64,000 nt of DNA, from positions 62,001 to 126,000 of the forward strand of contig NW_024068188.1 of the NCBI RefSeq assembly GCF_009389715.1, written 5' to 3'. The DNA comes from Phoenix dactylifera. Its lineage: Eukaryota; Streptophyta; Magnoliopsida; Arecales; Arecaceae. Positions 1 through 64,000 of this stretch are shown piece after piece. Below the pieces are notes generated by a model. That model searched no databases and was not told the origin of the DNA. It worked only from the letters and a program-made list of their open reading frames with translations. The position numbers were made by a program, and so were the translations under genes. Each line of letters begins with the position of its first letter. Position 1 is the first letter of the stretch.

Positions 1-1560
1 TTTTTTTCTTTTACTTAAAAAAGCGTACGCGTTATCAGTTAGATTCTATTTGACAGGGAAAAAATACAGAGCTTATGTACTAATTTAACTCATTAAATCG
101 ATAAAACCTAGGACTCAGTTTCCTCGATTATTTTTTTCGTCTTCAGCTGGATTACAGTTCGGAAGAAGGGGCTGGGCGCGCTATCTTCGGAGTCAGAAGT
201 CCTCACTGGCTTCTAGGTTGAGTGGCCTTCTAGCTCTGTAGGGTTGATAGATTTAATTCTCCATTTAGTCTTGTCTCGTGCCAGGTTATGCCCAACTTGC
301 TTGCATGCGGTTAGGTCTATTTCAAATGAGATAATTGCCCGACAACCAGGTTATGTCAAAATAAATTTTGATGTCACTATGTCAGTTCTTAGTGCAGAGT
401 TATCAGCCGTGTAGTATGGCTTGAAAATTATTCTGATGAATCTTCAGTGACAGAATCATCTTGGAAGGAGACTTAAAAGACTCTGGTATCCTGAAGAAAT
501 GATCATAATATAAAGACTCTTTGTGCTAGATTGCTCAACTTCTCTTTTCACCATAGTATGCTGGAATAAAATCAAGTTGCTGATTTCTTAACAAACTAGA
601 GCAGTTTGGAACGATAGTTTTTCCACTGATCTTGCTTCTTTCATTATTTGTTACGAAAGAAGAAAGTACAACAAGGTTCTCTTTTACATGATACAAGCTA
701 GGTTTCCATTGTTCAAAATTTTTCCGCTTTGTATTCTAGCTGAGAAAATTTTCCTACCTTCATGTTCAGCTGAGGTATATTGGGAGTTTGATTTACAGAT
801 CGGGAACACTTCCGATCTGCATAAAGTCTCAGCTTCTCTACTTTATGTATCTATTAAGTGTTTTCGGAAGGAAGGAAAAATGATATCAGCGCTATAGGTG
901 CAAACCAAAAAATGCATATAATTTCCTTAACTGAAATAAAATACCATTCAAGCAATGACCCTACTTGAAGGAAAAATATGTGGAATGTTTTTCTTTTTTT
1001 AAGGAAATTAATAAATTTATAAAATTTTAACTATATTTTTATTTTTAAAAAACTATATACTTTCTTTGTAGATGCATTTGGAAGGCATTCCTCAATATCA
1101 TTTATACCAAATCTGCAACCAAATAGGAATATTTTTGCTACCAAACATGCTTAGAAAACATTAAATACCATTTTAGAAGTGTCTTCCTGCCGCATGGTGC
1201 ACATGATTGGTATAAATCATAAAATTTAGTATGCAGTAAATTGCAGTAGTAGTGGTCCTAGGAAATTCTCATGCGCACAAAAAGGAAGCCTATATTACAC
1301 AAGAAGACTGTTTCAGAATGATCTCTCACATACACACACAAAAAAAAAAGAATAGATTTGGCAACCAAAATGCATCCTAATGGCCCATAGCTTGATTTTT
1401 TTAGGGTATGCATTTCCAATGTGTTATGCACGATTGGCTAGTAACACCATCGATTGGTGCAATGATAAAAAACTTAGACCGACAAAAAAAAGGCGCACAT
1501 TCGAGATTAAATATGTCCCAATACTGATCCTTTTGAGACTCCAGATTGTCGAGACCATAA
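1..1560. other. Intergenic, nothing recognised
   Basis: AT-rich sequence without a convincing coding region on either strand. Short open frames show no family motif and no consistent splice sites. I see no RNA gene or recognisable transposon end. Confidence 0.5.
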
Positions 1561-1563
1561 CTA

Positions 1564-1568
<5 letters not shown>

Positions 1569-1646
<78 letters not shown>
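1569..1646. repeat. (TA)n microsatellite
   Basis: An uninterrupted TA dinucleotide run of about 39 units. It creates a spurious open frame reading Tyr-Ile repeats, which is not a gene. Confidence 0.95.
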
Positions 1647-1651
<5 letters not shown>

Positions 1652-2189
1652 ACAGCAGGGCTCTTTAGAAGGTTGGAAGGGCAATTTGGTGTTTGTGCAG
1701 TCCACTTCTAGCCACCAGTGATACTAATGAAGCAATTATTCATTTGAAGTAAGATATAAAGACACAGAGACTTTCTGTAAATCCCATCAAACAGTTAAAT
1801 TATTTACAGAGGCTTTATTTTTGTGAATTAAGGTTCATGTGGCCAAAAGACTCCAAGCATTCTTTTGTCTACTACTTTGTCACACGCAACAAACATGATA
1901 GGTCCTGGAAAGAGACTTTAATCTCTCATTTATATAGCACGGTCCTTGAAAGATTTAATTAAAACAATCCATGGTATGTTGAGAAAGAATATATATATAA
2001 TTATTAGATAGGCTTTATTTTTGTGGAGTCCAATTTCACCTATGTAACTCTTAGAATTACATGTAAATATGTGAAATATTAGAAATAGACATAGTTGATG
2101 CACAACAATGCATAGTATCTCTATCTCTGTACTTATTAAACTACAAGGAGAGAGAAAACTCAACCTCTATCTAAAATCCAAAAATATGA

Positions 2190-3460
2190 AAAATAATTAT
2201 AGAAAAATCATCTGAAATATCCACAATTCTTTTTTTAAAAAACAAAGATTATCTACATATGTTAAAATTATCTAAATATATTAAAAATATTTTAGAAATT
2301 TGTATATATCTAAATATATTAGAAATTACCATGCATAGAAAAAAATATTTTAGAAATCCGTGTTAAAATTAATTTTAAAAATTTTTCTTTCAAAAATATT
2401 TTCCTTCAAACATGCAGAGGGAAAAAAATCGAAATAAATTTCAAATTTGAGTATGAAAAATAATTTTTAGGAAGACATATTAAAGTTAATTTCGAAAATT
2501 TTTCTTTCATAAATATGTCCCTTCGTAGAGAAGAAAAAATAATTTCGAGTTTAACTGGGACTCTTCCTAACTATTTTAGAAAAAAATGAATTTAGAGTTC
2601 TTTCAAAAAGCCATTAATTATTTTAGGAAACCGTGTTCAATTTACTTAGGAATTCTTTCAAGAGTATTAGTCTCCATTTCTTTATTCTTTTACAAAAAAT
2701 TATTGGCCGCTTAAAGTCCACGTACAAAAATAATACAAATTCAGATTTATTCTAGAAAACCATTACTAATTCCACGTATGTGGAAGAAAACATCAAAATA
2801 AATTCAAATTTGGGTAGGACTCTTCTAATTATTTTAGAAAAATATTTCTTTCAGCAATATTTCTCTTCATGCACATGGAGAAAAAATTCAAAATAAATTT
2901 CAAATTTTAATGAGACTCTTCTTAATTATTTTTAATCAAATTTAGAGTTCTTATAGAAAGCTGTTAATTATGTTAGAAAGTCATGTTAAAGTTAATTAGA
3001 AAATATTTCCTTTTAGGAATATTATCCTCCACTTCTTAATTATTTTAGAAAAAAATATTGACCATTCAAAGTCAATACACAAAAAAAAAAAAAATTAGAA
3101 TTATTTTAGAAAGCCGAATTGTTAGCCCATTAGAGTCTGCATATAAAAAAATATATAAATTTAGAGTTATTTTAGAAAGTCGTTAACTAATTTCATGCAT
3201 GTAGAAGAAAAAAATAAAATAAATTCAAATTTGAACTGAACTCTTCTTAATTATTTTTTAAAAAAAATAATTCGTTGTTTAGAATCCATGCATGCATGCC
3301 CGAAAAAATAAATCAAATTTAGAATTATTTTAGAAAGCCATTAATTATGAAAATTTTCCTTTCAGAGAAATTTTCCTCATGCATGCAAAGGAAAAAAATT
3401 TCCTTTCAGGAATATTGCCTTCCACGAAATTAGGGGGAAAAAATGAAACAAAGTTGGAAT
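2190..3460. repeat. Degenerate AT-rich tandem array
   Basis: Several sentence-like blocks recur with variation. One is an 'ACTCTTCTTAATTATTTTA'-type block near 2558, 2816, 2910 and 3239. Another is a 'TTTAGAGTT..TAGAAAGCC.TTAATTA' block near 2591, 2741, 2941, 3160 and 3309. A third is 'CATGCATGTRGAAGAAAA'. Blocks keep roughly the same order but the spacing varies, so this is an old satellite-like array or a stack of related insertions. There is no coding signal. The edges are approximate. Confidence 0.6.
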
Positions 3461-6004
3461 TTATCTTTCCCATGAGTGCCAATATTTTTATTAATGAGAT
3501 GTTGGAACCAAAATGATAATTAATTATTAAATACATTTCACTTATAATTTATTTTCATTCTATTTTTCCAAGAAGGTATTTATTATTCTATTATATAAAT
3601 TTATTTTTATATTTTCACTATCTCCCCATGCATCATGCGGGTATCATTTTTCATTATTATTGATGCCTTAGATGTTATGGCCGAATAAATAATGCGATGA
3701 GAGCTATCTATAATCATGTCAACTAATTTTATGAATGAATAATGTGATAATTGGTGGTTACAACAGCAACGATGCCACAAAAAACATTATAAAAATTGAT
3801 CAAGATAGCCCTAGCATACTATATTTGTTCAAAGATCCCTAAAGAAATCCAGAAAAAGGCTACTGGTGACAGACAACCCACATATACACAGGCATCTAAA
3901 AAAGGCTGAAATTATTCTTCATGATGTGGATAAGGACTTCCATGTCAGCCCTGTTATTATTTATATGGGCATGATTATCCCATCCAGTGCTCAGTAAGCT
4001 AAATGACTGATGCTGGCATAAATTCAACATATCTGATGAACCGCACAACCAGTGATGAGTTTAATCAACTAAAAGTAGAAAAGGATTAGACTTAAATATC
4101 ACCATGCCTTTCTTCATTATGAACTAGCCCAGTAGTCGTTACAGGCTGCCCAGGCTTCACTAGAGAAATAATTTTGAGCTGCAAAGAATTTGAAGAAATC
4201 ATAAATAGATACGACAACAAGAGGCCAAGGCATTGTAAGAGAGGATGAACATTTATCCATGCAGAATTACACATCGAAATCTGGACTATACTTTAGAGGG
4301 AACTAGACCTCAGAATTAGCTAAGAAGAAATAAATGTCAAAGTACCTATTATGAGCATGGCCTTGCAAAGGGAAATAAAGATGGTCTTAGAATGTGAGAA
4401 AGTTTCTGATATGCTCACTATAAAATGTAAAGTAAATTGTATAAAATTTAAAGTAAATTGATACCTTTACTAGAAAGAAGGCGACCTTATGGTATCAAAT
4501 CTGTTAACCACAACTATAACTGCTAACAAGCTATAGCCCCTTTAACTTGGGGCAAGAGCTCATGAACACTGACAATGATAGTGGGTTCTTTATTTGAGTG
4601 GAGAATTTGAGGCTTGATAGGTTAGCTATCAATACTCATAGATCCTTAACTAGTCAATTTTTATCTCATCAAGATATGGAAAAAGAATCGAGAATGAAAT
4701 AAAAGATAATCTAAGTCCATATCCACTCAAAAAATAAGTAGTCCCTATGAATCTGGGATTCCAAGATTTGAAAATTTTACACTGTCGCTAACCAAACTGG
4801 AAGCACTCTCTATGTCTGGACCTGATGATCTAAGGTCTCAACTCAAACAAATTGCATAAATAGAATGGAAATGAAACAAGGACACATTTAGGGGAGAAAG
4901 TAGCGCCAAAGAACTTGTGGCAGTTGTACAAATTAAAAAAAGTGGGATGAGCAACAGCTATTGATGAGATAATGTGAGCATATCATGCTAAACTCTGAAA
5001 CTGATCATCTCTAAGCTATATGAATTTCAATATAATGTAAAACCAAGACGGGCTTCAAGCAGAAGACTTTTTACAATTAACTAGCATCATAATTCCTATT
5101 GTATTGCAATCAGTGCTCAACATGCATCATTTAGAGGAAGGTGGTGATTCAAAGACAGCTAATCCCATCTAGTGTTTTGTGATGTCTGTGAGGCATGGAG
5201 GAATACAATTTTTAATGAAGAGGATTTGGTCTAAGAAAAGTACCACTGTTCAAACTAATAAGGCTTGTTTATCTACCAAAAGTAAAAATCCAGATTAATA
5301 ACTACCAAAAAAAGTACAATCATCAAAATTTGGTAAGTGGAAGTGGCTATCACAGCATATGCCTACTTACAAATAACAGCTAATAATGCCAAATCTGGTA
5401 GAACTGCTTGTTTCAGGACATTCAACGAAAGAAGCTTTCCAGTAGGAATGCATCCAATGTTTTAAAACTCAGTGTCAGTTTTGGCTTCAGTCCTATAGGA
5501 CTTTGCCACTAATATATGAAAACATAAGTTTAAGAGTTACTTGTAACATACCCTTTTACTTTGATTAACCATATTTTGATACACATAGTAAACATATATT
5601 GTTGGAAAGGCTTGCATCTTGAGTATGGCACCAAAAAAAAATGCTATTAGTGGTTGCCATCATTGGATGCCCTGGATGTTACTATTATACAACATGCTCT
5701 CATATGTTCTGCCTTGAAATGTCACAAGTGCCAATGCCTTTAATCTTGGTACAAGGATCAATTACTCTCATCTTCTCACAGCTGATTACTTATTCAAGTG
5801 CTACCTGCCCGATTATATTGGTCAACCATCATACTCACCATTACAATTAATCACAAAACATAAGCAACAATTTCAATTTTCTACTAATATCCTTAAAGGG
5901 CTACATTCTTTAAACAAGTATCAACTTGATGAAACAAATTAGATTGTAAGTGCCACTTGATGGATGCTGATGTCCGTGTTTCCTTGCCCTGGCATTGTGA
6001 TCAC
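3461..6004. other. Intergenic; possible minus-strand terminal exon
   Basis: No gene can be named. On the minus strand a pyrimidine-rich tract ending TTTGCAG at 4179 is followed by 28 open codons to a TAA at 4092-4094 (ending ..EERHGDI). It has the look of a last exon, but I could not link it to upstream exons or to a family. The rest shows nothing recognisable. Confidence 0.25.
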
Positions 6005-7530
6005 TAGGAATGTCAAACAAAAGAGCCAATTGCACGCAACTTGTGTTCTGCTCAAAATTCAGCTAGCTTGAATAGTAAACAAGCCGAGGACAAGCAAAAA
6101 ATGAACGACTTGAACATGAGCTAGGCCAAGCACACTCATTATCAGCTCGATGCAGCTCAAAATTCTACTGTTGTTGACCACATGATATTTAATTTGAATA
6201 GATGTGATCTCTTTTAGATTTAAAAATTTAGTATTGATACACCTTGAAGCTGACCACAGCCGATGTGGCAGACCAACCAATGAGAGCTCGCCACGAAGCC
6301 TTCGATCAACTAGTCAAAGTCCGCCATATGGCCTACCCCAAATGCGTGTGCAGAGCTCTTCAAATTTCAAACTTTCTCCTAGCTGGCGACAGCTCGGCTA
6401 CAATTGCAAATGATTTCCAAAACCACGTGACGAGCATGCAAGATGCAATCAGTTACCAAAACGGCCAATCCACACGCCCAAACTTTTTAGCGACCCTCAG
6501 AGGACCTTTAAGTAAATACTTTCAAGCCCTTTTACACTCTCGTGCTACCACTCTACCGCTCTCATAATACCTTCGTTGTTATTTGAGAGTCCGACTTAGG
6601 TATCAGAAGGTCCCCTATTGGATACTCTCCGGCAAGAGGACATCTCTGTCATTGCTATTTCAGGTCGAATGCGGCGCTGAAGCAAAGGTCCGAGCATGAT
6701 CGCCTCTGCTCAGCACCACCTCGGGAGTGACCGGCATCAGAGCCATCGCCACCCAAGCATAGCAACTACCACATCGCCACCTTAAAGACACATCGCGATC
6801 TTCAGCTGATCTTTATGGTTTGAGTAGCCGATCGTCTAAGCTCTCCAGGAGCTCAGCCAACTGCATGCCTTGGTCGGGCCGATTCCCAGCAGCAACAAGT
6901 ATTATTTGATAATGTGTGATAAATACACTCCCAAATGTGGAAGGTCTAATTCTCTCTTCTTAGATGTAGATGTAATTTAAGGCGGGAGTGGTTATAACCT
7001 ATAAACTAGGAAGTCAAGCAACTGACACTCTATGTCTATCCATTATGGCCAAATAGTTGTCAGGGAAAAAAAGAAAGCATACAAACTGCCAGATTGCATT
7101 CTAAACAGTTTAGATCACCTAAATTTTTTTCCAAATGTTGCTCTAGCCCCCAAGCAATTCCTCTCTCCAAAAGTGCACTAGTCACAAGCCCTAACCTCTG
7201 TCAACTTCCTATTTTCTCTCCAATTTTAAATCTTAATTCTAAACCATTAAAAACTCCATGCCCTCGGGTTCCAAAATCCCAAACCTGTATGAGTAGGTCC
7301 ACACCACCTTCTCCTTCTTCGTATATACCCCAACAACAGGTGCAATGACATGGGTTTTTCTTTTCTTGATAAAGATCTACCAATAAAAACGACATGGGAC
7401 CAGGGTCAACAATGAGCCAAGCTTAAGTCAGCTCCCATCCCAACTTGAAATGAGCTCGAGTCCCCATAACATTTTGACCTTAGATTGAGCTGGGGCCAGC
7501 TCACTCATGTTTGGCTCGTTTACACCCCTA
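6005..7530. mobile_element. hAT-like non-autonomous transposon, nested
   Basis: The left edge starts TAGGAATGTCAAACA..GAGCC and the right edge ends GGCTCGTTTACACCCCTA. These are imperfect inverted copies of the TAGGGGTGTAAACGAGCC type of terminus common on small plant hAT-like elements. The interior is rich in AGCTCG words near both ends. A different, more GC-rich segment (about 6240-6900) lies in the middle and looks like an LTR-retrotransposon piece. No transposase is visible. The target duplication was not resolved. Confidence 0.4.
6240..6900 (+). mobile_element. LTR-retrotransposon fragment (fossil)
   Basis: A moderately GC-rich block with a stretch at about 6575-6650 (cttcgttg..gagtccgacttaggtatcagaaggtcccc..ccggcaagag) that resembles the U5/leader part of plant Ty3-Gypsy LTRs. 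Only a fragment is present, with no recognisable gag or pol. It is old and broken. The family call is tentative. Confidence 0.3.
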
Positions 7531-8850
7531 ATGATCACCACAATATACCATAAACGACAAGAATTCTTTATCATGCGATTTTGTGAAGGACCAGATTCTT
7601 TAAAAGAAACTTATTCAAACTAAACACGAAAAAAATACAGGTCCATTTGCCACTTCATGGCCACTGATTTTGGTGCTTGACTAGCATACCCTTTTTTTTT
7701 AATTATCTAAACTATAAGCAACAAGCATGTCACCAATTTTATCATAAAAAATCACATCTTCTTTTTTTCTTTTGGGTAAGTTCCCTCCTCCTTTATCACT
7801 AGAATCATTGATAAAAGAATACTGTTTTCATTGCTCCACTTACATATTCAGAAAATTTTCATGCTGTACAGAATAATTAATAGAATATCGTATCTTTGGA
7901 TGCCACTCCAAAGTGACAACTTTAACACATTCTACATATCTCGCATCATCTCAAAAATACCAAAAGACCTTAATGGAATCAAGAAACAATGAGGTTATAC
8001 ATCTTATGCTACGTCCTCAATTATTTTGTGCTTTACTGATGCAAAGCAAGCCTTCCATTTACAAATAAGTAGTAGTGTAGCCTATATATAGGTAAAGTTA
8101 CTCATTGCAACTGAAGATGCAGAGAAGAAACCTTTGAAAGCTCACACTAGTGGGACTGATGTCAAAAAACATACCCTTTATGACTGACCTCTAACACGAT
8201 CATTTGCCTATGAGCAAGATACTTAGCAGTTCTTAGCTGCGCCAATCACCAATAAATCGAAGCGGCCACTTCAACACACACATGAATGTACACATGCATG
8301 TCTGTAGCTGGTTCTCAATGTAACAATTATGGATCCTATTATTCTGGAACCATAATGTTGCTCAACTACCAACTTGATCTTGTTTTAGTTAAACGGAAAT
8401 GCGAACTTTCTCCCTTCCTCTTTCCTTTTTATACATTATCTAATTTTCTTAGTGGGAACAACCTTTTCTTTTCCCCCGCTTTACTTTCCCTTAGCTCCAG
8501 ATCCAAACCTCAGGAACATGTTTAGTAATAAATCCGAAGCCATCGTAGCAATCTGCCCCTAATCCCTCCAAACCCATCAGAACCATTTCGATCCAAAGGA
8601 ATAAGCAAATGAAATTTAAACATAAAAAAAGATGAAGAAGATTCTCCCACATCGAAAAGAATGGCACAATAACCATATCATATCACAGAGAATTTATTTA
8701 TACCACAAAAAAATTTCTCTCAAAACAGCGAGAACAGATCGAAATCATGCACGGATACCAATTTTCTTAAAACACCAAGGAAAATGCTGGGAAGGAGAGC
8801 TTACAGCGTCGATCGGTGGATTAGACAAGTGAAGTATGAAGCGATTCCGA
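7531..8850. other. Intergenic, nothing recognised
   Basis: AT-rich with short open frames only. Three tandem copies of an 8-bp unit (GAGATCCG) lie at about 8849-8872 beside the probable promoter region. Confidence 0.4.
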
Positions 8851-8859
8851 GATCCGAGA

Positions 8860-9203
8860 TCCGAGATCCGAGCTCAGGCTGGAAAGAAGAAAAGCTCAAT
8901 AAACTTTTGAGAGAGAGGGACCTCTAAATTATAGCCGTGGCCGCTTCTAGTTCTACTTTTGACCGGACCGGCCAACTAAACCGGTCGAGTCCTCGATCTC
9001 CGAGGTCTTTGGTTCCGTCGAAAACCGGCCGAAGCAATCATGGACCGGACCTGAGGTGGAGTCCAACCGGTTGAGGGAAACCGGCCGCTTGCCGTGTAGC
9101 ATAAAACAATCCTACACTCTTCCCAGTGTCCGTGATTCCCATCGACTGCTAGGGTTCTCACGAGACATCGAGGAGACGCCGCAAGTGGCCGGTCTTAACC
9201 CAG
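8860..9203. promoter_or_regulatory. Probable divergent promoter with leader exons
   Basis: Two transcription units may start here in opposite directions. On plus, CATAAAAC near 9099 could be a TATA-like box, followed by a leader with 'CTAGGGTTCTC' and a strong donor CCCAG|GTATCT after 9203. On minus, CTATAATTTAGAGG near 8928-8941 is followed by a CT-rich leader and a donor-like GTAAGC at about 8803. The plus leader would splice to the ceramidase acceptor at 15332/15333. Both are inferred from sequence signals only. A CCGGT-rich repeat overlaps the region. Confidence 0.35.
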
Positions 9204-12200
9204 GTATCTCTCTTTCTCTTTCGGATTATTATGAGAAAAAAAAGATGACATTGCAATGATTAGATTCGGCATGGTATCATCCCTACGGGGAGATTTCTTT
9301 TTTGACCGAGTTGGTCGTGGGATCGGTGGGAAATTAAAGATGGAATCTAAGGAAGTGAGTTGTCTCCAAAACTTTTTTTTTAATGTAAATTTTTTGAAAT
9401 TTGAGTGTTATAGGCATGGATTGATTTGCTAGGATAAGCCAATCGCCTTATGGGCAGCTTAAAAGAAGAGAGAATGGAAGGATTTGGTTCATCAAGTGTT
9501 ATAAGTTGAGTCCGGTTGGATTTCGGAGATCGGGGCAAGGTTAGTGCGTTTCCTTTGTTTAGATCTTCTGTTAAAGGAATTTGTTTAGATCTTCTGTTAA
9601 AGGAATTGGGTTCGATCTTTATTGACTGTATTTAGATTTAGAGTTTTGAAACTAGGGCTTGCTGTGTTTCCTTTGTTCCTGTCCTTTTTGGATCTGGTTG
9701 TTGCTTGTTGGCTGTTGTTATCCTTTATCAGCTCATGATGGTATGTGCCGTGCTTTTATTCATGAAAATCATGATTATATTCCTATTTTAGTTAGAAATT
9801 TACTTCATGAAAACTTTAAATGAAAACTTGAATGATATATGATATATGATCATACATGGTATAATGCATTGTATTGATGTTATTGCAAATTTGACCAATA
9901 TCATTATAGCTTATAACATTCTAGTGTGTAAAGAGGTTGCCGTACGTATGTTATGTCTAATGAACATTAATTTATGTTTACCAAAAAAATAAGTGGTCTG
10001 AGTACTGCTGCTATTTCTGCTTTTGTTTTTCTTTTATTATGGCTAATGATGGTCGTTTCTGGGGATTTGCATAAAACAAGCCTGGCCGGAAAATATTCTA
10101 AAGATTTTTGATATGTCAGATTTTGGTTAATCTTTAGCTGGACCCTATGTCACACACCTGTAGCCCTCACTATGTTTGGAAGCAAATTAGAATTTGACAA
10201 GTTTCTTTCCAAGTTTGGGTTAAGTTGGATAAACTGAAGGCTAATTTGCCCTGTTTCTGTGGATACAGTTGGTCCCACTACCTTTAGACATAGCAACATG
10301 TCCAATATTTCAGGTTCTTGGAATCCAAGTCCGAATCGTCCAATCTCACGTGATCTTCATGTGACCAGCACGTGTCTTTATATTTTGTTATCCTAGGAAA
10401 TTTTGTCGTCGAGTCATTGAGATGTTTTAAACCCTAGCTGGTCCCTTAGAACCCTTTACTTTTAATCCTTCAAGGCATCTTTTTGAGGTATACTATCTGT
10501 CAAAAAAAAACCCTAATTTTCTGTTTCCGATTGGAGATTCTCTAGTTGTTTCCTTATTGTTCTTATTCTAATTTGTGATGCGGGCCTATCCAGATATCAT
10601 CTGAATCCCCCCAGTCTTCAACTACTGCAGTCCTTGGAAATGAAACTGTGTTTTTTTTTTGTTTTTTATTTTTTTCAGATTTGAAGGAAATCAAAGTGTT
10701 TTAGATTTATTGATGCATTGAAGCAAAGAGAGTTGCTTCCTGAGAGGCTGTTTAAGTATGAGGCTGAGATATAGAATAGCCACATGTGATTAAGATTAGG
10801 TATTTTGCTTGATTACTGGTTCTGAGAAGTGCTTATAGTGGCCTTCTAGTTTTTGGGTATCATCAGTATATTATAGCATAGAGAATTGGTGTGGAAGAGG
10901 CGTAAGCCTTAGGTTTAAATATTGCATATTTTTGGTTTGATTGAAATTAGCTCTAATGCTCAACTTATGGGTTTAAGGAGTGTGCTTTATCTCCCCTGAT
11001 GGTCTTTGTGATGAGGATATTCTTCAAAGAAGTTGATCAACTTTCTTCAATTGTTTGTTATGGCTATTTTGGATAGAAATTTGGGGACAATATGTGGATA
11101 GGTTATTGATGGGAATAGTTATATTGTACTGATAGCTTTTTTACCTTCAGAGCAGAGCTTCACTGTCAAAGAAGAAACCTTTGTATGAACTGTAATTCAG
11201 GAAAGGTTCCATATGAATTTTGTTTAAAACGTGTAAAAAAATGAAATAAGTGCAACATCTGGTTAGAGGAGCACTAGGATTTAGTTTACTTAATCGTAAT
11301 TTATACTTTGGCTTGGATGCCATGCTGTTAAATTTTGTAGTTGTTCAAAGTATCCTCTCAATTGGTTGATCTAGAGTCTTCAATTACAGATTGAAATTAT
11401 CTGATGTCTCATAACAGTTCTTGAAGAATTTGAGAATTCTTCCTCATGGTTGGCTCTGTAGTTTGGGATGATAGAAGAAATTTTTATAAAATATTAGTTT
11501 TGGAGGCTAAATTTTTATGGGTAAATATTAGTCTACATGTTCATTTTTATTTGAAGAGGCTTGCTATCTGCTGGAAGAGTTCTATTGTTTGTGATCCTTT
11601 TTATGTGTGTTAAATTTCCATTTCTGTTTTGTGGTCCTCTGGTGATTTACTTCCCAATTCAATATGGGATGGGATCATGGCATATTGTCTAACCTCTGTT
11701 TCCCTTGTTGGTTTCAAATTGTTATTTACTGCTTGCTGACAAATTTTTATTAATGTTCCAAAGTTGTAAAACAATATAGAATTGAGACCATAGGAGTTCT
11801 AATGGGATGGTGGAGAGAGAAACCTATTCTTAGTTATCAGTATTTCGTCCCTGAAATATCTTTCTTGAGACCCCTTTATTACTCTTCCTAGGATAAGATA
11901 GATCCTGATGCAAACTAGGGCAGTTGAGTCTTAGATTGAAATTTAATAGTATAGTAATACTCTAAATACAGTTTCAAGTCCTTACAACCATAGCCGTTTG
12001 GGTCCATAACTAGGGATTTAAATATCTGTTATATGGTTGCTTTTAGACTCACTTGGATGGACGTGCTAGAACCTATAATAGCTTGTTTGGACCAAGTTAT
12101 GACAACTTGAATGTGCTATGATTGGATTTTGGATATAAATATCTTCATTGTTTTCTCTGGCCATAACTTTGGTTCAAGAATAAGAATCATTATAATTTAA

Positions 12201-12477
12201 TAAATGATATAGGTTAAATCTAGATTTAAGGGTTTAATTTATTGTGCAGCCCTTTTAAGTTAGAGAAAATTGACGGTCTCACTCTTTATTCTGCTGCTTG
12301 GTGTGTTTCTTCACCAGATTGGGCTCCATTTTCATGGGGCTTGATCAAACTTGTTCTCTTTTTCTTGCTTAAAATCTGATAGGAAATTAGATCTAGCACC
12401 TTTTGAAAATTGGTCATCAAATTTGCTTCTTACTATCTCCTGAAAACCCAATTATGTGTCTTCTTTCATGAAGTTTA

Positions 12478-12478
<1 letters not shown>

Positions 12479-12516
<38 letters not shown>
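12479..12516. repeat. (CT)n microsatellite
   Basis: About 18 CT units followed by a short C run. Confidence 0.95.
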
Positions 12517-12518
<2 letters not shown>

Positions 12519-13435
12519 CCACCTTAGTGGTGATTTGAACTTTGCTAAGTTTGTTGAGCCTCTTGATTTGAGCCTACTATATCTAAGCATGGGATTTGAT
12601 TAACATGGTGACCTTGTTATGGAATTTTGGAATTTTTCTGCTTTTTGATGAAATGAGATCTGGTGTTCGGTATGCACACAAGATTATTTTTTTCTGTAGA
12701 TATAAATCCTTTGTGGGTTCATGGGAACTTTCCTAGTCCGTTGTGATGATGAGATTGTAGCAGTTGACCGCCTTTTTCACTTGCTTTCCATGATTGTTCT
12801 GAACAGAAATATAGAGGTAGATGATCTATGGAACAGTTTATGTTAAATCTTATATGTGCTCTTCTTCATGGAGTATATAGGGTTCTTCCTCTTGAGGGAA
12901 TGATCTCATATTGGAAGAAAGAAACTATTGATTGTCACTCAAGTTCTGATCCAGCCACCTGCTAAATATTTGAATGAGAATTTTTAGGCGGTCCCTGTTG
13001 GAGGGAACCCTGTTCACAGGGTTACCAGGATTGTCTTTGGCTAGTGGAAGTCAAGACTTTTCTTCATGTAAAATTCCAATAACACACTCTGATATTGTTA
13101 TTCTAGTGGTGCATTTCTTTTTTGGGGAATACTATTGGGTGTTAGCTTGAAATTATTTGATATTGTTGTAGGATGATAAAAAAAATTGAGAGTATACTTC
13201 CACTTGTAGTGGGGTGCGAAGTTTGGTTATTGAGGAAACTTTCTCTTGAAAGTTGAAATAACGATTCTTTTTAGTGTGATCTCATGTTTTTCTAATTTCC
13301 TATTATGTTTTGCAACATTCTTTACTTTGGATCTTAAATTATGTTAAAAGAATATTTCCTTTAAGTGTGATCTCATATATTTTTGTTTGGTCAAACATTT
13401 TTGTGATATTCTCTCCTTCACATTTTAGATTACAT

Positions 13436-13690
13436 GGAAGGTTGAGACCAAGGAAGGCCAAACCGGCCCGACCCGCCCAGTTCTGCTCGTACCAAGCCGA
13501 CCGAGTGGAAAACCGGGTCGGTTCGCCTATTGAAACCGGTTCCGGCCCTAAACCGGCTGGAACCAGTTCCGGACCAACCAACACTGACCGAACAAGGCCA
13601 GAACCGAACCGAAACCGTTCAAAACTGGCCAATTGTTCGAACTTGGTGCGAACCGAAGTCGACCCGGTTCTCAACTGGGCCTCCTCCCCT
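13436..13690. repeat. AACCGG-rich interspersed repeat
   Basis: A GC-rich island full of AACCGG/CCGGTT words in an AT-rich background, open in a long frame on both strands because of its composition. It resembles the CCGGT-rich repeats at about 8955-9110, 14320-14553 and 57547-57745. I see no protein motif, so the open frames (up to 131 codons) are not called as genes. Confidence 0.5.
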
Positions 13691-14319
13691 TTCTTTATTT
13701 GCTGATTAAAATATGTTAGGAAGGCAGGCCTGAGAAGGTCTTTCCAACATCGTTTCTAAGATCTCTGGTTTTTTTTCTTTTCCTCACGACGAAAATCACA
13801 CTAATTCAGCATGATTGAAGGAAGATCCAGGCCTAAATAGGGTGTGCTTTCTCTTTTCTATCTCATTTCTTCAAAAAAAAATTGGGGGGGGGGGGGGGGG
13901 GGTTGAAAAAATAGCTCGAAATTTGCAAAATAATTTGGAGCGCATTTCTTATGGGATGAGCATACAAGACTACAACGCCGCTTAGTTAGAGGGGTGGGTT
14001 GATGTGCCTCCTGACTATGCTAATGATCCGGATATCTACGAGAGGCATTGCCACTCGACGAGATTTTAGATCGGTGTGTATGTTGTGCTTTAAATATATG
14101 TAATTGATTGTATTGTTTTATATTTTTCACCTCACTATTGATTTGAGGATATTTTATGTTGCTTCTTGTAGCATGCAGCATCTCACTAATCATTTTATGA
14201 TTTATATTATTTTAAAACAATAACATGCATCATTTAGGTTAAACCGGGATCGTAGAAATATCAAATTAGACTTAAAATCATTGAAAAAGTTCAAAAAGAT
14301 TGATTGCCAATTAAATCAA

Positions 14320-14553
14320 CTTGAAAAACTCTAAAAAAAGCTGGACGTGCTAGTACGAAACCGACATGCCCAATCATACTGTGTGTCGGTACAGTAGCGG
14401 CGGAAAACTCTATAAAAAAAAATTGGGCATGCCAATATGAAACCAGCACAGCCTAGCCTACCATGTCAGCACGGTACCGAACTGGTACCGTACCGACCTG
14501 TCCGCCGACCGATATGGATTCCGGTATTGATTCGGCGGACCTTGGTTGAGACC
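14320..14553 (-). repeat. CCGGTACC-type interspersed repeat
   Basis: Read on the minus strand it begins CCAAGGTCCGCCGAATC and continues with overlapping CGGTACCG/GGTACGGT palindromes, then an A/T run. The copy at about 57547-57745 begins with the similar CAAGGTTCACCG. This looks like a small non-autonomous transposon family. It has no coding capacity. Confidence 0.55.
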
Positions 14554-15431
14554 CTTTGCCTTTTCTTATTTTGATTGTATATTTACTAGGTCTTGGACAA
14601 GATTTTATTAACACTAGGAAGTAGGAAAGAAAGATATTTGGATTAGGAAATCAAGAACACGAGAGATCTTGTGGATGGAATAGTTAAAAATTTGCATTTA
14701 TGCCGAAACATCTATTAGTTGGTTGGTACATCAGGGAATGGAAATGGATTTTTCTCTTTTGTTCATCTCTTCACCCATAGTGACAACTTTGTAGCTTTTA
14801 CTTATAGCTTGTGTATGATCAATGTCTGAAATCATGCTACCCCAGTGTCAAGTGTGCTGCATCTATTGTGTTTTGAAATGCTATATGCATGTATTTTGTA
14901 TTACGCATATAAAAATATGATAGGTAATACACACCATACATGGGGGCAGTTGAATAACAAAGTTTGTTCGAACTCCTTAACGGTTATTTTGATTTTTGTG
15001 GAAAATGGACATATATCAGCAAGTGTTTCTCATTATTGTAGTTGCTTGTATTTAGAAAGTAATAATGCTTGATGGTATCTGATAGTTAGTATATATTTAT
15101 ATGTGCATTGTTGGTAGTGTTGTAGGCATGGCCATAAGCATGTTCCAGTGAGATAGATGCTGGGAACCTACAACTTGCCGAATTTGTATGTTTTGGAAAT
15201 CAGATATTTCTGCAGTTTTTTTTTAATGGGGATTCATTTTATTTGTGGTGTCAGATGGTTCCATATGAGATTACATTTACTATTGATGCTCTTATATGAA
15301 TGCTTATGAGATAACTGTCTTATTTTCTGCAGGTGCATCTTGTTGCTACCCATATGATTTAGCATCCGTTCTTTGTACGCAAGGTTCCTTCATTATGTGA
15401 ATTTGAAATCCAGTAACTAATTAATAGAGAA

Positions 15432-17657
15432 ATGGCAGATTCGGTAGTATCAAGTTTTTGGGGCCCAGTAACATCAACTGTTGAGTTGTGCGAGGAAAAC
15501 TATACCCATTCATCTTATATTGCGGAATTTTACAACACTATATCCAATGTGCCTTGCATACTTTTGGCACTCATTGGACTTATAAATGCCTTGCGACAGC
15601 GCTTTGAGAAAAGATTTAGTGTTCTTCATATATCCAATATGATACTTGCGATCGGGAGCATGATATTTCATGCCACATTACAACATGTGTAAGTTTTTTA
15701 TCCCTGTAGACCAGTATTTTGCAATATTCTTTTGTTATTGCTGTAGATCATTGTGTTCAGTTTTGCAATTTTCTTCATCATGTCTATGTCCTCCAATTTT
15801 ACCAGCATCCTCTCAAATTCTTAATAATAAGGCGAAAAAGTTGGGTGTTTCTACCCATAAACTTCTGATGTATCTAACAGGAAAGCCAAAATTATATGTA
15901 GATCTCTCTGCTTTTTGGCTGACATAAAATTAGAAAATTATCTCTAGCCTGCTATACATCAGTCTGCACAAATTGTTTCCATTATTTATGAATTTCAGTC
16001 CTTCCAAAGTGCTATCCCGGTGCTGGCGAAGTCATTATAGCTAATGCCATTTGCGTTCATTGACACAGATATCTGAGTCTTATCTAAGCCATTAGTATCT
16101 GATTTGTTGCTTGCTCTCTTCGTGTTTTGAATCTAATGTATCTGCCAAAGTTGAAGATTGTTATAATCTTAAGGATCCCATCTAATGTATTTTCATGTGT
16201 TTTGAATCTAATGCATCTGCCAAAGTTGAAGCTTGTTATAATCTTAAGGAACCAATCTTATAGGATTGATGTGTTTAGTTAAATCACTATGATAAGTATG
16301 AAATTATCTAAGTTGTGATGTATGCTTACATCTGCCAGCTTTTTTGTGCTTGATAGATAACTGTTGTACTTCTTATGTAAAAATAGATCAAAATCAAAGC
16401 ATCAAGGTCAGCTCTAATAGCCTTTTGTTTGCATCTCTGTGAACTTTTTCTCTTTTTTTTTTTAAGTTGAAATATAGAACAAGCACTTTTTCGTTATGGT
16501 TGGTAGATATTGATATGGCCACCAAAACTAGGGCAAGAGACTATCAAGATTTTATAATTTAAAAGTTGTTGAAGATGGCAATGAATGATCCAACCATGAC
16601 CATGCCTCTCTCCCACTTTCCCTCCCCCCCCCCCCTCTCTCTCTCACTAATATAATCAGCTCTAACTTGCCTTATTTGTTGTTTCTTTTACCTTGTTGTT
16701 ACATTCAACATTATTCTAATTTCTATCTATGCTCCTTTTGAACTTGAATCTTCGGCTGTTACGAGGTGACTCGGAATGCATGTTTAAGTTTTATAAATGC
16801 TTAGGACTTTGAAAATTTACCAGATTATTTAGAAAGTACAGGTGTCACACAGTAGCCTTTCTGGAATGTCCATATAAAGTATACATTGGTAAATATAGTG
16901 TGACTGTTTTTTTTAACTTCGAAGTTGATTGTGGATATCCTAAAATGCAGTTCAGCATTTTAGGGGGAATTAGGAACATTATATACTAGTCATGCAGAAT
17001 GATGTTTAAAGGATTCCTATTTTGTCAGCCACCAAAAAAAAAAAATGGATGGCTTGAGGAAGGGTAATATTGCTGTTTGGCTAGCAGTCATGTTTAAGTT
17101 TTATAAATGCTCAGGACTTTGAAAAGTCGCCATTTGGAAATTGATTATTTAGAAAGTATAGGTGTCACACAGTAGCTTTTCTGGAATGTTCATATAAAGC
17201 ATACATTGGTAAATGTAGTGTGAGTGACAGTTTTTTTTCCTTCAAAGTTGATTGTGGATATCCCAAAATTCAGTTCAGCATTTTAGGGGGAATTAGGAAC
17301 ATTATATACTGGTCATGCATGATGATGTTTAAAGGATTCCTATTGTGTCAGCCACCAAAAAGAATTTGGATGGCTTGAGGAAGGGTGATATTGTCTGGCT
17401 AGCAGTCATAGCAGGGTTCATCAGGTCTGTATGCTTAGCGGCGTCGAAGACTTTTCTCAATTGGACGGAAGTACCTGCTGATCTTGGTTGCAGCTTTTAA
17501 ATCTCCATTAAGTGGAGTATGATTTGGCCACAGTTATTTAGGCACTTGTTTTCCAGTAATGGATATTTGCTTAATTAGATAATACTTTTCTCTGGATGCT
17601 TTGAATTTTCCCATATTAAAAATGGCATAGTTTGATGATTACAAACAGGGACGTAAA

Positions 17658-17722
<65 letters not shown>

Positions 17723-18838
17723 TAAATGTATATGTATATGTATATATTCATTTTGAATATTGTTTTACTAATAGAGGAGAGGATGAAATTGTGGGAATGG
17801 GGGAGTTTAGGATTCGATTAAGAGGGAGAATGTGGTGACTGGATTCGAATGTTGAAATCTTATTTATAACAAACAAATTGGGAATGCAATATTCCAGTTT
17901 TGCCCATGAAAACAATCTGTGGTAACATATTAACTCATTATATTGCCCTCAAATGTCAGGCCTAAAGACCTAGTGCTTATTTGTTTATATTTGTAATGGT
18001 AGGTGTTATGTGACATTGTAAAATGCTAGACATGTATAATCTGATATCTCAGAGGTGTTGGAAATGAACTTGTACCCTGCATTGGTGCAACAGACTTTCT
18101 AAGAAGTCCATATGTCCTTTCCACACTAGGGACACTAGGCTTTGAATACCACTGATGTTCTTTCTACTGCCACTTGAACAATAAATTTTTGATTAAATTA
18201 GTAGTTTCCTAATCTTTTAAATTCCACTTCATTAACAATTTTTTGTTAAATATGAAAACCTGCTAAACATTGAATCCTCTTATCTTTAAGTTTATGTGAT
18301 CACCTTTTACTCCACTTTCAGACTACAACAGAGTGATGAAACACCAATGGTATGGGAAATGCTGCTTTACATTTATGTCCTTTACTCACCAGATTGGCAC
18401 TATAGGAGTACGATGCCTACTTTCTTGTTTCTCTATGGTGCTGCCTTTGCCATGGTCCATTCACTGGTGCGTTTTCAAATAGGATTCAAGGTGCATTACT
18501 TTGTATTGTGTCTTCTCTGCATTCCTCGGATGTACAAGTATTACATCCAAACTAAAGAGACAGCAGCTAAGCGGCTCGCCAAACTCTATGTGGCAACAAT
18601 ACTTTTGGGGACTCTATGCTGGTTGTTTGATCGCATCTTCTGTAAGAAACTCTCTCATTGGTATATAAACCCACAGGGTCATGCCTGGTGGCATGTGCTT
18701 ATGGGATTCAACTCATACTTTGCAAACACATTTCTCATGTTTTGCCGTGCTCAGCAACTAGGATGGCAACCCCAGGTCGCCCACCTATTTGGTTTCTTTC
18801 CTTATGTGAAGATTCAAAAACCAAAGAAACAGGAGTGA
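15432..18838 (+). CDS. Alkaline (phyto)ceramidase
   Basis: Integral membrane hydrolase of the ACER/alkaline ceramidase family, which splits ceramide or phytoceramide into a sphingoid base and a fatty acid in the ER/Golgi membrane. Two coding exons, 15432-15688 and 18322-18838, joined in phase (GT|A gives Val86), encode 257 aa, a normal length for plant members. The N-terminal segment ELCEENYTHSSYIAE (residues 18-32) matches the calcium-binding stretch. The zinc/catalytic set is present: Ser76 and His80 in GSMIFHAT, Asp91 in QSDETPM, His206 and His210 in GHAWWH. Several hydrophobic helices follow, and the tail is lysine-rich (QKPKKQE). A leader exon probably starts at 15333 after TTTTCTGCAG. 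It holds two short upstream ORFs, at 15354 (Met-Ile-stop) and 15395 (ATGTGA). The 2.6-kb intron contains duplications and a microsatellite. Family assignment is secure; substrate preference is not visible. Confidence 0.93.
16130..16255. repeat. Short direct duplication
   Basis: A block of about 55 bp running from GTGTTTTGAATCTAATG to ATAATCTTAAGGA is repeated directly, with a spacer of about 25 bp, inside the ceramidase intron. Confidence 0.8.
16779..17408. repeat. Tandem duplication, about 310 bp x 2
   Basis: Two adjacent direct copies (about 16779-17089 and 17090-17408) each run from CATGTTTAAGTTTTATAAAT to GGCTAGCAGTCAT. Most bases agree by eye, with small indels and one insertion of about 16 bp in the second copy. 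It lies in the ceramidase intron with no coding content. Confidence 0.88.
17656..17719. repeat. (TA)n(TG)n compound microsatellite
   Basis: About 12 TA units run directly into about 20 TG units, inside the ceramidase intron. Confidence 0.95.
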
Positions 18839-21059
18839 CAGCAGAGGAACAATTTTCTGAAGTGTTTGATGCTGGTTTCTTTTTTGACTCTGAAGACAAA
18901 TGTTTAATTTTAGCATGCGGGCAAGCAAAGACATTTTGTATATGGACATCAGTGATAAGGACTAGTGGTTTGACTGATTTGTTAGTTTTCAACATCAACT
19001 GGCACTTGCTATGTATCATACTTAATTCTTCAATTTGTGGAGATGGGTTGGAATCGTCGTCTTTTATTTTCTTTGTTTATGCAAAATATGTAGTCTTCTG
19101 ATTGTAGATTTAAAATTGAATTCAATTTTTTTTTTTCAATCTACCGAATCTTATGGAGCAAAGTTTCCTGCTTCCTCAGTTGTACCAAGAATTTCTCGAT
19201 GATAACTTTGTTGTACAGCTTGTTTTCCTGTTAAAATAGCATCTATTTAGTTGCTCTGATGCACACAATCTGGAGTGCTCCAATGCTCATGTAGTCGTTT
19301 TAGCAGCTAGATCTTCTAATGCCTTTATTTGATGTTTGATGGATTCTGAGCTCCGGTGGAACAGAAAAAGGTGATGGATGGTCAACTAAAACTTACATAA
19401 AAAGTATTGTGAAGTAAATATTCAGTCTCATGTTTGTATTTCTGGTTCTGCCTCGATAGCTCTTAATGTTGTGATTACTCTTGTTTTCCTTTTCTTCCAC
19501 CTACATAACAGGAAAAGTACTGAATCGAATGTTCTACATAGCTGGTTGTCCGCGTAACTGTGTAATCATGTCTCTTCATCTTGTAGGAGTTTCTGGGATG
19601 AGCAACAACTACAGCAGTTGTCGAAGTTTTATATTTGGGGATGGCTTCCATACAAGAACAAGTTTGCAAATGTTAGATGCCTTGATTATATGGTACTTTG
19701 TCAAGCTGATATAAATGGACACGATAAGAAAGAATAGATGTGATTGGTAACTGTGACACCATAGCTGGTCCTCATGAGCCATTATTTTATGATTAACCAT
19801 TTCAGATGCTGACCAGAATTGAATATAAGAAGGTTTGACTGTTATATTGTTGGATTCTTTTTTTTCTTTTGCTTGGCTTAATTTCCTGACATTTTTAAAT
19901 GAACCATTTTATTGGCAGCTTGTATAAGATATGCAGCTAAGGTTTATGTCTCATTTGATAAGATTGCTGATTGGCTTGCTGGTAGGTCGGCCAGGTTACA
20001 TGAAGACTTCTCGTGGGAATCTAATCTTTTGCTTTCTATGGGTCTTTGATCTACATATATACTCTGAGTTACATCTTCTAAGAAGATCATATAACTTCAT
20101 CAAAAAAAAAGGTTCATATCTGTTGCAGGCCTGCCATATGGTGTTAGTTCTTAGGGATCAGACGTGTTCCCATACGACAAATGCGTGAGAATACCGCCAG
20201 TGCCCTGACCAATTTCAGTCCAAAAAGTTTGTCTAAACCCAGACATGATCATGAAATCAATGAAACGATTCCAGCCAAATGCCGAACTTGCTTATGGAAC
20301 CATCCTCGGATGGAGGCCTGACGACCAACTGAAGACATCTATTTCAACCCTGCTTGAACACACCGAATAAACGCGCGAATTAACATGTAACCAACCCCAT
20401 GACTACAGAGAAGACATGGTTTCCATCCAAAATGGTCCCAATTACCAACCAGAGCTTAGCCTAGCAAATTTGGGCTCCCCTTCTCTCAGAGGGATTCTAA
20501 GATTCAAATATTCTAGCATGCGTGCAAATGTGGATGCAAGTAACTATCTGGAACGGAAGCTATGGAGCTTGGGACATGAGCCAAAGTTGGGTCATCTTCT
20601 AATGAGGACATATGCCAAAGCTCAAAGACTTGTAGAATATAGGAGAGTCAAGCTTGGCAAAATATCTAGGATGTGTTTATCTGATTAAGTTGCTGAAGTT
20701 CTCACCATATTTAGCCACTGTCCATGTCTCATCTTTACCACTAAGCACTTCAATTTATCTGCGCCTAGTATGGCACAAAACCTAATGTGACCCACTGCAC
20801 CTTATTTAACAACCATCCTCCATGATCGGATGATGTGGTGCCCATCAAGGAGTCCACAGCACATATCACAGAGCTAACTTACCACATGGGGGGCAAATTA
20901 TACCCTACGCCGTGTACTAACATGGCTATGTACCATACCAATCAGCTCCTTTCTATGACCAATTACTGAGATGAGCACATAATAAATAAGACCCAGAGAC
21001 TGGGTGATTGGTGTGGTGCACAGCCACGTGGTGCATGCGGCATGGGTATAATTTTTCTG
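18839..21059. other. Ceramidase 3' UTR, then intergenic
   Basis: The first 250-300 bp probably form the 3' UTR of the ceramidase mRNA. Beyond that, open frames are short and carry no recognised motif. Confidence 0.4.
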
Positions 21060-21420
21060 GAGCTAATTATAACATGTATATGGCATCTGGCCCTGCAATA
21101 TCTTCATATCTTGAATTTGACAACAGACATCGACCATGGTAGGTGATAAGCACGTAGCATTAAATAGAAAACATTGACAGAAGAAAAAAGGTGTTGAATG
21201 AGTCCAAATAGGGTGAATTAACGGGAAGAAAAAGGATACAAGTAAGATGCGTATATACTTGTCCCTAGAATATCTTAAATATCTTCAGATCTAGAATATG
21301 ACAACAGAGACGTCAACCATGATAGGAATAAGCGTGTAGCCTAAAATAGAGAATATTAGAGGAAGAAAAACAGGCATTCAAAGAGTCCAAACATGATGAC
21401 TGGACTGTAAGAAAAAAAAT
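21060..21420. repeat. Diverged tandem duplication, about 180 bp x 2
   Basis: Copies at about 21060-21240 and 21250-21420 share an ordered set of words: AATATCTTCA.ATC, TTGACAACAGA, CCATG.TAGG, GTAGC.T.AAATAGA and GAGTCCAAA. Divergence is roughly one base in five by eye. Confidence 0.65.
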
Positions 21421-24400
21421 GCACACCTTGAGCAGTATTGCATGTAATATCAGGTCCCGGAAGCAGAGAAACCTTTAGGTTCCGTGTTCTATCATTGACA
21501 TGATTTCCACCCCTTCCACTTTTAGCATACATGCATTTATAGAATATTTATAGTAATGAAGCTCAAATTACAGTATTTTTTTCCTCAGATCACTTATATG
21601 GATTAAGTATAGGGCAGTTGAGTCTTGTAAATCAGTAAGCACATTCTTCTTCAAATTGTTTATCCGTCAACAATAGTTCGATAACTCGAACAAGTAAATT
21701 AGGGGATGGTTGTTGTTTGCCATGAGTATCTCATATACTTTTCTCTCATCCTGTTGTCCTCAGAGAGTTCTCTTCCTCCTTGGGCATGCAGAATATTAAA
21801 ACAAGCCCAGTCTTCACTGTTACCTCAGAACAGATTGATGAACAAATTTTCAACAGACATTGTCACCAGCTCACCGTCCTTTTCTCCCAGCAAACTCCTC
21901 CCAGCATTTGTAACATGGGTTATCCCCAAAAAATATGTTGTTCAAAAAAAAAACATGGGTTGTGAAAACAGATGTTTGCTTTTAAAAAAAAACACGGGTT
22001 GTGAAAACAGATGTTTGCTAAACTTCACAATATAAACTGATGCATTTGCACAACCCAGTACAGAAGACATTACTCACTTAGTAAGATACATCATCCATAC
22101 TAAATTGTATCTTCTTGATATAGTTGATTTTGTCAAACCTTGATGCAACAAAGGTAACATCAAGATAAGAAAATGTAGCCTAACAGCTCTACTATCCAAA
22201 GAAGTGCTTGGTCATCACCTTGTTATGTCAGTTGCAATAATTGATGAAACAAACAACATACATCTTCTCTAAAATGTTACATGAAATTTACGGAGCAACA
22301 AATATAATGCATCTTTCCCAAGGCATAAGATCAAGATTCAAGCTAATGCAATAACAAAGGAAATGCCCTAGATAAACACTCCAAAGTCTACAAACTCTAC
22401 GATATGCAATCCACATGCTTCCTTGTACAAGGAACATGCAAAACATCCACATGCTTGCACATATGAAGCCATTTGCAGCAAATAGGTGCAGGCATGTAAG
22501 GTTATTAGGTAGCCAATCTACAAGAAAAAGAAGGATCAAGGAAATGCTCAAGGATGTCTCATGAAGAGCGATCACAACCAGTGAGAAGTACCAAGTAGCT
22601 GGAGAATAAGAGTCAAAACAGTGTAATGTTGTTGATAGGGTAGCTCTGCAGGTAAGCTAATACGGCACTAAAAAGAGCAGAAGTATCATGGTTTTGTAAC
22701 CAAAGATAGTGATGAAGAAGTTAGAAATTATGGAATCCGAAAGAACAAAATTGGTTCGGATGACAAGCATATTCAGAGTAGACAGGGAGATAGAATCAGT
22801 CCCAAAAGACTTTTTTTAAGTGTGACAAGAAAGAAGAACCTGTTTGGACCTATTCAGGTCATAGGGAGAGAAAAGGTTGATATAATACGTATATATACCC
22901 AAAGAGCTTTACTCGAGAAGAATATGGATGAATAAGTTCGATGATCTAACAGTGTAAGGGAAGATTTACATTAATTTACCATGATCTACGCAATATTATC
23001 TATCTAATATTTATAGCCGTCTTTCAAATGTTGGAAATCCACATACCAAGAAATCTATGTTTTCTTTCAGGATTCTAGATCACATCTAGAGGGCTATCTT
23101 TTTGGTGGATATTAGCCAATTGAAGCTATGCATCACTGACCCTTACAATGTTAAATGGTCTAAAGGAGTGTAAATGATTGCTTGAATCGCTAGATTTCCT
23201 TGAATAAAATGGCAAAAATGTTTAAAAGATTTATAACTCAAGGGATCAAGTAGGAAATCTCCATGCAAGCCTACCAATTTACAGAGTTGGATATTTTGTA
23301 GCTCAGAGAGAGAGAGAGAGAGGGAGAGAATCAAGCTTATCTCCATGTCAGGATGTGAAGGTGCATATAGAAAGAGAGGAAGATGTAAAGAAGATCTTTG
23401 AGGCATGCCTGAAGTTAACAGAATCCTTGATTTGATATAACTGAATACATCCTTTGATAACTTGCACGCTAAGAAAATCATTGCCTTTCGTTCATTGTGA
23501 TTAGATGAAAATACCTCCCTCATAGTGCAGTTGATTACAAAAGCAAGATAGTCAAGAAACTTGATAGAACAAAACAGTCCAAGAGACAATAAACAGAAAT
23601 ATGGTAACATTTCAAGCTTAGGTGCTATGGAAGGCATGCATATACCAAAAGGGAGGTGAAAAATCTAATCAGGTGGCTGTTGATGATTTAGGGTGAGATT
23701 TCTCACAGACACTGTGAGCTAGTTGAGCCAAGATTGAGGACTTCCAAAGACAGCAAAAAATTCCCAAATTTTCACCACAAAAATTACAATTAATCCTAAT
23801 AATATAAAACGGGTATCCTAACAAGTTTATTTTTTTTTTTTCATATACTGTCAAATATGGGTAATCAAGCCGTCCACGAATCAACCAATCACCTATAATC
23901 TTTAGTTTCTTTACAGCAAATTAGATGCCAACCCATCTTGAACTTTGTATAAATTAAGAAAGCTAAATTATATATCTTAAGGACATGGAGTTCAACTTTA
24001 ACAATTCTTGGAGACGGAAGAAATTTATGAAACCTCATGGAACCACCAGGTGAACCAACAATGAGGCAAAAGGTGGGGAATGTTTCAATCCTGCTAGTAA
24101 TGGACATCACAAGCATTGTTGAAACCATCCTCTTAAACAAAATTCCATATGCAAGAAAATGGTCCAAATTTTGACACCCTGCCACAAGAAGAAGCATATT
24201 TCAAATGGAAATGCAAAACTCCATACCCTATCCATCTAACCACACCAATAACACCACCCGTGGTACAAGAACTTAACTGAAAAAAGGCCCTTTCACTTCC
24301 CACCCTTTGCTGCTAAATGCTAAATGCCCTTCTCTTCCCTAACCTCTCTCACTCTCCACCCATCCACGACATGGTTTTCTAAATTTGCTCCTCATGGCTT

Positions 24401-25145
24401 TTATACTATGTAGGAACATGCATATTCCTACTCATCCACTATCACTCAACAGTCCTCCATGTTAACAGGAAGCCCAAAAGGAATCAATAAAAAGTGGACA
24501 TATAATCTTCTGATAAGGGTTTTTACCAAGCTGATCAGCCTCACTTCTCTTCCCAACAAATACTTACTCGAAATCTGACATCAAGAAAACCCAACCTCTT
24601 CCTCTCTTTGTGGGACCCCAATAAGCACAGAGTTAATCAGGTGCATACAAACCACAATACATCCATCTACTAAAAAATGCCAACTACTAAACCATATACT
24701 AAGCACCAAAAAATAATACGCTACATTACAGAAGAATCATTCCACATTTCACCGCAAAACAAACAAAAGATATGTTAGCAACACAGTTCAAGAACCACCA
24801 AACCGCGGATAATCAAAGATAACATCACAAAAGAGCTTCGCCATTGGACTCCAAAGTCCAAAGAGCTTCCGACCGACAACAGAGAACCATATAACTTAAA
24901 TTATTTAACTAGATAATATATGATTGCTTCACTAACTCCGACAACCATATAGCTCAATAATCGAACTAAAAGAGAGAGATATTAAAAGGGCCATTTCGAA
25001 ACCCTAGCTAATCCATGTCCATATAGTTAAAACATAAGAGAAATTATAGAAATTTCTCGCTGATATTTCGAGAAATCATAAAAACTCCGATTAAACAGTA
25101 ACAGAGTAACGAGTTTTACCAACATCAACTAACTATGCGATGGGA
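21421..25145. other. Intergenic, nothing recognised
   Basis: No supported gene. A tandem duplication of about 35 bp sits at 21950-22020 (ACAYGGGTTGTGAAAACAG twice). A GA-rich run lies near 23305-23327. The part next to 25145 should include the 3' UTR of the minus-strand DUF538 gene. Confidence 0.4.
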
Positions 25146-25679
25146 TCAGAAGGGCCAGGCACCCCTCAATTTGATTCGAAAAGGAGAAGAAGACGCAGCT
25201 CCGTCGTTGGCCGTGACGCAATCGAGGCCGCAGCCGCACTGGGGGCACTCGAAGAAGTTGTCGATGGGGAAGTCAGCGGAGGCGATGCCGACGGAGAACT
25301 CAAGCTCGTCGTTGTGGAGGGAGACCTCGATGATGTTGATCCAGAAGAGAAGGATCTTGACGCTGACGCCGCGGAGGTCGGAGAGGCGGCCGGCGGAGAT
25401 GTGGCCGGAGATGGTGGGCTGGTAGCGGAGCTGGTAGGAGCCCTCCAGGGAGAAGCTGCAGGTGTTGTTGAAGTAGGCCGAGAAGTCGCCGGTGTCCGGG
25501 TCGAGGTCGTAGCCGGAGCAGCCCTTGGGGAGGAGCCCGATGGGAAAGTTATACGACTCCAGCACCTCGTAGGCGCTCGGCTTCGTGTCATCGGAGGTGG
25601 AGGAGGTTACCGCGGAGGAGGAGGAGGCGAGGGAGAGGGAGAGCAGGAGGAGGACGGAGAAGCGGAGGAGCGACCTCAT
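25146..25679 (-). CDS. DUF538 family secreted protein
   Basis: Single-exon gene of 177 aa on the minus strand. The Met at 25679 is preferred over one ten codons upstream (25709) because it places a classic signal peptide (MRSLLRFSVLLLLSLSLASS) at the N-terminus. The body is a DUF538 domain, seen in SAYEVLESYNFPIGLLPKG near the start and in the later Y.L.Y...I.G.I..G.L..L.GV.VK pattern, followed by F.VG.AS.DFP.. with a short Cys-rich stretch (ECPQCGCGLDCV). The domain is plant-specific and small; the biochemical role is not established. No intron is needed to complete it. The GC-rich coding strand also leaves long antisense frames open, which are shadows. Confidence 0.9.
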   Translation of the reverse strand: MRSLLRFSVLLLLSLSLASSSSAVTSSTSDDTKPSAYEVLESYNFPIGLLPKGCSGYDLDPDTGDFSAYFNNTCSFSLEGSYQLRYQPTISGHISAGRLSDLRGVSVKILLFWINIIEVSLHNDELEFSVGIASADFPIDNFFECPQCGCGLDCVTANDGAASSSPFRIKLRGAWPF

Positions 25680-25709
25680 GGTTTCTTGCCCGTCGCCGTA
25701 GGACATCAT

Positions 25710-26115
25710 GGTTCCTTTTTATCTTTTTTTCTCTTGGTTGTTTGTTTGGTTCTGTGGTTTTATCTCAGTTTCCGTGGTTTTTATCCACCGAGATGCGATC
25801 GTTTCCTGTTTGGATTTGGAAGGGGGTGAGGAGTAGAAGGGCGTGGCGCCGTGGGCCCGTGGCGAGCGAGAGAGTCACGAGATCACGTGCTCCGAAATCG
25901 GTTCCCGTTTGGGTTTGGTAGGTAGGGGAAGACTCGAAGGTTGTGGGTATATTTTCAGATTGTCTTACCAAAACCTCACCTTGCACCGATGGCATAGGAC
26001 GTGGCATAAGGTGATTGGTAGTCAAGGTAAATCGAGGATCACGCTTGGTCTTTGGTATGATCACGTGTCTAATCGTCGTGTTATCTCATATCCCAAAGCA
26101 TGAATGGTGATGGTT
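25710..26115. other. Upstream region of the DUF538 gene
   Basis: Probably the 5' UTR and promoter of the minus-strand DUF538 gene, with T-rich tracts just upstream of the start. No TATA box is placed with confidence and no other gene is seen. Confidence 0.4.
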
Positions 26116-26119
26116 TGTG

Positions 26120-26560
26120 CGGAAGGCGTAAAAACCAATCTATAAAGTAATGGAGAAGAATTTGGGGCGGACTTGCGGGCAGCCTCATCCGATTTAAGTT
26201 ATGTCGGACGCTTATTGCAAGCATATGCTATAGTGTTGGAAGGCAACTCAACTATAATTATTAGCTCGATACAACAGAGTATGAATGAGGTGGGCGACAA
26301 CTACCTACTGCTCAATAATATTCGAATGATGGTGAGTGGGGGATGGTCTTTCAGGCAAAGCATGTGTACCATGAAACTAATGGAGCAGCAAAGTGGGTAA
26401 TCTTTTTTGTGGCTAACTATTCTAAAAAGATTTTTTGGCTGAGAGAGAAAATTATTCGGTGCGCTTCGGGAGTTATTATCTTTTGACATTTTTAGATGCA
26501 TTCGTACCCGTCTGTGTATGATATATCTACTTCAGTAAAAATAAAAATAAAAATAAAGGA
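26120..26560 (+). mobile_element. LINE 3' end (RNase H tail)
   Basis: The translation contains YAIVLEGNST, then AKHVYHETNGAAKWV and FFVANYS, which matches the C-terminal RNase H part of plant L1-type ORF2 (usual HVYREANGAADWVASFVA). After a stop comes a short 3' UTR and an (AAAAT)n-like tail at about 26535-26557. Only the 3' end is present, as expected from 5'-truncated insertion. The coding part is also frameshifted. Confidence 0.75.
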
Positions 26561-27243
26561 GAAGAATAATCCAATGTCAAGTAAAAACTTGTCCGATAAA
26601 TTATGTCCACCGCGACACCATTTAATTTACTATTTAATATAAATATTAATGATGAAGTAAAGGAGTTTAATTGGCGCAGGCTATATATATAATTGTATTT
26701 GGGGCTAAGAGAGCAGCTGGGAAGCTGCGCACAGGGCATGTGAAATCCATGGTCACGTACCGTGGGCCACAAACTGTTCCATTTTTTGATGTTTGTCGGT
26801 CCTCATCACATGTTCGTCCGTTCCAACCGCAGAGAGGGTCGCTGTAAGCATCCGCAAGCATTTAGTAGCGCTACAGTACTTGTCTCCAAGATGGCAAATA
26901 ATATTTTCTGGATGTTTTCATACGTGTGGTGGATGAGCCCAAAAGCTAGATTGCGTTAGCTGCACTGCTATTTGTTTGCCATATCCCTTTCTAAAAGCAG
27001 CATCAACTAAAGTAAATTTAGATTGAAATAGTCGGATCAAATACTTGATAGAAATCGATGTGTCAAATGCCTGCTATCCAATTCGATTTTTATTTGAAAT
27101 AAAGCGTGGGGAAAAAGAATTAGCTGATTGGGTGTCAAGGCACTAAGCTTCAAAGCCACATGGCTATGGTGGTATAAAATAGGGATTGAAATATTAGTGA
27201 TAGCAGGGCATAACCGTGTCTCGTGATAGAATTAGTGCTTTAT

Positions 27244-27680
27244 TGTGAGAATTCATACTAACATTTGTTTAGTTCCACATCCGTTATCCATTCGATTGAT
27301 CTTGGATACTTATACAAGGCCAAGCAACCCAAATAATGCCTTCTAATTAGTTTTTTTGGATAAGATCATAGATTATGACAAATAATATCAAAGCGAATCT
27401 GGCCCATAGCCTATTTAAACTAGTAAATATTGCAGCACGAATCCATGGAGGCTAACCAAAAGCCGATCATGATCCTTGTGATTAAATTTAAATTGATTTA
27501 AACCCTTAGATAAACAAGGACGTCAGGTCTTAAACGAGAGGAGTATGTGAGAATATATGCGAACATATATTTAGTCTCACATCAACTACGTACTAGGTAG
27601 ATCTTGAATACTTTTACTGAGTTAAAAAATTCAAATAATAACTTCTGCTGGCCTTTTAAATAAGATCGTAGGTTGTAACA
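27244..27680 (+). mobile_element. TRIM retrotransposon (fossil)
   Basis: Terminal-repeat retrotransposon in miniature. Two direct repeats of about 136 bp (27244-27380 and 27546-27680) both begin TGTGAGAAT, contain TTTAGTYYCACATC and end in ..RTAACA or ..ATGACA. A degraded Met-tRNA-type primer-binding site (compare TGGTATCAGAGC) follows the first repeat at about 27381-27396. There is no coding capacity, which is normal for TRIMs. It is the same family and length as the element at 45562-45997. The two terminal repeats differ markedly, so the insertion is old. Confidence 0.75.
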
Positions 27681-30600
27681 TTTTTATTACCTAGTTTCAC
27701 TTTTTATATTATACCGAACTCATGACTCACATACACATATATGATATACATATAAACCATGCACTAACACTCATGAAATAAAGAACATGTGGACCCTAAA
27801 TTCAAAAGGCAGCATATAATATCTTCCCTAAATTATAGAAAATATATATTTGTAATTGGTATTAACATAGAAAGAACTAGATATACTCAAAAATAATAGT
27901 TTTACATCAGATAGATTAAAAAGTTTTATATTTCTTATCTAGCTCATCCATCTAAACATCTGAATTTTTAGATAGTATCTTAATATGTATCAAAATCTTC
28001 CAATTTTCTTTAAGCTACTAGAATTTCATTTGGCCGTACATACGAAGTAGGTCGGTAGCTATCTTCGAAGCTATTGTCACTTTCCTGTCAGCAGACATAT
28101 TTTTTTTTTATTTTATCTACTTTATGATAAGTTCGTCACGGGTGTACCATCAATAATATTATGCCTGTACCATCCATTCGTCCGTTTCGAAGCCCATTTT
28201 CTCCTTCCCATCCATGAGATACCCATTCTGTTTTATCAATTTTGTGGTAATTTTCTTGCATGGGCACCATCAACAGTGTATATCACTCAAGATTCATTAA
28301 ATAATGAAGTAGCGTAGTTATGCAAGTTCAATTACACATTGCAAGTTTATTTACAAGTATAACACACATACGTACACATGTCTATGATTATAATTTTATT
28401 TTTCCATACATAGAATTACAAGCATAATTTCAAATCCGAGTAGGACATCGCGTAGATGCCGGGCGCCCTAACATTCAAGTACCTGGACAAATATTCTGAT
28501 TGCCACGTCCTATGATATCCCTATCCCAAGTATTAGGATGGCGGCATATTCTGTTTCATAGAAAAATTGAGACGGCCTGTCTTATAAAATTTAAAATCTT
28601 AATTATATATATTACGTAGTTTCACTGCGATCATGTGTTGTATCTGCAGGTCACGTGCTAGGCCCAGTCGAAATAAATCCATATGAGGGTGCAAATATTG
28701 GGCCATTAGGCTGCTTGAATTCCTTGTTAAGTTGGGCCGGGGAGGCCTTGGACAGGCCTGGACTGGATCATCTCGGACCATCAAGAAGCCTCCCTGTTTT
28801 GCCTTTCGTCACCAAAAACAACGTGGTCCACAGTACACATAAGGCTCTGATCATGGTTGTTTAGTGCTCTGTTGCGAAGGCAGCATTACAATCAGGTTCC
28901 TGTTTGAGAAAATTACAATCAGGTTACTATTATGTTAACTGATTGAATAAAGTTGCTATACTAGATCATGAGATTGCTAAGTAGTTTCTCTCTCAAAAAA
29001 TAAATAAAAAAAAAAATAAAAAATATTGCTAAGTAGCAAATGCCATCTTTAGGATCTAATAGATAATCCTATGAACTATGAAATATGATCAGCCATTGAT
29101 TTTCTGAGATGTCTGAGAGGAAGATGATCGAACTCTTTTGATAGGTCTCTCCTGCAAAGCTATGAGATTCATTGGACCAGTCACAAGAAGCTCAGGTTTT
29201 GAAGAGATAATAAATTAAGGAGCAAAAAGTGGAATTAAACATCTATACTCTGCTACATAAATGGAACCAAGCTCTACACCTATTTCAGGTCTAACCTCCA
29301 TGGGTTATATCCACTGCATCGATGGTCACCAGTGAACGCTTCTTGCAAATGATACTACAAAAGAACTCCCTTTTTGATTCTCAATTGTTTGATGCACACA
29401 ACTCATGCATAATTTGACATCATTTACACAACTCACCTTTCATTACTAAAATATAGTGGAATGGCATGAAGTAAGCTTTTTGGATACCATTTGGATGGAC
29501 TCAAGGAATAATAAGGTAAAAGAAATTTAAAGTTTATATCCATGAGAACAGAAAGAGAAATAATGTAATCGCTAAAATCCCAGTTGATTGGTTGGAATGT
29601 TTTTGAGTATCTATTGAATATATATAGCTTGTACAAGAGTGATTATAGAAGAAAAAAAAAATAAGAAAAAAATTACAGCAATTTAAATAAGAAGAAGATT
29701 ATGACAATAATTCGAATTCAACAATTGAATTTGAATAGAGAGAAGTTAAGATATGTTATTAAGAACGACAACTTAAGACCACAACCACTTCATTGCATTG
29801 ATGACTATAAAGGACTATGATGATGATAGGATTGCTTTAGATGATGCACCAATCTAGACATGGACGGACGTTATGCAAATGGAGCTATTGACAACAATGA
29901 TGAGGCATTGTTTGACACTCCTATTGTAGAGTGTGGGACGACGCATGCAGATATCCAAACATTCATTAGTATGCATAGTAAAAGTATCTTCATGTACAAA
30001 ATAACTTGGTCTTTACCTCGATAGGGCAAATACCGTATCAAGGATTGTTGATACGATGCCCCAGTCCCATACCTAGGTGCGATTAATACCTCCCAATAGG
30101 ATCTTTGGTGGGTTTAACCTTCATAGGAGAGCTGCTAAATTTAAATATCTTTTTAGGGAAGAGAAATGTTTTCCTCTCTTCTTTCTCCCCCAATTAGACT
30201 TGTGTGGAAGGTATCTTGAATTTTTCTCTTTCATCATCTTGATGAATTTCTACTACCAAAATCATTTTAATGTATTTGGATGGACTAACCCCCTTGTTTC
30301 TACAAGCAGGCATGCATGCTTTAATTCAAGCACACATACACATGCACGTGCGTATACATGCGCACGCACGCAGAAGAAAAGAAAAAGAAAAGAAAAGAAA
30401 ATCTTGATCAGATACATTCTTGGTTTTTTATACATGATAGAATCGAACTGAGGCAGAGCAAGTCTATGATCTGCATGCATATATTTTGTCCTTCTGAGGA
30501 AAGTGAATTATCCAACTTGGAGTTGGTCAATATCATGTTCGATCCCTCTCAACTTAGGCCCATGAGGATCTCATAATCAAAATATTTATGCCAAACATGT

Positions 30601-31087
30601 TTGATTTCATTAAAAAAGAAATACATAGGGGACGAAAACTACCATGGGTCACATTGGTCATGCAAAAAGTTTTCACGGCGACATACATCATAATTCAATC
30701 AGCTCCAAAATTTCATACATGAATTCCTCATGAGTAGCACTAATCCTTTTGCGCCATTTGGCCCAAAGAATTTTCTTTATGACTCATCAGGACTCTGTAG
30801 CATTGCCTGAATAAGCACAAAATTGAACTATATAATTTTTTTATATATATACTTTGATGAATACTTCATTTACTTAATGAAGTGGGAGAGTTCTCCTCCT
30901 CTCTTTTGTCAATGAAGAAAGGGAAAATCTTTTATTTGTTGATGCTTTCTACAATACATATAACAGCGTCAATCATAGCAACCCACATTAAATTTTTAAC
31001 AAGAGCAAATCCAATAACTAAATTCTTATTCCCTTCACACCTAAAATAAAAGATAAATATTGAAATCAAATGGAAGCTTAAAGCCTT
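27681..31087. other. Intergenic, nothing firmly recognised
   Basis: AT-rich. A short stretch near 27100-27150 might encode a decayed RNase H tail (..ELADWVSRH), and a stretch near 29850-30060 vaguely recalls retrotransposon coding sequence, but neither is supportable. The 3' UTR of the downstream SWEET gene should lie just left of 31088. Confidence 0.35.
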
Positions 31088-40327
<9,240 letters not shown>

Positions 40328-40559
40328 GATGAGAAGAGTCTGGCAGGAGAAGTCTGGGCTTGGGGTTAACTAATAGGAGGAGGGAGAGATAAGAAGAACG
40401 TGCTCTAATCTGCCATTCATGATCGAAAATTCTGTGCATTTGGGACAAGCTTTTCCGTCCATTTTGCGTGGGGACCCGCCAGGGATGACCCTTAACGAGT
40501 GGATTAGATTTTCAATTCGCTAGATTTTGTCATCTTATTAGCTAAGGATGTGCCTTTGA

Positions 40560-40856
40560 GGTTTGAGTACCTGGAACTTGAGTGGCACCAGCGGCGAAGG
40601 AGGGTGCCACCCTTTACTTTGGGACATCTGGATTATGATCAGTGACTGTATGGCCTTTCAGGCCAACTACATATTCAGAGAGGCTCACGGAGCTGCGGAC
40701 TGGATAATCTCGTATGTAGCTAGTCACTCTGAGGTACCTATAGGTTGGAGAGAGAGAGTTGTCTAGAACACTCCAAAACTTATTGTTTTCTGACCTTCTT
40801 AGATATATTTGTACTAGAAATGCATGAATCATCCATTTTAGTCAAAAAAAAAAAAA
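40560..40856 (+). mobile_element. LINE 3' end (RNase H tail with poly-A)
   Basis: An open frame contains HPLLWDIWIMISDCMAF and FREAHGAADWIISYVASHSE, the C-terminus of plant L1-type ORF2 RNase H. A stop, a short 3' UTR and a 12-A tail at about 40843-40855 follow. The frame is intact over the visible part; the element is truncated at its 5' end. It lies about 230 bp upstream of the start of SWEET copy A (40327), hence in that gene's promoter area. Confidence 0.8.
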
Positions 40857-42519
40857 TATTTGAGTATCAAACTGATCTAAACAAGAAACCAAACAAAATT
40901 GCATAAAATGTTCAAAAAGAAATGTCATGCCTACTTCATTGGTGAACGATATCACCACAAAGATCTCTCATTTTTTTTTTTTTTGCAAAAAAAAACATAT
41001 TACCTATTTATCTAATTAATTTTATTATTATTATTGTTGTTGTTGCTGTTGCTGCTGCTACGGCCATCGCCGCCATCATTATTATTGTTATTTTTTATTT
41101 TTTTATTATTATTTTTGTTATTGTTGCTGCTATTGTTGTAGATGAGTATGCTAGCATTGGTATAAGAATGGTCCATGTTATGCATGAATAATCTCTATGT
41201 ATGTAGATTGCGAGCGACACCTACTTCTTTATGGGAAACTCTCGATCGACGGTTCTAAACTGCACAAATATTGAGGAGTAAAATACTTCACGAAAAATAA
41301 CCCACTTATGTAGGGACTTCATTTTCTTGTAGAATATGTTCCTCAGAAATATATTTTTTTCTTAAATCACCTGATTTATAGGAAAAATGCAACCTGTAGA
41401 CTTTGGTGATCTGATGAGTGTGAAGCATAGTGATTAAATTAAGATGCCCAAGCTCGCACCTCTCATCCCTGCACGTTACAATGATTGACGAGCAGACATA
41501 AGTTATAAATCATATCTTCAATGAATATCAAGTAGATTACACTGGGCCAACCCTTTCTCTAATTCTTTGGACACTGTCTTTCGTAATTAAGTGCTGCATT
41601 TGCTGTATTTTCATGCATGCCTCCATATGACCATCCCTTCCCCTCACATCTGATGCCTCATCCAAAGAAAATTGACAGACAACACCATATGGGCAGGTTC
41701 TTAATTAATCAAAATCAATGATGGATATATAACATGATCAACGTCCGGATGAAGTTGCTGTAAGCTTAATTAAAACCAAGCTTGTGCGAGTCTCATGCCA
41801 TGGGGTTTGCAAGAACAAAGTTGGTGGAGCCTACTTGAAGTCATGCATGGTTATGGTTATGGGCTGTGATAAAAAAAGAAAAAAAAAACAAAAAACAAAA
41901 GCAGGAAAGGTACGTGGGGTTGGGGACCGGTTGTTGGGGTTTTTGTGTGGTCGAATCAATTTCTAGAGTTAAAATAACTTTTTTCAGAACATGACCTTAT
42001 ATATAATTTTTTTTAAAATCATTATCCCACGCTTTCTTGTCGGCACATTAACTCGAATGCATTAAATATCCATTCTAAGAAGCATATGCAAGTAACTAAA
42101 ACTTATTAAATTATGGGCATATTCTTATGGGTATCCAATCTCCAAGACAACTCTGTGCCAAAGTTTGGAAGCGCATGGAGAACCTCTTTGGCAGAAATGA
42201 CCGCTCGGCACGCCCAGCTTCAAAAGAAGAGGTCTGCCATCTACTGTGAGGTGATATTTTTCATGTCTTTGGAAAAACCGGAAATGAGACAGGTTAGAGA
42301 GTCCAATGGAGTGGAAAGAAAGACTGCTGATAAATTAAAAAAAAAATTTTATAATGATATTAAAATTAGAGTAGAACTCGAAGTGAAGTCAAAAGCAAGC
42401 CCCTTTATCCACCTACTTGTTCAAAACTAAGCTCCAATAGCTGTTGTAGGACACCAGAAGGAGGTGATACTTGTTGAAACATAATTCAACTTAAAATTTA
42501 AGCTGTTCATATTTACTTG
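40857..42519. other. Intergenic with trinucleotide repeat
   Basis: No gene. A degenerate (TTA/TTG/GCT)n trinucleotide tract occupies 41022-41140. The rest is AT-rich without recognisable content. Confidence 0.5.
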
Positions 42520-43310
42520 CTTCACCTCCTCGATATAGGAGAGAAACCACCTGTTGGGGAGGAAGAGGGATTGAGTCCTGATGGGGGGCGAAATGGATCG
42601 TCTAGCCCACAACAAAAAGACCGCCCAATAAATACCAACACCGACCGGTTGAATCCTCAATCCGATCCAGAATCAGTCCGGCCTCGGACTCCGTCAAAAG
42701 CTCCACCGACCACCAATATTTGCCGACTCGACGACCGAGCTCGGGGCGAACAACTTCAGTAGTACGCTCCGACTCTCGAGCTTAAAGCGCTCCACCGAGC
42801 ACACCTCTGAATCTGGGGAGCCGAACTATTCTCAGCACCCGTCTAGCCGATCTCGCCGAACGCATGATGCGACCTCTCAACAGGTTCGGCCTCGCCAGCA
42901 GCCACACCCATATGTGCGCCCACGCCATCCTACGTGGCCGTACATTACAACGCTATCGCGCCACGCTTCAATAGCTAGACCTCGACAGTCAAAGGACAGC
43001 ACCATGACTACTCCAGCCATACCCTGCTACGACTGTCAACACCTTACCATTCTCGAGAACGGACAGCACTACACGCCACCGGCCAGCCTTAGCTATGCGC
43101 CATTCGACTCAGAGCCACCCCCCTCTCATGATGAGGGCGGACAGTGCCTCTACCATCTGCGCCTCTCCACCGAGACTGTAAATAAGACGGTCAGGTAACT
43201 TCCAAAAAACTTTTGGCTGGACCAAATTTACCCCACTCTAACTTGATCGTCGGAGGACCCCTCACCGGAAACACCGATGAGGCTTTGTGCAGGTCCGCCG
43301 CTACCGCCAC
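42520..43310 (+). mobile_element. LTR-retrotransposon fragment (fossil)
   Basis: A GC-rich block with a segment near 43195-43270 (ACCCCACTCTAACTTGATCG then TCGGAGGACCCCTCACCGG) that resembles the U5/leader part of plant Ty3-Gypsy elements. Upstream sequence is Pro/Arg-rich in translation but shows no gag or pol motif I can name. Broken and partial; family tentative. A SINE abuts its right end. Confidence 0.4.
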
Positions 43311-43330
43311 GCAGGAGGTGGCCTCCATCT

Positions 43331-43677
43331 TCTTTTTTTTTTTTTTGGTAAAAAATAGGAGGGGAGGGGGAGGGACCAGCCCACCCGCGTAGCAGCCCCA
43401 TTACTGAGCCCCCCTTCCACTAGGGAATGTTCGATACAGGTCGCAGGTTTCGCGTGCCTTCCCCGACCCGTGGGCTCACCCCACTGGGTTCACCGCCTCA
43501 CGTGTGGGTACGTCACCCCAGTGCCACCTTGGTACAAGTGGAAGGAAAGCATAACCGCCAACAAGCCAGCCGAGCGTGGGGCATCCGGTCCCCTAATTTA
43601 ATCGACGCCCGTGCGTTTCGAACCCGGGCAACTTGGGCGGAATTATCGCCCCCTTACCACCAGGCTACTATCTCCAA
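43331..43677 (-). mobile_element. Long tRNA-headed SINE, copy 1
   Basis: On the minus strand it starts with an A-box-like GCCTGGTGGTAAGGGGG and a B-box-like CCCGGGTTCGAAACGC. The body runs GTCGATTAAATTAGGGGACC, continues through ACTTGTACCAAGGTGGCAC and ends in a poly-A tail (a T run on plus at 43331-43347). Length about 345 bp. A second copy lies on the plus strand at 60160-60405. Confidence 0.75.
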
Positions 43678-43924
43678 TCACCAGCAACTCTCTCGACCCC
43701 ACCCTTGGGCCAAATTTGAACCACAACAAATCCAATCACGAGAAAACCTTGATATCCATAAAAGGATTTAATTCAATCTAAAATTTTAAATTTTACACCC
43801 AAGCATCAATACCCGTTTTTTTTAATAGCCACAGTACTGCAGACTTCAGGGGTACAAGAAGCCCTTTGACGTGCTTTTGCTTCTTGTTGGTCCAAAAGTT
43901 TTGAGAGAAGGCACCCATGCTCAT

Positions 43925-44975
43925 GGCATGGAGCTAACGAGCAGGCTCGGCTCGGCTTGTTTCACAAATTCTCCGGCTCGGGCTCGGGCTCGGGCTCGGT
44001 ATCGAGCCTTGTATTGGGCTCGGGCTCGTAAAGCTCATTTGCCCGAGCCCGAGCCCGCCCCATCCCCGTCTCCGTCTCCGTCGGAGAGAAGAACGAGCAG
44101 CCGAGGTCGGTTCCGACGGTTCGTCATCGGAGAGAAGAATGAAGGAAAGAAAGAAAGAAAAAAAAAAGAAGAAAGAATGAAAGAAAGAAAGAAAGAAAAA
44201 AGAGAGAAGAATGGACTCACCTCGTCGCGTTCGGCGGCCGTCGGCTTCGGCCGCAGGCACTGCCGAGGACGCCATGGGCATCGCAGGCTCGGTCGTGGGC
44301 ATCGCCGACCGTGGCCCGACCCTCCCGTGCGAGGGACTCCCCTCCTCTGTCGCAGTCTTGCCGCTGGAGCTGTGGAGGAGTCGGCAAAGAGAGGAAAAAG
44401 GAGGGGGAGAAACGGAGAAGAAAGAGGGGGAGAGGCCTCGGGTGTGATTTCTTTCCGAACAGTGGAAGGAGGCGGCGAGGCATCGGCGGCGGAGGAGGAA
44501 GGCGAGAGGGGAGGGGAGGGACACCCGGTGCGCCGGTGCGGGAAGCTTCTGGAGAAAACGAGAAGAAAGGGGAAGAAAAAAAGAAAAGAAAGAGAAGGTG
44601 GAGGGAAGGGATAACGAATTGTGTTTGGGTTAACGGGCTGAGTCCGAACCCGAACCAATCCAATTCGATTTAAAGAAATTAAATAGATTTGGGTTAGCTC
44701 GGGTTGGGTCTGATTTAAATCCAATTGGGTTCAATCAGATTGGGATTTAAATTGATTAAGCCAAATAAAATTTAATTGGGTTATGTCCAAATTTAATTAG
44801 GACCCAATTAAATTGTTAATTGGACTGAGCCATCTTTTGGGCTCGAGCTCGGGTTCGGGTTCGAATTTAAACGGGTCTCATTTTGGGCTCGGGCTTGTTT
44901 GACTAACGAACCGAGCTTTTATCCAGCCGGGCTCGAGCCGAGCCCGAGCAGCTCGGCCCATTGACAACCCTACTT
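43925..44975 (-). mobile_element. hAT-like element with GGCTCG repeats and GC-rich core
   Basis: The right end, read on minus, starts TAGGGTTGTCAATGGGCCGA, a common terminus type of plant hAT-like elements. Both flanks are packed with GGCTCG/CGAGCC words (43945-44060 and 44840-44960). The core (about 44080-44620) is GC-rich with a (GAAA)n tract at 44143-44205 and a minus-strand donor-like GAGGTGAGT at about 44214-44222, so part of a host exon may have been captured. Long open frames on both strands are compositional. The left end was not fixed. Confidence 0.5.
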
Positions 44976-45044
44976 GGACCTACGTATCTAAGAGGGCTCG
45001 ATGGTTGAGGGATTGTGCAATATTTTGGATTTAACTTTATGCAA

Positions 45045-45532
45045 ATAGGAGTGGCAATTGGTAATGATTGAATGTGAGTCGGATTTGTCAATTCAAATTT
45101 ATTATATTTATTAAAGAGGTTAAATTTTTATATTTTAATCCGATATATCTATTCAACAAATAAATTGGTCGGAGTTGCATAATCTATTTATTAAATGGAT
45201 CAGAATAAGTTAAATAGATTAAATAAATCTTTAACATATTAAATATATTTAATAGATTAAATAGGTCAGAAATAAATTAAGCAAAATTAGACATATTAAA
45301 AAGATTTTAAACAAGTTAAATGGATCAAGTAATTACCTGATCCAATTATTAAATGGATCAAACGAATTAAACGGGTCAAAAGTCTAAACCTAAATTTAAC
45401 TCATTTAATAAACAGATCTAGACAAGTTGATTCGTGTATGACCGAAACTCATTTATGTCAAACCCAAATCTACTTAAAGCACATCGTTTGCATGTCAGGT
45501 TGATAGGTTGGATCATAAATTACCACGCTTAT
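45045..45532. mobile_element. AT-rich hAT-like MITE
   Basis: The left end ATAGGAGTGGCAATT and the inverted right end ATAAGCGTGGTAATT match at 12 of 15 positions. The core is built of short words such as TTAAATRGATTAAAT and GGATCA. No coding. Confidence 0.55.
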
Positions 45533-45561
45533 AGTTAGAAGTTGCAGGTTGCATATACCTC

Positions 45562-45997
45562 TAACAACTCAGAACCTCACCCAAAATGGCTAGCCATAAG
45601 GTATTATTTGAGTTCCTTGATCCTATATAAGTACCAAAGATCTATCCAATGAATAATCAATGTGGGACTAAATACACGCCCGCACGGGTCCTCACATACT
45701 CTTCCTGTTCAAGCCTTGACGTCCTCATCAGGCTAAGGTTTAAATCTATTCAAATCTAATTACAAACACCACGATCGGCCCATGGTCAGCCCCAATGAAT
45801 CCGTGCTGCAGTGTCCCTTAGTCCATATAGGTTATGGGTCGGGTCCGCTCTAATACCATTTATAACAACTCAGGACCTCACCCAAAATGGCTAGCCGAAA
45901 GGTATTATTTGGGTTCCTTAATTTTGTATAAGTACCCAAAATCTACCCAGTAAATAACCGATGTAGAACTAAACACACGCCTACACTGGTCCTCACA
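45562..45997 (-). mobile_element. TRIM retrotransposon (fossil), same family as 27244
   Basis: Two 135-bp direct repeats (45562-45696 and 45863-45997) begin on the minus strand with TGTGAGGACC and contain TTTAGTYCYACATYG and TAATACCTTWYGGCTAGCC. Immediately inside the upstream repeat is a primer-binding site, TGGTATTAGAGC (45844-45855), close to the Met-tRNA complement. Structure is complete for a TRIM and carries no genes. The two repeats differ at roughly one position in seven by eye, so it is fairly old. Confidence 0.85.
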
Positions 45998-46539
45998 ATA
46001 CTATTAGTATTAATAGCGTTGAGAATGAATCTCTTTATATTTTATTTATTGGCTTGGTTTGTTCTTGATTTCCTGCACTAGGATGAACATAAATACATGG
46101 TAATGAACCTTAAATTACTCCCAACGCGCACATTGCACTGTAAAATGGTCTTTTAATTACGTCAGATCTTCAACCCATTTCATTTTTCAACTTGGATCTC
46201 TCAAATTAAAGCTTTCATGGATTCACTCCCAAAGAGTGTATTTGATCAAGAAATCTACAGCCAGTGGCTCATGCTCACCTCACTAGGATCATGTGACAAA
46301 CAAACTCAACAGTTTGTTGTTTGAGATTGTGATACCACCCTCCCACCTGTATTATATTGGATAATAACTATCTGCAATTTCCATTTGAAATCTGAGTTTG
46401 TGGTTTTACTTACGGATGAAGAAGTTCATTTCTTCTTTCTAGATAACTGTATTTATGAGGATTTGAATCATTTTCTTTTCAACGCAGCGGCCACCTTGTG
46501 CTTGGTTTGATCTCTTAGATTATAAAGATAAATGCTGGT

Positions 46540-47198
46540 TGTTGGGAAGCGGACTCGGAACTTTAGTCCCACATCGGTTGAGTAGCGAAAAAGATTGTAC
46601 TTCATAAAGAGGGGCAAAATCCCTTTCCTTCGAGAGGCGCCTTTTTAAAAGACAAAGCCATGAGGAGAGCGTGGACCATAAAAGCGAACACTCCCTAAGG
46701 GAGTCCATCCCCAAAGCGAGCAATATCTCTCGAGGGGACGCGATCCATTTTCTTACTCTAACAAATGGCGCTAGAGGAAGTGTCCGGCCATAACTTTTCC
46801 GCATGAATCCTTTCCGCTAGGGGGGCTAGTGTTGGGAAGCAGATGGGGACCCGGGACTTTAGTCTCACATCGGTTGAGTAACGAAAAGGATTGTGCTTTA
46901 TAAGGAAGGGCAAAATTCCTTTCCTCCGAGAGGCGCCCTCATAAGAGGGGCAAAACTGTGCGGGGTGATGGCACCCAAAGAGCCCACTGGGCTCGAGCGT
47001 GATCAAACCCCAAAGCAGACAATACCACATTCTCTTGAGCTGAGCTGCTTAAACACTCTTTCATAGAGAGACGTCTTTTTAAAGGACAAAGCCGTGAGAG
47101 AAGCGTGGACCTATAAGAGCGGACACTGCCCAAGAGAGTCTATTCCCAAAGCGGACAATATCTCTCGCGGGGACGCGATCCATTTTACTGCTCTAACA
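46540..47198 (+). mobile_element. TRIM-like element, second family (fossil)
   Basis: The terminal repeats (46540-46763 and 46830-47198) both start TGTTGGGAAGC, contain TTTAGTCYCACATCGGTTGA and end CTCTAACA. A primer-site-like TGGCGCTAGAGG follows the first, and a polypurine-like AGGGGGGCT precedes the second. The flanking 5 bp are CTGGT and CTAGT, a near-perfect target duplication. The second repeat is longer because part of it is reiterated. No coding capacity. Confidence 0.75.
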
Positions 47199-47689
47199 CT
47201 AGTTATTTTTATTTGATGGGTAAATCCATTTCATTTTAGCATATAATAGAGTTGTTCAGCTTATTTGGAGCGCTGTTCATTTAATTGGTCTCTCTCTCTC
47301 TCTCTCTCTCTCTCGCTCTCAGACAAACAAAAAGAAAGTGTCAAAGCTATACAAAGTCAGTACTGCGTTTACGTGTGTTGAAAAATAAGCTAATTCTGTG
47401 TTTTGGCTTGGTGATCCTATTCTCAGATACAACTATTAGCTGATCTCAACTTAAAGAAGACACCCCAACTAGTGGAATTGGTAGATGACAGCAAGGTCAA
47501 CATTCACTTTTTGGTCATTGTTTGGTTATTTTTGGCTAGCGGATTTTATAAAATCATTATTTTTGTTAATATGTATGGTTGTTATTTTATAAAATCATAC
47601 ACTTTGTATGCATGAACAATAAGCATTACTTCCACCGCTTTTTTATTTGCCTATAAGATTGCAGTACAGGCTTTTTAGCTGGTTGTAGG

Positions 47690-48290
47690 CTTTTCATATG
47701 CTTGGATGGCTGCCACTTAAAGTGGAGGTTAAGGGGTATGATGATGGCTGCTACATACTTAATGGAAATAATAGTTTGTTTCCGGCTATTTTTGGTATTG
47801 CAGAATCTGAAAAGAATTAATACTTGGACTTCGTTTTTGGAGGCACTTAAAAAATTAATTCAAACTCCAGAAAGTTTAGTACTTGTATCAGATCGACAAA
47901 AAGGATTGAAGGAAGCAGTACAACATATATATCCCAAACAAAATATAGAAAATGCATAAGACACTTCTACAAAAACTTTCAAACAAAGTTTCCAGGACAC
48001 TGGCTTAAAATTAAGGTATCGGGAGATGCAAGGGCATATACAAAAGTCCAATATGAGGATATCATCAATTAAATTAAGGAGGCCAACTTGGAGGCATTTA
48101 AGTATCTTAATGTTGAAAATATTGGTTTATGGAGTAGATCTCAGTTTGGCATCACAGCTAAGTGCTCCTATATAACAAACAATCTTTTGGAGTTATTCAA
48201 TACTGGGATTTATGAGGCTAGACATAGACCAGTTCTTGATTTATGAGATGTTGTAAGACAAAAAATTATAGTGAGCATCGACATCTCCTT
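47690..48290 (+). mobile_element. MULE (MuDR-type) transposase remnant
   Basis: Translation gives MDGCHLKWRLRGMMMAA, then TWTSFLEALKKLI and LVLVSDRQKGLKEAVQHIYP, which follow the MuDR transposase core (usual IDGCFLKG..GG.LLAA, SW.WFL, FISDRQKGL..A....P). The frame then breaks repeatedly, although later pieces keep the expected order. It is a dead DNA transposon fragment. No terminal inverted repeats could be assigned to it, though an inverted-repeat MITE lies 300 bp downstream. Confidence 0.75.
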
Positions 48291-48587
48291 CTTTATGAAC
48301 ATATCACTTTGCAAAGAGAGTACAAGTTTTCTTGAGAGCTCTTAATTTTTTTTTTGACTATTTCAAAACTGTCAATACAAGAGCCACTTAAAATGTTGAG
48401 ACTTATGTTAATTTATAATATATTAATTCATCCTATTTGTATAGAAGCATAAATGCATGACTCTCACGGCTATAACAATAATTAATAAATGCAAAATTCT
48501 GAAGGCTATGATATTAACTAATAAATACAGAATTCTAAAGGCTATCACATTAATTAATATGTCTAAATTCTTTTCATCTACTAGAAT

Positions 48588-48899
48588 TCTTTTTTGCATA
48601 TATACTTTTCTAAATATACAAAATTGCATGGATATTCTTGTAAAATTGTTATTTGCTTGTATACCTTTATAAATATTTCTATTTACATGTCTATCTATTA
48701 AGGGCATTTTAGTCATTTTAATTTGAAACCGATAATTTCTTAACGGCATCAACTGGTATGGGTACATATGCAAAAATAAAGATAAAAAATGATAGAATAG
48801 CAAAACAAGTATTTTACAAGGATATACATATAAATATCAATTTTGGAAGAATATTCATGCAAAATCCGATATTTAGAAAGATATTCATGTAAAAAATCT
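48588..48899. mobile_element. MITE of the 'GAATACCCT' TIR family, near SWEET copy B
   Basis: The right arm, inverted, reads ACATGAATATCTTTCTAAA..GGATTTTGCATGAATATTC and is close to the left arm of the element at 34503. The left arm TTTTTTGCATATATACTTTT is its diverged inverse. The 310-bp unit lies 130 bp beyond the stop codon of SWEET copy B, so it may overlap that gene's 3' UTR or polyadenylation site. Confidence 0.65.
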
Positions 48900-49028
48900 T
48901 TAAAAACAAGAAAATCCACATTAAGAACTTAGATTTCTCAAAACAAGTTGCACAATTGGAAGTAACTCTAGCTTATAAGATTCCCTCACTTGTAAGAGAG
49001 TTGGATCATCTTGAGAGGTGCTATGTTC

Positions 49029-51642
49029 TTAACTCCCCAAACGATCATTTTGGTGCCAATATGAGTGCAGCTCATAAGCAGTCATGGACAAGGATCTCAC
49101 AACTTTGTTTAAGCTAGTTTGGCGGGGTATTGATGGTTTTGGTAGGCTGCTACCTTTGTTCAAATGCCTCTGTTGAGCTGCATGGAAGCTATTCTTGCCT
49201 TCATATCCTTGCATCTCCACTTCGCCCACAAGGTGTGCTGAGCCCTCCTCTTCATCTGTCTCTGCTGCCTTTGCCAACGGCGTCTTCCTTTTATATATAG
49301 CATAGAGGACCAGTTGAACCGAGCCTAATGCAAAACCAACACAATTTGGAACCTACAAAAAAACATCACTTAGAATATCAAATTAGTGACCCGAAATCTA
49401 AATTCCTGGTTCAACTTTAATTATTTGAGTCCTTTGCTTGGTAGACCATATATTTAATCTTCATAGATTAACTTAACAGCCCAAATAAATGTTGCTTGAG
49501 ACAAGGTTCAACTTTTAAGAGATCACTCTCAATGTTGTACTATAGAGGGCAAGTCTTGGCGCAACGTTAAGATTGCCTTGCTAGGACTTGAGTATTGTGG
49601 ATTCAAAACATGAAAATAACCTTTGCACGTAGGGATCAATTAGCTTTGTATGTTTGGCTCTCTCTAGACCTTATGGATGAACAGCCTCTTTTTTTTCACT
49701 CTCAGTGTTCCACCATAAGCAGATTTAGATCTTCCAAATTTCGCTTGTGCAAACCAAGGGTTAGCTCGGGACAAGTTTCATGCATGCTGTACTTTAGGCC
49801 AATGGGAAAATATAGGCTACAGAACAGAAGGAATACCTCCTCTAATACTCCCTAACCCCCAGACATGACAATGTAGTATTCTACTACACAATTTCGATTC
49901 CCTAGCAATCACCAAGAGACTTTTACTAGCAGAGTAGGTAGCACCATTATTCAATCTATGCATTAGACTGCTAGTTTTAAAGCAATGCGAGCTCATGTGC
50001 TAGAATCAATACTTGGAATTCAGATTAAAACCAAGTTTAGATGAACCTATACCCCTAATGAAGAAGGCAGGGATCAATCTGAACCCTCTGTTGGAATGGG
50101 CAAAGTAACAAAATTTTCATGGACACAAGTTACTAATCATTGGGAAATACTAAAGGACCTAATGTGCCAAAGTATGCAGTCTTTTCCTTACATTACTTAT
50201 ATCTTTTATTATGCTTCCTTGTGTTTTTTTTTAATCATTTTTCATACATTTTCCTTGGAATCTTTTAGATATGGTTGATGGTTAGGGAGATCATACAGAA
50301 AGTTTGTATCTACAAGCTTAAGAAAAACTTTCTTGCATAGTAAAATCAACTAAAAAGAACTTACACCAATGAAGTAATCTTGTACGAGCAGAGAGTAGAC
50401 ACTCCATACTCCACCATTGAGGAAGAGGAAGAAGGAGAGGAAGAAGGGCATGTACTCAACACTCATCGTTTTCACCACCATTCTCTGCATAACAAAGGGA
50501 TCATGTAGTTGGTCTCAGCCTCAATAAATTTATATGAGTGTATAGGTATTGCAGTGCATAACAGTTATGTATCTTTATAACATTATACACCATTACCAAG
50601 CAACATAAAGTTTAAAGACTATATTTTGATTTGTTTATCGGTGTGTTATACAAACAATCATTCCTGGCCAGTATAATTGAAAAGAGAGTTACAGGGTTAC
50701 ATATTTGTTATCTTAAAAGAAACTAATAACTTGCATGAATTTGTCTTTGCTCAAAAGACAAATGAATTGGTCATGCTAATACATTACACATTTTAGAAGC
50801 ATTTATGATATTATACAAATTAAGCATCAAATATAGCTTATTCAATTCCCACATTTATATTGTGTAATCCGCGTGGGTTGATATTAACAAGGGGAACAAA
50901 AAATTTGCTTTGCATACCATAGCTGCCAAGGGCGAAGCATACATGCCCACGGTCAAAGCTGCACACAAGAACCCTATCACAGTAAGCCGGACACTCCCAT
51001 GGATTGCCAGAAGAGTGACCAGTATCACCAACCCCAAAAATCCCACATTCAAAACTGCCACCAACTTTGCCATCTTCACCTGAAATCAAATATCAAACAG
51101 CCAAATATAACCCAGCCTACTTGAGTTCACACTTTCTTCCATGGACAAAGAGAAGGAAACAAAGCCATCACCCTTGTGTCCCTGGGAGCGTAGACGAGAT
51201 AAAGAGTCACATAGATGGCCTGCAACACGGTTCCAATGCCATTAACCGTGACCACGAGGAGACCTCCAGGCTTGAGGAGACCATAAAAAGTCCACAGTGA
51301 AGTACTGAGTAAAGTGGTGACATAAGGCTGCCATTTGAAACTCTCGGTGGATTTCTTCTTCACCACCCGCCGGAAGGTGCCTCTGAACCATCACATCCAA
51401 CAAAACACCACCTCAAAACTAAGTAAGAAGTGATAATATAACAATAACAGCTGTTTAGTGTTTGAAGAAGGGGAGCTTCATGAACTCACATGGGAGAAGC
51501 AAAGACTAGTATGGATATCACATTCCCTGACAAAAAACCAAGCAACTCATCATATGTCGCCATGTAAATGATAAGAAGAGGTACTTGGGAAGAAGGGAGA
51601 CTTACCCACAATTCCAACAATGAAGCTTGGATCTAGTGCCAT
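49029..51642 (-). CDS. SWEET sugar transporter, clade IV (copy B)
   Basis: SWEET16/17-type uniporter, expected in the vacuolar membrane. Six exons on minus: 51606-51642, 51490-51526, 51172-51382, 50918-51079, 50365-50484 and 49029-49352; in phase, 296 aa. The start MALDPSFIVGIVGNVISILV and the body match the clade IV consensus ([47 protein letters not shown]). Pocket residues Trp55, Asn72, Trp176 and Asn192 are kept; residue 193 is Cys where Gly is usual (VPNCVG). The C-tail is about 80 aa, hydrophilic and Ser/Lys-rich, much longer than in copy A. Exons 2, 3 and 5 (37, 211 and 120 nt) are the same size as in copy A. An out-of-frame upstream ATG at 51647 opens a 4-codon ORF overlapping the main start, which has the better context (GCCATGG). 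Introns are short, about 80-120 bp up to 1 kb. Confidence 0.94.
49548..49695 (+). mobile_element. tRNA-headed SINE fragment
   Basis: An A-box-like TTGGCGCAACGTTAAGATTG, a B-box-like GTGGATTCAAAAC and a T-rich 3' end (CCTCTTTTTTTT) give the pattern of an Au-like SINE. It is in intron 5 of SWEET copy B, antisense to the gene. The body is diverged. Confidence 0.55.
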
Positions 51643-53030
51643 GGCATGGACCTCGGAGCTAGAGGAAATGAAAGTCCAGGGAAGTATAAGCGGATGAAGA
51701 GAGGATAGAATATGTGGTTGGCAGAAGAAGAGCAATAACCCATCACCAACTCTATCGATCCAGAGCGGTTCCCCTATCCTTTCGAATGGGGTCCCGTGCC
51801 TTTCTTTTGTGGTGTCCCTATCCCTCTGTCCTTATCGTTGTCTCCCCCTACGCCAAAAGCGAAGGGGTTCCATAGTTCATTCACGTACAGTCTTGGTCTA
51901 ATTTTGCCGACTTAAGTGATAGGAGCATTGCTACTGTCCACTACTATCGTCGGTAGGCAGAAAGAAGTTGATATATATGATTGAATTTTTGTTCGCTCTA
52001 ACTAAAGGCACAATTACAATACACAAAAAATATAACACAAAACTTTGCACCCATCATCCAATTCAATATTAATAATCGAAAATCTAAAATATATATGATT
52101 TAAAGAATCCTAGTTTATGCATCAAATCATCTCAAATATATAGTTGTAATTTCAATTGATTTGATATATGGACTAGTAATCTCTACATCGTACGATTTTT
52201 TTGTACATAGATATTTTAAGACCTTTTAGATCACATCCGCTAGCCTATAATTTTATTTTTCAATCATTAATGTTGAATTTGGTGGTGGGTGGCGGATGTA
52301 AAAGGAAGGCCTTTACGCCTCATGTGAATCATAATTCTAATTGATACATTTCCATGCACCAGCAGGCATCCCCTTTTAACCATCTTCTTCGATTCCATTC
52401 TATTCTCTTTTTGAGATGATTCTATCCAATTCATTCTCAAGAAATGAGTTACCATAAGAAATCATCATTTGATTTTCTCCATCCTTTTTGAGGGCCTTAA
52501 ATGCATTAATAATCGAGATTATTTTTACGAAAAGATAATCGTGTACCATGCTTGCAGGAGTTACTCAAATCTTCGCAAAGTATAAGATGAAAAAGAAAAA
52601 CATTAATTCAAAACGACAATTAGTATTTTTGAAATCCATAGTATTAGAATCATGACCATAAGTAAGGTAAAGGGATCCAATTTGTCATGAAACAGAAATT
52701 ACACAAGATCTGGTTACTGGTGAATCCACACTACCTCAGTTCCTTGTGTTTCTAATGGCACATCACATAGCCACTCGTCTTTTATACAAAGCAAGCATAC
52801 TAAATATAACTCACAACAATCGAGGGATGGGGAAAAAACATGCTGCAGCTACCATATGCTAATCCTATTTGGGATCATCATAAAAAACATGGGCTCTTTC
52901 CACAGCTTAGCTTGAAAACAATACAATGTCCATGTTGTTCATCAATCACTTAGCTGAGAACAATACCATCAAAAATAACTTGCCATCAATTCCATGGATA
53001 AAAGGATGAAAAGATCGCCGCACTAGTACT
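51643..53030. other. Promoter of SWEET copy B and 3' flank of MFP
   Basis: The left part should carry the leader and promoter of SWEET copy B; the right part the 3' UTR of MFP. No further gene or transposon is seen. Confidence 0.4.
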
Positions 53031-56000
53031 CTATAATCGGGACTTGGCTTGATTAACCTGGGCACTCTGCATCCATTAAAGATACATTTAGATGATGAAA
53101 TGGACAAACTACATTGCTCAATGCACCATTCAAAGAAAAGAATTCAACTCTCACCAGAGGTATGCCTCTTGTGGCTCTTTCTTTCAGATATGCGCAAGGC
53201 TTGAAAAAATCGCCATACATCTTTGACCATTCCTCCAGTCTAGAAAATACATAATTTGCCCCTAAAGAGTCGGCCCAAAACATAGTGCCACCCCTGGTGT
53301 CAAGAAATGATGTCAAGTGCAGCTTTGTAGCAGCCTACTTAGCAAGTAACCAAGAATCACTTACTAATGTTAATGACAAAGAATATGACCTGTATGAGGG
53401 AAAACCCATGCCCATGATGGAGGCAATATCAAGATCCGATGACTTGGAAGCAATTCCTTCATCGAGGACACGACAAGCCTCATTTACAACAGGGAAGAAT
53501 ATCATCTCTATTATATCTTTATCTGCTAGCTCGATCACCTGCACTCATCCCTAAAATACATTAATGCATCTGATGCATTTTGAAGTTTCCAATAAGTGGC
53601 AACTCTGGTTTAATTGTGGGAGCACAGCATAAGAAACAAAATAATTATATCAACAATCAACAAGTTGCAAATAGTAATATTATTTGAATTAATAGCAATG
53701 ATGTTGATTATCACATGGGAAAAGGATGAAGTTTAACAAAGAAACCCAGACTGTTTCGACACTATGTGCAGATAAGGCGGAAGTAATCAAGTAAAATTTA
53801 GTCCTAAAATAAGAACAGGATTCAGTTTTTAGAGAAAACAAGGAGACCTTGGGGCCTTGGGTAACAGCAGATATGCTCCTTGATTTCTCAATGTACTTCT
53901 TTATATCAGGATCTGGACTAGCCTTCCATTTTTCATCATACACATAGAACCCCTTGCGCGAAGATTCACCTGTCATAAATGTTACAACTTACAAAGGTGT
54001 ATGGGTACTGAAATTTTGGGCTCTGATGCGGTAGATGGATTGGCAAGTGAATTGCCATAAGGCCTAAAGGAGGATATTGACATAATCTTGCACTAATTCT
54101 ATAGCAGTCAAAAAACATTAGTACCTATCCTTTTATCCTGAAGCATAATGGGTATCAACATTGACCTGTAGCATCTCTCAGGGAAACTTTGGAGGTATTG
54201 GGTACCAGTAGCCACAGCGACCTTGAACCCAACCAGATCAGCCAGTCTGTGTAGACACAGCAATAAAAGGCCTTAGGTCACTCAATTACATAGGAAACAA
54301 GCAACAATCTTTCTGCTCTCCCCAACCTCAGACCAGATGACTTATCAAATCCATTGCCTAGTCATATGCAATATGGACAGTTCTAATAAGAAAGATAAAT
54401 CCAAATTCCAGTTTCAAAGTAAGATTTATTAATACCTGAAAGGCCCCATTGGCATTCCAAATTTGGTAATCACACGATCAATCTGATACACATCTAAGCC
54501 ATGATCAACAAGTAAAGCGGCTGCCTGTGAGTAAGGAAAAAACATCCGATTGACAGCAAAACCAGTACAGTTCCCAACAACAATAGGGGTTTTATGAATC
54601 TTCCTTGCAACACCTAGCAAGTCCACAACAACTTGTGGAGAGGTTGTACGAGTATAAACTATCTCCAAAAGCGGCATGACATGGGCAGGACTGCAGAATA
54701 AGAACACATCAGATGGAGGTACAAAAATAAAAAGAAACGTTGCGCTTAAAATCGCATTACCTAAAAAAATGTGCACCCACAATACGATCTTGCGACATAG
54801 TCTTCTCTCCGATTGAATTTAAGTCAATCGTCGAAGTGTTACTAGCAAGTATGCAATGAGGAGGGCAGTATTTTTCCAGATCAGCAAATATTTGCTGCTT
54901 TAAAGACACATTCTCGATAACTGCCTGTCACAACTTACAAATGTTTAAGGCCAATCAAACAGAAAAAGCAAGAGTTGAAAAGACAAATAAAAGTTTCAGA
55001 GGATTGGAATGAGAAAGCTAAAAGGAAAAGATTAACTATGAAGTTACCTCAATGACCATGTCCACATCTTTGAAGTGCTCATAGTCAAGAACACCTATGA
55101 GGAGAGAGAGGGCCTTCCCGCATTCCTCTTGAGTCATTTTTCTTTTCTTGACATAACCCTGCAAATTGGCTGAAAAGAAACCTAGAAAGTAAGTATAATA
55201 GCTATCATGCATGTGAAAAAGAAAGAGATATAGAATTTAGAAAAAAAATGTCCCCTATATAATGAGGAGGTTAATTGAAGTCACAGTAACCTTTGACTTT
55301 GCCAACCCCTGACTGTAAGAAGTTCTCATTTACTTCTTTTAGGATTACCAAATAATTGCTCAGTATCAGTGCAGTGGCAATTCCAGAACCCATTAAACCT
55401 CCTCCAACGATCGCAACTTTACGTATTCTTCTGGGCGTCAAGCCTATGTCGGTAATGCCGGGAACCTATCACATCACAAAGTGTACAAACTAATAGGTTC
55501 ACTGAAAAAGAAACTCAACATAGCCTCCTAAACATGCATGGCCTCCAAAATAGTGCAATATTCTTCAATGAAAACAATGGAAAATAGCCTCCTATACAAT
55601 ATCTGTTACGAAATTCTATTATCAAGGAGCTTTCTGGAAAAACTTCATCAGGATCACATGAGAAAATGTCTACTGACAATAGTTTCCCATAACTAATCAC
55701 AGCAAAACAAGTAAACTTGAATAGCTGCAGTTAATCAAAATGATTAAGAGAAAGTTCCGGGACCAGTAGGCTATACCATCAGGTTTACCTACGCATGTGC
55801 ACAGATTTTGTACCTTAAAAACTAGCCCGTTTCAAAACCAAGGTTATTGCAGAGTTGTCAAGAAACCAGTTTCTAGAAATATAGAAGCATGGTATACAAT
55901 CTGTTTGTTGTTTCAAGCATCAAATCCTTAGATCAATAAATTGTCATTCTTAATTTTGTCAGTTTGGCAGCAAACATCACCTCATGAATTCATGTGGTAG

Positions 56001-59000
56001 TAGTTTTATTTATCTTAACGATGGGATCACAGGGAATTATGGTGCATCAAATTTAGAAAAAAAAAGGACATGAGTACAGCATTAGAAGACTGAGAACAAA
56101 GTTTAATCCATAAACATGGCACATGGAGAAGCAAAAATGTACTAAATGCATATAACCTCAAATGCCACACAGAATTCCATTAACCTTTGAGGTCGCACGT
56201 TGTGCAAAGAAGATGTGCATCAAGCTCTTGCTTGTCTCAGAAGATTGAAGCATCCGAGAAGAGTACAATTCCTGTCAACACCAAATGTTAGACAAATGAA
56301 AAAAGTTTGATAACTGGCTCTACTAGGAGATACAGCAAAATAATAAACTTACCTTCCAAAGTCCGGCTAGGGGTCCTGAAACTATACCCTCTTCAATGAC
56401 ATCAATACAAATCAGAGGATGTTGGAGTTTAGCAGCTTGTTTTTGAGCCTGATCTCTTGCAAAATTGAGAATTTCTCTAGCCATCCCAAGAGGCTCTAAT
56501 TTGTCAGTTCTGTAAAGACTTTTAATCCATGGCCTTCTTAATTCAACAATGTCCAAAGCCCAAGAACGAGCAGTCTTGACCAGTTCATCGGGTGAAACAA
56601 TGGCGTCCACAAGACCCAATGCATGAGCTTCGTCTCCATTCATTGACTTGGACATCTATGCAGAGAAATAGAATATGAAAGTGATGATCCATGAAATTTG
56701 ACTTAAGAACTGAAGGTAGATGATTTTTTAACAAAAACAACAATAATAGGCAACAAAAATTAAGAGCAAATTACCAGCATCATTTCAAGAGCTTTTGAAA
56801 GACCGACAAGGCGTGGAAGACGTTGTGTCCCTGGAACAAGGAAAGTATGTCTGATAGTGCAAAAGAATGCAAAGGTAAATAGCACAACAACCTGTTTATG
56901 AGAGAGACAAGTTTGTAAAGTCCTTTGCCTACCTCATTACTCTGTGCTAGTCAATGGGCACAGTATTACCAAACCATAAAAAGAGTATTTACTCTGTGCT
57001 AGTTAAACTTAAAAGAATGCATAAAAAGAGGTCATTGCAATAAGTAATGAAAGATAAACATGAAGAATTACGGTAAAATACATCATCATAAATGAGCAAT
57101 CATACGAGGGCAGTTGATAAGAGATATTATGAAAATAAATAAATAAACAAAAAAAAGGCTAATATAAGCAATACTATAGCACATTAATTAAGTAAAAAAG
57201 GTTGTTAAGGTATCATCAGAAATATCATAGCATAGTAACATAACATGAGTTATGTGTGCACCGACTAGTCATAGAGTTAAATTTTAAATATTTTTCTTCT
57301 ATTTTTCTTGAATGATCGATCGGTTAGCAAGTTCAGAGTTAGCTATAATGGAGGGAGTGTTGACATCCATCACTTGTCATGTGACACATCATCAACCTTC
57401 ATCAACCTAAGGTATATAAATGCTCAAGTTTACATTAAAAGCCAATTCACCAAATACTATATATTTGCTTTAATGCCTATTTAACAACTGCTCTCCTCCC
57501 CTACTCAAAAGAAAAAAAAATGCTGGTTGAACACTATTTGAAGCAAGGTTCACCGTCTTGGTACCAGACCTCATACCGGTGCCACACTAGCACGGTGTCG
57601 GTATGGTATGGTACGGAATTTTTTTAGCGTACCGAATGTCGATACGCCACCCATACCAGTACCGAACCGGTACGGTATGCCCCGTACCGCCCGATTTGAT
57701 TTGAAGTGATCAAATCCCACCTCCCGAACTGGCACGGTACTTTGGATTTTCGTGCTATGTTCTCCAAAATCACAAAATATGTTTTCCACATTTAACTGGT
57801 GAATAGGTATTACATGCAGTACCAAATTATTAGCAAAAAAAAAAGGAGGAAAACTCATAAGAATGGGTGATAATAAGCTGCTTAACATGGTACATAAATG
57901 GTCCTTGAAAATATAATAGTCTAAACTCTCAAGATCATTCTACTGTATGTGGTTAATATGTATAAAACCCTATTCATAGTTTCAAAGCTAACCAAGCTAT
58001 TAAGCATGTGCTAGATAATTTCTGACTTGAACCCTAACCAAAATATAAATGTTGAAGGGTATGCCGCATATTCTTCCACAATTACCAAGCCTACATCATT
58101 GCATATGGAGACAGTGGTTCGGCTCAACCATTATAGAAAGCTTAGAGCTAGAAACCTGTGCAACATGGTATTATAAGAGAAATAATGCAACCACTTTTGC
58201 AATTCCAAGGAAGATTTCCCAAATGCCTAAGACCATGTTCTATCTCACTAATATATGAATTTAGAATTTACTTTTAAGGAACCCACTTTATTATAGTTCA
58301 TGCATTATGCAAGAAAAACTCTTCTTCTGTAAACTGGCAAGGAGAACATGTTTACAAAAATACCTCCCATGCCGGGAATAATTCCAAGCCGAAGTTCAGG
58401 CAAACCCAGTTGAGCAGTAGAAGTAGAAATTCGACCATGACATGCCTGACCAGGGAAAAATGACCATGTTACATAAAATAGCTTAACTTCAGAAGCAAAC
58501 TAAAACTGAGGTGAAAAGTAATTTAGTAATATATACCAACACATACCATTGCAACCTCAAGTCCACCACCAAGAGCAAGGCCATCGATAGCTGCCACTGA
58601 AGGTTTTCTAGCACCTGACAAGAGGAAAAATATGGGGAAAAAGTGATATAAAATCTTCTAAAAATAATAGATGCTAAAAAGAATCAAGCTAAAAACTCTA
58701 GCTTATACCTTCTAAAGTGTCATTGAGAAAATCATTTGCTGAGAAATCAACCTTTGCCTGCTTCGCTGATGGTATAAAAAAGTAAAATTAACAAAACAAA
58801 GAAAGCATATGATAGGAAAAATGTTGAATGTCAGATGCATGCTAATCTTACTTTTTCCCTCTTGAAATGCACTGATATCAAAACCTCCTGAGAACTTCCC
58901 TCCTGCACCTGTCCGATTGTCACAAGGTGTAAGTGTAATCATATAATGTCTAACAGAAATCTGTTCAAAACAGAAGACTCTGTTACATAAACTGCTAGAT

Positions 59001-59676
59001 ACCTGTGAGGACAATCGCTTTCACATCATCTCTTCTCAAAGCTTCTTCATAATTCTCTTTTAGGCTGACTAGTACTGCAAAAAGAAACCAGACAACATAT
59101 TTCTATTGAATTTAATTAGAAAAATGATACTTCAACAGTTCAAAGGAAACCATAATTTTTCAATACTGAATAAGAGTAGATCTAACATCAGGGTATTCCA
59201 AAAAAAGAAATAATTATGGATAAAGTACATGAAATGCAGTATCTTTGTCAACTCATGCCAAACCAATTTACCAATCAAGGTGCTGAGTAATGCAGCAACT
59301 GACCCCAAAGCTTAGTGATACACTATCCCTAAACTTAATGTATCCACCTACAAAGCTTAGTGCTACATTAAATTTTGCTAAGAGTGAATTCACTTAAACC
59401 ATTTAATGCAAGGCCATTGAAAAAGAAAAATTCAAAAAAATCTAAATGATCAAATCGCATAAACTAGATGAAATCATCATCCAAGCTGAAAAACACATCA
59501 TATATAATATTTTCTAGGTCCAAATACACGTCCCAGGAATAAAAGGATGCAAAGCGGAAATTTCAAAAGCAAGAGAAGGTACCATCCAAGGAGAGGGCAT
59601 TAACGGGAGGGTTGACAATGGTTATGGCAGCGACCCCGTCCGCTCCCACCTCCATCTCCGTCCTACCCCTTCCCAT
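53031..59676 (-). CDS. MFP2: Peroxisomal multifunctional beta-oxidation protein (MFP2-like)
   Basis: Enoyl-CoA hydratase plus L-3-hydroxyacyl-CoA dehydrogenase of the peroxisomal matrix. Eighteen exons on minus: 59583-59676, 59003-59074, 58852-58908, 58709-58765, 58547-58614, 58364-58445, 56775-56830, 56353-56655, 56185-56271, 55291-55465, 55048-55169, 54761-54924, 54436-54690, 54125-54246, 53848-53969, 53390-53538, 53155-53293 and 53031-53066. All have GT-AG borders and phase holds throughout; 719 aa against about 725 in Arabidopsis MFP2. Hydratase/isomerase part: ALGGGLEVAM and LGLPELRLGIIPG, with the two catalytic Glu at 113 and 133. NAD-binding GGGLMGSG at 313-320. Dehydrogenase motif GAHFFSPAHVMPLLE with His443 and Glu455; then GNCTGFAVNRMFF and the C-terminal helical repeat. 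It ends in the peroxisome signal SRL. Residue 142 is Met where Phe is usual (PGFGG). MFP2 is closer than AIM1 (IIEMIFFPVVNEACRV, DLDIASIMGMGFP). Confidence 0.95.
57547..57745 (+). repeat. CCGGTACC-type repeat in MFP intron 6
   Basis: Starts CAAGGTTCACCG and continues with many overlapping GGTACGG/CCGTACC palindromes. Same family as the block at 14320-14553. It lies inside the 1.5-kb intron 6, the longest intron of the gene. Non-coding. Confidence 0.55.
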
Positions 59677-60159
59677 CTCTCTCCCTCTCTCTAGAGTGGA
59701 TTTATTTTACTGCGGAAGTGCGGAATTTGCGACCAGCCCGGCGGCTAAAGTTCTTTACGAGGAGAAACTTCGGTGCTGTGGCCGCAGAGATGGCTGATGA
59801 GGCGCTGCACGGTCCACAAGATCTATGCGAAAATGGCCGACAGAGGGGGACGGACGGCCTAATTTGGCATGGAATATAAGGATTGGAGGCGGCAATCACA
59901 CCGGGAGTGGTCGTACCGCTGGTACTGGGTTTTTCGGCAATAAAAGCCGGTGGTCACCCTCCCTAGCCTCCGTTTTAATTCAGATAATAATAATAATAAT
60001 TAGAAAAATTAGCAGGAATTGCTCGAGCCAGGGCAATTTAATGCCTTCTTTGATGTATTACCAACTTTGCCGTCTTAAAATTAGTGCATAGAAAGATAAT
60101 TTCTACTGTATCTCAAGCTTCATCTTTTCCTACGCAATCAAAAAAAAAAAAATAGTTCA
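59677..60159. promoter_or_regulatory. Probable MFP promoter and 5' flank
   Basis: On the minus strand, AAAATAAATCC at about 59701-59711 could serve as a TATA-like box, with a start in the CT/GA-rich stretch 25-30 bp upstream of the ATG at 59676. The segment to about 59960 is GC-rich without a coding signal. An A run at about 60139-60152 precedes the SINE. Confidence 0.35.
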
Positions 60160-60405
60160 CCACCGAGGTGGTAGCACGGTAGAAATGGAGCTTTGATTCT
60201 ACCGAAAAGGCTCAGATTCGAAACGTGCGGACGTCGATTAAATGTGGAGACCGGATATCTCTCGCTTGGTTTGCCTGGTGGAATCGCTATTTGGTCTGTC
60301 ATTTACTTAGGTGGTGCTGATATGACGTACTCACATAGTCACATGATGATAGGGTCGCCACGCTGGTGGAGCTCTACTACGGATGGGAAGGATATAAGTA
60401 AAAAA
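60160..60405 (+). mobile_element. Long tRNA-headed SINE, copy 2
   Basis: An A-box-like ACCGAGGTGGTAGCACGG and a B-box-like CAGATTCGAAACG are followed by GTCGATTAAATGTGGAGACC and a body that follows copy 1 (minus strand, 43331-43677) to an A-rich end near 60400. It is shorter and more diverged than copy 1. Confidence 0.65.
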
Positions 60406-61569
60406 GGTTCTACCCCATCGAACATTCTCCAGCGAGAAGATATATATTTAAACTTAGTCTGATATAACTCATTGGACATCATTTTATATATATATAAAAA
60501 TTTATGTTTAAATTTAGCCTAGTCTATAACCCAACTCATCGAACATGAATATTATGTACCCAATCGTGCCCAATCGTTCAAACAAATTTTTTTTAATTGA
60601 TTTAGTTTTGATTTTAAAAATCCGATTTAAATGGGTTCGGTTCAAAATAATCCTAACATGATTATCATCCGATCTATGCATGCCTCTAATTACTGCAAAA
60701 ACAATATCATCTTGAATAAAACTAGCACGACAGAAATCATCACTAGGCGCTCAAATCAGCCTCATTGACTGATAACTAGAGAAAAAGAGATGGTGGGCTG
60801 TCTGTTTCCAAGATGAACATCTTGGACTCGCCAAGTTGGGAGCTAATAATTACATACAAGAAGAAGGAGGCGAGGCGTAAAAAAGATAGGTTAATATTGA
60901 AACTCCATGAAAATTTTTCTCTAGTGCTCATTTTAAGATGGCAAAGTTGGCTACACCCGGAAGAGGGCATTTAAAGAGCTTTGAGCAAAGCAATCTCTTC
61001 TATGACAATATCATTGATCATTCAAAAGATCTAAATAAATTATAAATAAGCTGTGCTACCTGATACAAATTTCGAACATGAAAAATCACATATTGATCCA
61101 TGCCCTCACGTGTAATTTTTTGTATGATATTTTCAACTTACTTTAATGTTCATTGTTGATGTCATATTCTTGCCGATTATATTGTTTCCACTATCTTCTT
61201 TTGCTCTTTAAGAGTCGTATTCTACTAATTTTTTTATAGTATTTTTTGGAGCAAGAACTTTTGCAATTATTAAGTATATTGCTTGATCTTTGATTTTAAG
61301 ATTATAATATTTAACTTACTTTGGTTCTGCCGCTGCCCTTCTTGGAAACGCTATTTTTGGCGTCTGTTGCGTACGTAATTTATGTATAAAATATATCCTG
61401 GATGGCGCAAGACAATGACTTTGGAGCCACCAGATTCTAGCTTATTGTGAGGCAGGTAAAACTTCACTACCTTCGCACCTGGCGATTTTTATTATTTAAA
61501 ATACATATACATAGGATCAGTTTTAAAATTTATATTTGAGAAAATAAAATCACAAAAACTAAGATGGGA
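60406..61569. other. Intergenic, nothing recognised
   Basis: AT-rich sequence without gene, RNA or transposon signals that I can support. Confidence 0.45.
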
Positions 61570-61985
61570 ACATGTTTGGTATTATTATTTTTATATTTTA
61601 TTTTCAAAAATTATTTTTATCATTTATAAAAATATAAAAAAAGAAATTTTTTTATTTTTATTATTTTTATATAGTCGTCTGCACCATTACTATTTCTATC
61701 ACTGCTATAGTTGTCTTTCCGCACCACCATTATCGCAGTCATCTTCATCACGACTGCTGCAGCCATTACTGCTACCACTATCATTACTACATCATCGTTG
61801 CCCCTTAGATCACTATAGCCTCTATTGCTTTCACAACTATTGTCATAATTTTGTTCACCACCAACATATTTATATATTTTTTTAATAATTATTTTAAAAT
61901 TTTATGATTTGAAAATAAAATAAAAAAATATTTTATTTTTGAAATAAAAGAATAAAAATACAAATAAGAATAATGCGATATGGAC
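61570..61985. mobile_element. MITE with degenerate trinucleotide core
   Basis: The left arm GTTTGGTATTATTATTTTTA and the right arm ..AATAAAAATACAAATAAG are roughly inverted and AT-rich. The centre (61680-61860) is an imperfect ACC/ATT/GCT trinucleotide tract that is far more GC-rich. The ends are not sharp. Confidence 0.45.
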
Positions 61986-62325
61986 ACCATAGTCCATACA
62001 TCTTAATTTTAAATATTTTTAGTCAATATCGATAACAATAACCGTGATAAAAAAAATATTTATGATATGAGATGTTAATAAATTAGAATCTCACATATGT
62101 GCAACACACTAAAAGCTACAAGACGAGGCCCATAAAATATACTTGATGATGGGAAATTGGAAAAAAAAAATGCAAAAAGTCGAGCTATATGAGAACAGCA
62201 TGCATATAATCAATTCAAGATGAAATGCCAAGAGTTAAGAGAAAAAATGTTTTTTAAGAGAAAGTGAAGCCAAACTTGGATAGAGTTGCTGCCCATTCTT
62301 ATTATAATATAATATTATTATTTTT

Positions 62326-62530
62326 AGGGTTTTTTGCATGGATATCCTTCTAAATATCAGATTTTGCATGAATACCCTTTCAAAATTGATATTTGCATAT
62401 ATACCCTTATAAAACTTTGTTATTATACAAATACCCTTAATATAACGGTTGTTCTAACGGTGTTAAAAAAAATCATATTTATATTAATTAAAAATAAAAT
62501 TAAAATTTGAAATTATATTATTATCCTTAC
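62326..62530 (+). repeat. Left 205-bp terminal inverted repeat
   Basis: It runs from AGGGTTTTTTGCATGGATAT to ATTATTATCCTTAC and pairs with the reverse complement of 63795-63999. The inner 30 bp are the least conserved. It contains AATATAACGGTTGTTCTAAC, which is identical in both copies. Confidence 0.88.
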
Positions 62531-62961
62531 TCTTTTTTTCTCCCTGCTTCACATTCCTCGCAGGAAAAAATGGCTTTGTGTCGCACTTGGTTATCGATTC
62601 CCTGCGCACCTCGCAGCCCTCCCGCTCCCTACAAAAACCCTCCCACGCCCCCACCCTTCACCCTCACTTCCTCTGGCCTCTCCCACCCCCACATCAAGTC
62701 ACTCTTTTCTTCTCTCTCCGCACACAGCACACGACAGAAAAGAGAAGAAAAGCTATATTGTTCTTCCAATCGCGTGATCCCACATAGCAACCTATCTAAA
62801 CCTTTTTAGCACCTAGAGAATCTCATCTGCTGCGTACCCTCTGCCTGCTTCTAATCCAAATGGCCGTTCCTCATTCACCCCCATACGTTTCCTCGATCGC
62901 CCTTTTAACACGAATTCCCAGGAGATAATCGTTTCAGCCGTTTCGGAATCGAACACAACGA

Positions 62962-63637
62962 ATGGCCTCCTCCGATACCGAAACCAGCTGCAGGAACTCA
63001 ATGCCATGCTCATGGTCGTCCAATTCCTCGCCGTCACCGTCTCCGAAGAAGAGAGGTTTGACGGGCGGCGGGGGGAAGCAGGCGCGGGACGGGAGCAAGC
63101 ACCCGGTGTACCGCAGCGTGCGGAAGCGGGCATGGGGGAAGGGGGTGTCGGAGATCCGGGAGCCCCGTAAGAAGTCGCGCATCTGACTCGGGACCTTTCC
63201 GGCGCCGGAGATGGCTGCGCGGGCCCACGACGTGGCGGCGCTTAGCGTGAAGGGCGCCGCTGCCGTCCTCAACTTCCCCGACCTCGCCGCCTCCCTCCCC
63301 TGCCCCGCCACCCTCTCCCCTCGCGACGTACAGGCCGCCGCCGCCCGCGCCGCCGCCATGGACCTGCCCTCCGCCACCCACCCCACCCATCCTGACGAGT
63401 CCTCCGACGACCTGGGGGAGATCGTGGAGCTGCCGCGACTCGGGGAGGACCTCTTTGACTCAGCCAAGTCGCTGCGATTTCGTGCTCCACGACTTGCCGG
63501 ACCCGTGGGCGTACTCGCCGCCGTGGATGGCGGGTGCCGACGAGTACGACCTCTTCTCCGACCACGCGTGGATGGCGGGTGGACCGCCGGAGGAAAATTT
63601 TCCCACCGGCCTCGAAGCTCTCTTGTGCGACCACTAA
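62962..63637 (+). pseudogene. DREB (A-4 type) AP2/ERF transcription factor pseudogene
   Basis: Host-type gene, intronless, inside the TIR element. It opens with [16 protein letters not shown] and a Ser-rich stretch, then an AP2 domain: [20 protein letters not shown], then EPRKKSRI, a stop, and [19 protein letters not shown]. The usual A-4 DREB sequence is [42 protein letters not shown]. The conserved Trp of IWLGTF is TGA (63184-63186); the Trp of GKWVSE is Gly, the Gly of YRGVR is Ser and the Met of VRMRAW is Lys. Reading continues in frame to LGEDLFDSA, then a frameshift near 63460-63475, after which the acidic tail [18 protein letters not shown] goes on to a stop at 63635-63637. As it stands only 74 aa without a full DNA-binding domain could be made. 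Confidence 0.88.
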
Positions 63638-63794
63638 GAACCCAGAAAATGTTTTCTTCTCTTCTTCTCTGTTCCCATTCACTTAATTTCTACTTAACTA
63701 TGTGGGTTTGCTTACGAGACCATTAGCCCTAATTCAATTGTGCGGTGTTCGTTTTTAAAGGGCAAGAGAGGGGAGGAGAGAAGAAGAAGAAAGG

Positions 63795-63999
63795 GTAAGG
63801 ATAATAACGTCATTTTAAATTTTAATTTTATTTTTAATTAATATAAATATAATTTTTTTAACACCGTTAGAACAACCGTTATATTAGGGATATTTGTACA
63901 ATAACAGAGTTTTATAAGGGTATACATGCAAATATCAATTTTAGAAGGGTATTCACGCAAAATCTGATATTTAGAAGGGTATTCATGCAAAAAAACCCT
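63795..63999 (-). repeat. Right 205-bp terminal inverted repeat
   Basis: Inverted partner of 62326-62530. Two near-identical direct modules of GAAGGGTATTCAYGCAAAA sit at its outer end (about 63943-63960 and 63974-63990), so the terminus is itself built of short tandem units. Confidence 0.88.
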
Positions 64000-64000
64000 T

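Follow-up and report, generated by a model that had tools for sequence, protein, structure and literature searches.

The right-hand end of the window, the 64,000-nucleotide stretch analysed here (C541:62001-126000 within a 773-Mb genome), carries an intronless AP2/DREB coding region between two long inverted repeats. This raises the question of whether a mobile element has carried a host regulator to this site, and if so, what kind of element, from which gene, and in what state. Our analysis leads us to conclude, with high confidence, that 62327-63998 is a non-autonomous Mutator-like transposon (a Pack-MULE) whose interior is an almost complete host DREB-type AP2/ERF gene.

We first consider the limits of the element. 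Ungapped repeat finding gave an inverted arm of 181 nt at 85% identity, and a gapped alignment of the two ends covered 212 columns, of which 193 match and one is a gap (~91%); among the 18 mismatches, 16 are transitions. This similarity is far above chance and the inverted repeats are real. The element extends over 62327-63998 (1672 bp) and has GGG...CCC at its tips. The first-pass annotation was correct in calling the repeats, although the ends it gave, 62326 and 63999, were one base too wide on each side, both bases belonging to the duplication. A comparison of the flanking bases, which it had proposed, revealed that a perfect 9-bp target-site duplication, TTATTTTTA, flanks the element at 62318-62326 and 63999-64007, with 7 bases of the right copy lying outside the window. 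The chance of such a 9/9 match is ~2e-5 when matched for composition. The divergence between the two repeats (K 0.093) is inflated by C-to-T decay and need not date the insertion. The features of the ends are as follows.

62318..62326, no strand: left copy of the 9-bp target-site duplication, TTATTTTTA, repeated exactly after 63998
62327..62538, plus strand: 5' terminal inverted repeat (212-column alignment with the other end)
Near the tip of the 5' repeat 62327..62538, plus strand: TTGCATGnATACCC-like motif, four units at ~30-bp spacing (from the motif positions)
63787..63998, minus strand: 3' terminal inverted repeat (repeat finding and gapped alignment)
63999..64000, no strand: right duplication TTATTTTTA, its first two bases; the whole copy reaches 64007 (C541:125999-126007)

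A genome search with the repeat alone (62326-62530) returned at least 43 matches; the count is a lower bound, since 40 of the 2677 first-look candidates were scored. Twenty repeat-bearing regions were fetched from the genome for comparison of their ends. The GGG left tip was present in 15 of the 19 fetched loci having the left-hand outer end (it was absent from L013, L020, L021 and L024), so that the search, which had been suggested as a check, yielded many copies with a common tip. We evaluated the 9-bp duplication in 19 elements, namely 17 of the 20 fetched elements together with the cargo-bearing C6 and C33 elements; we set aside L014 and L016, which are nested or truncated, and also L021, which nearly duplicates L020 and shares its flanks. 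Unshifted duplications of at least 8/9 were observed in 13/19 own pairs against 5/342 swapped pairs, and when a shift of up to 3 bases was allowed, in 16/19 elements against 35/342 swapped pairs. Three elements fell short, namely L018 (7/9), L026 (5/9) and the copy at C33, whose 7/9 match lies in a T-rich tract. The 9-bp duplications and the long ends therefore place the element among the Mutator-like elements, and the superfamily, which had been left open earlier, is Mutator.

No autonomous partner was seen among 30 MULE-transposase loci (of 150 PF10551 matches listed), none of which had the repeat within its ~1.5-kb flanks. More than 100 of the 150 listed PF10551 matches score 95.7-100.8 bits, many of them in a 394-aa open frame, and this high-scoring group is perhaps a recently amplified transposase family. 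The window also holds a degraded 452-bp relative of the repeat family with both ends (34501-34952; 75-87% identical over the matched parts) and a second degraded short relative (48624-48896), and elsewhere in the genome L012 and L013 are 454-bp elements related to the repeat. The interiors of L010, L011, L014, L017, L020, L021, L025, L027 and L028 contain common modules in varied order and orientation, which suggests frequent internal rearrangement within the family. In the other fetched elements the longest frames mostly resemble low-complexity GC-rich sequence. No earlier description of the repeat family was found in the open-licence literature, searched mostly at listing level.

We further examined what lies between the repeats and whether it could still be a working gene. 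Homology to the genes at C11 and/or C4 (described below) spans from ~62541 to ~63786, beginning ~420 bp upstream of the start codon and reaching the inner edge of both repeats; over 62605-63706 the cargo is 92% identical to C11. The features of the interior, all on the plus strand, are as follows.

62541..63786, plus strand: stretch captured from the host gene, with its leader, its coding region and its trailer; from C11/C4 homology, outer few bases uncertain
62962..63637, plus strand: DREB-type AP2/ERF coding remnant (pseudogene), whose C11 counterpart encodes 226 aa
63142..63144, plus strand: W61G, the Trp of WGKW changed to Gly at codon 61 of the copy (frame comparison)
63184..63186, plus strand: in-frame TGA at codon 75 of the copy, in the AP2 domain, where C11 and C4 have TGG (Trp)
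63470..63471, plus strand: net 5-base loss in comparison with C11, shifting the C-terminal frame

The W61G change and the stop at codon 75 are both substitutions and both lie inside the AP2 domain. The best AP2 piece of the window copy scored 14.1 bits, below the Pfam cut-off of 33.3. This weak AP2 piece was the sole match when nine frames of the element were scanned with Pfam, and no transposase family was found; six of these nine frames, those scanned besides the AP2 pieces, matched no Pfam family at all. Judged from its sequence, the window copy is dead and would be unable to make the factor. The first-pass annotation had proposed that the repeats enclose a DREB/ERF gene with its leader and nothing else, and this is borne out, as gene-homologous sequence fills nearly all of the space between them. 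Its reading of a Pack-type element that had taken up a nearly whole host regulator holds for the capture; the working regulator does not survive, since the stop and the frameshift make the copy a pseudogene. A DREB gene model placed at 62327-63998 would thus be an annotation of a transposon-borne pseudogene.

The parent gene had also been left open, with the suggestion that an intact copy lacking the repeats would identify the donor. A search with the cargo (62540-63780; 39/39 candidates scored) gave 41 matches, and an intact, repeat-free gene of 226 aa was found in the same genome at C11:13.503 Mb (L060). Matches of 89-92% over 62605-63706 came from C11, C2324 and C544, each free of the repeat for 1.5 kb around. 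The last two represent the C11 locus again, at 98% (C2324) and 97% (C544) identity to it across 4.1 kb; both contain several frame-breaking indels, which could stem from errors of assembly or from damaged alleles. A further match, C4 (L067), is 81% identical to the cargo and likewise has no repeats within 1.5 kb. C11 and C4 both encode intact 226-aa proteins in single open frames, with the AP2 domain at 57 bits. DREB proteins are defined by one AP2 domain with V14/E19-type residues (WVSEIREP). The parent protein has these DREB-type residues and a Pfam AP2 score of 57.4 bits. The resemblance between C11 and C4 extends outside the captured stretch, and C11 and C4 are therefore the native genes, from which the transposon copies are derived.

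These comparisons place the source of the cargo in the lineage of the C11 gene, which is either the donor itself or the nearest relative of the donor still present. The mobile copies share with C4 a short 5' block that is absent from C11, and those that retain the 3' part also keep a longer 3' block common to C4 and absent from C11. As C11 lacks two blocks common to C4 and the mobile copies, the present C11 sequence cannot be the exact template. The simplest reading is that C11 lost both blocks after the capture; the alternative is that a now-absent donor allele served as the template.

Cargo matches of 90-92% that carry the repeats were found at C6, C33, C17 and C1611. The repeats were present at both ends of the C6 and C33 copies, and one end was seen at C17/C1611 in the stretch examined. 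C17 and C1611 represent a single site in two versions (97% identical along 2.8 kb), so that transposon-borne cargo is present at four sites (C541, C6, C33 and C17/C1611). In a tree of nine rows over 62605-63385, with a midpoint root on the C4 branch, the mobile copies formed one clade beside the C11 group (ultrafast bootstrap 96, SH-aLRT 95), and we therefore conclude that there was one capture, followed by spread to four sites. The left boundary between repeat and cargo recurs at C6, C33, C17 and C1611, and the right boundary at C6 and C33.

The copies differ in what they retain. In both C6 and C33 the 3' part of the coding region is affected by a shared, rearranged deletion that starts at ~63412, and C6 has in addition a 1-base loss upstream of the AP2 region. 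At C17/C1611 the cargo gives way to foreign sequence at ~63387. In L066/L065 (C17, C1611) the foreign sequence at the equivalent of ~63387 begins TGTAATATCCGGGCCC; it is possibly a retroelement end. The frames of C33 (158 aa) and C1611 (175 aa) are open through the AP2 domain, at 48.6 and 34.1 bits against the cut-off of 33.3, and at C17, the other version of the C1611 site, several indels are present and the frame is no longer than 96 aa. Contig versions of the same locus differ by frame-breaking indels (C11 versus C2324/C544, and C1611 versus C17), and single-base indels may therefore be assembly errors.

We evaluated whether the mobile copies are under selection, using a test in which changes of the same mutation types were placed at random, at sites where C11 and C4 agree. 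The mobile clade had 38 nonsynonymous and 22 synonymous changes, with 41.3 nonsynonymous expected without selection (P 0.21), and the AP2 region alone had 17 nonsynonymous changes versus 17.4 expected. For single groups over the coding part, P was 0.17 (C541), 0.07 (C6+C33), 0.23 (C1611) and 0.30 (C33); the C6+C33 group was borderline, with 18 nonsynonymous changes versus 22.2 expected (P 0.071). Selection was thus not detectable on the four mobile copies in the mutation-type-matched test, and functional retention of the cargo found no support in it (P 0.21). Pairwise dN/dS between mobile copies of different insertion sites was 0.35-0.92, from small counts; it was 1.01 for C17 versus C1611 (one insertion) and 0.36 for C11 versus C4 over the full coding region. 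Weak constraint on the mobile copies is possible, since the pairwise values are below 1 and the C6+C33 group is borderline.

Between 62605 and 63385 we also counted C-to-T changes (G-to-A included), taking the C/G positions that are the same in C11 and C4. Changes in any of C541, C6, C33 and C1611 were found at 29/128 CG, 12/66 CHG and 11/199 CHH sites, an excess at CG and CHG over CHH (Fisher P 4.8e-6). On the C11 branch the corresponding counts were 1/99, 0/56 and 5/183; as the two rows rest on different polarised site sets, and on four copies versus one branch, the contrast in level is indicative only, and the contrast between contexts is the stronger point. The C-to-T excess at CG and CHG suggests methylated, silenced DNA.

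These results bear on the possibility that the mobile copies act on their donor, either through hairpin small RNAs against the C11 gene or through an AP2-only competitor protein made from C33 or C1611. The inverted repeats could in principle form a hairpin, open frames with AP2 domains above the Pfam cut-off persist at C33 (158 aa) and C1611 (175 aa), and pairwise dN/dS below 1 leaves room for weak constraint. However, the deficit of nonsynonymous changes is not significant, the C17 version of the C1611 site is broken by several indels (96-aa frame), and the context-biased C-to-T decay suggests silencing. We consider such an action on the donor unlikely. As for C33 and C1611 in particular, which have lost the C-terminal part while keeping the AP2 frame open, it is very doubtful that they would tune the parental DREB gene by a competitor protein or small RNAs.

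We favor instead a simple history of capture, spread and decay. By gap repair or template switching, the gene would have been copied at the DNA level into the space between the repeats, probably those of an older member of this repeat family. Some MULE transposase would then have moved the cargo element to at least four sites, where the copies would have been silenced by methylation and would be decaying under little or no constraint. The absence of an intron from the cargo might be taken to indicate a processed mRNA retrocopy that landed inside a MULE; however, at C11 and C4 too the gene is one uninterrupted open frame, and the missing intron is therefore uninformative. The homology runs from ~420 bp upstream of the start codon out to both repeats, and reading the element and the alignment by eye revealed neither a poly-A tract nor a second duplication, which makes a retrocopy highly improbable.

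A version of the site lacking the element was also found, on C173. The left flank (61000-62326) is 99% identical to this contig as far as 62309, and the 501 bases examined there go on into the right flank with no interruption (97% identity in 395 columns). The cargo search (39/39 candidates scored) gave no match on C173. Missing from C173, in comparison with C541, are the element itself and 17 flanking bases to its left and right, both copies of the duplication included; the junction has a 6-base ATAATA overlap. One deletion of 1706 bases would account for this state, and original absence would additionally require a 25-base difference in the AT tract; we therefore lean towards a loss or imprecise excision on C173. 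It is plausible that C173 is the other allele, since the assembly is very probably that of a highly heterozygous palm made with FALCON-Unzip (PMC6794320), and it may also be a recent duplicate. The first-pass annotation had noted that the same inverted repeats placed at this locus in all related species would argue for a local duplication rather than a transposon, and here the same flanks are found without the element. A local inverted duplication, or two small MULE-type elements that had landed to the left and right of a DREB gene already in place, might be imagined from the small repeat relatives in the window (34501-34952, 48624-48896) and the 454-bp L012 and L013, but is hardly credible, as C173 joins the flanks with no gene between them, and the single 9-bp duplication spanning the whole unit, together with the repeat-cargo boundaries recurring at C6/C33/C17/C1611 on the left and C6/C33 on the right, is decisively against it.

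The element can be compared with known systems. Pack-MULEs prefer GC-rich cargo (PMC4858842, PMC3310237), and intact or partial gene fragments are mentioned in them (PMC4858842); models of capture by gap filling and fork switching have been set out (PMC8277862). The palm element is like the Pack-MULEs of rice, maize, tomato and Arabidopsis (PMC3310237, PMC4858842) in its long inverted ends, its 9-bp duplication, the lack of a recognised transposase, its GC-rich host-gene cargo, its several copies, and a parental gene elsewhere without the repeats. It differs in its host, a palm, and in the size of its cargo, a nearly complete gene of ~1.25 kb as against the 305 bp quoted for Pack-MULE captures in a source that also calls protein-coding Pack-MULEs rare (PMC8277862). 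PM-ZIBP of tomato (PMC3310237) is likewise a multicopy Pack-MULE of one captured gene, and its duplications are AT-rich and of 9-10 bp among the rows seen, a further likeness; however, it contains a gene fragment only, has tandem repeats at each end in 13/14 copies, and measures 0.9-1.4 kb among the rows seen, in comparison to 1.7 kb for the palm element. The Ssk-FB4 Pack-TIR of Drosophila (PMC8277862) is alike in having a nearly complete gene in an inverted-repeat transposon at several sites, but the transposon is FB4, and proteomic support and positive selection are described for it, while selection on the palm copies is undetectable. The palm element thus fits the known Pack-MULE kind, at its large, nearly complete end. 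Its particular value is that one genome shows the intact genes of parental type, the product of one capture event, its spread to four sites, a derivative with an internal deletion and a version of the site without the element, and also C-to-T decay that contrasts with the parent.

Two other open frames were observed in the window. The frame at 25146-25709 (minus strand, 187 aa) matches DUF538 (Pfam PF04398, 115 bits) and is likely a host gene. The frame at 18296-18838 (plus strand, 180 aa) matches Pfam Ceramidase (PF05875, 113.5 bits, profile positions 75-258) and probably represents the 3' portion of a ceramidase-type gene of the host.
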